This document shows positions 1 to 64,000 of a stretch of DNA of 64,000 nt, one piece after another (within the stretch, counting starts at the first letter, position 1; every line of letters starts with the position of its first letter). A program made the translations under genes and the position numbers. This DNA is from Comamonas odontotermitis (lineage in GTDB: Bacteria; Pseudomonadota; Gammaproteobacteria; Burkholderiales; Burkholderiaceae_C), in contig NZ_JACHKZ010000014.1 in the NCBI RefSeq assembly GCF_014207855.1, positions 1-64,000 on the forward strand, written 5' to 3'. The notes beneath the pieces are model-generated. The model worked only from the letters and a program-made list of their open reading frames with translations. It was not told where the DNA came from and did not search any database.

Positions 1-71
1 ACAGGACAGTGAAACGACTTCGCGCCGATGATAGTGCGGATTCCCGTGTGAAAGTAGGTCATCGTCAGGCT
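1..71 (+). rRNA. rrf: 5S ribosomal RNA, 3' end only
   Basis: The first 70 or so bases match the 3' half of a betaproteobacterial 5S rRNA, including the stretch GCGCCGATGATAGTGCGGAT and the closing helix strand ending in GTCAGGC. The 5' part is outside the window. A strong terminator follows within ten bases, as expected at the end of an rRNA operon. Confidence 0.93.
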
Positions 72-80
72 TTTATTCCC

Positions 81-115
81 AAACCCCCTCAGTCTTCGAC
101 TGCGGGGGTTTTGCT
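81..115 (+). terminator. Rho-independent terminator of the rRNA operon
   Basis: AAACCCCC at 81-88 pairs with GGGGGTTT at 104-111. One mismatch and a short CAGT/ACTG inner stem cap it with a TTC-containing loop. A T-rich run follows. It sits about 10 bases past the 5S rRNA. Confidence 0.9.
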
Positions 116-184
116 TTTGCTCGCCCGAAATTGTGTGGCGAATGTATTGTTTGCCGGGCCGTGCTTGCAGATTTTTGACTGATT

Positions 185-1402
185 ATGTTTTCTTCGTTGA
201 TGCGTTTGGTACTGCGAACCAGCCTGGTGGCACAAGTCATGTGTGCGATGGTGTTGGGTGTGGCTATTGGGTACCTGATGCCAGAGAGTGCGGGCTATCT
301 GTCCATTCTGGGCAAATTGTTTGTTTCGGCGCTCAAGGCAGTGGCACCGATTCTTGTACTCATTTTGGTTATGGCTGCGATATGCGGCCAGCGCAAGGGT
401 GCCGCGACGCATATGCGCCCCGTGCTGGCGCTCTATCTTGTGGGGACTTTCGCTGCGGCGCTTGTGGGTGTTGCGGCCAGCATGCTTTTTCCTACCACGT
501 TGCATTTGGAAGGCATTGCCGATGTGAGCCAGGCGCCCAAAGATGTTTCGCAAGTGATGCTGGATCTGCTGATGCAGGTGGTGGACAACCCGGTGCATGC
601 GTTGATGGCGGGTAACTATATTGGGGTGCTGGCCTGGGCGATTGCCTTGGGCTTTGCATTTCGCCATGCGGCGGAGAGTTCCAGGCAGCTGATCCAGGAT
701 GCCGCAGGGGCAATCACGCAGGTGATTCAGTGGGTGATTCGCCTAGCCCCTCTGGGTATTTTGGGATTGGTTGCATCTACCTTTGCAGAGGCCGGGGCCG
801 ATGCCCTGTTGGGTTATGTGCGCGTGCTCTTCGTGCTGGTTGGTGCAATGCTTTTTGTTGCTCTTGTGGTCAACCCCTTGATTGTGGGGGCGGTCATTCG
901 TGCCAATCCCTATCCTCTGGTTTTGACTTGCTTGCGCGAGAGTGCGGTCACGGCCTTTTTCACGCGCAGCTCAGCGGCAAACATTCCGGTCAATTTGGCC
1001 TTGGCCGAAAAGCTGGGCCTGGATCGGGATACGTATTCCATTGCGATTCCGTTGGGCGCCACGATCAATATGGCGGGGGCGGCCATTACGATCAGTGTGT
1101 TGTCGCTGGCTGCGGCCCACACGATGGGTATTCAGGTGGCGGTGCCGACTGCGATATTGCTTTGTGTTGTGTCGGCCTTGTGTGCATGCGGCGCATCGGG
1201 TGTTGCCGGGGGCTCGTTGCTGCTGATTCCACTGGCATGCAGCCTGTTTGGCATCAGCAACGATGTGGTGATGCAGGTCGTGATGGTGGGGATGCTTATC
1301 GGTGCCGTGCAGGATTCTGCCGAGACCGCGCTGAATTCGTCCACCGATGTGCTTTTTACTGCTGCGGCTTGCATGCGCGCGGATCGTCTGCGGCAGGCCT
1401 GA
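185..1402 (+). CDS. sstT: Serine/threonine:sodium symporter, SstT type (DAACS family)
   Basis: This 405-residue polytopic inner-membrane protein belongs to the dicarboxylate/amino acid:cation symporter family. Hydrophobic segments run along the whole length. Family signatures include a serine-rich re-entrant hairpin near residues 261-266 ([13 protein letters not shown]), the sodium/substrate loop around GATINMAG and a late GASGVAGGS loop. Length and these motifs fit E. coli SstT (about 414 residues), which imports serine and threonine with Na+. The start is the first ATG in frame; no convincing ribosome binding site precedes it, and an ATG six codons in is possible. It stands alone, followed by a terminator shared with the convergent amidotransferase gene. 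Confidence 0.88.
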
Positions 1403-1423
1403 GGCCTGTGTTTGGCAGATGGC

Positions 1424-1450
1424 AACGGCTCCCGGAAGGAGCCGTTTTTT
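1424..1450. terminator. Bidirectional rho-independent terminator between sstT and the amidotransferase gene
   Basis: AACGGCTCC (1424-1432) pairs perfectly with GGAGCCGTT (1438-1446) around a five-base loop, followed by a run of T. It lies between two convergent genes and ends 14 bases from the stop of the minus-strand gene. Confidence 0.85.
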
Positions 1451-1463
1451 CTGCGCAGAGCAT

Positions 1464-2231
1464 TTACAGCAAGAGCCGCCGTCCCTGGTCAAACACCATC
1501 AGTTCGCCAGGTTGAAAGTGTGTCCATTCTTCATTGGTGGTGAGGGGGGTTGTGACGACGACGGCGACCCGGTCCTGCGGTGTGGTGCAGGTAGAAAAAT
1601 CCAGACTGAGGTCTTCGTCGCTCAGGTGCGCATGCGAGAAGGGGTGCGCACGTTCTGTGTAACACAGGAACGTGGTGGCATGGGCCCAGAGCGCGTCGCC
1701 ATTGCAGAGCAGAAAATTGAAGGTACCATGCGGTGCAATGCGGGCCGCCAGGTCGCGCAAGGTATGGGTCAGCTCTGCAATGCTGGGGGTGCCTGCGTGG
1801 GATTTCCACAGCTCCTGCATGATCCAGCAGAACACGTGTTCGCTGTCGGTATCGCCAACAGGGCGGAAGTGGGCGTGCAGACGCGGACGGAAGTCCTTGA
1901 GGTCGCCATTGTGGGCAAACACCCAGTTCTTGCCCCATAGCTCGCGTACAAAGGGGTGGCAGTTCTGAAGCAGCACCCGGCCCTGCGTGGCCTTGCGGAT
2001 GTGCGCAATGACATTGCGGCTTTTGATGGGGTAGCGGCGGATCAGCTCCGCCATGGGCGAGTCCGCGGCCGGATGGTGATCCACCAGGTGGCGCAGGCCG
2101 CCTTCTTCGAAGAAGGCAATGCCCCAGCCGTCACTGTGGTGGTCGGTATTGCCGGCGCGCTGCGAAAAGCCGGTAAAGCTGAAGTTGATATCGGTGGGGG
2201 TGTTGCAGTTCATCCCCAGCAATTGGCACAT
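1464..2231 (-). CDS. Class II glutamine amidotransferase, YafJ type
   Basis: The 255-residue protein begins MCQLLGMNCNTPTD. Cys2 would become the N-terminal nucleophile after Met removal, as in Ntn-type class II glutamine amidotransferases. Further family features are the arginine and His-Asn loop in NVIAHIRKATQG, the WVFAHNGDLKDF oxyanion region near residue 115 and TDSEHVFCW. The YafJ/DUF4298-like stand-alone proteins carry only the glutaminase half, so the acceptor of the released ammonia is unknown. The gene runs away from a MITE-like element just upstream of its start. The assignment to the family is secure; the biological substrate is not. Confidence 0.9.
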   Translation of the reverse strand: MCQLLGMNCNTPTDINFSFTGFSQRAGNTDHHSDGWGIAFFEEGGLRHLVDHHPAADSPMAELIRRYPIKSRNVIAHIRKATQGRVLLQNCHPFVRELWGKNWVFAHNGDLKDFRPRLHAHFRPVGDTDSEHVFCWIMQELWKSHAGTPSIAELTHTLRDLAARIAPHGTFNFLLCNGDALWAHATTFLCYTERAHPFSHAHLSDEDLSLDFSTCTTPQDRVAVVVTTPLTTNEEWTHFQPGELMVFDQGRRLLL

Positions 2232-2261
2232 GGCAGAACACTCTCAAAACGCACTGAAGAC

Positions 2262-2359
2262 CTAGGGAACCTCTGCAAAACTCCCTGCCGTGGTCTGAAC
2301 GTGGCCTCGGGCGATCCGCGTCCATCCCATCTGGCGAGGGTTTTGCAGAGGTTCCCTAG
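2262..2359. mobile_element. MITE-like element with CTAG flanks (copy 1)
   Basis: GGAACCTCTGCAAAAC at 2266-2281 is repeated inverted and perfectly at 2340-2355. The 90-bp element is flanked on both sides by CTAG, consistent with a 4-bp target duplication of the kind left by some IS5-family elements. The interior has no reading frame. A degenerate copy in the opposite orientation lies at 53170-53241, sharing the core CTGCCGTGGTCTG. No transposase is present in the window. Confidence 0.8.
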
Positions 2360-2381
2360 TGTAGACCATCCTCAGCCGCCA

Positions 2382-3851
2382 TCAGCGCGCCGCAGGCGTT
2401 GGCCGCGCGCGCAGCTGGAGCGCGGCGATGCCAGCGAGCACGCACACAACAGCCAGCAAGGCAAAGGTATCGCGGAAAGCGGACACGCGCTCCGCCATGG
2501 CAATTTCCACCGCAGCGGATTGCGCAGCGTAGTAACCCACGCGCCACTCCAGAAAGATGCCACACAGGCTGACGCCGGCTGCGCCACCCAGCATGCGCAG
2601 AAAGCTGAAGGTGCTGGAGCCCTGTGAGATGAGGCTTTTGTCCAACGGGCGCATGCTGCCAAGGGTGAGCGAGGGCAGGATGAAGCCCAGGCCAATGCGG
2701 CCCAGCACGGTGTAGCCCACCAGCAGCCACAGCGATGAGCCGGGTTGCAGCACGCCCGTCAGTACAAATGACAGTGCCAGCAGTGCCAGCCCGCCTATCA
2801 CCAGCCAATGGGCGGGCGTGCGGTCGGCCATGCGGCCCGCCAGAGCGATCACGCCGCCCAACACCAGGCCTGCGGGCAGCATGGTGGTTCCCACCACCGA
2901 TGCCGAGTAAGAAAGCCCCAGTTGCATGAACACGGGCAGCAGATAGGTGGATCCAAAGAGCGCGGTGCCGTAGATGAAGGCGACGATACAGCCGGCGGCA
3001 AAGGGTTTGCAGGCAAACAAGCGCAGATCCATCAGCGGTTTGTCGCCACGGGCCAGCATGCGCTTTTCCCACGCCACAAAGCCAGGAAAACAAGCCAGGG
3101 CAATGGCGAGCAGCACAGCGCTTTCCTGCCAGCTGGTGCCATGCAGTGCGACGAGGCCGTTGAGCAGGCAGATGGTGCCCACCGTGGCAATGCCCAGGCC
3201 AATCCAGTCGAGGCTCTTGCCCTTGCGGTCGGCCGAGGCGCCACCTGGTGCGTTGACGGGCACATACCGCAGGCCCAGCCAGATCGATGCCAGACACAGT
3301 GGCACCACCATGAAGAACACTGAGCGCCAACCCATCCAATCCACCAGCAGGCCTCCTACGCTCGGGCCGATGGCGGGCGCCAGCACAATGCCCATGCCGA
3401 ACAGGCCATTGGCGCGGCCTTGCTCATTGGGCGCAAAGGCGTGCAGGATGATGATGGCTGGAATGGGCTGAATCACGCCAGCGGCGAGGCCCTCGACCAC
3501 GCGCGCGACCAGCACCAGGTTGTAATCGGTGCTGAAGCCGCCCCCGATGCCGCCAAGCATCAGCAGGACGACCGCGCCCAGATAGGTGTTGCGGTAGCCA
3601 TAGCGCGAGAGCAGCCAAGGGGTGGTCAGCATTGCCACCGTGGTGGCCACCATGAACGATGATGTCACCCACTGCGCGCGCGACTGGCCCAGCTGGAAGT
3701 GGTGGCTCATGGCCGGAATGGCCACGTTGAAGATGGTCGACGAGATGATCGAGGCCATCGTACCGATCATCACGGTAAAGAGCAGATACCAGCGAAAGCG
3801 CTCGCCGTACAGGGCGCGCAGATCTTGGGCGTTGTGGTTGCTGATATGCAT
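2382..3851 (-). CDS. MFS drug/solute exporter, DHA2 (EmrB/QacA) family
   Basis: A 489-residue inner-membrane protein with about 14 hydrophobic segments, typical of DHA2-family drug:proton antiporters. It shows the MFS loop motif after segment 2 (WLLSRYGYRNTYL) and the antiporter motif C in segment 5 (GIVLAPAIGPSVGG). I chose the ATG giving MHISNHNAQD. An in-frame TTG eight codons upstream would give 497 residues, and neither has a strong ribosome binding site. No periplasmic adaptor or outer-membrane partner is nearby, so this is probably a single-component pump. The exported compound cannot be inferred. Confidence 0.85.
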   Translation of the reverse strand: MHISNHNAQDLRALYGERFRWYLLFTVMIGTMASIISSTIFNVAIPAMSHHFQLGQSRAQWVTSSFMVATTVAMLTTPWLLSRYGYRNTYLGAVVLLMLGGIGGGFSTDYNLVLVARVVEGLAAGVIQPIPAIIILHAFAPNEQGRANGLFGMGIVLAPAIGPSVGGLLVDWMGWRSVFFMVVPLCLASIWLGLRYVPVNAPGGASADRKGKSLDWIGLGIATVGTICLLNGLVALHGTSWQESAVLLAIALACFPGFVAWEKRMLARGDKPLMDLRLFACKPFAAGCIVAFIYGTALFGSTYLLPVFMQLGLSYSASVVGTTMLPAGLVLGGVIALAGRMADRTPAHWLVIGGLALLALSFVLTGVLQPGSSLWLLVGYTVLGRIGLGFILPSLTLGSMRPLDKSLISQGSSTFSFLRMLGGAAGVSLCGIFLEWRVGYYAAQSAAVEIAMAERVSAFRDTFALLAVVCVLAGIAALQLRARPTPAAR

Positions 3852-3955
3852 GATGGATGGCGTGCGACGGCGCAAACCTGGATCGCGCTTGTGCGCGATG
3901 TACTATGAATTTAATAGCTTTATGCGCTTGACCGGTCTGCGCTGGGTGCCAATAA

Positions 3956-4198
3956 TTATCGCAACTTTGGCGTTTGAGCACCAGCGCCTGCTGTGCCCTG
4001 GCCATCGCCAGCCTGCCCGCAGGCGGGGCAAATGCAACGCTGGCCGCGTTCAGCCGCAGGAATGCGCTGCAGCGCCTCGGGGCTGATCTGCGCGGCCATG
4101 CACCAGCATTGCTCTGCTGGCAAACCCTGGGCGACAGCGCACTGGTTGTGCTGTCCGCATAGAGGACACTGCTGGGCCCGGGGATGGGTATTGCTCAT
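3956..4198 (-). CDS. Cysteine-rich CWC-family small zinc-ribbon protein
   Basis: This 80-residue protein has paired cysteine motifs CPLCGQ (residues 11-16), CWCM (31-34) and CICPACG (55-61). The arrangement matches the Cys_rich_CWC family and suggests one bound metal ion, probably zinc. Its ATG overlaps the stop of the DHH phosphoesterase gene in an ATGA arrangement, so translation is probably coupled and the two are co-expressed. The last dozen residues are low-complexity and could be a sequence-specific tail. The family has no established function. The overlap and the cysteine pattern make the gene convincing despite its size. Confidence 0.8.
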   Translation of the reverse strand: MSNTHPRAQQCPLCGQHNQCAVAQGLPAEQCWCMAAQISPEALQRIPAAERGQRCICPACGQAGDGQGTAGAGAQTPKLR

Positions 4199-5163
4199 GC
4201 TGCGGTTGTAGGTGCAGGTGCGGGGCGGGGGGCTGGCAGGGCATCCTCGGGCCGCGCGGTGAGGCTGCCAGCCAGCAACTCCGGCAGGCGGTCTGCGCCC
4301 ATGCGAAAACCGCAGGCCTGTGCATGTCCGCCACCGCCCATGCTTTCTGCGAGTGGAATGCAGTTGAAATCGGAGCGTGAACGCAGACCGCATTTCACGC
4401 CTTTTTCGTTGGCGCTCCACATCAGCGCAAAGCTGCCGCTCTTTTTTGCCAGAATATCGCCCACCTGGCTGTGGAACATGCCGGGGGCGTTCACCATCAG
4501 GCCTGCAATACCGTTGAAGACAACAGGCTGCGCGCCCTCGGCAATATCGCTGCACAGCTTGAGGTACTTTTCGTCCATGGCGCCACCACGTGCCATGAAG
4601 GCTGCCAACTGCTCAGGCGTGAAGGCGGCAATCTCGGACCAGCGCTCAAATGTGCGCGGCTCCATGTCAAGCGCCGCCAGGAAAGCGCCGCTCTCGGGAT
4701 ACTGCCAGCGCCAGATATCGCGGTCTTCGATGTGCAGGATGAGCGCGGGAATCGCTTTGGTCGGGTGGAAAAACTCCCAGGCGAGGCGTGCCCCGGACTT
4801 GTTCATGTCAAAGTGCACCACGCCGCAGGTGCAGCGGTAGCCGGTCAGCTTTTCTGCGGCGCTCTTGTGGTGGTCCAGCAGCACCAGCTTGTGGGCCTTG
4901 GCTTCAATGGCGGCCAGCAGCTCGGGGCCAAAGGCGAAATCGAGGATGTAGATGGTGCGGCCATTCAGGTCGCCCAGGTCGTCCACTGTCTGGATTTCGC
5001 CATGGTCCAGGCCGCGGAACTCTGCCTTGTCGCCAAAAAACAGCCAGGCCGCCAGCGCGGCGCCATAGCCATCAGGGCAGCTGCGCCCGTGGTAGAGGAT
5101 GAGCGGCTTGGGGTCGTTGATGTCGGCGCTTACCGGCAGGGACAGGTCGGGCAGTAGTTTCAT
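4195..5163 (-). CDS. DHH-family phosphoesterase
   Basis: The 322-residue protein has the two-domain DHH architecture. The N-terminal half has LYHGRSCPDGYGAAL (first metal-binding Asp in CPDG), a second Asp in YILDFAFG and the name-giving LDHHKSA. The C-terminal DHHA1-like half ends with MGGGGHAQACGF, the substrate-binding glycine-histidine loop. Relatives are Mn2+-dependent phosphodiesterases or phosphatases acting on short oligonucleotides, cyclic dinucleotides or similar substrates. This one lacks extra sensory domains, so a cytosolic housekeeping role is likely. It is followed, with a four-base overlap, by the CWC zinc-ribbon gene. Confidence 0.88.
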   Translation of the reverse strand: MKLLPDLSLPVSADINDPKPLILYHGRSCPDGYGAALAAWLFFGDKAEFRGLDHGEIQTVDDLGDLNGRTIYILDFAFGPELLAAIEAKAHKLVLLDHHKSAAEKLTGYRCTCGVVHFDMNKSGARLAWEFFHPTKAIPALILHIEDRDIWRWQYPESGAFLAALDMEPRTFERWSEIAAFTPEQLAAFMARGGAMDEKYLKLCSDIAEGAQPVVFNGIAGLMVNAPGMFHSQVGDILAKKSGSFALMWSANEKGVKCGLRSRSDFNCIPLAESMGGGGHAQACGFRMGADRLPELLAGSLTARPEDALPAPRPAPAPTTAA

Positions 5164-5220
5164 GCCCGCTATTTTCCGCCAGCTGCAGTACCCGAGTGTG
5201 CGCGCTATTTCTGGCCCGCT

Positions 5221-6198
5221 TTATGCGCTTCCCGGTTTGCGTGTTTCCCTTACCTCTCGCGTTACCAGCCAGATACCCAGACACACCATGGCGAGAGCCA
5301 GCATGTAGTGCCAGGCCCAGAGCGTTTCCCTCAGAAACAGGGCTGAGAGCACGGAGCCAAATACCGGCACGGTGAAGTTGTAGATCGTCACCTGGCTGAC
5401 CCGGTTGTGCTTGAGCAGCAAGCTCCACAAGGTGAAGGCGGCCGAGGACAGCAGGGCCAGATACACCAGAAGCGCCAGCGCCTGCCAGGAAGGCAGGCCC
5501 ATCTGGCCGCCGCTGCCCCAGCCTATCAGCACCAGCAGCGCGCCGCCCAGTCCCAGTTGCCAGCCGGTCATGGCCATGGCATCCACGGTTTGCGACAGTT
5601 GCTTGCCGTAGATGCTGGATGCCGCCAGGATCAGCGCCGCCAGCACCACCGAGCCTTCGCCCAGCCAGCTGAAAGCCCCACCCAGCTCGCCGCTGCCGCC
5701 CAGCGTTACCGTGAGCACGCCAGCAAAGCCGATCACGCAGCCCAGAGCCTTGGCAGGCGTGAGCCGGTCGTTAGCGTAGAACCAATGCGCGATCAGCACG
5801 CTGAAAAAGGTGGCCGTGGCGTTCATGATGGCGCCTTTGACGCCCGTGGTGTAGGCCAGGCCCAGGTAGAAGAACACATATTGCAGGCTGGTCTGCGTAG
5901 CGCCCAGCACCAGCAGTTGGCGCGGATGCGCGCGAAGCGTCTGCAGCGCAGGTTTGCCCATGGCAGCTGCTACCAGCAGCACAAAGCCGCCTGCCATCAC
6001 AAAACGCCAGCCTGCAAACAGCAGCTTGCCGGGCAGATCGGACTGCGCGATGGAGAACAGCGCATAACCGCCCTTGATGGCCGGGTACGAACTGCCCCAT
6101 AGCAGGCAGCACAGCAGTGCCACGCCAGCCACCACGGCAGGGCTGCGCCATGTCGATGTCACAGGCGCCGGTGCGTGGCCGGTACTTGCCGTGCTCAT
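5221..6198 (-). CDS. DMT-superfamily permease, EamA type
   Basis: This 325-residue inner-membrane protein has about ten hydrophobic segments arranged as two EamA repeats. The first begins near residue 24 (VAGVALLCCLLWGSSYPAIKGGY), the second in the last 150 residues with LSSAAFTLWSLLLKHNRVS and FTVPVFGSVLSALFLRE. Its ATG overlaps the stop of the upstream aldehyde dehydrogenase gene in an ATGA arrangement. It is therefore the last gene of the aldarate operon running leftwards from 12067. That context suggests transport of a sugar acid or pathway intermediate, but the family is broad and export of something else cannot be excluded. Confidence 0.85.
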   Translation of the reverse strand: MSTASTGHAPAPVTSTWRSPAVVAGVALLCCLLWGSSYPAIKGGYALFSIAQSDLPGKLLFAGWRFVMAGGFVLLVAAAMGKPALQTLRAHPRQLLVLGATQTSLQYVFFYLGLAYTTGVKGAIMNATATFFSVLIAHWFYANDRLTPAKALGCVIGFAGVLTVTLGGSGELGGAFSWLGEGSVVLAALILAASSIYGKQLSQTVDAMAMTGWQLGLGGALLVLIGWGSGGQMGLPSWQALALLVYLALLSSAAFTLWSLLLKHNRVSQVTIYNFTVPVFGSVLSALFLRETLWAWHYMLALAMVCLGIWLVTREVRETRKPGSA

Positions 6199-7643
6199 GC
6201 CAGGGTGTATGCCGTTTTGACGGTGGTGTAGAACTCCTGCGCATAGCGGCCTTGCTCACGCGGGCCGTAGCTTGAGCCCTTGCGGCCGCCAAAGGGCACG
6301 TGGTAATCCACGCCCGCCGTGGGCAAATTCACCATCACCATGCCAGCCTGCGCATGGCGCTTGAAGTGCGTGGCGTATTTCAGGCTCGTGGTGGCAATGC
6401 CTGCCGACAGGCCGAACGGCGTGTCGTTGGCCACGGCCAGCGCCTCGTCATAGTCGCGCACGCGGATCACGCTGGCCACCGGGCCAAACACCTCTTCGCG
6501 GTTGATGCGCATGGCAGGCGTGCTGTCCACCAACAAGGCGGGTTGCAGGAAGAAGCCCTGCTTGCCGCTGCCCGTGTGGCAGCCAATGCGCTCGCCACCG
6601 GCGGCCAGCACGGCGCCTTCTGCCTTGGCGATTTCCACGTAGCTCAGGTCCTGCTCCAGCTGTGCCTGGCTGACCACGGGGCCGATGTCGGTGCCCGCTG
6701 CACGTGCATCGCCCACCTTGAGTTTGGCCATGCGGGCCTGCAAGGCCTCAATGAAGGCCGGGTAGATTTTCTCGGTCACGATCAGGCGGCTCGATGCCGT
6801 GCAACGCTGGCCGGTCGAGTAGAAGCAGCTTTGCGCCGACAGCTCCACGGCCTGGGCCAGATCGGCATCGTCCAGCACCACCTGAGGGTTCTTGCCGCCC
6901 ATCTCCAGCTGTACTTTCTTGCCGCTCTTCACACAGGCCTCGGCAATGCCGCGGCCCACGCCTACCGATCCGGTAAAGCTGATGGCTGCTATATCGGGGT
7001 GCTGCACCAGGGCTTCGCCGATCACGCGGCCCCGGCCCATGACGAGGTTGAACACACCTGCTGGAATACCGCTGCGGTGGATGATGTCGGCCAGGGCCCA
7101 GGCGCTGCCCGGCACCAGGTCCGCAGGCTTGAGGACCACGCAGTTGCCAAAGGCCAGCGCCGGGGCAATCTTCCATGCCGGAATGGCGATGGGAAAATTC
7201 CACGGCGTGATCAGGCCCACCACGCCGATGGGCTCGCGCGTGATTTCCACGCCAATGCCGGGGCGCACCGATGGAATGCTCTCACCGGCCAGGCGCAGGC
7301 ATTCGCCCGCAAAGAACTTGAAGATCTGGCCCGCCCGCGCTACCTCGCCAATGGCTTCGGGGCGAGTCTTGCCTTCCTCGCGCGCGAGCAGGTCGCCCAG
7401 CTCGTCCTTGCGGGCGAGAATCTCGTTGCCGATCTTGTCGAGCGCATCGTGGCGCGCCTGGATGCCAGAAGTGCTCCAGGCGGGAAAAGCCGCCTGCGCC
7501 GCAGCCACCGCCGCATTCACATCGGCTGCGTCGCCTTGTGCATATTCGCCAATCACATCAGCCTGATCGCTGGGGTTGGTGTTGGGTGTGGTGGCGTGGC
7601 CCGCAGTCCAGGCGCCGTTGATGAGGTTGTTGTAGATGGTCAT
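6195..7643 (-). CDS. Aldehyde dehydrogenase, probably 2,5-dioxovalerate (2-oxoglutarate semialdehyde) dehydrogenase
   Basis: A 482-residue NAD(P)-dependent aldehyde dehydrogenase. Visible family residues are the cofactor-binding segment TPWNFPIAIPAWK (147-159), FTGSVGVGRG, the general-base Glu247 in QLEMGGKNPQ and the nucleophile Cys281 in STGQRCTASS. In this cluster the expected substrate is 2-oxoglutarate semialdehyde made by the adjacent KdgD, which would feed 2-oxoglutarate into the citric acid cycle. I chose the ATG giving MTIYNNLING. An ATG eight codons upstream (at 7667) is also in frame. The stop overlaps the start of the DMT permease. Family certain; substrate inferred from neighbours. 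Confidence 0.88.
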   Translation of the reverse strand: MTIYNNLINGAWTAGHATTPNTNPSDQADVIGEYAQGDAADVNAAVAAAQAAFPAWSTSGIQARHDALDKIGNEILARKDELGDLLAREEGKTRPEAIGEVARAGQIFKFFAGECLRLAGESIPSVRPGIGVEITREPIGVVGLITPWNFPIAIPAWKIAPALAFGNCVVLKPADLVPGSAWALADIIHRSGIPAGVFNLVMGRGRVIGEALVQHPDIAAISFTGSVGVGRGIAEACVKSGKKVQLEMGGKNPQVVLDDADLAQAVELSAQSCFYSTGQRCTASSRLIVTEKIYPAFIEALQARMAKLKVGDARAAGTDIGPVVSQAQLEQDLSYVEIAKAEGAVLAAGGERIGCHTGSGKQGFFLQPALLVDSTPAMRINREEVFGPVASVIRVRDYDEALAVANDTPFGLSAGIATTSLKYATHFKRHAQAGMVMVNLPTAGVDYHVPFGGRKGSSYGPREQGRYAQEFYTTVKTAYTLA

Positions 7644-7713
7644 AGTGGCATTGGGATAAAAAGGCATCTGGCGCCCGGTCCGTTGGCGCAGATTGCTATG
7701 AAATAGGTAGTAA

Positions 7714-9078
7714 TCAACGCACCATGCACGGGCGCTTGGGGTCGAACTGCCAGCCGGGAATCAGGTACTGCATGGCCATGGCGTCGTTGCGCGCTCCCAG
7801 GCCATGCTCCAGGTACAAGGCATTGGCGCGCTGCAGTGCTGCGCGGTCTACGGTGACGCCCAGCCCCGGGGTTTGGGGCACATCGACGAAGCCATCCTTG
7901 ATCTGGAACGGGTTGGTCGTGAGGAACTGGCCGTCCTGCCAGATCCAGTGCGTATCGATGGCGGTGACCTTGCCGGGAACGGCTGCGGCTACGTGGGTGA
8001 ACATGGCCAGCGAAATGTCGAAATGGTTGTTGGAGTGCGAGCCCCATGTGAGGCCCCAGTCGCGGCAGGTCTGGCCCACGCGCACGGAGCCCGCCATGGT
8101 CCAGAAGTGCGGGTCGGCCAGCGGGATGTCGACCGACTGCAGCGACAGCGCATGCACCATCTGGCGCCAGTCGGTCGCCACCATGTTGGTGGCCGTCGGC
8201 AGGCCGGTGGCGCGGCGAAATTCGGCCATCACCTCGCGGCCCGAAAAGCCGCCTTCCGCCCCGCAGGGGTCTTCTGCGTAGGCCAGTACACCGTGCATGT
8301 CGCGCATCAGCCGGATGGCGTCCTTCAGAAGCCAGCCCCCATTGGGATCGAGCGTGACACGCGCTTGTGGAAAGCGCTGCGCCAGCGCGGTCACTGCCTG
8401 TACCTCTTCCTCGCCTGCCAGCACACCGCCTTTGAGCTTGAAATCGTTGAACCCATAGCGCGCGTGCGCGGCCTCTGCCTGGCGCACGATAGCCTCGGGC
8501 GTCATGGCCGCCTGGTGGCGCACCTGGCTCCAGGCGTCGCTGCCCGTGCGGTCATTGCCTGGCTGGATGTAGGGCAAGTCGGTTTGTTGGAACGGGCCAA
8601 CGAAGAACAGATAGCCCAGCATTTCGACGCGTGTGCGCTGCTGGCCTTCGCCCAGCAAGGCCGCCACCGGCACACCGAGGTGCTGGCCCAGCAGGTCGAG
8701 CAAGGCAGATTCGACCGCCGTGACGGCATGGATGGCAATGCGCAGGTCAAATGTCTGCAGTCCGCGGCCGCCACTGTCGCGGCCTGCCAATAGCAGCTGC
8801 ACCTTCTGCAGCAATTGCAGGTGCTGGCCAATGGACTGGCCCAGCAGCGCGGCCTTGCTGTCTTCGAGCGCCTGGCGTATGCCTTCGCCGCCCGGCACCT
8901 CGCCCACACCGGTGTGGCCGCTGCTGTCATGCACCAGCATCACGTTGCGGGTGAAGAAGGGCGCGTGCGCGCCGCTCAGGTTCATCAGCATGCCATCGCG
9001 GCCTGCTACGGGAATGACTTCGATCTCGGTGATGGTGGGCGTTGGAGCCATGGACGTGTCTCTCTGCGGTTCTGTCAT
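7714..9078 (-). CDS. gudD: Glucarate dehydratase
   Basis: A 454-residue enolase-superfamily enzyme that dehydrates D-glucarate (and often L-idarate) to 5-dehydro-4-deoxyglucarate. The N-terminal cap carries [12 protein letters not shown] and [10 protein letters not shown], typical of GudD. The barrel shows the K-x-K pair Lys214/Lys216 in FKLKGG, the metal ligand Asp244 in LDPNGGW and the catalytic His348 in GSHSNNHFD. Its ATG overlaps the stop of the upstream hydroxyacid dehydrogenase gene (ATGA), which supports this start over the internal ATG at codon 10. It is one of two aldarate dehydratases in the locus; GarD on the other strand handles the galactarate branch. Confidence 0.94.
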
Positions 9079-10061
9079 TCGGTACGTGCCGCAGCAGCGG
9101 CTTGCGACCAGGGAACTTCCTGTACCAGGCTGCCCTGGGCGATAAAGCTGCGCAGGTTGGCGAGCACCAGATCTGCCATGGCGCGCCGTGTCTCCTGCGT
9201 GCCGCTGGCGATATGCGGGGCCAGCACCACATTGTCCTGCTGCAAAAGGCCGGGCAGTGGGTGAGGCTCATCTTCAAATACATCAAGGCCTGCCCCGGCG
9301 ATGGTACCGTTTTGCAAGGCCTGCAGCAGCGCGGCCTCGTCCACCACGCTGCCGCGCGCCACGTTGATGAGAAAGCCTTGCGGCCCCAGGGCCTGCAGTA
9401 CCCTGGCGTCGACGAGGTGCTGCGTTGCGCTGCCGCCCGCCGCCGTGATGACGAGGAAATCACACCACGCGGCCAGCTCTTGCACAGAGGCCATGTACCG
9501 GTGTGCAGAGTCTGCTAGCGGGCGACGGTTGTGGTAGGCCACTTCCATGTCAAAGCCGCTGGCGCGCCGCGCCACCTGCAAGCCGATGCGTCCCATGCCC
9601 AGAATGCCCAGGCGCTTGCCCGATGCCCTGGTGTAGACGCCAAAGCGCTGCTGCGGCCACAAGCCTGCGCGTACAAAGCGGTCGGCGGCAGACAAGTGGC
9701 GTGCAGTGTCCAGCAGCAGGGCAAAGGCCATGTCGGCCACGCAATCGTCCAGCACGCCTGGCGTGTAGCCCACGCGGGCGCCACGCGCAAGGATGGAGGC
9801 CTGATCCAGCGAATCAAAGCCCACCCCAAAGCTGCTGATGCAGCGCAGGTGGGGCAGGGCCTCAATCACCTGGGCGGGTGCACCCATGCCGGCAGAGGTG
9901 ACGAAGTACTCGAACTGCGCGCCATGCAGTGCCAGAAACTGCGCCGGATCCGGCTGTTCGCCGAGAATGGTGATGTCGAACTCGCGTGCCAGATCGGCAT
10001 CCAGCGCGGGCAAGGGCATCTTGCCCATTTGCAGGACACGGGGGCGGGTAGCTTCAGTCAT
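9075..10061 (-). CDS. D-isomer-specific 2-hydroxyacid dehydrogenase
   Basis: This 328-residue NAD(P)-dependent oxidoreductase has the family layout. The Rossmann motif is [10 protein letters not shown] with an Arg in YHNRRP that favours NADP, the catalytic Arg is in [10 protein letters not shown], the Glu in [11 protein letters not shown] and the His in [13 protein letters not shown]. It resembles hydroxypyruvate/glyoxylate reductases. It lies between kdgD and gudD in a translationally coupled operon. No step of the standard uronate-to-2-oxoglutarate route needs it. A side reaction on an oxo- or hydroxy-acid intermediate is possible. The family is clear; the substrate is unknown. Confidence 0.88.
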
Positions 10062-10128
10062 GGTGATGAGGGATGTGCCCGCCTTCGCGCGCGCATGGCG
10101 CGGCTGCGGGCAGGCGGTGGTGGGAGGG

Positions 10129-11046
10129 TCAGCCTTCGACCTTTTTGATCAAGGCAGCGAGCATGTCGACTTCTTCCGGCTTCAAATCGGCCAGCGGCGC
10201 GCGTACCGGGCCCGCATCGTGGCCCACCAGCTTGGCGCCAGCTTTGATGATGGAGACGGCGTAGCCCGCGCTGCGGTTGCGGATCTTCAGGTAAGGCATG
10301 AAGAAGTCCTTGAGCAGCTGGTGCTGGGTGGCATGGTCGTCGGTGCGCACGGCTTCATAAAAGCGCATTGCGGTCTTGGGGATGAAGTTGAACACCGCAG
10401 ACGAGTACACGGGCGTGCCCAGCGCCTTGTATGCCGCCGCGTATACCTCGGCAGTCGGCAGGCCGCCCAGGTAGGCCAGGCGGTCGCCCATCGTCAGGTA
10501 CATGGCCGACATGGCTTCGATGTCGCCCACGCCATCCTTGAAACCTACCAGGTTGGGGTTGCGCTCGCACAGGCGTGCCACGGTTTCGGGCTTGAATTTG
10601 CTCACGCCCCGGTTGTAGATGATGACGCCGAATTTGACACTCTTGCAGACCGCTTCCACGTGTGCGGCGAGCCCTTCCTGGCTGGCTTCGGTCATGTAAT
10701 GCGGCATCAGCAGAATGCCATGGGCGCCAGCAGCCTCTGCGGCCTGCGCGCACTGGATGGCAAAGCGCGTAGGGCCGCCGGCGCCTGCAATGATGGGCAC
10801 CTTGCCCTTGCAGGTATCGACGGCGGTCCTGATGATCTCTGGGTATTCGTCTGCCGTGAGCGAGAAGAATTCACCCGTGCCGCCTGCGGCGAACAGTGCG
10901 CTTGCGCCGTAAGGCGCAAGCCACTCCAGGCGCGATGCATAGCCTTTGGCGTTGAAGTTGCCTTGCGCATCAAAATCAGTCACGGGGAAGGACAGCAGGC
11001 CGGAGCTCATCACGTGCTTCACATCTTGGGGGCTCATGGTGGTCAT
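10129..11046 (-). CDS. kdgD: 5-dehydro-4-deoxyglucarate dehydratase
   Basis: A 305-residue member of the DapA/N-acetylneuraminate lyase superfamily that dehydrates and decarboxylates 5-dehydro-4-deoxy-D-glucarate to 2-oxoglutarate semialdehyde. Motifs are GGTGEF (55-60), the catalytic tyrosine in VIIYNRG (Tyr144) and the Schiff-base Lys170 in [10 protein letters not shown]. The characteristic opening [16 protein letters not shown] also fits KdgD. The ATG giving MTTMSPQDV has a GAAAGA-like ribosome binding site. An upstream in-frame start would add 26 unlikely residues. Its product is the expected substrate of the aldehyde dehydrogenase downstream. Confidence 0.94.
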
Positions 11047-11092
11047 AAATAATCTTTCAAGAACGAATGAGAGGGAGCAACCGCAGTGGTGA

Positions 11093-12067
11093 TCAGTCCA
11101 GCTGCAGGTTGGCGGATTGAACAACCGTGCGCCAGCGCTGGCGTTCGGCGTTGAAAAACTGGTCGGTTTGGGCCGGTGTCATCGTGACCACCTCAGCGCC
11201 CTGGCCGGTGAGGCGGGCGCGCACATCGGGCGTGCGAATGGCTGCCAGCAACGCCTGGTTGACGCGCTGGATCACTGCATCGGGCGTCTTGGCGGGCAGC
11301 ACCACGCCTTGCCATGTGCCGGAGGCAAAGCCTTTGGCGCCTTGTTCGGCCAGCGTGGGCACATCGGCGATCAGCGGCATGCGGCTTTCCTTGGAGATGC
11401 CCAGCAGCTTGAGCTTGCCGCTCTGCACCTGCGGGTAGGTCGCCAGCATGCCGTTCATCAGCACCTGGGTCTGGCCAGCGACGGTGTCCTGCACCGATTG
11501 CACGCCGCCCTTGTAGGGCACATACACCCACTTGGCGCCGGTGATGCGAGCGAGCTCCACCCCGGCCAGGTGCGGGGCGCTGCCGGTGGCTGTCACGGCA
11601 AAGTTCAAGTCCTGTTTTTTTGACAGTGCCACCAGCTCCTGCAGGTTATTTGCGGGTACCGAAGGGTGCACGACCAGCATGTGCGGCGAATAGGCCAGCA
11701 TGGCGGCGCCGCGCAAGTCCTTGCTGGGGTCAAAAGCCAGCTTGGTGTAGATCGAGGGCGAGATCGCCAGCGCCCCCAGATCGCACAGCAGCCAGGTGTA
11801 GCCATCGGGCTGGGCCCGGGCCACCAGTTCGGCGCCCAGGTTGCCATTGGCTCCGGGCTTGTTGTCGATGACGACCGGTTGCTTGAGCTCTTGCGAAATC
11901 AGCTGGCCGATCGAGCGGGCAATGATGTCGGAGCTGCCCCCTGGTGGATACGGCACAACCAGCCGGATCGGCTTGCTCGGCCAGGCATCGGCAGCCTGGG
12001 CAGGGCTGAGTGCGGCGCTGGCTGCAAGTGCCAGCGCGGTGTAGAGAAACCGGGCGCGGGTGATCAT
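11093..12067 (-). CDS. TctC/Bug-family periplasmic solute-binding protein
   Basis: The 324-residue protein has a signal peptide (cleavage likely after SPAQAADA, about residue 26) and then the tripartite tricarboxylate receptor motif [19 protein letters not shown]. No TctA or TctB membrane subunits are nearby, so it is an orphan receptor of the kind greatly expanded in Burkholderiales. It is the first gene of the leftward kdgD-gudD operon and has a good AGGAGA ribosome binding site. A sugar-acid ligand is suggested by context. A FadR-type operator-like sequence lies just upstream at 12087-12106. Confidence 0.87.
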
Positions 12068-12086
12068 GGGGGCTGTCTCCTGAGTT

Positions 12087-12106
12087 GTTGTAAGTCATCA
12101 TACAAC
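12087..12106. promoter_or_regulatory. Putative operator for the neighbouring FadR-family regulator (leftward operon)
   Basis: GTTGTA (12087-12092) and TACAAC (12101-12106) form an inverted repeat around eight bases. Read on the minus strand it contains TTGTATGATGA, which shares most of TTGTATGACAA at 13184 and partly fits the FadR-family consensus TNGTNNNACNA. It lies 20 bases upstream of the tctC start, a sensible position for repression. Confidence 0.55.
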
Positions 12107-12275
12107 TTAAAATCAGAATGTAAAGGCACCGCATCTGCAGGTTAACACCTAGATCGCTCGAATCAGCGGATGAAAGACCGGGAGGAAGGCGCTGCAGAAA
12201 GGCGCTATCGGCTCTGGGCGGGTTTGTATGCGCGCCCGGAGCCCTTGGTTGCCCGATCCGAAGGGTTTGCTGCTT

Positions 12276-12347
12276 AGAGCGTGTTCACGATCTCACTCCA
12301 GCCCGCAAAGCCACTGTCGCGGCGCGAGGAGGTGGTAAACACGTTCT
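12276..12347. repeat. Terminal-inverted-repeat element, short copy (72 bp)
   Basis: AGAGCGTGTTCACGAT at 12276-12291 is mirrored by the imperfect inverse ending GTAAACACGTTCT at 12347. The interior CCACTGTCGCGGCGCGAGGA is shared exactly with a 217-bp relative at 44755-44971. The element ends five bases before the stop of the regulator gene. The remainder of 12068-12351 holds the operator at 12087 and no gene that I can support. Confidence 0.75.
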
Positions 12348-12351
12348 TGGA

Positions 12352-13158
12352 TCAGGCGTCCTGGGAGGTGGCGCCTGCGCTTTGGCGCTGAGCCAGACGC
12401 AGGCGTTCGCGTGAATTGGTCAGGTGGATGCGCATGGCGGCACGGGCCGAATCGGCGTCCTGCCGTTCGATGGCGGCATAAATCTCTTCATGCTCACGAT
12501 TGACGCGGCGCAGATAGTCCGGATCGCGTGCGGGCTTGTCGATGGACGCAATGCGGGTGCGCGGAATCAGCATGCTACCAAAGTGCTGCAAGATATCCTG
12601 GAAGTAACGGTTGCCCGTTGCCTGGGCAATGCTCAGGTGGAATGCGAGGTCGTGGCTGACGGTCTCTGCCCCGGCGGCAAAGTTGATCTCGAAGGCTTGC
12701 AACGCCTGCAGCATGGCGTGCAGGTGCTGAGGCTGGCGGCGCTGGGCGGCAAGGCCCGCAGCCTCGGTCTCCAGGCTGATGCGCAATTCCAGCACGGCGA
12801 GCACGTCAACCGACTCGCTCAACTCGCTGGCGCTCAGCACCAGGCCCGGGCTTTGGCGCGCAGGCAACACAAAGGTGCCAATGCCGTGCCGCGTCTCCAC
12901 CAGGCCCGACGCCTGCAGCTTGGACAGCGCTTCGCGCACGACGGTGCGGCTGACATCGTAGCTGCGCACCAGTTCCGACTCGGTGGGCAGCTTGTCGCCT
13001 TCACCCAGCAGGCCCTGCCGGATCTTGGTTTCAAACTCTTCGGACAGCAGGTTGGCCAGGTTGCGGCTGCCCCGGTTGGCCTTGTTGCGCAGGGCGCCAG
13101 CATCCGGGCTGGAAAAAATTGCAGGAGATTGGGGTAATTCCGAAGTCGGCTTGCTCAT
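12352..13158 (-). CDS. FadR-family (GntR) transcriptional regulator of the aldarate locus
   Basis: The 268-residue protein has an N-terminal winged helix-turn-helix typical of GntR (about 30-105: KIRQGLLGEGDKLPTESELV, SRTVVREALSKLQASGLV, GIGTFV). A C-terminal all-helical FCD ligand-binding domain follows (about 125-250), with metal-ligand-type His and Asp residues in SHDLAFHLSIAQATGN. It is divergent from udh, with a perfect FadR-type palindrome in the 65-bp gap and a related half-site before the leftward operon. The simplest model is a repressor released by a uronate or aldarate. It starts at the ATG giving MSKPTSELPQ. Confidence 0.9.
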   Translation of the reverse strand: MSKPTSELPQSPAIFSSPDAGALRNKANRGSRNLANLLSEEFETKIRQGLLGEGDKLPTESELVRSYDVSRTVVREALSKLQASGLVETRHGIGTFVLPARQSPGLVLSASELSESVDVLAVLELRISLETEAAGLAAQRRQPQHLHAMLQALQAFEINFAAGAETVSHDLAFHLSIAQATGNRYFQDILQHFGSMLIPRTRIASIDKPARDPDYLRRVNREHEEIYAAIERQDADSARAAMRIHLTNSRERLRLAQRQSAGATSQDA

Positions 13159-13179
13159 GGCTCTGATGATAATCGCAAC

Positions 13180-13196
13180 ATGTTGTATGACAACAT
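13180..13196. promoter_or_regulatory. FadR-family operator between regulator and udh
   Basis: ATGTTGTATGACAACAT is a perfect inverted repeat with 7-base arms and a 3-base centre. It contains TTGTATGACAA, an exact fit to the FadR-family consensus TNGTNNNACNA. It lies 22 bases upstream of the regulator ATG and 28 bases upstream of the udh ATG, so one bound dimer could control both genes. Confidence 0.8.
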
Positions 13197-13223
13197 ATCA
13201 CTAACCCCGGATATTGAACATTT

Positions 13224-14054
13224 ATGAGCCAGCCTTTGAGAGTGCATCGTTTGTTGTTGACCGGCGCTGCCGGCGGTCTGGGCAGAGTGCTGCGCGAACG
13301 CTTGCGCCCCTATGCCGAGGTGCTGCGCCTGTCGGACGTGGCAGGCATGGCGCCCGCTCGTGATACGAGCGAGGAAGTGGTGTTTTGCGATCTGGCAGAC
13401 AAGCAGGCGGTTGACGCGCTGGTGGCCGGGTGCGATGCCATTGTGCACATGGGCGGCGTTTCGGTGGAGCGCTCTTTTGAAGAGGTGCTGGAAGCCAATA
13501 TCAAAGGCATCTTCAACCTGTATGAGGCTGCGCGGCGCCACGGCGTGCGGCGTGTGGTGTTTGCCAGCTCCAACCACGTGATCGGCTTTTACAAGCAGAG
13601 CGACAAACTCGACGCCAACGTGCGCCGCCGCCCCGACGGGTATTACGGCCTGTCCAAATCCTTTGGTGAGGACATGGCGAGCTTCTATTTTGACCGCTAT
13701 GGCATCGAAACCGTCAGCATGCGCATCGGCTCATCCTTTCCAGAGCCCAAGGACCGCCGCATGATGAGCACCTGGCTCAGCTACGACGACCTGGTGCAAC
13801 TGATCGAGAAAGCCCTGTTCACCCCGAACGTCGGTCACACGGTGGTGTACGGCGCATCCAACAACCGCGATGCCTGGTGGGACAACCATGCCGCCGCCCA
13901 CCTGGGCTTTGCGCCCAAGGACAGCTCCGAGCCCTGGCGCGCCAAGGTGGAGGCGCAGCCAGCCCCCGCTGCCAACGACCCGGTGGCGGTCTACCAGGGC
14001 GGTGCTTTTACGGCGCAAGGCCCTTTTGGCGACAGTGAAGGCCAGCCAGCATGA
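13224..14054 (+). CDS. udh: Uronate dehydrogenase (SDR family)
   Basis: A 276-residue extended short-chain dehydrogenase that oxidises D-glucuronate or D-galacturonate to the aldarolactone with NAD+. Visible features are the cofactor-binding GAAGGLG (14-20), an acidic residue ending the second strand (RLSDVAG), the active-site Ser in FASSNHVIG and the YxxxK pair Tyr141/Lys145 in YYGLSK. The RIGSSFPEPKDRRMMSTWLS segment is typical of Udh. It is the first gene of the rightward operon and ends in an ATGA overlap with the lactonase gene. It commits uronates to the oxidative route completed by the leftward operon. Confidence 0.92.
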   Translation: MSQPLRVHRLLLTGAAGGLGRVLRERLRPYAEVLRLSDVAGMAPARDTSEEVVFCDLADKQAVDALVAGCDAIVHMGGVSVERSFEEVLEANIKGIFNLYEAARRHGVRRVVFASSNHVIGFYKQSDKLDANVRRRPDGYYGLSKSFGEDMASFYFDRYGIETVSMRIGSSFPEPKDRRMMSTWLSYDDLVQLIEKALFTPNVGHTVVYGASNNRDAWWDNHAAAHLGFAPKDSSEPWRAKVEAQPAPAANDPVAVYQGGAFTAQGPFGDSEGQPA

Positions 14055-14962
14055 GTGCCGAACTCGTTCTGGATGCACGCAACGCCACCGGCGAGAGCCC
14101 GGTGTGGCGGGCCTGCGAGCAGGCGCTGTACTGGGCTGATATTCCGCGTGGCGTTCTCCACCGCTGGCTGGCAGGCAAGGTGCAGCATACGCAGTGGCAA
14201 CTGCCGCAGATGCTGGCCTGCATGGCGGCCTGGAATGGCGATGGCCGGCGCTGGGTGGCGGGGCTGGAAGACGGCATCTACGAGGTGACCGCAGAAGAGG
14301 GCGCGGAGGCCGCGCAGGTGCGCCCACTCGCTGCCGTGCAGCACGCCTTGCCCGGCATGCGTTTCAACGATGGCCGCTGCGACCGCCAGGGCCGCTTTGT
14401 TGCGGGCACCATGTTCATGGACATGGCCGCTGCGCAGGCCGTGGGCAAGGTGTACCGGCTGGGGGCGGGCGAGCTGGCCGCAGGCGCTGCCACTGATTTA
14501 CAGCTGGGGCCGCTGATCACGCCCAATGGCCTGGCGTTCAGCCCTGACGGCCAAACCATGTACCTGTCCGATTCACACCCCAGCGTGCAGACGATCTGGG
14601 CCTTCGACTACGACATGGCCACGGGCACGCCGCGCAATCGCCGGGTGTTTGTGGACATGAAGCCCTTGCCCGGCAGGCCCGATGGGGCTGCGGTGGACGC
14701 CGACGGCTGCTACTGGATCTGCGGCAATGACGCGGGGTTGGTGCATCGCTTCACTCCGGGCGGCAGGCTGGACCGGTCGCTTGCCGTTCCCGTCAGGAAA
14801 CCAGCGATGTGTGCGTTTGGCGGCGCAAATCTGGATGTGCTGTACGTCACATCGATCCGGCCCGACGGCGTGGATCTGGCCGAGCAGCCGCTTGCTGGAG
14901 GGGTTTTTGCGCTGCAGCCGGGCGTGCAGGGCTTGCCCGAGCCTGCGTTTGCCGGAGGCTAG
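14051..14962 (+). CDS. SMP-30/gluconolactonase-family lactonase, probably aldarolactonase
   Basis: A 303-residue six-bladed beta-propeller lactonase of the SMP-30/LRE family. The metal-ligand set is visible: Glu15 in GESPVW, Asn106-Asp107 in RFNDGRCD, Asn159 in TPNGLAFSPDG and Asp211 in PDGAAVDADG. In this operon it most likely opens the glucaro- or galactarolactone released by uronate dehydrogenase. The start overlaps the udh stop by four bases, pointing to translational coupling. Gluconolactone or another sugar lactone remains possible as substrate. Confidence 0.9.
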   Translation: MSAELVLDARNATGESPVWRACEQALYWADIPRGVLHRWLAGKVQHTQWQLPQMLACMAAWNGDGRRWVAGLEDGIYEVTAEEGAEAAQVRPLAAVQHALPGMRFNDGRCDRQGRFVAGTMFMDMAAAQAVGKVYRLGAGELAAGAATDLQLGPLITPNGLAFSPDGQTMYLSDSHPSVQTIWAFDYDMATGTPRNRRVFVDMKPLPGRPDGAAVDADGCYWICGNDAGLVHRFTPGGRLDRSLAVPVRKPAMCAFGGANLDVLYVTSIRPDGVDLAEQPLAGGVFALQPGVQGLPEPAFAGG

Positions 14963-15038
14963 GTTTTTTTAAGGTATGGCCTGCGCCTGAGCGCGGGCGC
15001 TGTTTGACAAAGAAAACTGTTGAGAAAGAGGAAGACAA

Positions 15039-16004
15039 ATGAAAGCCAACAAACTGTGGGTGGCCTTGGCCGCAAGTGTGCTGTCGCTGGCTGCCAGCGC
15101 AACGGAATTCCGCTCGTCAGATATCCACCCGGACGACTACCCGACCGTGCAGGCGGTCAAATTCATGGGGGAGCGCCTGAAGGCGCTGTCTGGCGGCAAG
15201 CACACCATCCGCGTGTACCCCAATGGGGCGCTGGGAGGTGAGAAGGAAACCATCGAACAGGCCAAGATCGGCGCGCTCGCCATGGTGCGCGTGAACGTCG
15301 GCGCGATGAACAATGTCTGCGGCGAAACCATCGTGCCCACCATGCCGTTTCTCTTTCGCTCGGTAGAGCACATGCACAAGGTGCTTGACGGCCCGGTGGG
15401 CGAGGAGATTCTGAAGGCCTGCGAAAAGCAGGGCTTTGTCGGCCTGGGCTTTTACGACAGTGGGGCGCGCTCGATGTTCACCGCCAAGAAGCCGGTCAAA
15501 TCCTTTGCCGACATGAAGGGCATGAAGGTGCGCGTGCAGCAGTCCGATCTGTGGGTGAGCATGCTCGAAGCGATGGGCGCCAATGCCACCCCCATGCCGA
15601 TGGGCGAGGTCTACACGGGCCTGAAGACCGGCCTGATCGATGCCGCCGAAAACAACTACCCGACCTATGAAAGCTCGCGCTCGTTCGAGGTGGCCAAGTA
15701 CTTCACCAAGACCGAGCATTCGATGGCGCCCGAGATTCTGCTGTTCTCCAAGCGCACCTTCGACAGACTCTCACCCGAGGAGCAAGGCTGGATCCGCCAG
15801 GCGGCCAAGGAGTCGGTGCCCTATATGCGCAAGCAGTGGGCCGAGCGCGAAGCCAAATCACTGGCCATCGTGAAGGCTGGCGGCGCCGAAATCATCGAGA
15901 TCGACAAGGCGCCTTTCCAGGCCGCGATGAAGCCGGTGTACGACAAGTTCATCACCGATGCCAAGCTCAAGGATCTGGTCAAGCGCACGCAGGAAACCCA
16001 ATAA
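15039..16004 (+). CDS. dctP: TRAP transporter periplasmic solute-binding protein, DctP family
   Basis: The 321-residue protein has a short signal peptide (cleavage likely after LAASA, about residue 21). It then shows the DctP pattern, with the [18 protein letters not shown] opening and the carboxylate-binding Arg in [12 protein letters not shown]. It is the extracytoplasmic receptor for the DctQ/DctM membrane subunits encoded next. Its place between udh-lactonase and garD suggests glucuronate, galacturonate or an aldarate as ligand. A purine-rich AGAGGAAG ribosome binding site precedes the ATG. Confidence 0.92.
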
Positions 16005-16057
16005 CCACCACAGCCACGATTGCTTGGCTGGCGAGAGCCGTGTCAGGCGATTGGGAA

Positions 16058-16110
16058 TATCAAAAACAATAGCTGCTGGCGCTTTCTGTACAAGCGCTGG
16101 GGTTTGATTG
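16058..16110. repeat. Comamonadaceae-type intergenic hairpin repeat
   Basis: TATCAAAAACAATAGCTGCT is followed by GGCGCTTTCTGTACAAGCGC and a degenerate right arm. GGCGCTT/AAGCGCT forms the central stem. It interrupts the 118-base gap between dctP and dctQ. The same pattern recurs at 31070, 42971, 49748, 53356 and 56471. Confidence 0.7.
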
Positions 16111-16122
16111 GGCCTCAAAACT

Positions 16123-16605
16123 ATGTATACCAAAATTTGCAGCGCATTGTCCCGCTCATGCATGTGGCTGGGAGTGATGGGGCTGGTGCTCCTGATTGCT
16201 GCGGTGAGCTGGCAGGTGTTTGGCCGTTATGTGCTCAACAACACGCCGACCTGGGCCGAGAGCCTGTCGCTGCTGCTGGTGCTGTACGTCACCATGTTCG
16301 GTGTGGCCGTGGGTGTGCGCAACTCCGGCCATATCGGGCTGGAATCGTTTCTGGTGCTGGCGCCGGACTGGTTGCGCACCAAGATGGAATACCTGATCCA
16401 CGCACTGGTGCTGCTGTTTGGCGCCTGCATGGCCTACAGCTGCGCGTCGCTGGCCGAATCGGTGTGGGAATACCGCCTGCCCACCCTGGGCATCTCCGAG
16501 GGCTGGAAGTACATCCCAGCCGTGATCGCAGGCAGCCTGATCGTGCTGTTTTCCATTGAACACATCATTGCACTCGCGCAGGGCCGCGAAGTGGAAGCCA
16601 ACTGA
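16123..16605 (+). CDS. dctQ: TRAP transporter small permease, DctQ family
   Basis: The 160-residue inner-membrane protein has four hydrophobic segments (about 14-35, 48-67, 85-110 and 128-150). It carries the WAESLSLLLVLYVTMFGVA stretch and the GHIGLE motif characteristic of DctQ. It scaffolds the large permease DctM. I start at the ATG giving MYTKICSALS; an in-frame TTG five codons earlier falls inside the upstream repeat. Spacing to dctM is 17 bases. Confidence 0.9.
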   Translation: MYTKICSALSRSCMWLGVMGLVLLIAAVSWQVFGRYVLNNTPTWAESLSLLLVLYVTMFGVAVGVRNSGHIGLESFLVLAPDWLRTKMEYLIHALVLLFGACMAYSCASLAESVWEYRLPTLGISEGWKYIPAVIAGSLIVLFSIEHIIALAQGREVEAN

Positions 16606-16622
16606 GCAGCCGAGGTCTCGTG

Positions 16623-17918
16623 ATGACAACCCCCTTGTTGATTCTGTGCATCTCGTTTGCACTCTTGCTGCTGCTGGGCGTGCCCGTGGCGTTCTCGATT
16701 GGCCTGTCGGCGCTGGCCACGCTGGCCTATGAAGGCCTGCCGCTGGAAGTCGGCTTTCAGCAGATGACGGCGGGCATGAGCGTTTTTTCCTTCCTCGCCA
16801 TTCCCTTCTTCATTTTTGCCGGTGAGCTGATGCTGTACGGTGGCATTGCAGACCGGATCGTCAACTTTGCCCGGGCGCTGATCGGCCATGTGCGCGGAGG
16901 CCTGGGCATGTCGAACGTGGTGGCCTGCACCTTGTTTGGCGGCGTCTCCGGCTCGCCGGTGGCCGATGTCTCGGCCATGGGTGCGGTGATGATTCCGATG
17001 ATGAAGAAGGAGGGCTACCACGCCGACTACGCGGTGAACGTGACCACGCACGCCGCTCTGGTGGGCGCACTCATGCCCACCAGCCACAACATCATCATCT
17101 ATGCGCTGGCTGCGAGCGGCAAGGTGTCGATTGCGGCACTGATCCTGGCGGCCATCCTGCCTGCCGTGATTCTGACGCTGTCCAATCTGGCCGCGGCCTA
17201 CTGGGTGGCGCGCAAGCGCGGTTACCCTGCGGGAACCTTTCCTGGCTGGCACATCGTGGCGCGCAGCTTTGCGGCGGCGCTGCCGGGTCTCTTGGTGGTG
17301 GTGCTGATCCTGGGCGGCATTCTGTCCGGTGTGTTTACCGCCACGGAATCGGCCGTGGTGGCGGTGCTGTATGCGCTGGCGCTGACGGTGCTGGTGTACC
17401 GCTCCATCAAGTGGGAACATTTTGTCAAGGCGGCCTCCAAGGCGGTGCGCAACACCGGCATCATTCTGCTGCTGATCGGCATCTCCAGCACCTTCGGCTA
17501 CCTGATCAGCCTGTATGGCGTGGCCGAGCTGACGGGCCAGTTGCTCTCCGAAGTCACTACCACGCCGTGGATGATCTTTCTGCTGATCAACGTCATCCTG
17601 TTCGTGCTGGGCACCTTTTTGGACATGGCGGCCACCATCTTGCTGTGCACGCCGATCTTCCTGCCGATTGCGCAGCACTACGGCATGAGTTCGGTGCAGT
17701 TCGGCATCGTGCTGCTCATCAACTGTGCGCTGGGCCTGAACACGCCACCCGTGGGCACCACGCAGTTCGTTGGCTGCGCCATTGGCGGGGTCTCGGTCGG
17801 CACGGTGATGCGCACCATCTGGCCTTTCTATGGCGCGCTGATCTTTGCGCTGGCGCTGGTCACCTTCGTGCCTGCATTCACCACCTGGCTGCCCGGCCTG
17901 TTCATGACCGTGAAGTGA
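16623..17918 (+). CDS. dctM: TRAP transporter large permease, DctM family
   Basis: A 431-residue inner-membrane protein with about 12 hydrophobic segments, the ion-coupled transport subunit of the TRAP system. Family hallmarks are the GVPVAFSIG first segment, [24 protein letters not shown] and the late [10 protein letters not shown] loop. I use the ATG (MTTPLLILC); a GTG immediately before it is in frame. With DctP and DctQ it forms a complete high-affinity uptake system, presumably driven by a sodium gradient. Confidence 0.93.
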
Positions 17919-17928
17919 GGGCGCTGCG

Positions 17929-19503
17929 ATGACGACCCAACCGCTCTACATCCGCATGCACCCGTCAGACAACGTGGCCATTGTCGCCAACGATGGCGGT
18001 TTGCCCGCGGGCACCGTTTTTGCCGATGGGCTGACGCTCGTGGACAAGGTACCGCAAGGCCACAAGGTGGCGCTGGCCGATCTGGCAGAAGGCGATGCCG
18101 TACGCCGCTACAACGTGGTCATCGGCTACGCCAGCCGCGCCTTGCCGCGCGGCAGCTGGGTTAACGAGCAGACCCTGCGCATGCCCACCGCGCCCAAGCT
18201 GCATGGTCTGCCCATGGCCACGGTGAAACCGCCTGCGCAGCCGCCCCTTGAAGGCCATACCTTTGAAGGCTATGTGAATGCCGACGGCTCAGTGGGGACG
18301 CGCAATATTCTGGCGATCACCACCACGGTGCAATGCGTGTCGGGCGTGGTGGATGTGGCGGTGGCGCGCATCCGAAAGGAGCTGCTGCCCCTCTATCCGC
18401 ACGTCGATGATGTGGTGGGCCTGGAGCACACCTACGGCTGCGGCGTGGCGATTGATGCGCCCGATGCCGTGATCCCGATCCGTACCCTGCGCAACATCAG
18501 CCACAACCCCAATTTTGGTGGCGAGGTGATGGTGGTGAGCCTGGGTTGCGAAAAGCTGCAGCCCGAGCGCCTGCTGCCGCTCGAAGCGCCGCTGTTGCCT
18601 TTGAAGCGCGATGCTGCTGCACCACCAGCGCCCGCCGCCAACCTGGATGTGGTGTGCCTGCAGGCCGAAGAGCACGTGGGCTTCATGAGCATGATTGACT
18701 CCATCGTGCGCCAGGCGGATGTGCATCTGCGAAAGCTGAACCAGCGCCGCCGCCAGACCGTGCCCGCGAGCGCGCTGGTGGTGGGCGTGCAGTGTGGCGG
18801 CAGTGATGCGTTCAGCGGCGTCACGGCCAATCCGGCGGTGGGCTTTGCCACCGATCTGCTGGTGCGTGCTGGCGCGAGCGTGATGTTTTCGGAAGTGACC
18901 GAGGTGCGCGACGGCATTGACCAGCTGACTTCGCGCGCCCGCACGCCAGAGGTGGCACAGGCGATGGTGGAGCAGATGGCCTGGTACGACGCCTACCTGG
19001 CGCGTGGCAGTGCCGACCGCAGCGCCAATACCACGCCCGGCAACAAGAAGGGTGGCCTGTCCAACATCGTGGAAAAGGCCATGGGCTCCATCATCAAATC
19101 AGGTTCGGCACCCATCGACGGTGTGCTGGCGCCCGGTGAGAAACTGCAGCAAAAGGGCCTGATCTATGCGGCCACGCCCGCGTCCGACTTCATCTGCGGC
19201 ACCCTGCAACTGGCAGCAGGCATGAACCTGCACATCTTCACCACGGGTCGTGGCACGCCATACGGCCTGGCGGAGTGCCCGGTCATCAAGGTGGCCACGC
19301 GCAGCGATCTGGCGCGCCGCTGGCACGACCTGATGGATGTGAATGCGGGCCGCATCGCCGATGGCGAGGCTAGCATTGAAGACCTGGGCTGGGAACTGTT
19401 TCACCTGATGCTGGATGTGGCCAGCGGCAGGAAAAAAACCTGGGCTGAGCACTGGAAGCTGCACAACGCGCTGGTGCTGTTCAACCCGGCGCCGGTGACC
19501 TGA
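17929..19503 (+). CDS. garD: Galactarate dehydratase
   Basis: A 524-residue UxaA-superfamily enzyme that converts galactarate (mucate) to 5-dehydro-4-deoxyglucarate. The sequence tracks E. coli GarD closely as I remember it: an N-terminal SAF-like domain with [14 protein letters not shown] and [14 protein letters not shown], then [42 protein letters not shown] and the C-terminal LFNPAPVT. Length also fits GarD better than altronate dehydratase (about 495). The start is 10 bases after dctM, within the same operon. Its product feeds KdgD on the other strand, joining the two operons into one pathway. Confidence 0.94.
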
Positions 19504-19583
19504 GCGCACATTTTGAAGAGCCATTCCAACCCGCAGCAAGACGGGTGCATCCCCCCTTTTGAACCACCCGATTGGAGACAGAC

Positions 19584-20579
19584 ATGCAACGCCGTCAACT
19601 GTTGAAAGCCGCTGCCGTACCCCTGGCGCTGGCCTGCCTGCCCGCTGCTGTGCGCGCGCAGGGCAACTGGCCCAAGGGCAAGCCTATTACCTACATGGTG
19701 CCGTTTGCCACCGGCGGCACCACCGATACGCTGGGCCGCCTGATTGCGCAGCAACTGGGCCCGGCGCTGGGCACCACGGTGGTGATCGAGAACAAGGGCG
19801 GTGCGGGCGGCAGCGTGGGCTCGGAGCTCGCAGCGCGCGCCCAGCCCGATGGGTTCACTATTTTGGGCGGCACCATCAGCTCGCACGCCATCAACATCAG
19901 CCTTTACCCCAAGCTGGGGTATGACCCGGTCAAATCATTCACTCCCGTCACCTTGATCGGCACCAATCCGCTGGTGCTGGTGGTGGCTGCCAACAGTCCC
20001 TACAAAAACCTGAAGGATGTGCTGGAGGCATCGAAGAAAAGGCAGGGTGGCCTGTCTTCCGCATCGGCAGGTACCGGCACTTCGCAGCATCTGGCGCTGG
20101 AGATGCTGGGCTGGAAATCGGGCGTCAAGTTCACCCATGTGCCATACAAAGGCAGCGGCCCGGCCATTCAGGATGTGATGGGCGGGCAGGTGGACATGAT
20201 GTTCGACACCACGGTGGTAGCCGCGCCGCATATCCAAAGCGGGAAGCTGCGTGCGCTGGCAGTCACCTCCAGGCAGCGGCTCGATGCGCTCAAGGACGTG
20301 CCCACGGTGGCGGAGTCGGGCATCAACGGTCTGGGTGATTTCGAGGTGACTTCGTGGCAGGCGATTTTTGCGCCGACCGGCACACCAGATGCCATCGTGC
20401 AGCGGCTGCATCAGGAGATTGCCAGGATCATCGCCACGCCCGACATGCAGGCACGGCTCAAATCCATGGGCATGGATGCCTCGACGATGAGTACCACGCA
20501 GGTGGCAGATTTTCAGAAGGCGGAAGTTGCCAAGTGGGCAGCAGTGATCAAGGAGGCGAATGTGAAAGTGGACGGCTGA
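19584..20579 (+). CDS. TctC/Bug-family periplasmic solute-binding protein
   Basis: The 331-residue protein begins MQRRQLLKAAAVPLALACLP and has a signal peptide ending near AAVRAQG, with paired arginines that might make it a Tat substrate. The mature protein shows KPITYMVPFATGGTTDTLGR, the family's ligand-binding loop. GGAGA lies at a good distance from the ATG; an in-frame TTG four codons earlier is less likely. It is a second orphan receptor without TctAB at the far end of the aldarate locus, perhaps tuned to a different sugar acid from the one at 11093. Confidence 0.87.
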   Translation: MQRRQLLKAAAVPLALACLPAAVRAQGNWPKGKPITYMVPFATGGTTDTLGRLIAQQLGPALGTTVVIENKGGAGGSVGSELAARAQPDGFTILGGTISSHAINISLYPKLGYDPVKSFTPVTLIGTNPLVLVVAANSPYKNLKDVLEASKKRQGGLSSASAGTGTSQHLALEMLGWKSGVKFTHVPYKGSGPAIQDVMGGQVDMMFDTTVVAAPHIQSGKLRALAVTSRQRLDALKDVPTVAESGINGLGDFEVTSWQAIFAPTGTPDAIVQRLHQEIARIIATPDMQARLKSMGMDASTMSTTQVADFQKAEVAKWAAVIKEANVKVDG

Positions 20580-20654
20580 TCCACTTGTCCATGCATTCGC
20601 CCGCTTGGCGCGGCTTTCGCGCCGCCCGATCTGGTGCGGGCGCTGCCGGTGTCT

Positions 20655-21506
20655 CTATTTTTTCCACTTTGCGCGCAGTTCCGCGCAATGGTCTTTGGCA
20701 GTAAGCGCTGGCGTGTAGTGCACCGAGTCCCGGTCGGCTTGCGGGGCTTGCTCTGTATCGCCTGCCTGCCCGATGGCCACCACTGAGCGCAATCCCGGCG
20801 GCAACCAGCTCGGCACGCCAATACTGCGCAGCACATGGCCGCGCCCGGCAATCAGGATCACCGTCTTGCCTGCCCGCACCTGTTGCTGCGCCGTGCTGGC
20901 CATGCTCGCATCCTTGGCGAGCTGTATGCGTGCCATTGGCGCCAGTTGCGCATCGGGCAGCAGGCCGCAGTGGCCGTCGCGGATGGCGTCCAGCTGGCGC
21001 TGCCAGCCAGGCTGGGGCAAATGGGTGTCCCATTGCGGCTGTCGCATCACTTCGCGCATCTTCGCGCGCGGCAGATTGCCGCCCAACACCGGCACACCGG
21101 CCTGCACAGCGGTCATCACCGCGGGGCCATAGCTCTTCCATGGCCAGCCTGCATCGTTCCAGGCCAGGGCGCTCTGCACTTCTGCGTCGCTCGCCGATGC
21201 GGGCAGGCCCTGCGTGCTGTTGCCTGCATCGGCCATCTCCAGCACCAATGCGGCCAGACGGCCTTGCGCAGCCCATTGCGCCACGGTATCGCGCTGCCAT
21301 TGCTGGTGTTCCGGGGCATCGTGCTGTTCGCCAAGCAACAGCACATCTGGCGGGTGTTGCAGCAGCAATTGGCGCTTCCAGTCCCCCAGCGGAGTGGCGG
21401 GAGGCGACGCGCTGCTGGCGCAGCCGGCCAGCATGAAAACGAAAACGAGCGAGCTGGCGGCCAGGAGGCCGGACGGGAGTGTCTTGGTTTTCCACATGGT
21501 GCGCAT
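20655..21506 (-). CDS. ChaN-family lipoprotein (haem/iron-related)
   Basis: The 283-residue protein has a lipoprotein signal (VFMLAGCAS, lipidated Cys about residue 29). The ChaN-like fold motifs follow: LLLGEQHDAPEHQ near residue 58, EMADAG, LAWNDAGWPWKSYGP and a C-terminal IAGRGHVLRSIGVP. Campylobacter ChaN binds cofacial haems and is part of an iron-uptake system. Here it is divergent from a Fur-boxed TonB receptor, fitting an iron role. I start at the ATG giving MRTMWKTKT; a TTG nine codons upstream is in frame but would spoil the signal peptide. Confidence 0.86.
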   Translation of the reverse strand: MRTMWKTKTLPSGLLAASSLVFVFMLAGCASSASPPATPLGDWKRQLLLQHPPDVLLLGEQHDAPEHQQWQRDTVAQWAAQGRLAALVLEMADAGNSTQGLPASASDAEVQSALAWNDAGWPWKSYGPAVMTAVQAGVPVLGGNLPRAKMREVMRQPQWDTHLPQPGWQRQLDAIRDGHCGLLPDAQLAPMARIQLAKDASMASTAQQQVRAGKTVILIAGRGHVLRSIGVPSWLPPGLRSVVAIGQAGDTEQAPQADRDSVHYTPALTAKDHCAELRAKWKK

Positions 21507-21635
21507 GCTAGCGGCGCGGGCATGCACTTTCAATGCATCGGCCTATTGGGCGGGTGTTTCAGCGCAAGAAAATCCATGGCTGTGCTGGCAAACCATGTCC
21601 GCGAGAGGTACGTGGATTCAATAATTTATTTAGAA

Positions 21636-21650
21636 TGCGAATTATTCTCA
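21636..21650. promoter_or_regulatory. Fur box upstream of the TonB-dependent receptor
   Basis: TGCGAATTATTCTCA matches 12 of the 14 specified positions of the Fur 7-1-7 core TGATAATnATTATCA. It sits 18 bases before the receptor ATG in a short AT-rich stretch that also holds the likely promoter. Iron-replete Fur would be expected to repress the receptor-PepSY operon. Confidence 0.8.
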
Positions 21651-21668
21651 TTAATATTTATAAAATCA

Positions 21669-23816
21669 ATGGCTTCTACATTTTCGATTGCCAGCCGCAA
21701 GCGGCTGGCAGTGCATTCTGCGGCCACGCTGGTTGCGCTGTCCTCGGGTTCGGCTGCGATAGCGCAGGAGCCGCCCGCTGCAACACCTGCCGAGGCCACG
21801 TTGCCAACGGTGCGGGTCAATGCCTCCACAGAAGCCGAGACGGCGACGTCGTCCGTGATCGGCTACCGGGCGCGAAATGCTGCCACCGCCACCAAGACCG
21901 ACACGCCACTGGCCGAGACTCCGCAGTCCGTGACGGTGGTGACGCGCGACCAGATGCTCGACCAGGGCGCCACCAACCTGCAGGATGCGCTGACCTACGC
22001 AGCGGGCGTGCGCTCCGACGCCTATGGCATCGACTCGCGCGCCGACAGCTTTCTGATTCGGGGCAGCGAGCCGTCGCTGTACCTGGATGGCCTGCAGATG
22101 TATTCATCCGGCTGGTACACGGCCACCGCGCGACCTGATCCATATACGCTGGAGCGGGTGGAGGTGTTGCGCGGGCCGGCGGGCATGCTGTTTGGTGCAG
22201 GCACGGCGGCGGGCGTGGTCAACATGGTGAGCAAGCGCCCGCAGGCAGAGGCTGCGCGCGAGGTGGGCGTGCAATTTGGCTCATTCGGCCGCAAGCAGAT
22301 TCAGGCGGATCTGACCGGCCCGCTCAGCGCTGATGGCGCCTGGTCGTACCGCCTGGTTGCACTGCAGCGCAAGGCCGATACGCAGGTGGACTATGTACCC
22401 GACGACCGCTCGCTGCTGGCGCCTTCGCTCACTTGGCGGCCAAGCGCTGCCACGTCGCTCACGTTGCAGGGCCTGTGGCAGAAGGACAAGACCGGCAGTA
22501 CCTCGCAGTTCCTGCCCTGGCAGGGCACCTTCCTGCCCAACGTTAATGGCCAGTTGCCCAGCAGCCGCTTTATCGGCGAGCCCGGAGATGGTTACGACAC
22601 TACGCGCAAGACCTTTGGCTGGCAGTTTGAGCACCGCTTCAACGACCAGTGGAGCTATCGCCAGAATGCGCGCACGGCGCGCACCTTCAACGATTCGCAC
22701 TACCACTATGCCGACTCTTTCGCGCTGCCCGGCGGCTGGAGCCTGGACCCGGCGGGACAGCGCTTGCTGGGCCGCTACAACGACAAATCCCTGGCCTGGA
22801 CTCGTATGAACGCCATCGACAACCATGTCGAGGGCCATTTTGGGACAGGTGCAGTGCAGCACACCCTGCTGGTGGGAGCCGAATACTCGCGCCAGCGCCA
22901 GGACAAGCGCGAAGGCTCCACCTACAGCACTATCGATGCCTACAACCCGGTCTACGGCGTTGGCTACGTGCCGGTGACCGAGCTGAAGGATTTGCCCCGC
23001 ACCACGCAACGCAATGCGGGCATCTACGTGCAGGACCAGATGAAGTGGAACCAGTGGATTTTCGTAGCCGGGCTGCGCCATGACCGCAGTACCAGCGGCG
23101 CGGAAGGCCGTGCATCAGAGACCACCAATGCCAACAGCCGCCGCCTGGGCGTGATGTACGCGCTGCCCTCGGGCTGGTCACCGTACCTGAGCTATACCGA
23201 ATCGTTCACGCCGCAGGCGGGTACCAATGCGGCAGGTAGCCTGTTCAAACCCCTGCGCGGCGAGCAGGTGGAGGCTGGTGTCAAGTACCAGCCCGAGGGC
23301 TCGGCCACCAGCTTCACCGCATCGGTCTACTCGCTCAAGGAAAAGAACCGCATCGTCTCCGACGCGACCAACCCCAACTACGGCCGCCAGGTGGACGCGA
23401 CCAGGAACAAGGGGCTGGAGCTGGAGCTCAAGACCACGCTGGCCAAGTCCGTTGACCTGATCGCCAACTACAACTACACCAATGTGGATCGCAAGCTCAC
23501 CGACATGCCGCGCAACCAGGCTTCGGTGTGGGGCAAGTACCGCTTTGCCATAGCCGGGGTGACGGGCTTCTCGGCAGGCGCGGGCGTGCGTTATCTGAGC
23601 GGCTTTCAGGACATCGAAGGCGCAGACCGGGGCCCCCGCATGCCTTCGGTGGCGCTCCTTGATCTGATGGTGGCCTACGATTCGGAGCACTGGCGCTATG
23701 CGCTCAACATCAACAATGCAACGGACAAAGCGTATTTCAGCACCTGCCTTGCCCGTGGTGACTGCTGGTGGGGTGCGCGGCGCAGCGTGGTGGCCAGCGC
23801 CACCTACAGGTTCTGA
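21669..23816 (+). CDS. TonB-dependent siderophore receptor
   Basis: A 715-residue outer-membrane receptor with a signal peptide (about 1-34, ending AAIAQEPP). The plug domain (about 60-165) has ETPQSVTVVTRDQMLDQGA and the conserved VEVLRGPAGMLFGAG motif. A 22-strand barrel follows, ending in the terminal aromatic ATYRF. There is no N-terminal STN signalling domain, so it should not signal to an ECF sigma factor. Late motifs such as GVKYQPEG and the TDMPRNQASVWGKY region are those of ferric-siderophore receptors of the FhuA/FpvA group. The gene is transcribed from a Fur-boxed promoter and is followed three bases later by a PepSY gene. Ligand unknown. Confidence 0.93.
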   Translation: MASTFSIASRKRLAVHSAATLVALSSGSAAIAQEPPAATPAEATLPTVRVNASTEAETATSSVIGYRARNAATATKTDTPLAETPQSVTVVTRDQMLDQGATNLQDALTYAAGVRSDAYGIDSRADSFLIRGSEPSLYLDGLQMYSSGWYTATARPDPYTLERVEVLRGPAGMLFGAGTAAGVVNMVSKRPQAEAAREVGVQFGSFGRKQIQADLTGPLSADGAWSYRLVALQRKADTQVDYVPDDRSLLAPSLTWRPSAATSLTLQGLWQKDKTGSTSQFLPWQGTFLPNVNGQLPSSRFIGEPGDGYDTTRKTFGWQFEHRFNDQWSYRQNARTARTFNDSHYHYADSFALPGGWSLDPAGQRLLGRYNDKSLAWTRMNAIDNHVEGHFGTGAVQHTLLVGAEYSRQRQDKREGSTYSTIDAYNPVYGVGYVPVTELKDLPRTTQRNAGIYVQDQMKWNQWIFVAGLRHDRSTSGAEGRASETTNANSRRLGVMYALPSGWSPYLSYTESFTPQAGTNAAGSLFKPLRGEQVEAGVKYQPEGSATSFTASVYSLKEKNRIVSDATNPNYGRQVDATRNKGLELELKTTLAKSVDLIANYNYTNVDRKLTDMPRNQASVWGKYRFAIAGVTGFSAGAGVRYLSGFQDIEGADRGPRMPSVALLDLMVAYDSEHWRYALNINNATDKAYFSTCLARGDCWWGARRSVVASATYRF

Positions 23817-23819
23817 TCC

Positions 23820-25007
23820 ATGCAGAGCCGAACGATCAAGATCTGGGTCTGGCTGCACAAGTGGAGCAGTATTGTCTGCACCGCCTTCATGCTGCTGCTG
23901 TGCCTGACGGGCCTGCCGCTGATCTTCCACCACGAGATCGGCCACCTGCTGGGCACCGAGGTGGAGACGCCCAAGATGGCGCCCGGCACACCGCATGCCA
24001 GTCTGGACAAGGTGCTGGAAGTGGCGCGCGCCCAGCACCCGGACCGCGTGGTGCAGTTCGCCTCCAAGGATGCGGACGACGACAATCTCTGGTTCGTCAC
24101 CCTGACGCCCACGCCGGAGCCTACGGACGATTTCCGCTCCGTGGCCATCGACGCGCGAACGGCCCAGGTGCTGGCGCAGCCACGCTTTGACGAAGGCTTC
24201 ATGTACGTGATGTTCAAGCTGCATGTCGACCTGTTTGCAGGCCTGCCGGGCAAGCTGTTTCTGGGTTTCATGGGGCTGCTGCTCCTGGTGGCCATTGTCA
24301 GCGGCTTAGTGCTGTATGCGCCCTTCATGCGCAAGCTGGATTTCGGCACCGTGCGGCGCGACAGGCGCACACGCCTCAAGTGGCTCGATCTGCACAACCT
24401 GCTGGGCATCGTCACGCTGGTGTGGCTCTTTGTGGTGGGGGCCACGGGCATGATCAACACCTGGGCGGATCTGGTCATTAAATACTGGCAGTACGACCAG
24501 CTCAGCGCACTCATGGTGCCCTACCAGGGCCAGCCCACCGTGCCGGTGGCCGAGCGCGGCTCTGTGCAGCGCTCGATGGAAGTGGCGCAGGCCCAGGCAC
24601 CGCAGACCAAGCTCTCCTTTGTCGCCTTCCCCGGCACGACCTTCTCCAGCCCGCACCACACCACCTTCTTCTTTAAAGGCAATGAACCGTTCACATCCAA
24701 GCTGCTGCAGCCGGTGCTGGTGGATGCCAAGACGGCTGAAGTGACGGCAGCGCCCAAACTGCCCTGGTACCTGACAGCGCTGCTGGTGTCTCAGCCGCTG
24801 CATTTTGGCGACTATGGCGGCATGCCCATGCAGATCCTCTGGGCGCTGCTCGACATCGCCACCATCATCGTGCTGGGCAGCGGTCTGTACCTGTGGCTCA
24901 GAAAGGGCAACACCGCCCCCGAGCGCAAGCCAGAGGCCGCCACCGGGGCGGATGAAGCACCGCCTGCCCTGGCAACGCTGAAAAAGCCGCTGGAGACCGC
25001 ACCATGA
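23820..25007 (+). CDS. PepSY-associated TM helix protein (possible ferric-siderophore reductase)
   Basis: This 395-residue inner-membrane protein has the PepSY_TM layout. A first helix carries HKWSSIVCTAFMLLLCLTG (residues 13-31) with a conserved His-Lys, then come a PepSY-like periplasmic domain, two central helices (about 140-160 and 195-215, the latter with LDLHNLLGIVTLVWLF), a second periplasmic domain and a last helix near 340-365. Several conserved histidines could bind haem. Some relatives encoded beside TonB receptors act as inner-membrane reductases for ferric siderophores. It starts three bases after the receptor stop and overlaps the next small gene. Confidence 0.88.
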   Translation: MQSRTIKIWVWLHKWSSIVCTAFMLLLCLTGLPLIFHHEIGHLLGTEVETPKMAPGTPHASLDKVLEVARAQHPDRVVQFASKDADDDNLWFVTLTPTPEPTDDFRSVAIDARTAQVLAQPRFDEGFMYVMFKLHVDLFAGLPGKLFLGFMGLLLLVAIVSGLVLYAPFMRKLDFGTVRRDRRTRLKWLDLHNLLGIVTLVWLFVVGATGMINTWADLVIKYWQYDQLSALMVPYQGQPTVPVAERGSVQRSMEVAQAQAPQTKLSFVAFPGTTFSSPHHTTFFFKGNEPFTSKLLQPVLVDAKTAEVTAAPKLPWYLTALLVSQPLHFGDYGGMPMQILWALLDIATIIVLGSGLYLWLRKGNTAPERKPEAATGADEAPPALATLKKPLETAP

Positions 25008-25186
25008 AGCCGCGCCACCCCTTTTGGGCGCTGTGGGGCTGGCCCCTCGCCATGGGCCTGCTCACCTGCGCTGGCCTCGTGTCGGCACTGTTCAGCGACG
25101 GTGGCCTTGGCGACATGCTGGCTTGGCTGACGCTGGGCATTCCGGCGGCTGCATGTATCTGGTTTGGCTGGCTGCGGCGCAGTTGA
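25004..25186 (+). CDS. Small two-helix membrane protein of the receptor/PepSY operon
   Basis: A 60-residue protein, MKPRHPFWALWGWPLAMGLL at the start, with two hydrophobic segments and a WFGWLRRS tail. Its ATG overlaps the PepSY stop by four bases, indicating translational coupling. Small proteins of this shape are common as third members of siderophore receptor/PepSY operons in betaproteobacteria. No function is established. A terminator follows at 25224. Confidence 0.8.
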   Translation: MKPRHPFWALWGWPLAMGLLTCAGLVSALFSDGGLGDMLAWLTLGIPAAACIWFGWLRRS

Positions 25187-25223
25187 ATCAGTTCCAATGA
25201 TTTGAGCAGTCAGTTGTAAAAAG

Positions 25224-25246
25224 AAAAGCACCTTAACGGTGCTTTT
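25224..25246. terminator. Bidirectional terminator between the iron operon and the lipoprotein operon
   Basis: AAAAGCACC (25224-25232) pairs perfectly with GGTGCTTTT (25238-25246) around TTAAC. A-rich sequence on the left and T-rich on the right allow termination in both directions between convergent operons. Confidence 0.88.
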
Positions 25247-25293
25247 CAATGGATGCATGACGCATGTTGCGCCAGTGTGCGAGACAATCGATG

Positions 25294-25959
25294 TCAATCC
25301 TTGCCATATAACGGCGAACGCGGGCCGTAAAGCACTCCGTTGGGGTGTCCTGCTGCCAGCAATCTGGAAGTCGCGATCCCGGCTACGCCGTGGGATGCAT
25401 CGGTCGTACTATTGATCACCTGCTTGAGAAGCGCGGTGATCAACATCCCAGCCAGGCCTCCGCCACTGTTTCCGCCTTCCTCGCTGGAGGCGCTGGCTTG
25501 ACCCTTCCAGAGTTCCTGGCCATTTTTGAGATCGATCAACTGTGCCTGCACTTGCACCACTGCTGCACTGCTAATGATCATATAGCTGGTGCCATAACGA
25601 TTAACTTTGATATACAGCGCGGCATCTGCGCCAAATATTTCCCGCAGCTTGGTATATGGCACCTCATGGATGTCGCTGGGTACACTCATCCCGTTCTGAC
25701 GAAATGTTTCAGCCACCAGAGTGACCGGCATTACATAGTAGCCAGCTTCAGCCAGCGGGTAGGTGGCATGCGATAGCACACTGGGTGTCGCATTGACGTC
25801 CGGCGCATCGTTAAGTGGCGGTAGCACGAGGATCGATGTCGGCTTTGCGGCCTGAAATGCCGTCCGGTCAATTTTGGGTGCCGTGGTACAGGCAGCCAGT
25901 TGCGCAAACAAAGCAAATGTTGCAGTCCATGCTGCGATTCGGGCGATATGTCTCAACAC
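25294..25959 (-). CDS. GNA1162/DUF799-family lipoprotein
   Basis: A 221-residue lipoprotein with signal FALFAQLAACTTAP (lipidated Cys24). The core ILVLPPLNDAPDVNATPSVL and GYYVMPVTLVAETFRQNGM is characteristic of the GNA1162 (DUF799) family known from Neisseria surface-antigen work. The start is a GTG with GGAAG ten bases upstream. It is the last gene of a CsgG-DUF4810-GNA1162 operon, beginning four bases after the DUF4810 stop. The C-terminal GGNSGGGLAGMLITALLKQ segment is probably membrane-active. The three proteins may form an outer-membrane complex; function unproven. Confidence 0.86.
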   Translation of the reverse strand: MLRHIARIAAWTATFALFAQLAACTTAPKIDRTAFQAAKPTSILVLPPLNDAPDVNATPSVLSHATYPLAEAGYYVMPVTLVAETFRQNGMSVPSDIHEVPYTKLREIFGADAALYIKVNRYGTSYMIISSAAVVQVQAQLIDLKNGQELWKGQASASSEEGGNSGGGLAGMLITALLKQVINSTTDASHGVAGIATSRLLAAGHPNGVLYGPRSPLYGKD

Positions 25960-25963
25960 GATG

Positions 25964-26338
25964 TCAGCTTCCGTTTTTCTTCATGTTATTCATGAGATAG
26001 TCGATGTATTGGGTGGATTCTGGAAAAAGATCCTTTTCTCTATTCCAAGCGGCAATGGCTTTATCGCTGTGCCCTGTGTTGAGATACAGCAGACCCAGGT
26101 GTGCGTAATAGCCAGGGGGCAACTTTGCGTTTTGCGCTGATGCCTGTTCAATGCCTTTTTCCAAGGCGAGGACTTGTCCATCAGCGGATCCGCCGCCTTC
26201 TTTGAGATATTGGTATACCTGAGGCGAATAGTCGTTCCAGGCATACAGCGATTTTTGTGTTGCGCATCCGGTCAGGGCAAAAATGGCCAAAAGCAGGGCC
26301 AGCCGGGTGGTGCGGGTGAAGGAAGCCATCGATTGCAT
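25964..26338 (-). CDS. DUF4810-domain lipoprotein
   Basis: A 124-residue lipoprotein with signal LLLAIFALTGCATQ (Cys25). A short helical domain resembling one or two TPR units follows (GYYAHLGLLYLNTGHSDKAIAAWNREK). The ATG at 26338 has GAGGT nine bases upstream; a second ATG three codons in is weaker. It sits between csgG-like and GNA1162-like genes with gaps of a few bases, the order in which this family usually occurs. Confidence 0.85.
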   Translation of the reverse strand: MQSMASFTRTTRLALLLAIFALTGCATQKSLYAWNDYSPQVYQYLKEGGGSADGQVLALEKGIEQASAQNAKLPPGYYAHLGLLYLNTGHSDKAIAAWNREKDLFPESTQYIDYLMNNMKKNGS

Positions 26339-26343
26339 GTGGC

Positions 26344-27036
26344 TTACCTCGATGGTGTAATTGCAGCAGGCTTGAGCAGGCCGGCGTCAATGGCTTCGCC
26401 CAGGCGATCCACGGCTTCCCGAATGGCAAGGTCGAGCACCTTTCCGTTCAAGGTTGAGTCATAGCTCGCGGTACCGCCGAAGCCAATGATTTCGCGGTTG
26501 GATAGTTGGTACTCTCCGGCGCCCTGCACTGAGTGCACGACTTCAGACGTACGAATACTGACTACGTTCAGCGTGACTTTGGCGTAGGCCTCCTGTGTCT
26601 TGCCCCGTCCCAGAACGCCGAAGAGCTGTTTATCACCCACTTCCTTGCGGCCAAACTCTGTCACATCGCCGGTGATCACATAATCTGCCCCCTTGAGCTG
26701 CTGCGCAGCTCCCTGAAGACTGGCTTCCTGTTTGATTTCAGCCATGTTGTCGCGATCGAGCACATTAAAGCGATTGCTTTGTTGCAAGTGGCTAATTAAC
26801 ACTGTCTTGGCCTGTCCTCCAAGACGGTCAACACTATCGGAAAAAGCTCCACGCAGGTAGCTGGAACGATTATTGAATTGACCCACTGCAATGGGACTGC
26901 GGGGCCCCTGATAGGTACGTACTGCAGCTTGTGTTTTTGCAACTGCAATAGGCTGGTTTGATTCAGTGGCACAGCCAGCCAGAAGCAATGTGCCGCCGAC
27001 CAGCGCAAGCATGGCCGAGTAGAAATGAGCTTTCAT
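26344..27036 (-). CDS. CsgG/HfaB-family outer-membrane lipoprotein
   Basis: A 230-residue lipoprotein with signal LVGGTLLLAGCATE (Cys22) and the CsgG core: a DRDNMAEIKQEASLQG segment, GADYVITGDVTEFGRKEVG, a possible channel-lining YAKVTLNVVSIRTSEVVHSVQGAGEY and a conserved final helix LDLAIREAVDRLGEAIDAG. CsgG itself is a nonameric curli secretion pore, but no curlin genes (csgA, csgB, csgE, csgF) are nearby. The protein is probably part of a different, poorly studied complex with the two lipoproteins encoded downstream. The operon is noticeably less GC-rich than its neighbours. Confidence 0.87.
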   Translation of the reverse strand: MKAHFYSAMLALVGGTLLLAGCATESNQPIAVAKTQAAVRTYQGPRSPIAVGQFNNRSSYLRGAFSDSVDRLGGQAKTVLISHLQQSNRFNVLDRDNMAEIKQEASLQGAAQQLKGADYVITGDVTEFGRKEVGDKQLFGVLGRGKTQEAYAKVTLNVVSIRTSEVVHSVQGAGEYQLSNREIIGFGGTASYDSTLNGKVLDLAIREAVDRLGEAIDAGLLKPAAITPSR

Positions 27037-27155
27037 ATAGTTTTTAGATATGTAAATGCGAAAACCGATTAAGTATCAATAACAAACCTTACTGCTGGCT
27101 TACGCTCATGGGTACCCATCTGGTGAGTTATTTTTTATTGACTTAACGCATAAAA

Positions 27156-27178
27156 AAACGGCGCCCAAGGCGCCGTTT
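27156..27178 (-). terminator. Terminator of the malate synthase gene
   Basis: AAACGGCGCC (27156-27165) pairs perfectly with GGCGCCGTTT (27169-27178) around CAA. Read on the minus strand it is followed by a run of seven T. It lies 37 bases past the glcB stop. Confidence 0.9.
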
Positions 27179-27214
27179 CTGAGGTGGTGATCTGTTTTCC
27201 TGTGAGTGGCTTGA

Positions 27215-29410
27215 TCAATGAAGACCAGCCTTCACCTTCAGGCGCCATGCATGCAGCAGCGGCTCGGTGTAGCCTGAGGGCTGTTCCTTGCCCTTGAACA
27301 CCAGATCCAGCGCGGCCTGGAAGGCTGCGCCCTGTGGGTTGGCGGCGAGGCTCTTGTAGGCGGCGTCGCCTGCGTTCTGCTCGTCCACCACCTTGGCCAT
27401 GCGGGCAAAGCTGTCACGTACCATGGCCTCGGTCACCACGCCGTGCTGCAGCCAGTTGGCGATGTGCTGGCTGGAGATGCGCAGCGTGGCGCGGTCTTCC
27501 ATCAGGCCCACGTTGTGGATGTCGGGCACCTTGGAGCAGCCCACGCCCTGGTCTACCCATCGCACCACATAGCCCAGGATGCCCTGCACGTTGTTGTCCA
27601 CTTCCTGCTGCTTCTCGGCATCGCTCCAGCTGGGGTTGCTGGAGACAGGCACCTGCAGGATGGCGCCCAGCAGGTTGTCGCGCTCGCCGTCGGCGTTGGT
27701 CTTTTCCAGCTCTTTCTGCACGTCGGCCACATTGACCTGGTGGTAGTGCAGCGCGTGCAGCGTGGCACCGGTGGGTGAGGGCACCCAGGCGGTGTTGGCG
27801 CCGGCCTTGGGCTGGGCGATCTTCTGCTCCAGCATGGCCTTCATCAGATCGGGCATGGCCCACATGCCCTTGCCGATCTGGGCGCGGCCACGCAGGCCCA
27901 GGCCCAGGCCCACCAGCACGTTGTTCTTTTCATACGCAGGCAGCCAGGCGCTGGCCTTCATGTCGGCCTTGCGCACCATGGGGCCTGCGTACATGGCGGT
28001 GTGCATTTCGTCGCCAGTGCGGTCCAGGAAGCCAGTGTTGATGAAGGCGACGCGCGCAGGAGCTGCGGCAATGGCGGCCTTCAGGTTCACCGTGGTGCGG
28101 CGCTCTTCGTCCATGATGCCGAGCTTGACGGTGTTCTCGGGCAGGCCGAGCAGTTTTTCAACGCGGCCGAACAGTTCGTTGGCAAAGCCGGCTTCGGCAG
28201 GGCCATGCATCTTGGGCTTGACGATGTAGACAGAGCCGGTGCGGCTGTTCTTGATGCCATTGGCGCCATTGCCCTTGAGGTCATGAATGGCGATGGCGGT
28301 GGTCACCACGGCGTCCATGATGCCTTCGGGGATTTCCTTCTTGTCTGTGCCCCACAGGATGGCGGGGTTGGTCATCAGATGGCCCACATTGCGCACGAAC
28401 ATCAGCGAGCGGCCATGGAGCTTGACGGGCTTGCCGTCGGCACCGGTGTACTCGCGGTCGGCGTTGAGGCCTCGGGTCATCTGCTTGCCGCCTTTGTCGA
28501 AGGTTTCGGTCAGCGTGCCCTTGAGGATGCCCAGCCAGTTGGCGTAGCCGTTGATCTTGTCTTCGGCATCGACGGCGGCCACGGAGTCTTCCAGGTCCAG
28601 AATGGTGGACAGGGCGGCTTCCACCACCACGTCGGAAACACCGGCCGCATCGGTCTGGCCGATGGGGGTGGATTTGTTGATGACGATGTCGATGTGGATG
28701 CCGTTGTTCTTTAGCAGTACAGACTTGGGAGCTGCGGCGTCGCCCTGGAAGCCCACGAACTTGGCTGCGTCCTTCAGGCCCGTCTTGCTGCCGTCCTTGA
28801 GCGTGATCGCCAGTTTGCCGCTTTCAACGGCGTAAGCGGTTGAATCCTTGTGCGAGCCCGATGCCAGCGGCGCGGCCTGGTCGAGGAAATCGCGTGCAAA
28901 CGCGATCACCTTGGCGCCGCGAACCGGGTTGTAGCCCTTGCCCTTTTCGGCGCCGCCTTCTTCGCTGATTACGTCGGTGCCGTACAGCGCGTCGTACAGC
29001 GAGCCCCAGCGTGCATTGGCGGCGTTGAGGGCGTAGCGGGCGTTGAGGATCGGCACCACGAGCTGCGGGCCGGCCTGGATAGCCAGCTCGGCGTCCACGT
29101 TCTCGGTCGTGGCTTTTGCACCTTGGGGTTGCGGCACCAGGTAGCCAATGGTTTCCAGAAACTTGCGGTAGCCCTGCATGTCTTTGATTGGGCCGGGATT
29201 GGCCTTGTGCCAGGTGTCCAATTCGGATTGCAGGCGGTCGCGTTCAGCCAGCAGCGCAGCATTCTTGGGTGCCAGATCGGCCACGATGGCGTCGAAGCCT
29301 TGCCAGAAAGCGGCCTGGTCCACGCCGGTGCCAGGCAACACATCCTGGTTGATGAAGTTGTACAGCTCGGTGGCCACTTGCAGGCCGTGGATGGTGGTGC
29401 GATCGGTCAT
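27215..29410 (-). CDS. glcB: Malate synthase G
   Basis: A 731-residue cytosolic enzyme condensing glyoxylate and acetyl-CoA to malate. Length matches the monomeric G isoform (about 720-730), not the shorter A isoform. Typical stretches are [35 protein letters not shown], the nucleotide/acid-binding [29 protein letters not shown] and the Asp base region [16 protein letters not shown]. The ATG giving MTDRTTIHG is preferred; an upstream in-frame start would add 16 implausible residues. It stands alone, with a strong terminator. Its promoter shares a 450-bp AT-rich region with the divergent LC7-like gene. Confidence 0.96.
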
Positions 29411-29574
29411 GTCTCTACCTCGGTCAATGTCTCTTAAGCAAACGGTACCTGTCGGCACCCTGTCAGACCACTGTATTGCATACCTGCGTAGTGATCAATC
29501 TACAAAAAAAACGTAGATACATGACTTTTAAGTACGTAATTGCATCTTCGTTGTCATAGCCCGATCCATGTCGG

Positions 29575-29590
29575 TGATCAGTTCTGATCA
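29575..29590. promoter_or_regulatory. Paired TGATCA motif, site 1
   Basis: TGATCAGTTCTGATCA consists of two self-palindromic TGATCA hexamers separated by four bases. The same arrangement recurs at 29786-29801 and a single TGATCA lies at 29492. Such clustering in 310 bp is far above chance for a six-base word. It may bind a dimeric regulator controlling the LC7-like gene, glcB or both; no protein can be named. Confidence 0.5.
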
Positions 29591-29768
29591 TGACGACGGA
29601 TAAAAAGCTCATTTTTGTGCCTTGCGGCGGCCTGTGTCGTGAATCAGACAGAGCCAGAGAGGTCAGAAAATACTGGAAAAATTGGCTTATTTATTAGATT
29701 TATTGCTATAAAAATTGAATCTTTAATGCATTGCAAGCAAAGAATGAACCGCAAAACAATGTATTTAT

Positions 29769-29801
29769 TGATACAGATCAGAAATGATCAGATATGATCA
29801 C
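29769..29801. promoter_or_regulatory. FNR/ANR-like box and paired TGATCA motif, site 2
   Basis: TTGATACAGATCAG (29769-29782) matches nine of ten fixed positions of the FNR/ANR consensus TTGAT-N4-ATCAA. It abuts TGATCAGATATGATCA (29786-29801), a second paired TGATCA. The block ends 59 bases before the first LC7-like ATG, a plausible activator position. The rest of 29411-29860 is AT-rich and contains no gene I can support. Confidence 0.5.
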
Positions 29802-29860
29802 TTTCATTGAGTCAAAGTAATTTTTCGCAGAGTTCGCTCATCCCACAGGAGAAAAAAATC

Positions 29861-30220
29861 ATGGCAAATCTGAACGATAGCTTGAACGATCTGATGTCCC
29901 TCGACGGCGCCTTGTGTGCAGCCGTGGTGGATTACAACAGCGGCATGATGCTGGCGAGCGCTGGCTCTGGCGTCGACATGGAACTGGCCGCCGCAGGTAA
30001 TACTGAAGTGGTGCGCGCCAAGATGAAGACCATGAAGGCTCTGGGCCTGAACGAGAACATTGACGACATTCTGATCACCCTGGGCAAGCAATACCACATC
30101 ATTCGTCCAGCGGCCAAGCTGGCCGGCATCTTCGTGTACTACGTGCTGGACAACAAGCGTGCCAACCTGGCACTTGCTCGCCGCAAGGTCTCCGATGTGG
30201 AAGGTGCAATGACCATGTAA
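29861..30220 (+). CDS. Roadblock/LC7-like small protein, copy 1
   Basis: A 119-residue soluble protein whose pattern fits the Roadblock/LC7 alpha-beta fold: a first helix (MANLNDSLNDLMSLDG), strand-turn-strand AAVVDYNSGMMLASAG, a long helix with AAAGNTEVVRAKMKTMKALGL, the strands DDILITLGKQYHIIRP and GIFVYYVLD, and a final helix NLALARRKVSDVE. Family members act as GTPase-activating or scaffolding partners of small Ras-like GTPases (for example MglB), but no GTPase gene is in this window. It is about 84% identical to the protein at 30636. AGGAG precedes the ATG and a terminator follows. Fold assignment is from pattern only. Confidence 0.78.
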   Translation: MANLNDSLNDLMSLDGALCAAVVDYNSGMMLASAGSGVDMELAAAGNTEVVRAKMKTMKALGLNENIDDILITLGKQYHIIRPAAKLAGIFVYYVLDNKRANLALARRKVSDVEGAMTM

Positions 30221-30249
30221 TGGCTTGGGCATTGCCCTGTCATTCTTCA

Positions 30250-30273
30250 AGCGGGCCCTAGGGCCCGTTTTTA
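30250..30273 (+). terminator. Terminator after LC7-like copy 1
   Basis: CGGGCCC (30252-30258) and GGGCCCG (30261-30267) form a perfect GC-rich stem followed by TTTTTATTTG. It separates the two LC7-like genes into independent transcription units. Confidence 0.82.
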
Positions 30274-30490
30274 TTTGTTTTATTGCTTTCAAAAACATAG
30301 CGCTCTGCGCCTGGCGTTGGCATTCACGTGGTGCGGTGCGGGCATTCCTCGCACCGCGCTGCATGTAGGGTCATAGGCTCTTGCGCACATCGTCGTAAAT
30401 AACACACGCTTTGTTACGATTGCGATACGCTATGTTGCAGTGTGACAATCCGATCCGCAAGCATGTCTGGGTTTGCCAAGCTGCTATCAA

Positions 30491-30530
30491 ATTCAGCAAT
30501 CCATAGCCCCAAGGCGCCGGATTGCCGAAT
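30491..30530. other. Inverted repeat in the long gap between the LC7-like genes
   Basis: ATTCAGCAATCC (30491-30502) pairs with GGATTGCCGAAT (30519-30530) with one mismatch, around a 16-base loop. There is no T-tract, so it is more likely an operator or leader structure than a terminator. Otherwise the 415-base gap 30221-30635 holds only the terminator and the FNR-like box. Confidence 0.45.
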
Positions 30531-30605
30531 GCAAAACATCTTCAATGATTGATCTGGTCAGAAGTGACTTAATAAAATCACTATCACCTGAACAAGGTGA
30601 CGTAA

Positions 30606-30619
30606 CTGATCTACATCAA
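30606..30619. promoter_or_regulatory. FNR/ANR-like sequence before LC7-like copy 2
   Basis: CTGATCTACATCAA matches nine of ten fixed positions of TTGAT-N4-ATCAA. However, it ends only 16 bases before the ATG and 5 before the GTGGGG ribosome binding site. If functional it would more likely act in repression than activation. Confidence 0.35.
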
Positions 30620-30635
30620 ACAAAGTGGGGAAACC

Positions 30636-30995
30636 ATGGCAAATCTGAACGACAGCTTGAATGATCTGATGACGATGGACGGCGCCATGTGTGCCGCCGT
30701 GGTGGATTACAACAGCGGCATGATGCTGGGCAGCATCGGTACCGGTGTGGATCTGGAGCTGGCAGCCGCCGGCAACACCGAAGTGGTGCGCGCCAAGATG
30801 AAGACGATGAAGGCCTTGGGTCTGAACGACAGTATTGAAGACATTCTGATCACCCTGGGCAAGCAATACCACTTGATCCGCCCATCGCAGCGCCTGTCGG
30901 GCATCTTCGTGTATTACGTGCTGGACAACGCCCGTGCCAACCTGGCCCTGGCTCGCCGCAAGGTGGCAGATGTGGAAAGCAAGATGACCATGTAA
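30636..30995 (+). CDS. Roadblock/LC7-like small protein, copy 2
   Basis: A 119-residue paralogue of the protein at 29861, with 100 of 119 residues identical and most changes conservative. Both keep the NEVVRAKMKTMKALGL-like helix surface (NTEVVRAKMKTMKALGLN in both). Differences cluster at the loop after the first strands, at HLIRPSQRLSG versus HIIRPAAKLAG and at the C-terminus. The two could form homo- and heterodimers, as LC7 proteins usually dimerise. GTGGGG serves as ribosome binding site and a strong terminator follows at 31025. Confidence 0.78.
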   Translation: MANLNDSLNDLMTMDGAMCAAVVDYNSGMMLGSIGTGVDLELAAAGNTEVVRAKMKTMKALGLNDSIEDILITLGKQYHLIRPSQRLSGIFVYYVLDNARANLALARRKVADVESKMTM

Positions 30996-31024
30996 TGGGT
31001 CGATAGCCCGGGTTGTGCCGGGTC

Positions 31025-31055
31025 AAAAAAAGCGAGCCTTTGGCTCGCTTTTTTG
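31025..31055. terminator. Bidirectional terminator after LC7-like copy 2
   Basis: AGCGAGCC (31031-31038) pairs with GGCTCGCT (31042-31049) around TTT, flanked by six A on the left and six T on the right. It can stop both the LC7-like transcript and, from the other side, the kinase-regulator operon. Confidence 0.9.
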
Positions 31056-31069
31056 CATTGCGCGGCATC

Positions 31070-31121
31070 TATTTTGATAGCGAGCAGTGCAGTATGGATG
31101 GGCACTAGCTGCTATTTTCTA
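31070..31121. repeat. Comamonadaceae-type intergenic hairpin repeat
   Basis: TATTTTGATAGCGAGCAGTG on the left and GCACTAGCTGCTATTTTCTA on the right form a long imperfect stem. It belongs to the same family as the copies at 16058, 49748, 53356 and 56471 and lies just past the stop of the response regulator gene. Confidence 0.7.
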
Positions 31122-31147
31122 AAAAATTGACACAATCACGCCAGCTG

Positions 31148-31834
31148 TCATGCCGCCACGAGTGGCGCGCGAAACTGGTAGCCGACTTTTTGCTGTGATT
31201 GCAGCGGCACGGCCAGCGGGGTGACCTTTTCGATGCGGCGGCGCAGGCGGTAGATGGTGGCATGCAGGCTGTTGTCCGAATCAGCGGCGTTGTTGTGGCC
31301 CAGCAGGTCGCGGATCTGATCGCGGCTGACCACTTCGCCCTGGGCGCGCAGAAAGCATTCCATCAGCAGCAGGTCCGTCGGGCTCAGTTCCACGATCTGG
31401 CCGTCAGGTGCGGTGAGCACGCTGCGGCGGCTGTCGAGCTTCCAGGCGGTAGCGGTCTTGGCCGTGGTCATGATGCGACGATGCACAGCGCGGATGGCCA
31501 GTTCCACCTGCTCGAAGGTGACTGGCTTGGTCAGGTACATGTCGGCGCCTGCGTTGATGACTTCGGCAAACACCTCCGGCCCCAGGCGCCCCGAGACAAT
31601 CAGCACTCCGGCCTGCGTGCGCTTGCGCAGAATGCGGATGAGCTCTGCGCCATCCACACCGGGCAGCATCAAGTCCAGCACATAGAAATCGAAGCGATAG
31701 GGCTCGATGTCGGCCAGCAGGTCGCTGCTGTCGCCATAAGCCTGTACCTTCACGCCCTGGTTGCGCAGGTGCTGGGCGAGGAATTCGCAGTATTCAGTGT
31801 CGTCGTCGACCAGGGCGAGCGTGGCAGGGAGCAT
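31148..31834 (-). CDS. Response regulator, OmpR/PhoB family
   Basis: The 228-residue protein has a receiver domain (about 5-120) with the acidic pocket VDDD (9-12), phospho-acceptor Asp54 in YVLDLMLPG, the Ser in LIVSGR and the Lys in YLTKPV. An OmpR-type winged-helix DNA-binding domain follows (about 130-225) with ELSPTDLLLMECFLRAQGEVVSRDQI and SLHATIYRLRRRIE. It starts 21 bases after the stop of the histidine kinase gene, in the same operon. Target genes are unknown; the convergent LC7-like genes are the nearest candidates. Confidence 0.93.
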   Translation of the reverse strand: MLPATLALVDDDTEYCEFLAQHLRNQGVKVQAYGDSSDLLADIEPYRFDFYVLDLMLPGVDGAELIRILRKRTQAGVLIVSGRLGPEVFAEVINAGADMYLTKPVTFEQVELAIRAVHRRIMTTAKTATAWKLDSRRSVLTAPDGQIVELSPTDLLLMECFLRAQGEVVSRDQIRDLLGHNNAADSDNSLHATIYRLRRRIEKVTPLAVPLQSQQKVGYQFRAPLVAA

Positions 31835-31855
31835 GGTGTCTTTAGTAGTGGGAGA

Positions 31856-33100
31856 TCAGTCGTCCAGACCTTGGGGCAATTCCAGCCGCATGATGGTGCC
31901 ATGCGGTTCGCGCGGCAAGGCTTGCACCATGCCCTGGTGCAATTGCACCACAGAGCGCACGATGAACAAACCCAGCCCGGCACCTGCGCGGTGGCGGTGC
32001 TCTGCGCCGCGCGAGCCTTTCTCGAACAGGCGCGGCCGCAGCTCTTCGGAAATCCCTGGCCCCTGGTCGATCACCTCGATGATCAGTGCCAGCGGATCGT
32101 CCGATTCGGCAATGCGCAGCAGCACGGGCGTATCGGCGGGCGCGTAGTTGAGCGCATTGTTCAAGAGGTTGCGGATGGTCAGCCGCATGAGTGCCGGGTG
32201 CAGCTGCACCGTGCGCACATCGGCGTCCCACACCACCTGGATGCGCGGGCGGTTGTCCGCTGCAATATCGTGCAGCACCAGGTTGATGAGGGTGGGCAGG
32301 TCGGTGTCGGTAGAGGCGCCGGCCTTGCCGCCCACGGCCAAAATGGTGCCGGCTGCCAGCGTGTTGTCCAGGGTGCCGATCACCTGCTGGAGCACATGCT
32401 CGGCCCGCAGCAAGGCTTTGCTGGCGGGGGTGGCCTGTTCCAGATGCAGATCGGCAATCGCCTTCATCGTGGCCTGCATGGCCGCCGAGGCATTGTTGAG
32501 CGGCTGGCGGATCTCATGCGAGAGAAGCTGGAGCATATCGCTGTGCTCGGCCAGCATGGCGGTGCGCCAGTCCAGCAGGGTGCGCAGCTTGAGCAGCTCG
32601 CCTTTTTCTTCGGTGCGCTCCTGCTCGGTGGATGACAGCGCGGCCAGTTGCGCATGCAGCACGGTGGCCTCTGCGCGGGCGTGGTACTCGGCAGTGCAGT
32701 CCTGCATGAGCATCAGCACGCCATCGGCAGTCTTGCGGCTGGCCTTGCCCTGCCAGATATATGGCGACAGGCTGATGCGGCGCCAGGCGGTGACGCCGTG
32801 GGCATCGGTCTTGCTGGCGTCAAACTGCTGGCGCTGGCCGAGGGCTGCGGCCTGCAGCGTGTCGCGGTGGGTCTCCAGAAAGGCGGCGGGCAAGGCTTCG
32901 GTCAATAGCTGGCCTGCCACGCCGGTGCTGGGAATGCCGAACCACTCACACCACTGAGGCGTAGCCAGCCGCAGGCGCTGGTCGTGCCCCCAGTAGGCCA
33001 TGGCAACCGGGCTGCTGCCAAACAGGCGCAGCAGTTGCGCGGGGGCAAACCACAGGGCATCGGCGTTGGTGTTCAGTGGGGTGCTGGAGCTGGCGGACAT
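31856..33100 (-). CDS. Soluble PAS-containing sensor histidine kinase
   Basis: A 414-residue kinase with no transmembrane segment or signal peptide, so it probably senses a cytoplasmic signal. A PAS-like domain occupies about 20-140 (SSPVAMAYWGHDQRLRLATP). A coiled-coil linker rich in Glu and Arg (about 141-185) leads to the dimerisation domain with phospho-accepting His195 in LLSHEIRQPLNN. The ATPase domain shows the N-box NLLNNALNYAP, the G1 box DQGPGI and GAGLGLFIVRSVVQLHQG. It is transcribed together with the response regulator downstream. The PAS ligand is unknown. Confidence 0.92.
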   Translation of the reverse strand: MSASSSTPLNTNADALWFAPAQLLRLFGSSPVAMAYWGHDQRLRLATPQWCEWFGIPSTGVAGQLLTEALPAAFLETHRDTLQAAALGQRQQFDASKTDAHGVTAWRRISLSPYIWQGKASRKTADGVLMLMQDCTAEYHARAEATVLHAQLAALSSTEQERTEEKGELLKLRTLLDWRTAMLAEHSDMLQLLSHEIRQPLNNASAAMQATMKAIADLHLEQATPASKALLRAEHVLQQVIGTLDNTLAAGTILAVGGKAGASTDTDLPTLINLVLHDIAADNRPRIQVVWDADVRTVQLHPALMRLTIRNLLNNALNYAPADTPVLLRIAESDDPLALIIEVIDQGPGISEELRPRLFEKGSRGAEHRHRAGAGLGLFIVRSVVQLHQGMVQALPREPHGTIMRLELPQGLDD

Positions 33101-33244
33101 GGTGATTGAAAGCGAGGGCGCAACAGCGCGGCTGATAGGGCGTACAAAGTTCGCCGCGCAGGCTGGTGCGGTTTGGAGCCCCGATGATAATAGGCAGACC
33201 GGGGGCGCGTTGCCATGGTTGGCACGGCCCGGGCCAATCTTGCT

Positions 33245-34177
33245 ATGGATCGTCTCAAGCAGCTCGAATCATTTGTCGCCATTGCTACGCGTGGCAGCCT
33301 CACGGCTGCCGCCAAGGCCGAGGGCGTGGCACCCGCCATCATGGGCCGTCGTCTCGATGCGCTGGAGGAGCGCCTGGGCGTCAAGCTGCTGGTGCGCACC
33401 ACGCGCAAGCTCACTCTCACGCATGAAGGCATCGCCTTTCTCGAAGACTGCCAGCGCCTGCTTACCGATCTGGCCAATGTCGAGGCCAGCGTGAGCGCCG
33501 GCGGCGTCAAGGCCACCGGGCATTTGCGCGTCACTGCCCCGGCGGGTTTTGGCCGTCGCCATGTGGCGCCGCTCTTGCCGCTCTACCATGCCCGTCATCC
33601 GGAGGTCACCGCCTCGCTCAACCTGAGCGACCGCCTGGTGGATCTGGCTGGCGAGGGCTATGACTGCGCGATCCGCGTCGGCGACCTGCCCGATTCATCG
33701 CTTGTGAGCGTGCGCGTGGCCGACAACCGGCGCCTATGCGTGGCCACGCCCGAGTACCTGCGCCGCCGTGGCACGCCCCGCCACCCGAGCGATCTGGCCC
33801 AGCACGACTGTCTCACGCTGTCGAGTGAGGCCTCGCAGACCCGGGGCTGGGCATTTCGCATGCCAGCCGATGGCGGAACGGGCGAAGTGGTGCATTTCAA
33901 GCCGGGCGGGCCGCTGGATTGCTCCGACGGCCAGGTGCTGCACGACTGGTGCCTGCAGGGCTGGGGCATTGCATGGCGCAGCACCTGGGAGGTGGAGGCC
34001 GAAATTGCCGCAGGCCGCCTGGTGCCGGTGCTGGAGGAGTTTGCCGCGCCGCCCAACGGTATCTACGTGGTGTTTCAGCAGCGCAAGCACCTGGCACTGC
34101 GCGTGCGCCTGTGGATCGATTTCGTCAAGCACCACTACGAGCAAGCCGATTTCTGGAAAAACGGAGTATCACGATGA
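33245..34177 (+). CDS. LysR-family transcriptional regulator
   Basis: The 310-residue protein has an N-terminal winged helix-turn-helix (MDRLKQLESFVAIATRGSLT and RRLDALEERLGVKLLVRTTR). A periplasmic-binding-like effector domain follows (about 90-295), with GHLRVTAPAGFGRRH, the opening common to the CrgA/AaeR-like subgroup. The ATG giving MDRLKQLESF is preferred over upstream in-frame codons. Its stop overlaps the ATG of the DUF2214 gene by four bases, so unlike most LysR genes it is co-transcribed with the adjacent downstream gene. Confidence 0.92.
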   Translation: MDRLKQLESFVAIATRGSLTAAAKAEGVAPAIMGRRLDALEERLGVKLLVRTTRKLTLTHEGIAFLEDCQRLLTDLANVEASVSAGGVKATGHLRVTAPAGFGRRHVAPLLPLYHARHPEVTASLNLSDRLVDLAGEGYDCAIRVGDLPDSSLVSVRVADNRRLCVATPEYLRRRGTPRHPSDLAQHDCLTLSSEASQTRGWAFRMPADGGTGEVVHFKPGGPLDCSDGQVLHDWCLQGWGIAWRSTWEVEAEIAAGRLVPVLEEFAAPPNGIYVVFQQRKHLALRVRLWIDFVKHHYEQADFWKNGVSR

Positions 34178-34620
34178 CTTTGGAAGCTTTTCTGGCCTGT
34201 ATTCACCTGCTGGCCTTGCTCACGATGGTGGTTTTTCTCTCCAGCGAGGCGGCGCTGTGCCGTACCGAGTGGATGAACGCAGCCGTCGTGCAACGCCTGG
34301 CGCGGCTGGACATGATCTTTGGCATTGCCGCTGTTGCCGTGCTGGCCACCGGCCTGATGCGCGTGTTTCTCGGCGCCAAGGGCGCGAGCTGGTATGTATC
34401 GCAGCCGCTGTTCCATTTGAAGATGGCCTTGTTCATCACCGGGGCTCTGCTCTCCTTCAAGCCGACAGTCGTGTTTCGGCGCTGGTTACGCCAATTGCGC
34501 GACAATGGCAGCTTGCCTGCGGCAGCCGAGGTGCAGTCCACCCGCAAGTGGATCATGTGGCAGGCCCACCTGATTGCCGTGATCGCCGCAGTGGCCGTGT
34601 TTTATGCCCGGGGTTGGTAG
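34174..34620 (+). CDS. DUF2214-family membrane protein
   Basis: A 148-residue inner-membrane protein with four hydrophobic segments (about 4-24, 45-68, 80-98 and 126-145). DUF2214 features visible are HLLALLTMVVFLSSEAALCR, LARLDMIFGIAAVAVLATGLMR and the FHLKMALFITGALLSFKPTV stretch with conserved His and Lys. The ATGA overlap with the LysR gene implies coupling. No function is established for the family. Confidence 0.85.
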   Translation: MTLEAFLACIHLLALLTMVVFLSSEAALCRTEWMNAAVVQRLARLDMIFGIAAVAVLATGLMRVFLGAKGASWYVSQPLFHLKMALFITGALLSFKPTVVFRRWLRQLRDNGSLPAAAEVQSTRKWIMWQAHLIAVIAAVAVFYARGW

Positions 34621-34656
34621 CCCAGCTGGCTGCCAGCTTCCCAAGAATATCTAAAT

Positions 34657-36363
34657 ATGTTGCAAGTCAAAAAGGATTTGCTCGCAGCCCTGGCTGGCGA
34701 GCTGGATAAATTGTCGCCCGGCGCGGGTGAGCGCGCCGCGTTCGAGACGCCCAAGGTGGCCGCTCATGGCGACTATGCCGTGACCGCTGCCATGCAGCTG
34801 GCCAAGCCGCTCAAGGCCAACCCGCGCGCGCTGGGCGAGCAATTGAAGGCAGCGCTGGAGGCTACGGCGCCCTTCCAGCAATGGGTGGACGCGGTGGAAA
34901 TCGCTGGCCCCGGCTTCTTGAACCTGCGCCTCAAGCCCGCTGCCAAGCAGCAGATCGTGCGCGAAGTGCTCGCGCAGGGCGACCGCTTCGGCTACCAGGC
35001 AGACCGTGGCCAGAACGTACTCGTCGAGTTCGTCTCGGCCAACCCCACCGGGCCGCTGCACGTAGGCCATGGCCGCCAGGCCGCCATTGGTGATGCCATC
35101 AGCAACCTGTATTCCACCCAGGGCTGGAAGGTGCACCGCGAGTTCTATTACAACGACGCTGGTGTGCAGATCGACACGCTCACCAAGAGCACACAGCTGC
35201 GCGCCAAGGGCTTCAAGCCCGGCGACGAGTGCTGGCCGACCGATGCCGAGAACCCACTGGCCAAGAATTTCTACAACGGTGACTACATTGCCGACATCGC
35301 CCAGGCTTTCCTGAACAAGGAAACCGTCAAGGCCGACGACCGTGAATTCACCGCGAATGGCGATGTTGAGGATTACGACAACATCCGCAACTTCGCCGTG
35401 GCCTATCTGCGCAACGAGCAGGACAAGGACCTGCAGGCCTTCAACCTCAAGTTCGACGAGTACTACCTGGAGTCGAGCCTGTACACCAATGGCTATGTGG
35501 AAGACACCGTCAAACGCCTGATCGACAGTGGTTACACCTATGAGCAGGACGGGGCGCTGTGGCTCAAGTCCACCGAGTTCGGTGACGACAAGGACCGCGT
35601 CATGCGCAAGTCCGACGGCCACTACACCTATTTTCTGCCCGATGTGGCCTACCACATCCAGAAGTTCAAGCGTGGCTACGGCAAGGTGGTGAACATCCAG
35701 GGCACCGACCACCATGGCACCATCGCCCGCGTGCGCGCTGGCCTTCAGGCTGCCAACGTCGGCATTCCGCAGGGCTATCCCGATTACGTGCTGCATACCA
35801 TGGTGCGCGTGGTGCGCAATGGTGAAGAAGTCAAGATCAGCAAGCGCGCAGGCAGCTACGTCACCCTGCGCGACCTGATCGAGTGGACCAGCAAGGACGC
35901 CGTGCGATTCTTCCTGCTCTCGCGCAAGCCCGATACCGAATACACCTTCGATGTCGACCTGGCTGTGGCCCAGAACAACGACAACCCCGTGTACTACGTG
36001 CAGTACGCCCATGCGCGCATCTGCTCGGTGCTGCGCGCCTGGCAGGAATCTGGTGCGGTGGTTGCGGCATTGAAGGATGTGGATCTGTCGGCCCTGCAGG
36101 GCCCGCAGGCACAGGCGCTGATGCAGCTGCTCGCCAAGTACCCGGAGATGCTGATTGCCGCCGCTGACGGTAATGCGCCACACGATGTTACGTTCTACCT
36201 GCGTGATCTGGCTGCCAGCTACCACAGCTACTATGATGCTGAACGCATTCTGGTGGACGACGAGCCCGTGAAGCTGGCCCGCCTGGCGCTGGTGGCTGCC
36301 ACGGCGCAGGTGTTGCGCAATGGCCTCGCAGTGCTGGGCGTGGGTGCGCCAGAACGCATGTGA
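34657..36363 (+). CDS. argS: Arginyl-tRNA synthetase
   Basis: A 568-residue class I aminoacyl-tRNA synthetase. An N-terminal Arg-S additional domain (about 1-95) precedes the HIGH motif in [14 protein letters not shown] (127-140). The KMSKS-equivalent loop is [13 protein letters not shown], and the C-terminal anticodon-binding domain includes [13 protein letters not shown]. Length is within the normal range for betaproteobacterial ArgS. It is followed by the SPOR gene and dsbA on the same strand. Confidence 0.97.
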
Positions 36364-36389
36364 TTTTGCGAACAAAGGTAAAAACTGCA

Positions 36390-37124
36390 ATGCGACGACA
36401 TCAACGTGGTGGAACGATTCTGGGCCTGATTCTGGGGCTGCTGATTGGCGTAGGCGCGGCCCTGGCCGTGGCCGTCTATGTGACCAACGTACCGGTGCCG
36501 TTTGTCAACAAAGGCAATGTGCGTGGCGAAGCCAAGGACAAGGCCGAAGCCGAGCGCAACCAGAACTGGGACCCCAACTCGCCGCTGTATGGCAAGAACC
36601 CGGCCAGAAACCCAGCGCCCACAGCCCCTGCCGCGCAGGGCGTGGTTGTGCCGGAGCCTCCCAAGACGGTGACGGAAAACACCAAGCCGCCTGCCGACAC
36701 CAAGCCGCCCAAGCCCGAAGTGGTGCTGCCCGACAGCAAGACGACCACTGCCGATGGCAAACCTGCCGACAAGCCTGTGGACAAGCCCGCAGACAAGACC
36801 CAGGTGGCCAAGCTCGATCCCAAGGCCGGACAGACCGTCGATCCGCTGGGTGATCTGGCCAAGTCGCGCGGGGCGGATGGCTCGGATGGCTTCCAGTACT
36901 TTGTGCAGGCAGGGGCTTTCCGCACCCAGTCCGATGGCGACGCCCAGCGCGCCAAGCTGGCCATGATGGGCTGGGAAGCCCGCGTGACCGAGCGCGAAGT
37001 CAACGGTCGCACGGTCTACCGTGTGCGCGTGGGCCCCTTCAACAAGCGCGACGATGCGGATGGCCTCAAAGGTAAACTGGATGGCGCGGGTGTCGACGCA
37101 CAAATTGTGCGCGTGCAGCGTTGA
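36390..37124 (+). CDS. SPOR-domain inner-membrane protein (FtsN-like)
   Basis: The 244-residue protein has a short basic cytoplasmic start (MRRHQRGG), one membrane helix (about 9-31, ILGLILGLLIGVGAALAVAV), a long Pro/Lys/Asp-rich periplasmic linker (about 60-160) and a C-terminal SPOR domain (about 168-244) with YFVQAGAFRTQSDGDAQRAK and YRVRVGPFNKRDDADGLKGKL. SPOR domains bind denuded septal peptidoglycan, so a role in cell division is likely. I use the ATG at 36390; a GTG overlapping the argS stop is also in frame. Confidence 0.9.
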   Translation: MRRHQRGGTILGLILGLLIGVGAALAVAVYVTNVPVPFVNKGNVRGEAKDKAEAERNQNWDPNSPLYGKNPARNPAPTAPAAQGVVVPEPPKTVTENTKPPADTKPPKPEVVLPDSKTTTADGKPADKPVDKPADKTQVAKLDPKAGQTVDPLGDLAKSRGADGSDGFQYFVQAGAFRTQSDGDAQRAKLAMMGWEARVTEREVNGRTVYRVRVGPFNKRDDADGLKGKLDGAGVDAQIVRVQR

Positions 37125-37181
37125 ACTTTTTCAAACCACAGTGACTCCTACCTCGCAACCTGCTACTGGAGATAACAAAAC

Positions 37182-37826
37182 ATGAAACGTCGTGCGTTTT
37201 CCGCTACCGCTGCTTCGGCAGTGGCCGCCTCTGCCATCAGCCTGCCTTTTGCCACCGGCGCACAAGCCCAGGCCAAGTTCAAGGAAGGCAAGGACTACCT
37301 CAAGCTGGCCAAGCCTGTGAACCCCGATGCGCCAGCCGGCAAGGTCGATGTGATCGAGTTCTTCTGGTACAGCTGCCCGCATTGCAACGCATTTGAGCCC
37401 CAGTTCGAAGCCTGGGCCAAGACGGCGCCCAAGAACCTGCAGGTGCGTCGCGTGCCCGTGGCATTCAACAACACCTTCATTCCTCAGCAAAAAATTTATT
37501 ACACGCTGGAAACCATGGGCCTGATCCCTGACGTGCATGTCAAGGTTTTCCGCGCCATCCACGTGGAGCGCCAGCGCCTGAACAAGGACGACGAAATCTT
37601 CGCCTGGATGGAGAAGAACGGCGTCGACATCAAGAAGTTCAAGGACATCTACAACTCGTTCTCGGTCACCAACCAGGTGCGCAAGGCAACGCAGTTGCAG
37701 GAATCCTACGGCGTGGAAGGCGTGCCAGCCATGGGCGTGGCCGGCAAGTACTACACCGACGGAACGCGCGCAGGCTCGATGACCAATGTGCTGCAGGTAG
37801 TGGAGTTCCTGGCAGCCCAGGGCTGA
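37182..37826 (+). CDS. dsbA: Thiol:disulfide interchange protein DsbA
   Basis: A 214-residue periplasmic protein with a signal peptide (about 1-30, ending TGAQAQA) and a thioredoxin fold with an inserted helical domain. The active site is Cys65-Pro-His-Cys68 in FFWYSCPHCNAF, and the cis-proline loop is EGVPAMGVAGKYYTDG. It introduces disulfide bonds into exported proteins. GGAGA lies ahead of the ATG, and a terminator follows the gene. Confidence 0.95.
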   Translation: MKRRAFSATAASAVAASAISLPFATGAQAQAKFKEGKDYLKLAKPVNPDAPAGKVDVIEFFWYSCPHCNAFEPQFEAWAKTAPKNLQVRRVPVAFNNTFIPQQKIYYTLETMGLIPDVHVKVFRAIHVERQRLNKDDEIFAWMEKNGVDIKKFKDIYNSFSVTNQVRKATQLQESYGVEGVPAMGVAGKYYTDGTRAGSMTNVLQVVEFLAAQG

Positions 37827-37860
37827 TCCGATACCCCGTCCCTGCTGCTCTGACTCTCAG

Positions 37861-37888
37861 GCCCGCTGCGCTGCATGCGGGCTTTTTC
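37861..37888 (+). terminator. Terminator after dsbA
   Basis: GCCCGC (37861-37866) pairs with GCGGGC (37877-37882), with a small inner GC stem, followed by TTTTTCTT. The 240 bases from here to lptA contain no gene that I can support, in particular no lptC. Confidence 0.8.
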
Positions 37889-38131
37889 TTGGCCACATCA
37901 GGCCAGGCCTGCAAGACTTGCGCTACCGCCCACAAGCACGAAGGCTGGCCCCAGCTGCGGCGGAAAATCATGGCTTGCCAGGCACTTTTTTGATGAAATT
38001 TCGACGGTTGCCGGCACCGCGGAGCGGGGGCGGTGCTCCGTCAGCCGAGGAATGTGGGCAGGCCATTTCCATGGTGCTGGCGGTTGGGCCGCCAGCATGG
38101 CTACAATGGGGAAGAGCAAGATTCATGCCTT

Positions 38132-38800
38132 ATGAGACCTAGTATTTTTTCCACCCTGTTGATGGCGGCTGTTCTGGCGCTGCCATTGCTGTCGCACGCC
38201 GAGCGCGCCGACCGCACCAAGCCCATGAACATCGAGGCGGACAATGGTACGCACGATGAGCTCAAGCAGACCAGCGTCTTCACCGGAAATGTGGTGGTGA
38301 CCAAGGGCACCATCATCATCCGTGGCGCCCAGCTGACCGTCAGTCAGGACCGCGATGGTTACCAGCATGGTGTGGTGACGGCGGCGCCCGGCAAGCTGGC
38401 GTTCTTCCGCCAGAAGCGCGACACCGCGCCCGGCGCGCCTTCCGAGTTTGTTGAAGGCGAAGGCGAAGTCATCACCTACAACGGCCGCGACGATACCGTG
38501 CACTTTGAGCGCCGGGGCGAGCTTCGCCGCTACCGTGAAACCACTTTGACCGACCAGGTCAGCGGCTCGGTCATCGTCTACAACAACCTGACCGACACCT
38601 TTACCGTGAATGGCCAGAAGGGCGAGCAGACGGCAGAAACCAAGCCCGGCGCTCCCAAGAATGGCCGCGTGCGCGTGATCCTGACGCCCAAGGCCGATGA
38701 AAAGGCTGATGCGAAGACCGAAGCGAGCAAGCCCAAGCCTGCTCCCGACGACAAGGAAAAGCTGCGCCCGAGCACCCAACTCAATGACGGAGCCAAGTGA
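38132..38800 (+). CDS. lptA: Lipopolysaccharide transport periplasmic protein LptA
   Basis: A 222-residue periplasmic protein with a signal peptide (about 1-23, ending LLSHAERA). The beta-jellyroll OstA domain begins DRTKPMNIEADNGTHDELKQ and includes FTGNVVVTKGTIIIRGAQL. LptA bridges the inner- and outer-membrane LPS transport complexes. A charged Lys/Asp/Pro-rich tail of about 35 residues follows the fold. The ATG giving MRPSIFSTLL is used. It overlaps lptB by four bases. The usual upstream partner lptC is absent from this window. Confidence 0.93.
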   Translation: MRPSIFSTLLMAAVLALPLLSHAERADRTKPMNIEADNGTHDELKQTSVFTGNVVVTKGTIIIRGAQLTVSQDRDGYQHGVVTAAPGKLAFFRQKRDTAPGAPSEFVEGEGEVITYNGRDDTVHFERRGELRRYRETTLTDQVSGSVIVYNNLTDTFTVNGQKGEQTAETKPGAPKNGRVRVILTPKADEKADAKTEASKPKPAPDDKEKLRPSTQLNDGAK

Positions 38801-39600
38801 TCGTGACTGAAACTTCGTCGGGAATCTCGGTCAACGCCAAGGCGGCGGCCAGCGACCATCGCAGCCAGCTCGAAGTGCTGCACCTCGAAAAATCCTACGG
38901 CAGCCGCAAGGTCGTCAAGGATGTGTCGCTGTCGGTGCGCAAGGGCGAGGTCGTCGGTCTGCTCGGCCCCAATGGCGCGGGCAAAACAACCTCTTTCTAC
39001 ATGATCGTCGGTCTGGTGCGCAGCGATGGCGGCGATATCCGCATTGACGGTCACTCGGTGGCCAACATGCCGATCCACCAGCGCTCGCAGCTGGGCCTGT
39101 CGTATCTGCCGCAGGAAGCGTCGATCTTCCGCAAGCTGAGCGTGCAGGACAACGTGCGCGCCGTGTTGGAGCTGCAAAAGGGCCCCAATGGCAAGCCCTT
39201 GCCGCGCGACGAGGTGGAGCGCCAGCTGACCGCGCTTTTGCAGGAGCTGCGCGTGGAGCACCTGCGCGAATCGCCCGCCATTGCGCTGTCCGGCGGCGAG
39301 CGCCGCCGTGTCGAAATTGCACGGGCGCTTGCCACGCAGCCCCGTTTCATTCTGCTGGACGAGCCGTTTGCGGGCATTGACCCGATTGCAGTGATCGAGA
39401 TCCAGCGTATCGTTGCGTTTTTGAGAGACCGTGGCATTGGCGTGCTGATTACCGACCACAACGTGCGCGAAACCCTGGGCATTTGCGACCACGCCTGCAT
39501 CATCAGTGATGGCAAGGTGCTGGCAGCAGGGACGCCGCAAGAGATTGTGGAAAACGCCGATGTGAGGAGGGTGTACCTGGGTGAGCATTTCCGCATGTGA
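38797..39600 (+). CDS. lptB: LPS export ABC transporter ATP-binding protein LptB
   Basis: A 267-residue ABC ATPase with Walker A GPNGAGKTT, Q-loop YLPQEASIFRKLS (diagnostic of LptB), signature LSGGERRRVEIARA, Walker B FILLDEPFAGIDP and the switch His in TDHNVRET. It energises extraction of LPS from the inner membrane with LptFG. The start is a GTG overlapping the lptA stop; another GTG two codons on is also possible. An N-terminal extension of about 20 residues precedes the conserved core. Confidence 0.95.
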   Translation: MIVTETSSGISVNAKAAASDHRSQLEVLHLEKSYGSRKVVKDVSLSVRKGEVVGLLGPNGAGKTTSFYMIVGLVRSDGGDIRIDGHSVANMPIHQRSQLGLSYLPQEASIFRKLSVQDNVRAVLELQKGPNGKPLPRDEVERQLTALLQELRVEHLRESPAIALSGGERRRVEIARALATQPRFILLDEPFAGIDPIAVIEIQRIVAFLRDRGIGVLITDHNVRETLGICDHACIISDGKVLAAGTPQEIVENADVRRVYLGEHFRM

Positions 39601-39702
39601 TGCACGGAGAGCCAGCAGGCTGCGCGTTGTTGGCGCGGCGGTTGGCTGGCCACGCAACCATTTCGTAGCAAGCGCATACATTGCCGTGCCAAGGGGCTGG
39701 CT

Positions 39703-41337
39703 ATGATGCCCTCGCTGTCACTGCGCGTCTCGCAGAACCTCACGCTCACGCCGCAGCTACAGCAGTCCATCCGACTGCTGCAACTGTCCACCCAGGAGCT
39801 GTCGCAGGAAGTGGAGCAGATGCTCGACGAAAACCCGTTCCTGGAGCGGGATGCGGACGAGGCTGCTGCGGAGCCGGACGCTGCAGCGGCACCTGCCGAT
39901 GTGCCGGGCGCCAGCGCGGACGCAGGCGATGATCGCGCAGAAAATGCTCCTGAAAAAGTAGCTTCTTCTGCAGATTCAGCAAGCACTGAATCTGATTTTG
40001 AACCAGATTACGCTGGCGGCGAAACCCTGGACTTTGCCGCAGGCAAGGAAACCGGTGCCGACGCCGAAGCGGCTGCGGGCGACTCTGCATCCGACTGGGA
40101 AGAATGGGGCGGCGATGTGCCAGCCCGTGCCAGCGCGGCAGATGACGAAGAAGAAACTCCCGCATCGGACCGCAGCTCGGTCCACATCAGCCTGCAGGAT
40201 GTGCTGCACCGCCAGGCGCTGTCGCTGCGGCTGTGCCCGGAAGACCGCGCTGCGCTGTACTTCCTGATCGAATCGCTGAACGACGACGGCTACCTCGAAG
40301 AGACCCTGGCCGAGCTGGCCCAGAGCTTTGGGGACGCCAGTGATCCAGACGCTTATGACGCGCTGCTGCACCACCTGACCGTGGCGCTGCGCCTGCTGCA
40401 AAGCCTGGAGCCGGTGGGCGTGGGCGCCCGCACACTGGCAGAATGCCTGGCCCTGCAGATCAAGGCCCGCCAGCGTCTGCTGGACGACGAAGGCTCCGCC
40501 GACCCCGAGGCCGATGCGCTGGCCCTGGAGACTGCGCTGCTCGTGTGCCAGGAATCGCTCGACCTGCTGGCGCGCCGCGATGTGCGCAAGCTCACGCAGC
40601 TGACGGGCTGCAGCGAGGCCGCCGTGCGCAGCGCGCTGGCGGTGATTGCAAAGCTGGAGCCACGGCCGGGCCGCCCCTATGCGGACGTTGACCGCAACGC
40701 CATCATTCCCGACATCATCGTGCGCCCCAGCAACGAGCGCGGCCTGCCCGTGCCGGGCTTCAGCGTGCAGCTCAATGCCGAGGTGATGCCGCGCCTGCGT
40801 GTGCAGGAGGTGTATGCCAACGCCCTGCGCAGCCACAAGGGCAGCGAAGGCCATGGGGCGCTGCAGCAACGCCTGCAGGAGGCCCGCTGGTTCATCAAGA
40901 ACATCCAGCAGCGTTTCGACACCATCCTGCGGGTGTCGCAGGCGATTGTGGAGCGCCAGCGCAACTTCTTCGTGCATGGCGAGCTGGCCATGCGCCCCAT
41001 GGTGCTGCGCGAGATTGCCGACGAGCTGGGCCTGCACGAATCCACCATCAGCCGGGTGACCACGGCCAAGTACATGGCCACGCCACAGGGTACGGTTGAG
41101 CTCAAGTACTTTTTTGGCTCGGGCCTGGGCACCGAAACCGGGGGCAGCGCCTCCAGCACGGCGGTGAAGGCGCTGATCAAGCAGTTGCTGGACGATGAAA
41201 ACCCGAAAAAGCCGCTGTCCGATGCCAAGATTGCCGATCTGCTGCAGGAGCAGGGCATCGAGTGCGCGCGCCGCACTGTCGCCAAATACCGCGAGGCCTT
41301 GCGCATTCCGGCGGCCAGCCTGCGCAAGACCTTATAA
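39703..41337 (+). CDS. rpoN: RNA polymerase sigma-54 factor
   Basis: A 544-residue sigma-54. Region I is Gln/Leu-rich (SLSLRVSQNLTLTPQLQQSI, residues 4-23). An unusually long acidic region II spans about 50-155. The core-binding and helix-turn-helix domains follow, and near the C-terminus is the RpoN box ARRTVAKYREAL. It follows lptB by about 100 bases, the conserved lptAB-rpoN order of proteobacteria. Two adjacent ATG codons are possible starts. Confidence 0.96.
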   Translation: MMPSLSLRVSQNLTLTPQLQQSIRLLQLSTQELSQEVEQMLDENPFLERDADEAAAEPDAAAAPADVPGASADAGDDRAENAPEKVASSADSASTESDFEPDYAGGETLDFAAGKETGADAEAAAGDSASDWEEWGGDVPARASAADDEEETPASDRSSVHISLQDVLHRQALSLRLCPEDRAALYFLIESLNDDGYLEETLAELAQSFGDASDPDAYDALLHHLTVALRLLQSLEPVGVGARTLAECLALQIKARQRLLDDEGSADPEADALALETALLVCQESLDLLARRDVRKLTQLTGCSEAAVRSALAVIAKLEPRPGRPYADVDRNAIIPDIIVRPSNERGLPVPGFSVQLNAEVMPRLRVQEVYANALRSHKGSEGHGALQQRLQEARWFIKNIQQRFDTILRVSQAIVERQRNFFVHGELAMRPMVLREIADELGLHESTISRVTTAKYMATPQGTVELKYFFGSGLGTETGGSASSTAVKALIKQLLDDENPKKPLSDAKIADLLQEQGIECARRTVAKYREALRIPAASLRKTL

Positions 41338-41397
41338 ATTGCTATTGTTTATATAGCGAATTGCGTTTGATGGATGGCCGCTACTGGCCAGTCTGTC

Positions 41398-41877
41398 TTA
41401 TTTTTTACCAGATGCTGCCCTGCGCTTGGCAAACAGCGCGTCGTAGCTGGATTCGCGGAACCCCGCCAGCCGCTGGCCGTCTGCCAGCAGCACCGGAACG
41501 CCCCTGCCACCAATCTCCGCAAAAGCGGCCTTGCCGTCGGGCGTGTCGATATCGATTTCGCGGTAAGCGATCTGGTTCTTGGCCAGATAGGCGCGTGCGA
41601 GCCTGCAGTAGCCGCACCATTGCGCCATGTACAGCACGGCCTGGCCATGCTGCACCGCCACCTTTTTCGGGGCCGCTTTGCCTGCGGGCTCTGGTGGCAT
41701 GCCCGGCACGATGCTGATCGGCAACTGCTCCTGCTGCAGGGCCTGGGCGTTGCCTTCGGCAGGTGGCCGGTCGCTGTAGACGACCTTGCCGTCGGCTCCC
41801 ACTGATTTGTACAGTGTCTGCGCACCTGCGAACGGGTAGATTGCAATCAACAACAACGTAAGACAAAAGGAACGCAT
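41398..41877 (-). CDS. DUF4124-glutaredoxin fusion, exported
   Basis: A 159-residue protein with a signal peptide (about 1-19, ending FAGAQ). A DUF4124 segment follows (TLYKSVGADGKVVYSDRPPA) and then a glutaredoxin-like domain with the redox pair in QWCGYCRLARAYL and the cis-Pro region GGRGVPVLLADGQRL. It probably acts as a periplasmic thiol oxidoreductase. DUF4124 is common in betaproteobacteria but unexplained. It is followed by a short hairpin repeat remnant near the rpoN end. Confidence 0.87.
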   Translation of the reverse strand: MRSFCLTLLLIAIYPFAGAQTLYKSVGADGKVVYSDRPPAEGNAQALQQEQLPISIVPGMPPEPAGKAAPKKVAVQHGQAVLYMAQWCGYCRLARAYLAKNQIAYREIDIDTPDGKAAFAEIGGRGVPVLLADGQRLAGFRESSYDALFAKRRAASGKK

Positions 41878-41922
41878 GGAGTCTCCAGGGAGGCACTGGG
41901 GGCCAAGCCAATCATATAAAAG

Positions 41923-41959
41923 AAAAAGCCGCTGGGCGTTTCCGCATCAGTGGCTTTTT
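41923..41959 (-). terminator. Terminator of the lpxO-like gene
   Basis: AAAAAGCCGCTG and CAGTGGCTTTTT form a stem with one G-T wobble around a 13-base loop. On the minus strand it ends in TTTTTCTTTT, 23 bases past the stop of the dioxygenase gene. Confidence 0.8.
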
Positions 41960-41981
41960 GCAGTGATCAAGATTGGGCCAA

Positions 41982-42905
41982 TCAGGCGGGCCACAGCCAC
42001 CATACAAACAGCGCTGCCACGGCCAGCATCAGGCCGAACTTGGTGAGCTTGTAGGCGGTCTTGTTCCAGGCCTTGTAGCGGCGGCGCCACTGGCCCATGT
42101 AGAACGAGATTTTGAAGATGCGGCTGATGAAACCGCGTGGATCGCCCTCATTGTTGGGCGAGCTCGCGGCAGCGACCACATTCTTGCCCAGCCAGTGGTT
42201 CAGCCACTGGGCAAAGCCGTTGGTCATGGGGCGCTCCACATCGCAGAAGAGCACGATGCGGTTGCCTTCGCTGCGGTTTTCGGCCCAGTGCATATAGGTT
42301 TCGTCAAAGATCACGCCTTCGCCTTCGCGCCAGCTGTAGGGCTGGCCATCGACTTCGATCATGCAGCGGTCGTCGTTGGGGGCCAGCACGGCCAGGTGGT
42401 AGCGCAGCGAGCCCGCATACGGATCGCGGTGCAGGTTGAGCTTGGCGCCGGGCGGCAGCTCGGCAAACATGGCGGCCTTCACATTGGGAATGGCCTTGAC
42501 CAGCGCCGTGGTCTTGGGGCACAGCTCCATGGCCGAGGGGTGGGCGTCGCCATACCACTTGAGGTAGAAGCGCTTCCAGCCGGTCTTGAAGAAGGAGTTG
42601 AAGCCCGCGTCGTCGTTGTTGGCCGCTGCCTTGATCTGCATGTTTTTCTGCAGGTTAACGGCTTCTTCGCGGATTTCGCGCCAGTTGGCCTGCAGCGGCG
42701 CCAGCTCGGGGAAGGTGCTGGTGGGCAGGTAGGGCGTGCGTGGCACCTTGCTAAACATCAACATGAAGACGTTGAATGGCGCCGTAAAAGTGGAGTGGTC
42801 AAACAGCTGGCGCAGCACCTTGTGCCGCACCTTGCCGCGCAGGTGCATGTACAGGCCGCAGCCAAAGAAGAGCAGCACCAGGGCCAGAACAATGATTTTT
42901 GCCAT
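41982..42905 (-). CDS. Aspartyl/asparaginyl beta-hydroxylase-family dioxygenase, LpxO-like
   Basis: A 307-residue protein with an N-terminal membrane helix (IIVLALVLLFFGCGLYMHL) and a C-terminal one (LMLAVAALFVWWL). Between them lies an Fe(II)/2-oxoglutarate dioxygenase domain with metal-binding HRDPYAGSLRYH and the second His in ETYMHWAENRSEGNRIV. Membrane-anchored members such as LpxO hydroxylate the secondary acyl chain of lipid A. That role fits here, though other substrates are possible. The ATG giving MAKIIVLALV is used. Confidence 0.87.
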   Translation of the reverse strand: MAKIIVLALVLLFFGCGLYMHLRGKVRHKVLRQLFDHSTFTAPFNVFMLMFSKVPRTPYLPTSTFPELAPLQANWREIREEAVNLQKNMQIKAAANNDDAGFNSFFKTGWKRFYLKWYGDAHPSAMELCPKTTALVKAIPNVKAAMFAELPPGAKLNLHRDPYAGSLRYHLAVLAPNDDRCMIEVDGQPYSWREGEGVIFDETYMHWAENRSEGNRIVLFCDVERPMTNGFAQWLNHWLGKNVVAAASSPNNEGDPRGFISRIFKISFYMGQWRRRYKAWNKTAYKLTKFGLMLAVAALFVWWLWPA

Positions 42906-42970
42906 AGCCGCCGATTTTACCGAGGGCATTGCGGCCTGTGCTGCGCAAGCGCAAAGCACGGGCGTTTCGT

Positions 42971-43025
42971 AATATCAAAAACCATAGCTGGTACCGCTTT
43001 GTGGATAAGCACTACCAACCCAAAA
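42971..43025. repeat. Comamonadaceae-type intergenic hairpin repeat (degenerate)
   Basis: AATATCAAAAACCATAGCTG is followed by TACCGCTTTGTGGATAAGCA and a weak right arm. It matches the left half of the copy at 16058. It lies in the 157-base gap between the dioxygenase gene and the TPR gene. Confidence 0.55.
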
Positions 43026-43062
43026 GGCAGGGTAAAAGACAGGCCAGAGTGGCTGGTGGACT

Positions 43063-43815
43063 TTACTTGCCCTGCTTGGCAACCGCCGCTTTGAGGCGAT
43101 GCAGCATTTCCTTGTTCAGCAGGCGCTGCTGGCCGCTCCAGTGCGTCATGGCCTTGTCGGCGTCGGCCTTGAGGCGGTTGGCCGTGGCCCAGTCGCCCTG
43201 CTCTGCGGCCCAGATCGCGTATTCGGCGATCACATCGAAGCCGCCCGATTGCTCGCGCACGAAATCGAAGCTCTTGCGCGCCATCTCCTGGTCGCCCAGC
43301 ATCGCGTAGGACTTGGCAATCAGCAGGCCCACGGGCTCTGCGCGGTAGTGCACATCGGTCTGCGCAATGGTCTTGAGGTATTGCAGCGCCGTGCGGGGCT
43401 CCCCCGCATGGTAGGCGGCTTGCGCCGCGCCCCAGCGGATGTCCTGGTCGGCCGCGAACGGGCCTTTCATCGCCGCTTCAAAGTGGCGCAGCGATTGCTG
43501 CGCATTGCCAACAGCCAGCTGTGCCTGGGCCAGGCGTATTTCATGCTGCGCCGTGGGGCTGTAGTCGTAGGCGGCCTGGGCTTCGCGCACTTCGCGCGTC
43601 GGATCCAGCGCCTTGACAGCGCTGCTGGCCAGCTGGCGGGCATGGCGCTGCAGGCGCGAGCTGGGCAGGAAGATGGCGAAGAAATACACCACGCTGCCCA
43701 GAAACGGAAACGCCAGCAGGATGAACAGCCAGTAGTTGTTTTGCCCGGTGCGCACGGCATGAATGGCAAAGAAAATGGCAATGATGATGTGTGCGCCCGC
43801 GCCCAGATACGGCAT
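43063..43815 (-). CDS. Two-helix membrane protein with TPR-like region
   Basis: A 250-residue protein with two N-terminal hydrophobic segments (about 4-20 and 28-50, WLFILLAFPFLGSVVYFFAI). A soluble helical region of about 190 residues follows with TPR-like repeats (QHEIRLAQAQLAVGNAQQSL, WGAAQAAYHAGEPRTALQYL, KSYAMLGDQEMARKSFDFV). It would be anchored in the inner membrane with the repeats facing either side. AGGA lies ahead of the ATG chosen; an in-frame TTG is two codons earlier. It resembles widely distributed unannotated 'tetratricopeptide repeat' proteins of Burkholderiales. Confidence 0.82.
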   Translation of the reverse strand: MPYLGAGAHIIIAIFFAIHAVRTGQNNYWLFILLAFPFLGSVVYFFAIFLPSSRLQRHARQLASSAVKALDPTREVREAQAAYDYSPTAQHEIRLAQAQLAVGNAQQSLRHFEAAMKGPFAADQDIRWGAAQAAYHAGEPRTALQYLKTIAQTDVHYRAEPVGLLIAKSYAMLGDQEMARKSFDFVREQSGGFDVIAEYAIWAAEQGDWATANRLKADADKAMTHWSGQQRLLNKEMLHRLKAAVAKQGK

Positions 43816-43900
43816 ATGCAATCCTTGTTGTGGATAGTGTGGCTGTATTGTAGAAGGGCGCTCTCAGCTGCCACCCGGCTGTCGTGCAAGGACAACAGCG

Positions 43901-44239
43901 CTACAGGAGGCGCGTGCCCAGGGGCACATCGCCATCGGGCACGCACAGCGCAACATGGCCGTCGGCGTTGTGAAAGCCGGTGATGAGGCATTCGCTCATG
44001 AGCGGCCCGATCTGCTTTTTGGGAAAGTTGACCACGCCCACCACCAGCCTGCCCACCAGATCGTGCGGCTGGTAGAGCTGGGTGATCTGCGCGCTGGATT
44101 TGCGGATGCCGATCTCGGGGCCGAAATCGACCTGCAGCTTGTAGGCGGGCTTGCGTGCCTCGGCAAACACCTCGGCGGCGAGCACACGGCCCACGCGCAG
44201 CTCCACTTTCAGAAAATCGTCAAAACTGATGTCATTCAT
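43901..44239 (-). CDS. csaA: tRNA-binding-domain protein, CsaA-like
   Basis: A 112-residue protein consisting of one EMAP/OB-fold tRNA-binding domain: FDDFLKVELRVGRVLAAE, KPAYKLQVDFG and the typical IRKSSAQITQLY, NFPKKQIGPLMSE and VPDGDVPLG stretches. Length and motifs fit stand-alone CsaA proteins, described as chaperone-like or tRNA-binding dimers. The ATG giving MNDISFDDFL is favoured by homology. It precedes the SMR gene's stop by about 65 bases on the same strand but need not share its promoter. Confidence 0.9.
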   Translation of the reverse strand: MNDISFDDFLKVELRVGRVLAAEVFAEARKPAYKLQVDFGPEIGIRKSSAQITQLYQPHDLVGRLVVGVVNFPKKQIGPLMSECLITGFHNADGHVALCVPDGDVPLGTRLL

Positions 44240-44303
44240 GCCGCCATCTTGCCGCGGCATGGCAGGCCAACTGTCGAGAAACGCTTGAAGGGAATCGGGG
44301 CGA

Positions 44304-44633
44304 TCAATGCCCCACAGCCTTGGAGAAGACATTCATCACCACCACGCCCGCCACGATCAACCCCATGCCGATGAGCGCAGGCAGATCCAGCTTCTGGCCG
44401 AATAGCACCCAGGCTGCAATGGTGATGAGCACCACGCCCAGGCCCGACCAGATGGCGTAGGCAATGCCCACCGGAATGGTGCGCAGGGTGAGCGACAGGC
44501 AGTAGAACGCGACCATGTAGCCCGCCACGGTGATGACCGAAGGCCACAGCCGGCTGAAACCATCGCTTGCCTTGAGGGCCGATGTGGCAATGACTTCTGC
44601 CACGATGGCGGTGAGCAGATACACCCAGCTCAT
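44304..44633 (-). CDS. Small multidrug resistance transporter, EmrE-like
   Basis: A 109-residue protein with four transmembrane helices. The essential membrane Glu13 lies in [18 protein letters not shown], followed by FSRLWPSV and [14 protein letters not shown], both hallmarks of EmrE-type SMR exporters. Close similarity to EmrE suggests proton-coupled export of quaternary cations. The start ATG is internal to a longer open frame whose upstream part has no family similarity. Confidence 0.91.
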
Positions 44634-44754
44634 GGGGCGCTTGCGCCGTGCGCAGGAGTGAAGAGGGACATGGGCGTGCAGGGCAAAAAATTTGAACAAA
44701 AAAGGCCTGCACCGCCCAAAAGGCAATCGCAGACTGCTATTGATTTGAGAGTTT

Positions 44755-44971
44755 AGAACGTGTTTACGATTTCTACGCAGCTGCGTTGGAGTGCAATCGG
44801 GATGCGTTCGAAGCGATGGGCCGCAGCTTGCACCGGGGTGCAAGCAAGGGCGAGCGCGCAGAAATCGCCCGATTTCACTCCAACCCGGAGGGACAGTGGG
44901 TTTGGGGGCGCCCGGCTAGGGGCGCCCCGCAACGCCACTGTCGCGGCGCGAGGAGATCGTAAACACGTTCT
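44755..44971. repeat. Terminal-inverted-repeat element, long copy (217 bp)
   Basis: AGAACGTGTTTACGAT (44755-44770) is repeated inverted and perfectly at 44956-44971. The interior contains further symmetric pieces (GCGCCCGGCTAGGGGCGC and TTGCACCGGGGTGCAA) and no gene. Its right end is nearly identical to the 72-bp element at 12276-12347. It is probably a non-autonomous mobile element. Confidence 0.82.
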
Positions 44972-44987
44972 TAGCGCTGGCTGGCTA

Positions 44988-45398
44988 TCAGCCCACGGTC
45001 AAGGTCTTGTTGATGTTGCCGCGTGTGGCGTTGGAGTAGGGGCAGACCAAGTCGGCATCGTGCACCAGTTTTTCGGCAGCGGCCTTGTCCATGCCGGGCA
45101 GGTGGATGGTCATGCGCACGGCAATGCCGAACACATCGCCCACGGGGCCCAGATCGACTTCGGCGTCAATCGAGGTGTCGGCCGGCAGGGTGATCTTCTG
45201 GCGACCAGCGACTGCCTTCATCGCGCCCAGAAAGCAGGCCGAGTAGCCGCTGGCAAACAGCTGCTCGGGGTTGACGCCCTTGCCGCCAGGGGCGGTCAGG
45301 GTGATGTCGAGCTTGCCGTCGTCGCTGCGCGAGACGCCTTCGCGTCCGCCGGTGCTGTGGGCGCGTGCGGTGTACAGAACTTTGTCGAGATTGGCCAT
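44988..45398 (-). CDS. ohr: Organic hydroperoxide resistance protein, Ohr/OsmC family
   Basis: A 136-residue thiol peroxidase subunit with the two catalytic cysteines in ASGYSACFLGAM and DADLVCPYSNATRGN and the start LDKVLYTARAHSTGGREG, diagnostic of the Ohr branch. It reduces organic hydroperoxides. It lies 35 bases after ohrR on the same strand, so the two form an operon. The upstream part of the open frame overlaps ohrR and is not coding. Confidence 0.95.
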   Translation of the reverse strand: MANLDKVLYTARAHSTGGREGVSRSDDGKLDITLTAPGGKGVNPEQLFASGYSACFLGAMKAVAGRQKITLPADTSIDAEVDLGPVGDVFGIAVRMTIHLPGMDKAAAEKLVHDADLVCPYSNATRGNINKTLTVG

Positions 45399-45433
45399 GG
45401 TGAACTCCTGGTTGAGGATGGGCGAGAAGTGCT

Positions 45434-45904
45434 TCACAACGAAGCGGTGGACGGCTGTGCGGTCAGACGATCGCGCAGCTGTTGGATCTGTTGGGTCAGG
45501 GCCTGCAGCTCCTGCACGGTGCACTGGCTGCGCGCCAGCACGCAGGCGGGTACGCTGGCAGCCTGGGTTTTGAGGGCGCGGCCCGCATCCGTGAGGGTGA
45601 CGCGCACGCGCCGCTCATCCTGCGCATCGCGCTGGCGCTGCAGCCAACCGGCAGCCTCCATGCGCTTGAGTAGCGGGGTGAGGGTGCCCGAGTCGAGAAA
45701 CAAACGCTCGCCCAACTGCGAAACCATGCAGCCATCGTGCTCCCACAGTACCAGCAGGGCGAGGTACTGCGGGTAGGTCAAACCCAACGGTTCCAGCAAG
45801 GGCTTGTAGAGCTTGGTCATTGCCAGCGAGCTGGAATACAGCGCAAAGCACAGCTGGTGGTCAAGCAGCAGCGCGTTGGATGTAGAGGGTGTGGCATTGG
45901 ACAT
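45434..45904 (-). CDS. ohrR: Organic-hydroperoxide-responsive repressor OhrR (MarR family)
   Basis: A 156-residue MarR-family winged-helix protein with Cys19 in LDHQLCFALYSSS, the redox-sensing cysteine position of OhrR. The DNA-binding region is LGERLFLDSGTLTPLLKRME followed by the wing RDAQDERRVRVTLT. Oxidation by organic hydroperoxides would release it from DNA and induce ohr. An AT-rich inverted repeat directly upstream is the likely operator. The ATG giving MSNATPSTSN is used. Confidence 0.94.
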   Translation of the reverse strand: MSNATPSTSNALLLDHQLCFALYSSSLAMTKLYKPLLEPLGLTYPQYLALLVLWEHDGCMVSQLGERLFLDSGTLTPLLKRMEAAGWLQRQRDAQDERRVRVTLTDAGRALKTQAASVPACVLARSQCTVQELQALTQQIQQLRDRLTAQPSTASL

Positions 45905-45923
45905 GGGATCTATTATTGCTGGC

Positions 45924-45947
45924 AATTAAATTGTGTGAAATTTAATT
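45924..45947. promoter_or_regulatory. Probable OhrR operator
   Basis: AATTAAAT (45924-45931) and ATTTAATT (45940-45947) are a perfect inverted repeat around eight bases, 20 bases upstream of the ohrR start. AT-rich palindromes with AATT arms are typical of OhrR sites. From here to 46136 I see no gene. Confidence 0.7.
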
Positions 45948-46136
45948 AGGAAAAACCATGGGGTGAAAAGGGGCGATGCGGCGCTCGCAGGCAGCGTTCC
46001 TTTCGGTTGTTAGAAGCACGTTGTGGCATGTTTGCGGACAGGCGGCCCGGCCTGCCCGGTACCCCCAGCCAGCAACCTATTCCGCTCTTTGCGACTTTGC
46101 GACTGAGCGGTGGGGTGACTGGCGCCGGTGCGGGTG

Positions 46137-46940
46137 TCAGTATGCGGTCTGCACCACCAGGCCGCTGCTGTCTTGGAACCTGGCGGCCACGGCGTCGGCT
46201 GCGGTGCGCAGCAGGATCAGGTCCATGCCGACGGCTACAAACTGGGCGCCCAGCGCCATGCATTCGCGGGCGCGGGCCTCGTCCACCATCAGAATGCCGG
46301 GCGCCTTACCCGCCGCGCGGATGCGGCCAATGGCCTGGTTGATGGCGGCGTCCACCTCGGGGTGGCGCATCTGCCCCGGGTAGCCCATGCTGGCCGAGAG
46401 ATCGGCGGGGCCGATGAAGATGCCGTCCACACCATCAACGGCGGCAATGGCTTCGATCTGGCTGAGCGCTTGCTGGGTCTCCACCTGCACCAGCAGGCAC
46501 AGCTCGCGGTGCGCGTCGGCGATATAGGCGCCATCGCGGCCAAAGTTGCTGGCGCGGGTCGATCCGCCCATGCCGCGTATGCCCACGGGGCCGTAGCGCA
46601 TGGCGTCCACGGCGGCTTGCGCCTCCTGGGCGTTCTGCACAAAGGGCAGCAGCAAGGTCTGCGCGCCAATGTCGAGGTAGCGTTTGATGAGCACCGGATC
46701 GTTCCACGCTGGGCGCACCACGGCGCTGGTGGGGCGCGGCTGGCGCGCGGCGCCCAGCGCCTGCAGCTGCGCCATCACCTGCGGCACATCGTTGGGCGCG
46801 TGCTCGGTGTCGAGCATGACCCAGTCATAGCCGCTGCCGCCGAGCAGCTCGGTGACGTAAGGCGATGGGAAAGCCGACCACAGGCCGATCTGGGTCTGGC
46901 CTGCGGCCAGTGCGTGCTTGAAGAGGTTCTTGTTGGGCAT
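46137..46940 (-). CDS. hpaI: 4-hydroxy-2-oxoheptanedioate aldolase family (HpaI/HpcH)
   Basis: A 267-residue class II pyruvate aldolase. It follows E. coli HpaI closely: QIGLWSAFPSPYVTELLGG, the catalytic-base region MLDTEHAPND, VVRPAWNDPVLIKRYLD, GPVGIRGMGG, the metal ligands in VQVETQQAL (Glu) and VDGIFIGPADLS (Asp), and GKAPGILM. Members cleave 4-hydroxy-2-oxoacids, including 2-dehydro-3-deoxyglucarate and rhamnonate-type substrates. No homoprotocatechuate genes are nearby, so the physiological substrate is open. GGAGA precedes the ATG used. Confidence 0.9.
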   Translation of the reverse strand: MPNKNLFKHALAAGQTQIGLWSAFPSPYVTELLGGSGYDWVMLDTEHAPNDVPQVMAQLQALGAARQPRPTSAVVRPAWNDPVLIKRYLDIGAQTLLLPFVQNAQEAQAAVDAMRYGPVGIRGMGGSTRASNFGRDGAYIADAHRELCLLVQVETQQALSQIEAIAAVDGVDGIFIGPADLSASMGYPGQMRHPEVDAAINQAIGRIRAAGKAPGILMVDEARARECMALGAQFVAVGMDLILLRTAADAVAARFQDSSGLVVQTAY

Positions 46941-47001
46941 GGCTTGTCTCCGGTCGTCTTCACTGTCTGGTTTCACCGCCTGGTTTCGTTGTCTGTTGGT
47001 G

Positions 47002-47376
47002 TCAGGGCAGGATGTGGATGTCATCGTCCGTCATCGGCCTGCGGCAGGCATCGGTCATGGTGTGCCAGGCGCTGCCTCGCAGATCCACGCCGTCGCGGTC
47101 TGCCAGGTGGGTGACGCTGCTGCACACCTGGTAGAAGTGGCGCGCAGCGACGGTATCCCGCGCATACCGCTGGTAATAGCGGCCCAGGTAGAGCCGAGCC
47201 GCAGGCGATTGCGCGGTGACAAACTCCAGAAAATCGCGGTAGCTGGCATCCACCGGGGCATTTTCCAGCGAGGTTTTCCAGACGCGAAAGCCTGCGAGCA
47301 GCCCCGCCAGCACCAATAGCACAACGGCAAGCCGAACTCCTTTGCGCAGAGTGGATGGCTTGCCGTTTGCGGTCAT
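47002..47376 (-). CDS. Hypothetical single-helix membrane-anchored protein
   Basis: A 124-residue protein with a basic N-terminus, one hydrophobic helix (about 15-30, LAVVLLVLAGLLAGF) and a soluble C-terminal part containing a pair of cysteines (QVCSSVTHL and TDACRRPMT). I do not recognise the family. The reading frame has GC-rich third positions like its neighbours, but the ribosome binding site is weak, so the gene is less certain than those around it. Confidence 0.6.
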   Translation of the reverse strand: MTANGKPSTLRKGVRLAVVLLVLAGLLAGFRVWKTSLENAPVDASYRDFLEFVTAQSPAARLYLGRYYQRYARDTVAARHFYQVCSSVTHLADRDGVDLRGSAWHTMTDACRRPMTDDDIHILP

Positions 47377-47420
47377 TGCTTAACGATGGTGCCCGGCGCA
47401 TGCGCCAAGGCAGGCCCTGG

Positions 47421-48269
47421 TCAGTATTGGTACACGCCCTTGCCGGTCTTGCGGCCCAGGTGGCCGGCGGCCACCATTTCCTTGAGCAGCGGGCAGGGGC
47501 GGTATTTGCTGTCGCCAAAATCCTTGAGGTACACCTCCATCACGGCCAGGCACACATCGAGGCCAATCATGTCGGCCAGCGCCAGCGGGCCGATGGGGTG
47601 GCTGCAGCCGAGCTTCATGCCGTCGTCGATGTCTTGCGCCGAGGCAATGCCTTCGGCCAGCACGTAGAAGGCTTCGTTGATCATCGGCACCAGAATGCGG
47701 TTGACGACAAAGCCCGGAGAGTTCTTCACGGTGATGGGCGACTTGCCCAGCTGCACGGCCATGGCCTTGACGGCGTCATGCGTGGCGTCGCTGGTCTGCA
47801 GGCCGCGGATCACTTCCACCAGCGCCATCATCGGCACGGGGTTGAAGAAGTGCATGCCAATGAACTTGTCCGCACGCTTGGTGGCTGCGCCCAGCTGGGT
47901 GATGGAGATGGACGAGGTGTTCGATGCCAGCAGCACATCGGGGGCCAGCAGGTCGTCGACCTGCTTGAGAATCTTGAGCTTGAGCTCGTAGTTCTCGGTT
48001 GCGGCCTCGATCACCAGCTGCGCGGCCTTCAGGTCGTCGTAGCGGGTCGAGCCCTTGATGCGGGCGAGTGCAGCGGCCTTGTCGGCTTCGGTGATCTTTT
48101 CCTTCTTGATCAGGCGGTCCAGGCTGGAGCCCACCGTGGCCAGACCCTTTTGCACGGCGGCATCGGAGATGTCCACCATCACCACCTGCAGGCCCGCCAC
48201 CGCGCAGGTCTGCGCAATGCCATTGCCCATGGTGCCTGCACCAATCACGCCTACGGTCTGGATCGTCAT
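47421..48269 (-). CDS. hbd: 3-hydroxybutyryl-CoA dehydrogenase
   Basis: A 282-residue NAD-dependent 3-hydroxyacyl-CoA dehydrogenase. The Rossmann motif is [15 protein letters not shown] (residues 6-20). The active site includes Ser and Asn in [13 protein letters not shown], the catalytic His in [11 protein letters not shown] with its Glu partner in LVEVIRG, and Asn in [15 protein letters not shown]. It interconverts acetoacetyl-CoA and 3-hydroxybutyryl-CoA in butyrate-, polyhydroxybutyrate- or phenylacetate-related pathways. The ATG has AAGGA upstream. It is divergent from purT. Confidence 0.94.
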
Positions 48270-48442
48270 CTGTCTTCCTTTGGATTTGCTGTTGGGCCAA
48301 AGCGGCTGCGCCGCCATCGCCAGCATCATAGCGGCCCCTGCTGCACTGCCGCATAAACTGGGTGACAGGGCTGCGGGGGTAAGTGCAGGCCCTAAAATCG
48401 CCCGCATCGCTGCACTGCAGCCCTTCATCGACAAGGCTAGAT

Positions 48443-49672
48443 ATGACCACCTTCGGCACCCCGCTTTCCAAAAACGCAACCAAAGTCATGCTGCTGGGCA
48501 GCGGCGAGCTGGGCAAGGAAGTGCTGATTGCGCTGCAGCGCCTGGGTGTGGAGACCATCGCCGTGGACCGCTACGACAACGCCCCCGGCCAGCAGGTGGC
48601 CCACCATGCGCGCACCATCGCCATGAGCGATGCGGCCCAGCTGACGGCGCTGATCGAGGCCGAGAAGCCGGATATGGTGGTGCCTGAGATCGAGGCCATT
48701 GCAACCCCTGCGCTGCAGACGCTGGAGGCTGCTGGCTCCGTGCGCGTGGTGCCCACCGCCCGCGCCACGCGCCTGACGATGGACCGCGAAGGTATCCGCC
48801 GCCTGGCCGCCGAAACCCTGGGCCTGCCCACCAGCCCCTACCAGTTCTGCGATTCGCTGGCCGAGCTGCAGGCCGCCATCGACAACGGTATCGGTTATCC
48901 CTGCGTCGTCAAGCCGGTGATGAGCAGCTCGGGCAAGGGCCAGAGCAAGATCGACGGCCACGCCGATGTGGAAAAAGCCTGGAACTACGCCATGGAAGGC
49001 GGCCGCGTGCAGGGTGGCCGCATCATCGTGGAAGGCTTCATCGACTTTGACTACGAGATCACCCTGCTGACCGTGCGCGCAAAAAATGCCGCCGGTCAGA
49101 TCGAAACCCATTTCTGCGAACCCATCGGCCACGTGCAGGTCAAGGGCGATTATGTGGAGAGCTGGCAGCCCGCCCGCATGGCGCCTGCTGCGCTCACACT
49201 GGCACAGGATATTGCCCGCGAGATCACCACCGATCTGGGCCGTGGTTTGAATGGCGAGCCTGCTGGCCTGGGTCTGTTTGGCGTGGAACTGTTCGTCAAG
49301 GGCGATCAGGTCTGGTTCAGCGAAGTCAGCCCCCGCCCGCACGATACCGGCATGGTGACCATGATCACCCAGTGGCAGAACGAGTTCGAGCTGCATGCCC
49401 GCGCCATCCTGGGCCTGCCGGTGGACACCAGCCTGAAAACGGCCGGTGCCAGCGCTGTGATCTATGGCGGCGTCGAGGCGCAGGGCATTGTGTTCGATGG
49501 CGTGGACGCTGCGCTGCAGATCCCGGGCACCGAAGTGCGCCTGTTTGGCAAACCCGAGAGCTTTGAGCGCCGCCGCATGGGTGTGGCGCTGGCGCGCGCC
49601 GCCGACACGGATGCCGCGCGTGACAACGCCAAGAAGGCGGCTGCGCTGGTTCGCCCCCGCGTGGCGGCGTAA
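48443..49672 (+). CDS. purT: Formate-dependent phosphoribosylglycinamide formyltransferase
   Basis: A 409-residue ATP-grasp enzyme of purine biosynthesis that formylates glycinamide ribonucleotide with formate and ATP. Motifs are [20 protein letters not shown] (14-33), the substrate region [16 protein letters not shown], the ATP-grasp loop [13 protein letters not shown], the metal-binding [29 protein letters not shown] region and a C-terminal domain. It is the alternative to folate-dependent PurN. Confidence 0.96.
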
Positions 49673-49747
49673 GCGGGAGCGGAGACATCTGCAGCCAGCA
49701 CGACCAGAAAACGCAAGAAGCGCGGTCTCTCAGGAACGGGTTGGTGC

Positions 49748-49799
49748 ATATAAAAATAGCTGCCTGGCGCCCATTGATGGGGCACAGGCAGCTATCTGC
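49748..49799. repeat. Comamonadaceae-type hairpin repeat between convergent genes
   Basis: AAAAATAGCTGCCTGGCGCC pairs with GGGGCACAGGCAGCTATCTG around ATTGAT. It is one of the most symmetric copies of the dispersed repeat. It lies between the convergent purT and IPTL-CTERM genes, where it could act as a terminator. Confidence 0.78.
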
Positions 49800-49815
49800 T
49801 TGGCAGCGTCCTCGG

Positions 49816-51156
49816 TCAGAGGTTCATGAATGCCTTGCGGCGCATCCATACGAGCGCACCCAACACGCCAGTCAGCAGCAACGTGGCCCAGCCCCCGAGC
49901 GACGGAACGGGCTGCGGCGTTGCCACAGGTGGAGTGACCGTGCCATTGTCGTCATTGGTGATGACAACGCTGGCCTGCGCAGGGGTGCCGGTGAGAAAGT
50001 CGTTGCTGCCGGTGATTTGCAGGGTGACCGTCACTGGCGTTTCGCCCGCCACCTGGTTGTCGTTCGCAATGATGGTGCATGCGGGCGCCTGGGTCTGGCC
50101 CTCGGGGATCACGACCGGGCTGCTGCAGCTTTGAGTGGTGTACTGCGGATCTGCAGCAGAAATGGTGAACGGAACGGACAGACCACCGGTCGGGGCGGGG
50201 GTGCTGGCCGTGACCGTGCAGACCGATTGCTGGTTGGCGCTGTCCGTCAGTGCTGATTTATCGCACGCGATGGTGACGGTAGGCTGGTAGATGTATTCAA
50301 ACGATACCAGGCCATCGACGCCGTTGGGAGATGGGTCGGTATTGGGAATCGGTGCTGTGGGCGAGCCTGGAACCGTTGCCACCGGGCTGCTGATGGTATT
50401 GGGGGCAGTGCTGTAGGTGCAGGAGCCGCCCATGCCGCCAGAGCCAGCGCTTTGCGCCGTGTCGACGCCATAGTTGCCGCCGGTACCTGCGGCGCCCTGG
50501 TAGCCGCCGCCACCGCCACCGCCGCCGCCGCCATCACCCGGGCCTTGCAGGCCCGCGCTGCCTGGAGCGGGCGTTGCGCATGCAGCTACTTCGGGCGTGA
50601 ACAGCGCGACTGCCGATGCATCAGCCACAGGGGCGGCCTGGAAGGAATCGCCACCACCACCGCCGCCGCCGCCAGCACGCACCCAGGCGCCACCTACGTT
50701 CAGAAACGATGCGCCACCACCGCCCGCGCCGCCGCCGCTGACAAAACTGGGGCCCATGGCAGCGCCGTTGCCGCCGCTTCCCGCACCGTTGCCACCCGCA
50801 CCGCCACTGAGGCTGGAGCTGCGCGCATAGGTGGCTCCGCCTTGCCCGCCACTACCGGCTCCTGCCGTAATGGTTTGGCCTGGCTGCACACGGATGATGG
50901 CGTCCACCTGGGAGCCCGCAGCGCCCTTGCCGCCCACAACCCCGTCATAGGCGCCCGCGCCGCCCGCGCCACCCCTGACGATGACCTTGATGGCGCCAAC
51001 GCCAGCGGGCACCACATCAGGTGCTGCTTGCGGGGCCGCAGGGGTATAGGTGATGGTTTGGGCATGGACGCCGCCACTGGCCAAGCACAGCGCAAGCAGC
51101 GCTGCGGCTGGCAGCGCTGGGCGCATGCCATCACGCAGGAAGAAAGGATGGGTCAT
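49816..51156 (-). CDS. IPTL-CTERM-sorted glycine-rich surface protein
   Basis: A 446-residue exported protein with a signal peptide (about 1-33, ending SGGVHAQ). A long glycine-rich region (about 60-250, with runs of up to ten Gly) precedes a region with Cys pairs and Calx-beta-like strands (about 290-405). At the C-terminus is an IPTL-CTERM sorting signal: VPSLGGWATLLLTG, a hydrophobic helix and WMRRKAF. This signal directs proteins to an exosortase-like envelope processing system in betaproteobacteria. No sorting enzyme is encoded nearby, as is usual. AGG lies eight bases before the ATG. The gene is likely repeat-variable between strains. Confidence 0.88.
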   Translation of the reverse strand: MTHPFFLRDGMRPALPAAALLALCLASGGVHAQTITYTPAAPQAAPDVVPAGVGAIKVIVRGGAGGAGAYDGVVGGKGAAGSQVDAIIRVQPGQTITAGAGSGGQGGATYARSSSLSGGAGGNGAGSGGNGAAMGPSFVSGGGAGGGGASFLNVGGAWVRAGGGGGGGGDSFQAAPVADASAVALFTPEVAACATPAPGSAGLQGPGDGGGGGGGGGGYQGAAGTGGNYGVDTAQSAGSGGMGGSCTYSTAPNTISSPVATVPGSPTAPIPNTDPSPNGVDGLVSFEYIYQPTVTIACDKSALTDSANQQSVCTVTASTPAPTGGLSVPFTISAADPQYTTQSCSSPVVIPEGQTQAPACTIIANDNQVAGETPVTVTLQITGSNDFLTGTPAQASVVITNDDNGTVTPPVATPQPVPSLGGWATLLLTGVLGALVWMRRKAFMNL

Positions 51157-51364
51157 AACTTACCTGATCAATAACAAAAATGAGCAAAGATGCAATGGCA
51201 TGCAAGCAAGCCGCCAGGATTGCTGCAAATCAATTGCTGATGCGGTCTATTATTTAATTGAAATTTAATAACCAATTGTCATGAACTATCAATGCAGATA
51301 GGTACTGCATCAATTGCATCATATTGTCACAAATTTGGTAATGCGTTTCTTCCCGCAGCGCTGC

Positions 51365-51433
51365 AAAAAAGCTGCATGGCCCTTGCCCCCTTACCCTTAG
51401 CCATAGGGGGAATAGGGCGCCATGCAGCTTTCG
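51365..51433 (-). terminator. Long hairpin terminator of the tannase-family gene
   Basis: AAGCTGCATGGC (51369-51380) pairs perfectly with GCCATGCAGCTT (51419-51430). The 38-base loop contains a nested CCCCCTTACCCT/AGGGGGAATAGGG fold. On the minus strand the stem runs into TTTTTTGC, 25 bases past the stop at 51457. The stretch 51157-51364 upstream of the IPTL-CTERM gene is AT-rich and holds no gene I can support. Confidence 0.75.
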
Positions 51434-51456
51434 GATCAACAAGGATTGAAGCTGAA

Positions 51457-53142
51457 TTAATCCATCCAGCACATAAAGCTCTCGGCCTTGTTCACATCAC
51501 CCGTGCCCTTGTAGCGCGGCCAGAACGGGTATTCGCACAATGGACGGGTGCGGCCAGGCACGCCGCTTGCATCGGTCACCACGGGGTTTTCCGGTGGCTT
51601 GCTCGTGGTGCTCCACTGGTCCAGCGCGGCCAGCGAATCCCAGTTGGCGTTGAAGGTGGTGCTGACAGCGTGGCCATAGCCCGGCACCTCGTAGTAACGC
51701 ACAAACTGGCGCACCACCTGGCGGCCCATCTTGTTGATGACCCGGTCGAAATACTGCTCGGTTGCGCGGGTGCTGACCAGGGCATCCGCCGCGCCATGCG
51801 CCATCAGCACCTTGCCGCCATGCTTGTTGAAGGCCGTCAGGTCGGTGTTGTTGATGTCCTGCAGTTGGGTCAGCTGGTTGATGCGCTCAGCCCAGGGGCC
51901 GGGGTTCTGCGGGTCGAGGGTGAGGCTGTTGAAGCGCTCGTCGCGCGTGACGAAGTAGCGCACCCACTGGTCCCAGAACACGGCCCAGTACGGCGCGGTG
52001 AGCGGCGCGGGGCTTGCGGGGGCCGTAGTGTTCATGGCCAGCATGTTCACCGTGGGTTGCAGCGGGCTTGTGCCTTCCTCGCCCAGCTCCGTTCCCCAGA
52101 TATTGAAGCCGGGGTACTGCGTCTCTCCGCTGCCCAACTTGGCACCAAAGCGGATTTCGCTGTCGTAGACCTTCAATGCGGCAATCATGGCGTCGCTCAG
52201 GCACTGGTCGCCTTCGTTGCCGCCGCTGGCGCAACGCAGCGGCTTGCCCTCGAACTGGACCTTGGCCGGGTCGAACTGCGCATTGCAGGCAGGCACGTTA
52301 CTGATCAGACCGTCGGTCACGCCGTCGAGTCCGTCGCACTGTGCAATGGCAGCCTGGCGCAGCAGCTTGCGCTGGGCCAGGCTGGGGTAGGCGCCGGGCT
52401 GGGCAAAGGCGCGGCTGATGCGGCCAAACTGCAGATCCAGGCTGGCAGCATTCCAGGCCGGGTACCAGGCGACGATGCCATCCCAGTCCCTGGGCCACTT
52501 CTGGGCCACGGCCAGTGCTTCGCGCCCGCCGGTGGAGCCGCCAATGAAATACCGCTTGCTGGGCTTTTTGCCATAGAAGCGGGTGACGAGCGCATCACCC
52601 ACGTCGCTCACCTTCTTGAGCGCGGCTCCCGAGAAATTGGCGATTGCCTCGTCATTCATGCCAAAGCTGCCATCGCGGCTGCCAGCGGGGCCCGCCTGGT
52701 GGCCCGAATCACTGGCAAACACTGCGTAGCCCTGCGAGAGCAGCGGATACGGCCCCTGGCTGGCGGGGGCTGCCGGGTAGCTGAAGAGATTGGGCAGCGT
52801 GCCGTTGTAGCCGCCGCCGCCCAGCATCACGACCTTGCCATTCCACTCCTGCGGCAAGATGAGCGCCATCTTGATGGCAGGCGCTGCCGGGTCAACGGGT
52901 GCAATGCTCACATCGGCCCGCAAGGCTGCGGGCGGCTGCGGGCCTTTGGCCGGATCGGCGGCCGTAACGGCTTCGACCTTGGTGACCGTGGCGCCGCTGG
53001 TGGGCAGGCCGATCTTGTCGGCCGCAACCTGCTGGCCCGACAGGGCGCTGGCATCAAAACGGGCGGTGCTGCAGGCAGTCAGCGCAAGCGCGGCGCTGGC
53101 AACGGCCAGCAGGCGAAAAGCGGGGGATGGATGGTTGGACAC
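51457..53142 (-). CDS. Tannase/feruloyl esterase-family lipoprotein
   Basis: A 561-residue serine esterase of the tannase/feruloyl esterase family. The start is a GTG with CAGGA upstream, giving MSNHPSPAFRL and a lipoprotein signal (VASAALALTACSTA, Cys about 23). An upstream in-frame start would add 67 residues read through a mobile element. The alpha/beta-hydrolase core shows the oxyanion segment VVMLGGGGYNGTL, the nucleophile Ser in FIGGSTGGREALAVAQ, the acid in AHGAADALVSTRATEQY and the His in YEVPGYGHAVS. Two cysteine pairs (QCDGLDGVTDG, LRCASGG...DQC) form the family's disulfides. It would hydrolyse aromatic esters at the cell surface. Confidence 0.88.
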   Translation of the reverse strand: MSNHPSPAFRLLAVASAALALTACSTARFDASALSGQQVAADKIGLPTSGATVTKVEAVTAADPAKGPQPPAALRADVSIAPVDPAAPAIKMALILPQEWNGKVVMLGGGGYNGTLPNLFSYPAAPASQGPYPLLSQGYAVFASDSGHQAGPAGSRDGSFGMNDEAIANFSGAALKKVSDVGDALVTRFYGKKPSKRYFIGGSTGGREALAVAQKWPRDWDGIVAWYPAWNAASLDLQFGRISRAFAQPGAYPSLAQRKLLRQAAIAQCDGLDGVTDGLISNVPACNAQFDPAKVQFEGKPLRCASGGNEGDQCLSDAMIAALKVYDSEIRFGAKLGSGETQYPGFNIWGTELGEEGTSPLQPTVNMLAMNTTAPASPAPLTAPYWAVFWDQWVRYFVTRDERFNSLTLDPQNPGPWAERINQLTQLQDINNTDLTAFNKHGGKVLMAHGAADALVSTRATEQYFDRVINKMGRQVVRQFVRYYEVPGYGHAVSTTFNANWDSLAALDQWSTTSKPPENPVVTDASGVPGRTRPLCEYPFWPRYKGTGDVNKAESFMCWMD

Positions 53143-53169
53143 AGGCGATTCCTGAATTGTTGTGTTTGT

Positions 53170-53241
53170 CCAGGGAACCTCTGCAGAAACCGCGGCCAGA
53201 CCACGGCAGAGAAATTTGCAGAGGAGCCCCAGGTTCCCTAG
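53170..53241. mobile_element. MITE-like element, degenerate inverted copy of the one at 2262
   Basis: The left end GGAACCTCTGCAGAAAC (53174-53190) and right end GGTTCC (53232-53237) are flanked by CCAG and CTAG. The right end is split by an AGGAGCCCC insertion. The core CAGACCACGGCAG is the reverse complement of CTGCCGTGGTCTG in the 2262 copy. It sits in the 300-base gap upstream of the tannase-family gene, which otherwise holds only the repeat at 53356. Confidence 0.75.
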
Positions 53242-53355
53242 ATATTGGGCAGGGTTGCCCACGCGCCATTGTGGAGCGGCGGGGGGCAGAATTCCACAGG
53301 GTTTGCCGCCCAGTCGTTTGCAGCCAACGCATGTGCCACCCACACGGGGGGCGTA

Positions 53356-53415
53356 AAAATGATTAACAAAAAGCTGCTGGCGCTTTATCCATCAGCGCGA
53401 GCAGCTCATTTTTTG
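53356..53415. repeat. Comamonadaceae-type hairpin repeat at the end of amn
   Basis: AAAAAGCTGCTGGCGCTTTA and CAGCGCGAGCAGCTCATTTT form a long stem around ATCCAT. On the minus strand it ends in GCAGCTTTTTGTT, 27 bases past the amn stop, so this copy looks used as the amn terminator. Confidence 0.8.
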
Positions 53416-53441
53416 TGAGTGATTTTGCGGTGCAGGCAGTG

Positions 53442-54926
53442 TTACTGGAAAGCCACTTCTGCAAAGCTGCGCAGCTTGCGGCTGTGAAGGCGGTCCACCC
53501 CGCCAGCGCGCAGGATGCCCACTGCGCGCAGGCCGATGCGCAGGTGCTGGTCCACCCGCTCGCGGTAGAAGTGGTTGGCCATGCCGGGCAGCTTGATCTC
53601 GCCATGCAAGGGCTTGTCGCTCACGCACAGCAAGGTGCCGTAAGGCACGCGAAAGCGAAAGCCGTTGGCCGCGATGGTGGCGCTTTCCATGTCGAGTGCA
53701 ACGGCACGGCTCTGGCTGAAGCGGCGCTGCGGCGTATTGTTGGGCAGCAGCTCCCAGTTGCGGTTGTCGGTGCTGGCCACGGTGCCGGTGCGCATGAAGC
53801 GCTTGAGGTCGGCCTCGGGCACCTGCGTCACATCGGCCACGGCCTGCTGCAGCGCCTGCTGAATTTCGGCCAACGCAGGAATCGGCACCCACAGCGGCAG
53901 CTCCTCATCGAGCACATGGTCTTCGCGCACATAGGCGTGGGCCAGCACATAGTCGCCCAGCTGCTGGCTGTTGCGCAGGCCCGCGCAGTGGCCCAGCATC
54001 ATCCAGGCGTGCGGGCGCAGCACGGCGATATGGTCGGTAATCGTTTTGGCATTGGCCGGGCCTACGCCGATATTGACCATGGTGGTGCCCGATTGGTCGG
54101 CGCGCACCAGGTGATAGGCCGGCATCTGCGGCAGGCGCGGCGGTGGGGTGCCCAGCGCATCTGCACTTTGGGCGGGCAAGCCCACACGGCGCGTCACCAC
54201 GTTGCCTGGTTCGATGAAGGCAATGAACTCGCTGTCCGGGTTCTCCATCTCGGCGCGGCCCAGGCGGATGAACTCGTCAATGTAGAACTGGTAGTTGGTG
54301 AACAACACGAAGTTCTGGAACCACTCGGGCAAGGTGCCGGTGTAGTGGCGCAGGCGCTGCAGCGAGTAATCCACCCGCGGCGCGGTAAAGAGCGACAGCG
54401 GCTGCGGATCACCCGCCAGCGGCTCCCAGGTGCCATTGGCAATGCCGTCGTCCATGGCGTGCAGGTCGGGCAGGTCGAACACGTCGCGCATCAGCAGCCG
54501 CCGCTCGGCGCTCAGCTGGCCTTCGATATGGTCATTGTCGGCAAAGGAAAAGTGAATGGGAATGGGCTGGTTGCTGGTGCCCACTTCCAGCTCCACGCCA
54601 TGGTTGGCGATCAGCAGGCGAAACTGCTCGGCGTAGTAGTTGTCAAACAGGTCGGGCCGCGTCAGCGTGGTCTCGTAGTGGCCCGGGCCTTCGACAAAGC
54701 CATAGGCGAGCTTGCTGTCGGCGCGTGCCACCGTGCGTGTGTGCAGGCGCACAAAGGGGTAGCAGGCGCGGTAGGGTGCGGCGGGCGTCTCGCCTGCCAC
54801 AAAGCGCTGCATGGCCGCGCGCAGGAAATTGATCTGTTCGGCGTAAATCGCCTGCACCTGCGCCAGCGCGGCTTCCGCCGTGCGGTGGCTGGTCGGTGCG
54901 ATAAAAGCAGGTTTGGTATGGGTCAT
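53442..54926 (-). CDS. amn: AMP nucleosidase
   Basis: A 494-residue enzyme hydrolysing AMP to adenine and ribose 5-phosphate. An N-terminal regulatory domain (about 1-190, with LAYGFVEGPGHYETTLTRPD and the inhibitor-site-like TSNQPIPIHFSF) precedes a nucleoside-phosphorylase-like catalytic domain with TTMVNIGVGPANAKTITDHIAVL, MMLGHCAGLRNSQ and the ribose-binding ALDMESATIAANGFRFRVPYG. Length fits E. coli Amn (484). The ATG giving MTHTKPAFIA is used. It is divergent from dbpA. Confidence 0.95.
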   Translation of the reverse strand: MTHTKPAFIAPTSHRTAEAALAQVQAIYAEQINFLRAAMQRFVAGETPAAPYRACYPFVRLHTRTVARADSKLAYGFVEGPGHYETTLTRPDLFDNYYAEQFRLLIANHGVELEVGTSNQPIPIHFSFADNDHIEGQLSAERRLLMRDVFDLPDLHAMDDGIANGTWEPLAGDPQPLSLFTAPRVDYSLQRLRHYTGTLPEWFQNFVLFTNYQFYIDEFIRLGRAEMENPDSEFIAFIEPGNVVTRRVGLPAQSADALGTPPPRLPQMPAYHLVRADQSGTTMVNIGVGPANAKTITDHIAVLRPHAWMMLGHCAGLRNSQQLGDYVLAHAYVREDHVLDEELPLWVPIPALAEIQQALQQAVADVTQVPEADLKRFMRTGTVASTDNRNWELLPNNTPQRRFSQSRAVALDMESATIAANGFRFRVPYGTLLCVSDKPLHGEIKLPGMANHFYRERVDQHLRIGLRAVGILRAGGVDRLHSRKLRSFAEVAFQ

Positions 54927-55059
54927 GCACCATTGTGCAACGGCCGGGGGTGCCCCGCATGACAAAACGGTGGCATGGGGCCAGGGGTGCTTGCTGACAG
55001 ATGCAGGGATAAGCGCCAGCGGGCAGGCCCGAAAACCGCCCACACGGGATAATTGCGGC

Positions 55060-56472
55060 ATGAACGCACCATCCAACACGCCCGCCCATGCAGCGGACGC
55101 CACCTCCTTCAGCCAATTACCGCTGGGCGCCACCATGCAGGCCAACCTGCAGCAGCTGGGCTACACGCAGATGACTGCCATCCAGGCCGCCAGCGTGCCG
55201 CTGGCGCTGCAGGGCAAGGATGTGATCGCCCAGGCCAGCACTGGCAGCGGCAAGACGGCCGCCTTTGGTCTGGCGCTGCTAGCGCGCCTGAACCCGCGCT
55301 GGTTTGCCGTGCAGACCCTGGTGCTGTGCCCCACGCGCGAGCTGGCCGACCAGGTGGCCACCGAAATCCGGCGCCTGGCGCGGGCTGAAGAAAACATCAA
55401 GGTCGTCACCGTCTATGGCGGTGTGCCTTCCCGCAACCAGATTGCCAGCCTGGAAAACGGCGCCCACATCATCGTCGGCACGCCCGGCCGGGTGATGGAC
55501 CTGCTGGAGCGCGGCGTGATCGACCTCGCCGGGCTGAACACCCTGGTGCTGGACGAAGCCGACCGCATGCTGGACATGGGCTTTTATGCCGACATCGTGA
55601 CCGTAGCCAGCCAATGCCCGGCAGAGCGTCAGACCTTGCTGTTCTCTGCCACCTACCCCGAAGGCATCGCCCAGCTGGCTCAGCGCTTCATGCGCGACCC
55701 GCAGACAGTCAAGGTCGCATCGCAGCACAGTGCGCACAAGATCGCGCAGCGCTGGTACGAGGTAAGCGAAGGCGAGCGCCTGCACGCGGTATCGCAGCTG
55801 CTGGCGCATTTTCGGCCCGAATCGTCCATCGCCTTCTGCAACACCAAGCAGCAGTGCCGCGACCTCGTGGACGTGCTGCAGGCCCAGGGCGTGAGCGCGC
55901 TGGCCCTGTTTGGCGAGCTGGAGCAGCGCGAACGCGACGAAGTGCTGGTGCAGTTTGCCAACCGCAGCTGCAGCGTGCTGGTGGCCACCGATGTGGCCGC
56001 GCGCGGCCTCGACATCGCCAACCTTGAAGCGGTGATCAACGTTGACACCACGCCAGACCCCGAAGTGCATATCCACCGCATCGGCCGCACGGGCCGGGGC
56101 GACGCCGAAGGGCTGGCGCTATCGCTCGCCAGCATGGACGAGATGGGCTCGGTCGGCAAGATCGAGCTGCTGCAGGGCCGGGAATCGGAGTGGCACCCGC
56201 TGTCGGAGCTGAAACCGGCATCGGGCGAACCCATGGTGCCTGCGATGCGCACCATCCAGATCATCGGCGGGCGCAAGGAGAAAATCCGCGCGGGTGACGT
56301 GCTGGGCGCGATGACGCGCGACTTTGGCTACACCAAGGAGCAGATCGGCAAGATCAGCGTCAACGATTTCTCCACCTATGTGGCCGTGGCACGCGGCATT
56401 GCCCAGCAGGCCGTGAACAAACTCAACAGCGGCCGCGTCAAAGGCAAGAGCGTGAAGGCGCGTTTGTTGTAA
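55060..56472 (+). CDS. dbpA: ATP-dependent RNA helicase DbpA
   Basis: A 470-residue DEAD-box helicase. The Q-motif region FSQLPLGATMQANLQQLGYT and TAIQAASVP is followed by motif I ASTGSGKTAA, PTRELADQ, TPGRV, motif II DEAD in VLDEADRMLDMGF, SAT in FSATYP and motif VI HRIGRTGRG. The C-terminal ~75 residues (RTIQIIGGRKEKIRAGDVLG) match the DbpA RNA-recognition domain that binds hairpin 92 of 23S rRNA, giving a role in 50S ribosome assembly. Its stop codon lies within the hairpin repeat that follows. Confidence 0.95.
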   Translation: MNAPSNTPAHAADATSFSQLPLGATMQANLQQLGYTQMTAIQAASVPLALQGKDVIAQASTGSGKTAAFGLALLARLNPRWFAVQTLVLCPTRELADQVATEIRRLARAEENIKVVTVYGGVPSRNQIASLENGAHIIVGTPGRVMDLLERGVIDLAGLNTLVLDEADRMLDMGFYADIVTVASQCPAERQTLLFSATYPEGIAQLAQRFMRDPQTVKVASQHSAHKIAQRWYEVSEGERLHAVSQLLAHFRPESSIAFCNTKQQCRDLVDVLQAQGVSALALFGELEQRERDEVLVQFANRSCSVLVATDVAARGLDIANLEAVINVDTTPDPEVHIHRIGRTGRGDAEGLALSLASMDEMGSVGKIELLQGRESEWHPLSELKPASGEPMVPAMRTIQIIGGRKEKIRAGDVLGAMTRDFGYTKEQIGKISVNDFSTYVAVARGIAQQAVNKLNSGRVKGKSVKARLL

Positions 56473-56520
56473 ATTAGCTGCTGGCGCTTACCCCGCAAGC
56501 GCGAATAGCTATCATTTTTA
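56471..56520. repeat. Comamonadaceae-type hairpin repeat filling the dbpA-CDF gap
   Basis: AAATTAGCTGCTGGCGCTTA and AAGCGCGAATAGCTATCATT form a hairpin around CCCCGC. It begins in the dbpA stop codon and ends at the base before the ATG of the next gene. It therefore replaces a normal ribosome binding site and 5' leader there. Confidence 0.8.
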
Positions 56521-57450
56521 ATGACCGACGCCCCTCCATCCCGCTGGACCACGCCCGAGAACCTGTTGCGCATCTCGGTCGTCGTGGCCATTGCCACCAT
56601 CGCATTCAAAACCGTGGCCTGGGCTGTCAGCGGCTCTGTCGGCCTGCTGTCCGATGCGCTGGAGTCGCTCGTCAACCTGGTGGGCGCGCTGTTTGCGCTG
56701 GGCATGGTCACCATTGCCAAGCGCCCGGCAGATGACGACCACCCCTACGGCCACACCAAGGCCGAATACTTCTCGGCCGGCTTTGAAGGCCTGCTGATCT
56801 TCGGTGCGGCCATGGCAATCCTGTGGGCATCGGTCGAGCGGCTGCTGCACCCGCAGCCGCTCGATCAACTGGGCTGGGGCCTGGTGCTCTCGCTCATCAG
56901 CACCGCGCTCAACGGCGGCCTGGCCATGGTCATGCTGCGTGCGGCCCGGCAGCACCGCTCTGCCGCGCTGGAGGGCGATGGCCGCCACCTGCTGACTGAC
57001 GTATGGACATCTGTTGGCGTGGTGCTGGGCCTGCTGCTGGCCATGTGGACCGGCTGGCACTGGCTGGACGCCGTGCTGGGCATTGCCGTGGCGCTGCACA
57101 TCCTCAAGGAAGGCGGCAAGCTGGTGTGGACCTCTTCGCAAGGCCTGATGGACGAAGCCATCGACGCCGAAACCCTGACCACCATAGATGCCTGCGTGCG
57201 CCGGTTTGAAGCCGAAAGAGGCGGCGCCGTGCACTGCGACAGGCTCAACACACGCCGCGCCGGTGCGCTCAACTTCATCGATCTGCACCTGCACATGCCC
57301 GGCGACTGGAGCCTGGCCCACGCCACCCGCCTGCGCATGGAGCTCGAAGCAGCCCTGCTGCGCGACGTACCCAATGCCCGCATCACTGTTGAAGTACTGC
57401 CCATTGGCGTGCAGACGCAGAGCGAGGTTGCAGAGCAAAACATGCCTTAG
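56521..57450 (+). CDS. Cation diffusion facilitator (CDF) metal transporter
   Basis: A 309-residue inner-membrane protein with six transmembrane helices (about 17-210) and a C-terminal cytosolic ferredoxin-like domain. The metal site residues are in helix 2 (SVGLLSDALESLVNL, Asp) and helix 5 (HLLTDVWTSVGVV, His/Asp). HPYGHTKAEYFSAG is the CDF signature loop. It exports divalent cations such as Zn2+, Fe2+ or Mn2+ by proton antiport. There is no visible ribosome binding site, because a hairpin repeat abuts the ATG. Confidence 0.9.
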   Translation: MTDAPPSRWTTPENLLRISVVVAIATIAFKTVAWAVSGSVGLLSDALESLVNLVGALFALGMVTIAKRPADDDHPYGHTKAEYFSAGFEGLLIFGAAMAILWASVERLLHPQPLDQLGWGLVLSLISTALNGGLAMVMLRAARQHRSAALEGDGRHLLTDVWTSVGVVLGLLLAMWTGWHWLDAVLGIAVALHILKEGGKLVWTSSQGLMDEAIDAETLTTIDACVRRFEAERGGAVHCDRLNTRRAGALNFIDLHLHMPGDWSLAHATRLRMELEAALLRDVPNARITVEVLPIGVQTQSEVAEQNMP

Positions 57451-57560
57451 CGCTTACTGTGTAAGTGCTATAGGCTATCAATAGCAGAGCATTCGATTGA
57501 AGCAAAAAGCTGCGCATACCTGTAGTGCGCAGATCGCACGCTCTTGCCAGAGGAGTTGGA

Positions 57561-58016
57561 ATGATCAGCGTATTGCAGCGCGTGCGCGAGGCGCGCGTCG
57601 AAGTCGATGGCGAGGTGATTGGCCAGATTGGCCATGGCCTGCTGGCCCTGGTATGCGCCGAAAAAGGCGATACCGAAGCCGAGGCCGAAAAACTGCTGGC
57701 CAAGATGCTCAAACTGCGCATCTTTCAGGACGAGGCCGGCAAGATGAACAAAAGCGTGCAGGATGTGGCGGGGGGCCTGCTCATCGTGAGCCAGTTCACC
57801 CTGGCCGCCGACACCAGCGGAGGCAACCGCCCGAGCTTCACCAACGCAGCGCCGCCCGCCGAAGGAGAGCGCCTGTACAACTACGTGGTAGCCCAGGCCC
57901 GCGCAGCGCACCCGGTAGTTGCCACAGGCCGCTTTGCGGCGGATATGAAGGTGTATTTGATGAACGACGGTCCGGTGACGATTCCGCTGCGGGTGGCGCC
58001 GGTGGCTGGGGGGTGA
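57561..58016 (+). CDS. dtd: D-aminoacyl-tRNA deacylase
   Basis: A 151-residue cytosolic enzyme that removes D-amino acids (and glycine mischarged on tRNA-Ala) from tRNA. Both family motifs are present: [17 protein letters not shown] (about 80-96) and the C-terminal GP-containing [14 protein letters not shown] lies seven bases before the ATG. The preceding gap 57451-57560 contains a degenerate hairpin repeat (AGCGCTTACTGTGTAAGTGC) and nothing else visible. Confidence 0.96.
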
Positions 58017-58109
58017 GGGAAGGGTGGTTGTTGGCCAGAAACCGGCCGCCACCCAAATCATCGAGGCTGCTGTTTTAAGCAAGTAATACCCATCAACTTT
58101 TATACAAAA

Positions 58110-59390
58110 TTGAGACATTTTCTGGCTCGCGGGATGCTCGGATCATCCCTGTTTCTTATGGGAAATTTTGCACAAGCGCAGAACGATGGGCCTATCTGGC
58201 CGCCCGTGATGTCTCAACTTCGTGCGGGGCCTTCTGAAAGCAGCGTTGCCGCACAACTGCTGCCGGATGTGGCTGTCGAACCAGCCGGTGTTGGAGCGTT
58301 GGCCCGCTGGAGTGGAATTTGGCAGGGCTGGGCTTGCTTTTCGGCACAGTGCGATGTGAAGGTTGCGATTGAGAAGCTGTCGGCGGACACGGCCACTGTA
58401 GTCTATGCTGCAGCAAGTACTACACAGCGCACCACCGAGCGCGGTGAGGCCAAGTTTGTCAACAACGAAATGCAGATGAAACTGCAGGCAGGAGCAACTT
58501 TATTGCTTCGTTTGCGTGAAGATGGCGATATGGAAATGTCGCTGTGGAGGAACGCACAGCAACTTATCAGCCTGGGCGTGTTAACCAAAAAGCCGTTTCC
58601 CTATGCGCGAACCGTTGAACACATACCGACGCCTTGGCAGCAAGATGGACGCGCGCAGACTCTTGAAATGGTGGTTTATCGACCGCCAGGCGCAGGCCCG
58701 TTCCCGACGCTTGTATTCAACCATGGCTCCACGGGCGAAGGAGACAGGCCCGAACTATTTGCCCAAACCTGGGCAAGTCCGGAGGTGGGACACTATTTCG
58801 TCGACAGAGGCTGGCAAGTAGTCTTTCCGCAGCGGCGTGGAAGGGGGAGGTCCGATGGTGTGTACGACGAGGGCTTCGAGCCAGACCGCTCGCGCTATGC
58901 ATGCAAAGCTGAACTCTCGCTACCCGGGCTGGAGCGCGCCATGACGGATCTTGATGCAGTGATGGCGCACCTGCTCACACGGATGGATGTAGATGCCAAG
59001 CGCTTGTTGATCGGAGGCGTATCGCGTGGAGGCATTCTTTCGGTTGCGTATGCAGGCACACGGGTACAGCCCCAATTTCTTGGTGTGCTGAACTTCGTGG
59101 GAGGCTGGGTAGGGGATCGTTGCAAGGACGCTGACAAGGTGAACGCCGTCTCCTTTGTTCGCGGTGCGATGTTTCCACGGCCTACCCTGTGGCTGTATGG
59201 GGCGCATGATCCCTTCTACTCTTTGAGTCACAGCCGCAAGAATTTCGATGCATTTACCGCTGCGGGTGGCAAAGGCGAATTTATGGAATTCGCGCCACTG
59301 TATAGCGGCAATGGGCACTTTATTCACTCCCAGCCTGTACTCTGGGAATCAGCTGTCACAGATTACCTGTACAAGATGGAGCGGTACTGA
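58110..59390 (+). CDS. Exported alpha/beta-hydrolase, dienelactone-hydrolase-like
   Basis: A 426-residue protein with a signal peptide (MRHFLARGMLGSSLFLMG, cleavage near NFAQAQ), an N-terminal beta-rich domain (about 30-150, WSGIWQGWACFSAQCDVKVA) and an alpha/beta-hydrolase domain (about 170-426). The latter has FNHGSTGEGDRPE, the Asp/Arg segment FPQRRGRGRSDG, the nucleophile Ser in LIGGVSRGGILSVA, the acid in YGAHDPFYS and the His in SGNGHFIHS. The start is a TTG, chosen because it gives a basic signal-peptide n-region; ATG 24 bases later is the alternative. Substrate unknown. Codon use is less GC-biased than in the neighbours. Confidence 0.78.
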   Translation: MRHFLARGMLGSSLFLMGNFAQAQNDGPIWPPVMSQLRAGPSESSVAAQLLPDVAVEPAGVGALARWSGIWQGWACFSAQCDVKVAIEKLSADTATVVYAAASTTQRTTERGEAKFVNNEMQMKLQAGATLLLRLREDGDMEMSLWRNAQQLISLGVLTKKPFPYARTVEHIPTPWQQDGRAQTLEMVVYRPPGAGPFPTLVFNHGSTGEGDRPELFAQTWASPEVGHYFVDRGWQVVFPQRRGRGRSDGVYDEGFEPDRSRYACKAELSLPGLERAMTDLDAVMAHLLTRMDVDAKRLLIGGVSRGGILSVAYAGTRVQPQFLGVLNFVGGWVGDRCKDADKVNAVSFVRGAMFPRPTLWLYGAHDPFYSLSHSRKNFDAFTAAGGKGEFMEFAPLYSGNGHFIHSQPVLWESAVTDYLYKMERY

Positions 59391-59523
59391 ACGCATATTT
59401 CTCAGCAGACCTTCATAAATTTCAGTGGCAGATTGGAGTCGACAAGAAGCCTCTACCGAAGGCAAAAATGGAAGTTCACACTGACTTCATATTTCGAAGG
59501 GCAGTCGCTTCGATAATTGAGGA

Positions 59524-60009
59524 ATGCCGCTCGAAAATGAATCATCATCAACACCTTGCTGTAAGGTGATAGTCATTTTTTCCTTATTATTTTCTTATGT
59601 TATAGGTGTTTATTTTCACGCGGCAACAGCATCTCTATTTAATGAGTATCAGCCTGGAATTGGGACTTTGAAGGTCTGCGTTCAACCCGGCCTTATGCTC
59701 TTTTTGCCGCTCTTGTTCGCTTATTTCAAAAAATCAAAGAGTGCTGCAGAAATCGCCGTCTGGAGCAGTATGTTTGGTTTGATTTCATGCTTGGTGCTGC
59801 TTTTGCTTTGCTCATTGCATGTACAGAGCGGCGGCGTGCATTGGATTGCCCTAGAGAATCGTTCCCTGGCAGGAACTGTATATCGGGCGCTTTTTCAGCC
59901 ATCCTTCTCCAATCGCTCCTTTGGATCAACGACGGGTAGCGCAATCTTTGCTTCGCTTGTATGCATTCTGAGCATTCGGACCTTTCAAAGGCTAGAAAAG
60001 CGAACCTGA
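59524..60009 (+). CDS. Hypothetical multi-pass membrane protein
   Basis: A 161-residue protein with four likely membrane segments (about 13-35, 50-68, 79-100 and 135-150). It has no family I recognise and no clear ribosome binding site. The region is visibly lower in GC than the rest of the window. It could be a recently acquired gene or a marginal open frame. The flanking stretches 59391-59523 and 60010-60142 contain nothing else that I can support. Confidence 0.45.
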   Translation: MPLENESSSTPCCKVIVIFSLLFSYVIGVYFHAATASLFNEYQPGIGTLKVCVQPGLMLFLPLLFAYFKKSKSAAEIAVWSSMFGLISCLVLLLLCSLHVQSGGVHWIALENRSLAGTVYRALFQPSFSNRSFGSTTGSAIFASLVCILSIRTFQRLEKRT

Positions 60010-60142
60010 AATTCAACAAATTAGGCATCTACGACAACATGCGTGAGGTCATTCTGTGACGGTAGCAATCGGCCAATTGCTATCCCTCAACAAAAGTACG
60101 GCCGTGCACCAGCGTCCTCAATAGGCCGAACTAGATCTGCAC

Positions 60143-61852
60143 TCAATCCAACTGCCCCAACCCCACCGCATTGCCATGGCGGTCGCGCAAGCGGACCATG
60201 GTGCCGCCACGGTTCATCAGTGGCTTGCTCAAAAACTGGTGCCACACCCATGCGCCGTTTTCCCCCGGCTGCCCGCAGCTCGCATCGACGCCTTTGCGGT
60301 TGGTGATGGGTGTGCAGACCACCAGGCCGTCTGCCGACGTCACGGTGTCGCCATCTGCGCGGGTGAGGGTGATAGTTTTCTGAACCAGCGGCAGAAACCA
60401 TTGCCCCAGCATCTCTTCTGCGAAATTGGCCGGTCTTTCAAGCTGCAGCCGGCGAATGCGCACGGGGGCTTCCTGTGGCAGTTGCAACTGGCCTACCGTC
60501 CACCACATCCATTCTTCCAGGGGTTTGTCGTCGGATCGCTGGTAGGCGAACTCCAGTTGCGCGTCGCCTGCGCGATTGCGAAGCTGCGCCGACTGTCTGG
60601 CTCCGCCCAGGCTGCGGCCTCCCGCATATTCTTCCATGGGAATGGTGGCGGCTGTTGCCGGTGAGCTCGCACCTTTGCTCAGGTACGCAGCGCTTCCCAT
60701 GTGAAATGTGGGCCGTGCATCGGCGCGGTAGTTGTAGACCTGCAGGATGGCCGTACTGCCCTGGATATCCACAGCCAGACCTCGCCCCGGCTTGCCGGTC
60801 AGCTCGTCCTCCACGACCCAGGTGCCGTTGATGGGCATCAAGGTGTGGAGGTATTTATTGGGCACACAGACGGGACAGGTAGCGCCTCCCCACGAGAAAT
60901 GACTTTGCAGGTAGTTTTGTTGAACATGCGTATTCCACAGCGTGGTATCGCTACCGTTCTGAGGGCCGAATGCATCTGCCCCTGCGTTGTAGCCGGTAGT
61001 TGGCATCGATATGCCAGCTTGCTTGTCCCCCATGTGCACCGTGCCGGTGACTTCATAGCCCACCAGCTCGAATTGCATGCGGTCCACCCAGGGGCCAGCT
61101 ACGGGCTCTGGAGACATATTGGTATTGATATAAGGAGGCTTGCCAATGGCGGTGCATGAAAAACGGGCGCGTGTGCCGACCAATTGGCACGCCATCTCTT
61201 GAAACGTGGTGTAGACAACCCGGTCAGTCCTTCGATCGGCGGGCTGCGACAAATACAGGTGGAAACTGTTGTCCTCGTTCCGGAGCATGTCCAGCCGCCA
61301 GTCGTAGGCAACATCTCCTTGTGGATTCTGTACCAGCAACTGCACGACGCGGATGCCGTTTTGCATGCGTGGGTTGGTGGCTGCGGGCTCATCACTTTGC
61401 ACCAGGAGTCGCTCGATCGCCATGGCTGGCTCGTTGGGGAACTGGATCGTGCCCGTGAGGCCGTTTTTGAAGCTTACCGTCACATGGCCCAGCGATTTGT
61501 CTTCCACGGCATCGCGCGCCTCGCTGCCAAAGCTGCGCCCGCCCTGGTAGCGCATGAGCGGCGCTGTTACGCCATTGCCTTGCATCTGGCCGGTGGCGGT
61601 GTAGAAGGTGGCGTCGCCATTGTTCTCGTACCCAAACACCTGCATGAAGAAGGTGTTGCCTTGCACGTCAATCGCTAGGCCCCGGCCGGGTTTGCCATTC
61701 AGCTCTTCGCTGATGACCCAGGTGCCCGTCTGGGGCGTGAAGTCGCGTGCGGCCCAGCTGGCGGTACTGGCTGCCAGAGTGAATGCCATTGCGGCGGCAG
61801 CGATGGTTTTTTGCAGAATCGGATTGCGGGTGTCTGGCACGTTGTCTCCCAT
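60143..61852 (-). CDS. Exported protein with an internally duplicated beta-rich domain
   Basis: A 569-residue protein with a signal peptide (cleavage after ASTASWAARD, about residue 35). A domain at about 40-152 (TGTWVISEELNGKPGRGLAI, YQGGRSFGSEARDA) is repeated at about 339-470 (NGTWVVEDELTGKPGRGLAV, YAGGRSLGGARQSA). The middle section has scattered cysteines (ACQLVG, FSCTAIG, ATCPVCVPN). I do not recognise a named family. The paired domain resembles sequences seen as single copies in other Burkholderiales exported proteins, but this is recollection, not a search. The ATG giving MGDNVPDTRN is used. Confidence 0.75.
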   Translation of the reverse strand: MGDNVPDTRNPILQKTIAAAAMAFTLAASTASWAARDFTPQTGTWVISEELNGKPGRGLAIDVQGNTFFMQVFGYENNGDATFYTATGQMQGNGVTAPLMRYQGGRSFGSEARDAVEDKSLGHVTVSFKNGLTGTIQFPNEPAMAIERLLVQSDEPAATNPRMQNGIRVVQLLVQNPQGDVAYDWRLDMLRNEDNSFHLYLSQPADRRTDRVVYTTFQEMACQLVGTRARFSCTAIGKPPYINTNMSPEPVAGPWVDRMQFELVGYEVTGTVHMGDKQAGISMPTTGYNAGADAFGPQNGSDTTLWNTHVQQNYLQSHFSWGGATCPVCVPNKYLHTLMPINGTWVVEDELTGKPGRGLAVDIQGSTAILQVYNYRADARPTFHMGSAAYLSKGASSPATAATIPMEEYAGGRSLGGARQSAQLRNRAGDAQLEFAYQRSDDKPLEEWMWWTVGQLQLPQEAPVRIRRLQLERPANFAEEMLGQWFLPLVQKTITLTRADGDTVTSADGLVVCTPITNRKGVDASCGQPGENGAWVWHQFLSKPLMNRGGTMVRLRDRHGNAVGLGQLD

Positions 61853-61984
61853 GGTTTGGAAGGCAGTATAGAGGGGCGATTTTTCAGAAAGTGGAGGGGC
61901 GCCCCTAGCCATTGCCTCAAATATCATGCCCGGTATTTTGCAAAGCGTTATACAGCGCGGGCGCAACGCGCATTCAGCGCCTTC

Positions 61985-62533
61985 TCAGCTGTACTGATCG
62001 GTGTAGTAATGGCGGGCGCAAGAGGCGCAGGCAAACAGGGATATTTCTCGCAGCGATTCGGGCGGGCCGCTAGCGCGAAAGTCTCGGGGCTTGGCACCGG
62101 GGCCATTCTCCCAGTACTGGTGGGTTTGCTGCACGGCAAGCAGCTCCTGCAAGCTGGCTGGGCAGGCGATAAATTCGCACCAGGTGTCGCAACAGAGCGG
62201 CCAGTCCAACCTTCCCTGAAGAAAAAGCGGCGCATCGGGCAACTGGTGAAATTCGCGCCACGCCTTTTGCGGGTCTTGAGCCAGGCGCTGGACGGTGTGC
62301 TCGACAGCCCAGGTGTCGGTTCGCCGCACGTTGCCGCCATGGATGCACTCTGCGCACAGGTAATGCACTTCGGGCTCTTCTTGCGCCAGCAGGGTGTCAG
62401 CAGCTTTTCGGGGATCGATGATCTCGCCGCTGTAGCGGTAAGCGGGCACCTCGCGGCGTTCGCACTGCTGGCATACCTCGCCCTCCACGCTGCGCAGCGC
62501 GGCATCGGCAACAGATTTGAAAATCTTCCCCAT
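61985..62533 (-). CDS. CbrC (UPF0167)-like cysteine-rich protein
   Basis: A 182-residue soluble protein with metal-binding cysteine pairs: CQQCERR (21-27), LCAECIHGG (about 60), a CCDTWCEFIAC cluster near 113 and CASCARH at the C-terminus. The arrangement resembles the UPF0167/CbrC family, linked in E. coli to colicin E2 tolerance under CreBC control, but the match is partial. It lies 132 bases upstream of the duplicated-domain gene on the same strand. Zinc binding is likely; function unknown. Confidence 0.6.
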   Translation of the reverse strand: MGKIFKSVADAALRSVEGEVCQQCERREVPAYRYSGEIIDPRKAADTLLAQEEPEVHYLCAECIHGGNVRRTDTWAVEHTVQRLAQDPQKAWREFHQLPDAPLFLQGRLDWPLCCDTWCEFIACPASLQELLAVQQTHQYWENGPGAKPRDFRASGPPESLREISLFACASCARHYYTDQYS

Positions 62534-62714
62534 TCTTTATCTCCATCAGTCATGACCATCACGTGCCCGGCTCGATTTTGAGGTAGGACGACGGCCATTT
62601 CTGCATGTCTTTATTGCTGCATATAGTGCATTTATCATTTGCAACTGGCTATATTGATGCATAAATTCGATGTGCATAGGATCACCTTCTCATTGTTTTT
62701 CAGGGATAGAAGCC

Positions 62715-63689
62715 ATGGCCGTAGCGATTCGAATTCACAGCACAGGTGCGCCTGATGTCATGCAGATGGAAGAGGTGCATCTTTCATCGCCAGGGCCGGG
62801 CGAGGTATTGCTTGCGCAGACCGCCATCGGCGTCAACCCGCTGGATGTCAGCCAGCGCAAAGGGGCGGTTGCGATTGCGCTGCCTTCCGGGTTGGGGCTG
62901 GAAGGGGCTGCAACGGTCACCGCCGTTGGCGCGGGGGTCCAGGGCTTGCATGTGGGCGACCGCGTGGGTTACGCCACCGGCCCCTTGGGCGCATATGCAA
63001 GTGCGCGTCTGTTTCCTGCAGAGCGGTTGGTCAAGCTGCCTGATGCTCTTGGCGACGATGCCGCTGCGGCGGTGCTGTTCAAGGGCATCACGGCCCAGTA
63101 CCTGCTCAAGGCTACCGGGCAGGTCGGGCAGGGCTCGCGGGTGTTGATTTATGGCGCGGCGGGTGCCCTGGGGCAGCTCATGTGCGCCTGGGCGCAGCAC
63201 CTGGGCGCGCATGTGCTGGGCGTGGTGTCCAAGGCGGCCAGTGTGGAGCGCGCGCGGGCGGCAGGCTGCGACGAGGTGTTTGTTTTCGATGCGCAGACGC
63301 TCGCCGCGCAGGTGGCGCAAGCCACGCAGGGCCAGAAGGTGGATGTGGTGTACGACTCCATTGGCAAGGCAACCTTTCTCACATCGCTTGACTGCCTGCG
63401 CCCTCGCGGGCTGATGGTGTCGCTGGGCGCGACTTCGGGCCTGCCGCCCGCAATCGAGGTGGGAACGCTCAACGCCAAGGGTTCGCTGTTTCTCACCCGT
63501 CCCTCATTGGCTGCCCATACGGCCACGGCAGAGGAATACCAGAGCCGCGCGCACGATGTTTTGAGCGCCGTGTCGAATGGCATACTCACGCCCCGCATCT
63601 GGAAAAGCTATGCGCTGGCAGAAGCGGCGCAGGCACACACGGATCTGGAGCAAGGGCGCTCGCAAGGCGCGATCGTTCTCAAACCCTGA
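62715..63689 (+). CDS. NADPH:quinone oxidoreductase, zeta-crystallin-like
   Basis: A 324-residue zinc-free medium-chain dehydrogenase. The N-terminal GroES-like domain has PGPGEVLLAQTAIGVNPLDVSQRKG and the typical GLEGAATVTAVGAGV turn. The Rossmann domain has VLIYGAAGALGQLMCAWAQHLGAHVLGVVSK and VDVVYDSIGKATF. There is no catalytic-zinc cysteine set. It probably reduces quinones or enals with NADPH. The ATG giving MAVAIRIHST is used. A LysR gene begins 16 bases later. Confidence 0.93.
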   Translation: MAVAIRIHSTGAPDVMQMEEVHLSSPGPGEVLLAQTAIGVNPLDVSQRKGAVAIALPSGLGLEGAATVTAVGAGVQGLHVGDRVGYATGPLGAYASARLFPAERLVKLPDALGDDAAAAVLFKGITAQYLLKATGQVGQGSRVLIYGAAGALGQLMCAWAQHLGAHVLGVVSKAASVERARAAGCDEVFVFDAQTLAAQVAQATQGQKVDVVYDSIGKATFLTSLDCLRPRGLMVSLGATSGLPPAIEVGTLNAKGSLFLTRPSLAAHTATAEEYQSRAHDVLSAVSNGILTPRIWKSYALAEAAQAHTDLEQGRSQGAIVLKP

Positions 63690-63705
63690 TTGTGGAAGGA
63701 CACCA

Positions 63706-64000
63706 TGGAGATGCTCGACAGCCAGCACGCCGATGAGTTGGCTACATTGCTAGCGTTGGCAGACAAGGGCTCGTTTGCGGCGGCAGGGCGTGCGCTGGAG
63801 CGCCACCCTTCGGTGCTCTCCAAACGTATGCAGGCCCTGGAGCGCAGGCTGGGCGTGCGGCTGGTGGAGCGCACCACGCGGCAGCTGCACTTCACCAGCG
63901 AAGGCAGGCTGCTGGTCGACAAGGTGCGGCAGGCCACGGCCCTGATCCGCGACGCCGAGCAGGAGGCGGCGCAGGGCGCGCGCGACATGCGGGGGCGTCT
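63706..64000 (+). CDS. LysR-family transcriptional regulator, 3' end beyond the window
   Basis: The first 98 residues are present and cover the LysR helix-turn-helix: ATLLALADKGSFAAAGRALE, RHPSVLSKRMQALERRLGVR and LVERTTRQLHFTSEGR, followed by the start of the linker helix. The effector domain is outside the window. It follows the quinone oxidoreductase on the same strand with a 16-base gap, so the two may be co-transcribed. The ATG giving MEMLDSQHAD has GGAAGG upstream. Confidence 0.9.

Follow-up and report, generated by a model that had tools for sequence, protein, structure and literature searches.

Orphan tandem Roadblock/LC7-fold proteins beside a two-component pair in Comamonas odontotermitis look like relocated copies of a component of a Ras-like GTPase switch

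Introduction

Two 119-residue proteins, A1 and A2, encoded in tandem in a 64,000-nucleotide stretch of the Comamonas odontotermitis genome (contig NZ_JACHKZ010000014.1; hereafter, the window), appear to be additional, relocated copies of one component of a known bacterial Ras-like GTPase switch. They are probably orphan duplicates, in tandem, of the A-type Roadblock subunit of a Group 3 MglA system, acting in trans, and the histidine kinase (HK) and response regulator (RR) encoded beside them may be linked to the same switch. Group 3 MglA systems are known from β/γ-Proteobacteria (Wuichet and Sogaard-Andersen, 2014, PMC4316618), and orphan Group 3 mglB copies have been described in Snodgrassella and Neisseria (PMC11112851). 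Because both are in print, in the parts of these accounts used here, the locus is not the undescribed kind of system for which a preliminary description made from the sequence had taken it; new here are the neighbourhood of HK, RR, and malate synthase G, the tandem copy, and an upstream element. In the available part of the 2014 account, 328 MglB homologues uncoupled to an MglA were counted, and none of the orphans had been characterised at that time (PMC4316618). Orphan MglB-like proteins are thus common and little tested. In the present case, the neighbourhood of the orphan lineage is constant, its upstream element is conserved, and the genome also encodes candidate GTPases, so that the role of an orphan Roadblock protein, and its possible control by a two-component pair, can be tested directly.

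Genes and Neighbours of the Locus

The A1 and A2 genes (Table 1) agree at 100 of 119 residues and 296 of 357 bases, and the tandem duplication of LC7-like genes, about 84% identical, reported in the preliminary description is real. That description had also given each gene its own ribosome binding site and terminator, as is borne out here: by eye, RBS-like sequences precede A1 (AGGAG, about 29849) and A2 (GGGGA, about 30628), and a hairpin with a T run lies 3′ of each gene, that of A1 recovered by a terminator scan (6 hairpin-T sites found, against a shuffle mean of 3.4) and that of A2 seen by eye and absent from the scan list. The facing membrane-free PAS kinase and OmpR-type regulator agree with the domain and hydropathy data. 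RR exceeds the Pfam cut-offs for Response_reg and Trans_reg_C; HK exceeds those for PAS_4 and HATPase_c, falls below that for HisKA (19 vs 26.9 bits), has H, N, and G boxes, and is considered membrane-free because no 19-residue stretch has a mean hydropathy above 1.28.

Table 1. Positions of the genes and sequence elements of the locus within the window
Feature	Position	Strand	Basis
Malate synthase G (malG), conserved divergent neighbour	27215..29410	-	
TCAGAAnTGA facing malate synthase G	29578..29587	-	
TCAGAAnTGA upstream of A1, 83 bp from ATG	29778..29787	+	
A1, orphan A-family protein, predicted Roadblock/LC7 fold, 119 aa, derived extra copy	29861..30220	+	fold modelled for 84%-identical twin A2
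Intrinsic-terminator-like hairpin and T run, 3′ of A1	30249..30270	+	terminator scan
TCAGAAnTGA upstream of A2, 78 bp from ATG	30558..30567	+	
A2, orphan A-family protein, predicted Roadblock/LC7 fold, 119 aa	30636..30995	+	AlphaFold2, Foldseek
Terminator-like hairpin with T run, 3′ of A2	about 31030..31057	+	by eye
OmpR-type response regulator (RR), 228 aa	31148..31834	-	Pfam
Soluble PAS-HisKA-HATPase histidine kinase (HK), 414 aa	31856..33100	-	Pfam
LysR-type regulator, conserved neighbour	33215..34177	+	

Tandem orphan copies are confined to one clade of 8 genomes, and the tandem copy arose once (one change on the RR+HK tree). Median dN/dS is 0.043 for A1 (27 pairs) and 0.115 for A2 (28 pairs), and both genes are under purifying selection. 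A survey of 84,980 species genomes for this family, referred to as A, yielded 104 relatives, from which 80 loci were kept; given these 80 relatives and the low dN/dS medians, the A1/A2 observation is more than chance.

Roadblock Fold of the A Family

A1 and A2 are predicted to have the Roadblock/LC7 fold, as had been proposed. The AlphaFold2 model of A2 (pLDDT 94.7) has the α-β-β-α-β-β-β-α order of solved Roadblock proteins, and Foldseek aligned it with MglB (6h5b) at a TM score of 0.81; at E <= 0.001, it has 103 PDB matches, and the best 50 of these 103 are MglB, MglC, Roadblock, and Ragulator/LAMTOR entries. The expected profile match did not materialise, since a Pfam scan found PF03259 in neither of the two window proteins, and the assignment consequently needed structure prediction. 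Among the relatives, 3/57 match PF03259, weakly (best E 0.045), so that surveys relying on this profile alone would miss most of the A family. Furthermore, A proteins have no significant match in Pfam, NCBIfam, or PHROGs, the best Roadblock match in a PDB sequence search has an E value of 0.63, and profile comparison between A and the GTPase-coupled LC7 protein gave no significant score, leaving the fold as their sole link. A proteins have an invariant S27-G28 where LC7 proteins have an invariant D38-G39, with the correspondence of the two turns inferred from secondary structure. A thus lacks the conserved Asp-Gly pair of MglB coupled to Groups 2–5, and because Ser-Gly takes its place, A may not be a GTPase-activating protein.

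GTPase Units Elsewhere in the Genome

The usual place of an A gene is the end of an operon encoding, in order, a receiver/winged-helix protein, a Ras-like GTPase, an LC7 protein, and A. The GTPase is present in 58 of the 80 kept loci, with the LC7 gene beside A in all 58 and the winged-helix gene in 53. The genome that contains the window carries a complete GTPase-LC7-A operon on another contig (the C3 operon) and a second GTPase unit (C9) of a winged-helix protein and a GTPase, in whose fetched flanks no LC7 or A/roadblock gene was detected. A GTPase is therefore available in trans, and the reading of the locus as a GTPase-free module, as the preliminary description of a signalling module without an adjacent GTPase might be taken, was dropped.

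By its motifs and layout, the A-type operon matches the published Group 3 MglA systems. The C3 GTPase is of the MglA family, with PGQ in G3, Thr in G2, and a G4 without [NT]KxD, as in Group 3; its G3 reads GCPGQ, vs GTPGQ in the part of PMC4316618 consulted, and the Group 3 assignment is by motifs and operon layout. The operon also has the Group 3 neighbour with a receiver-like N-terminus and a winged-helix C-terminus, and its LC7 protein, which matches PF03259 and is followed by A3, accords with the one or two coupled MglB homologues of that group. The winged-helix protein of C3 is barely above the cut-off for HTH_IclR (23.2 vs 22 bits). A relative from another locus (L046; model pLDDT 81.4) has the AdeR receiver as its best Foldseek match (E 1.5e-3, probability 1.00), with none at E <= 0.001.

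Distribution of A and of Its Neighbourhood

Across the 53 genomes of the genus, an A gene adjoins the RR orthologue in 22 of 22 cases, together with HK, the LysR gene, and malate synthase G, in keeping with the co-occurrence that had been anticipated. This gene order extends to two Diaphorobacter loci (L009 and L012, the latter minus malate synthase G at a contig end) and to two other family members (L120, L131). A is found in 30 of the 53 genus genomes and the GTPase in 29, all within those 30; the Group 3 GTPase is present in 22/22 genomes with the A-RR locus vs 7/31 others, a comparison that includes shared ancestry, on which the associations within the genus ride. In a sample of 300 genomes of the order, 13 have A, 10 of them with the GTPase too; in the remaining three (G091, G349, G371), the A match sits within a longer protein. 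Counting against the preferred explanation, 9 of the 80 kept loci have A with neither the GTPase nor the RR neighbourhood.

An Element Upstream of Orphan A Genes

The element TCAGAAnTGA, picked after inspection of this region, lies ahead of orphan A genes in 33 of 35 unique upstream sequences (A2 26/27, A1 7/8; those with <150 bases upstream were dropped), and its conservation contrasts with the flanks, much of which fail to align. Comparing orphan with operon copies of A is by itself no fair control for the element, because an operon A needs no promoter of its own; ahead of the first operon gene, it occurs in 2/89 cases (L066, L080). Toward malG, it occurs in 18 of 28 rows, two of which are not true malG starts, and it is missing there in the six other tandem-clade genomes, L009, and L011. 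Orphan-lineage A genes of L122 and L183 retain it away from any detected RR/HK, and the region upstream of the kinase (33000–33320) has none. ATCAGAAnTGAT occurs at 3 places genome-wide, two of them within the intergenic region of the locus; since chance could give this total, no regulon is claimed for it.

Proposed Role and Alternative Explanations

In the Group 3 Ras-like GTPase system, the A-type Roadblock protein would count as a second or third MglB-like subunit. As the LC7 fold suggests, A1 and A2 would dimerise. Their target in trans could be either the GTPase or the LC7 protein coupled to it, and their synthesis, under separate control, would thereby tune the GTPase cycle. The switch may act on type IV pili or on behaviour at surfaces, on transcription via the winged-helix protein, or on both; PilB- and PilT-family ATPases are above cut-offs in this genome. 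The weakest step is that the adjacent HK and RR would control, or be controlled by, A1 and A2, to which they may also be physically coupled; this link is drawn from the arrangement of genes within a small set of relatives and from a genome-level association.

A1 and A2 might instead mainly serve the adjoining two-component pair, with RR controlling their synthesis or with the proteins binding and modulating the cytoplasmic HK by analogy with the accessory proteins of actinobacterial conservons, while the pair would pass signals to the GTPase switch or receive them from it. This is possible but doubtful. The constant neighbourhood in the genus and its persistence in L009, L012, L120, and L131 favour it, as do the accessory proteins of conservon kinases (PMC13343842, in the part available), A-type domains in one frame with receiver-DUF4388 (L232) and with BLUF (L237), and the receiver and HATPase frames that follow one Group 3 operon (L034). 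The N-terminal domain of the A fusions has no similarity to the winged-helix protein. Among 150 genomes of the family, an A-type domain occurs in 13/18 with this regulator type (called at E <= 1e-50) vs 30/132 without it (p 5e-5, kinship ignored), but in 9 of these 13, it occupies long frames not beside the regulator. Moreover, in the stretches around 14 of 15 regulator homologues from other genera (50–64% identical), a kinase adjoins the regulator in 13/14 and an A gene lies within the stretch in 0/14, whereby the idea that A accompanies this kinase-regulator type everywhere was dropped; in 5 of the 14 genomes, A is not matched anywhere. In L018 likewise, A is accompanied by regulator fragments and no kinase was detected, and the element is kept in L122 and L183, away from any detected RR/HK, and is absent ahead of the kinase.

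It is unlikely that A1 and A2 serve the C9 GTPase unit and not the C3 operon, with the tandem copy having arisen to supply C9. A C9-type unit is found in 9/53 genus genomes, namely every one of the 8 tandem-copy genomes plus G182, and each of these 9 also carries the orphan A-RR-HK locus; however, the tandem copy originated once, so that the match amounts to about a single event, G182 carries the unit without it, and two further GTPases in the genus (G199:C50, G180:C33) lie without A nearby by coordinates. Slightly more doubtful is the wider proposal that HK-RR and the duplicated Roadblock pair form one unit that serves, in trans, a pair of Ras-like GTPase switches; the tandem copy would supply the roadblock-less one, and the state of a switch would follow, via Roadblock dosage, from phosphorelay and/or glyoxylate metabolism. 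Less likely again, a common regulator might act on malG and A1/A2 through the divergent element, with Roadblock dosage tracking glyoxylate metabolism and the kinase pair a bystander; the element's frequency on both sides suits this idea, whereas its absence toward malG in most of the tandem clade and its choice after inspection weaken it. It is very improbable that the genes are relocated duplicates lacking a role of their own: inheritance alone can explain gene order and promoter similarity, but the low dN/dS of both genes and the conservation of the element amid largely unalignable flanks speak against a neutral passenger.

Relation to Known Systems

Under the preferred explanation of orphan copies acting on a Group 3 switch in trans, the closest relatives are the Group 3 operons themselves, which, in the part of PMC4316618 available, share with C3 a receiver-like/winged-helix protein, a PGQ GTPase without [NT]KxD, and one or two MglB-like proteins. 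Unlike in those operons, the A-type genes of the window lie apart from the GTPase, are duplicated, have their own upstream element, and stand beside HK-RR. Actinobacterial conservons (CvnA-D) resemble the parts present in this genome in combining a Roadblock protein, a GTPase, and a histidine kinase in one system (PMC4316618, PMC13343842, as far as the available parts describe them), but they have another GTPase group and the kinase within an operon without a response regulator (PMC4316618). None of three winged-helix proteins scanned matches a conservon family in Pfam, and conservon membership, which calls for HK, Roadblock, CvnC, and GTPase in one operon, was dropped because the window locus has no GTPase.

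Myxococcus xanthus MglB and MglC share the Roadblock fold predicted for A, MglC being a second Roadblock protein (PMC7949163, PMC9481161) that binds MglB and whose helix 2 is shifted in 7ct3 (PMC7949163), according to the available parts of these reports. The A2 model is far closer to MglB than to MglC 7ct3 (TM 0.55, rmsd 5.3), a difference that tends to argue against an MglC type. The mglB-3 of Snodgrassella and Neisseria (121 aa) is, like A in the window, an orphan Group 3 MglB far from mglA, a likeness drawn from its description; the part of that account available mentions neither an HK-RR neighbour nor a tandem copy, unlike the window, and reports that an orphan Group 3 mglB allele accompanies altered T4P-dependent spreading in Snodgrassella (PMC11112851). 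A genome of the same order as the window (G398) has a layout similar to that of Snodgrassella/Neisseria, with an A-type orphan.

The Tandem Genes and Their Home Operon

The preliminary description of near-identical tandem 119-residue proteins opposite a minus-strand kinase and OmpR-type regulator is borne out by the reading frames and domains tabulated below, A1 and A2 having 100 of 119 residues identical. The kinase was confirmed as a membrane-free PAS kinase: a membrane-like stretch was looked for in it and none was found, and its phosphoacceptor part scores below the cut-off of its model. Three 10-bp direct repeats beginning GATCA are visible by eye 5′ of A1 (29776-29805), and three small reading frames at 25294-27036 presumably resemble a CsgG-type lipoprotein cluster.

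Features of the tandem locus
Feature	Position	Strand	Basis
A1 ORF, 119 aa	29861-30220	+	ORF reading
A2 ORF, 119 aa	30636-30995	+	ORF reading
Regulator: receiver and OmpR-type DNA-binding domains	31148-31834	-	domain search
Kinase: PAS, phosphoacceptor and ATPase parts	31856-33100	-	domain search

A search with the PF03259 profile matched neither A1 nor A2, and the profile matched only 3 of 57 A relatives, weakly. The AlphaFold2 model of A2 (57-row alignment; pLDDT 94.7) has the element order H-E-E-H-E-E-E-H, and its top Foldseek match is Myxococcus MglB (6h5b; TM 0.81, E 1.2e-6); each of the 50 matches shown is an MglB, MglC, Roadblock or Ragulator entry, MglC (7ct3) being a poorer fit (TM 0.55). 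The earlier Roadblock/LC7 assignment, although missed by the Pfam profile, is supported for the A proteins as a predicted fold because of this model and its Foldseek matches.

The genome_contigs scan yielded 104 A relatives, and 80 loci were retained. A Ras-like GTPase lies upstream of A in 58 of these, accompanied by an LC7 protein in all 58 and by a receiver/winged-helix protein in 53; 13 further loci are of the window type and 9 are of neither kind; some contigs in the set end early. PF03259 was matched by all 34 aligned LC7 proteins, and the operon GTPase is matched by profile to Rab and Ras proteins. An extra small gene, LC7b, occurs in 14 of the 80 loci (L022, L024, L034, L045, L048 and others), in many operons between LC7 and A, and its profile is weakly similar to both. 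In the model of one upstream operon protein the first half is receiver-like and the C-terminal part helical (best Foldseek match AdeR receiver, E 1.5e-3; none at 0.001), and the winged-helix protein of the window's genome matches HTH_IclR barely above cut-off. In gene content the operon resembles the published Group 3 MglA systems, in which MglA is accompanied by one or two MglB and by a protein that combines a receiver-like with a winged-helix part (PMC4316618). In a separate case of A adjoining two-component genes, same-strand receiver and HATPase frames follow a Group 3 operon (L034:6451-7671).

GTPases in Trans

That the tandem genes lack an adjacent GTPase holds literally at the locus but not for the genome, which does have the GTPase, in trans. 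A third copy, A3 (68% identical), is the last gene of an operon on contig C3, after a winged-helix protein, GTPase and LC7; furthermore, a second Group 3 unit of winged-helix protein and GTPase lies on contig C9 (131545-133008; L181:6046-7509), where a profile search of 15 kb of retrieved sequence detected no Roadblock gene. Of 53 Comamonas genomes, 30 have A and 29 the GTPase; every genome with the GTPase also has A, and the sole A genome without GTPase (G181) is 59% complete. Two further GTPases have no nearby A by coordinates (G199:C50, G180:C33). The C9-type unit is found in 9 of the 53 genomes, namely the eight with tandem A genes and G182; this co-distribution is suggestive, but it is near a single event.

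Neighbourhood, Duplication, and Upstream Element

A regulator orthologue (E ≤ 1e-60) occurs in 22 of the 53 genomes, and A adjoins it in all 22, together with the kinase, LysR, and malate synthase G. One genome (G172, L018), with an A gene, regulator fragments only and no kinase found, was left out of the 22; it lacks the exact upstream element. The GTPase is present in 22/22 of these genomes versus 7/31 others (Fisher p 3.5e-9, relatedness not removed). The co-occurrence held in the genus and in the same gene order at two Diaphorobacter loci and in two other genomes of the family (L009, L012, L120, L131), but it failed farther out, which speaks against coupling: in a family sample of 150, another 14 genomes carry homologues of the regulator with 50-64% identity (15 hits), and of 14 stretches fetched around them 13 have a kinase beside the regulator and none has an A gene. 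A looser link is favoured by A-type domains somewhere in 13 of 18 regulator-bearing genomes versus 30 of 132 others in that sample (p 5e-5, relatedness not removed); in 9 of these 13 genomes the domain is part of a long frame located away from the regulator. A-regulator adjacency is thus a property of a narrow group and not of the regulator family.

In a tree of A built by a quick method (119 columns), orphan copies, i.e., those away from the GTPase operon, form a single group (SH-aLRT 87), into which one long-branch outgroup row also falls; the A1 copies cluster with one solitary A gene (96), and A1 and A2 of the tandem genomes fall together (93). The tandem pair occurs in 8 of the 22 A-regulator genomes, a single clade on the regulator-kinase tree (100/100, 1 change). 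Median dN/dS is 0.043 for A1 (27 pairs) and 0.115 for A2 (28 pairs), and both genes are constrained; fixed changes in A1, e.g., G32A and D65E, are shared by no single orphan.

The element TCAGAAnTGA precedes the gene start by 76-86 bp in 26 of the 27 unique upstream regions of A2 and in 7 of the 8 of A1, counts that are partly descriptive because the element was chosen from the first upstream alignment; in most cases an A/T-rich stretch follows at a fixed distance. It was found upstream of none of 85 operon A copies and, since these may need no promoter of their own, the fairer control is the sequence upstream of the operon's first gene, where it occurs in 2/89. Two of 16 other solitary copies have it (L122 at 73 bp, L183 at 51 bp), and both A genes (that of L183 as L227) lie within the orphan group. 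A copy faces malate synthase G in 18 of 28 rows (two rows are not true starts). The window itself has such a divergent copy.

Proposed Function

Both Group 3 systems and the orphan MglB proteins belonging to them have been published, and searches of an open-access library listed no papers on these Comamonas genes; new is the variant seen here, a duplicated orphan A group that has a conserved upstream element of its own and is fixed beside the kinase-regulator pair and malate synthase G. A1 and A2 most likely dimerise, each alone or with one another, and the dimers would act in trans on a Group 3 GTPase or its LC7 partner. A simple GAP role is argued against by Ser-Gly replacing Asp-Gly. Among related proteins, MglC binds MglB (PMC7949163), the GAP activity of MglB is stimulated by RomY (PMC9481161), and in Snodgrassella an orphan Group 3 mglB allele is associated with changed type IV pilus-dependent spreading and better non-native host colonisation (PMC11112851). 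The window's genome encodes PilB and PilT-family ATPases, and a pilus output is therefore possible.

A Domains in Other Architectures

A-type domains are also C-terminal in longer frames, as in receiver-DUF4388-A (L232:6277-7518), BLUF-A (L237:5503-7107), and frames with A behind an unnamed N-terminal domain (L141-L144, L146, and one frame in each of L145 and L147). Where the A part starts, some of these frames carry an inner Met, so that a separate short A product is conceivable. In a sample of 300 genomes of the order, 13 have A, and 10 of these have the GTPase too; G091, G349 and G371, which do not, have their A match inside a longer protein of such kind. In genome G398 (L229:7292-7660, L234:5790-7412), of the same order, an A-type orphan lies >300 kb from the mgl locus, a layout resembling that described for orphan mglB in Neisseria and Snodgrassella; the large adjoining frame we take to be RelA/SpoT-like.
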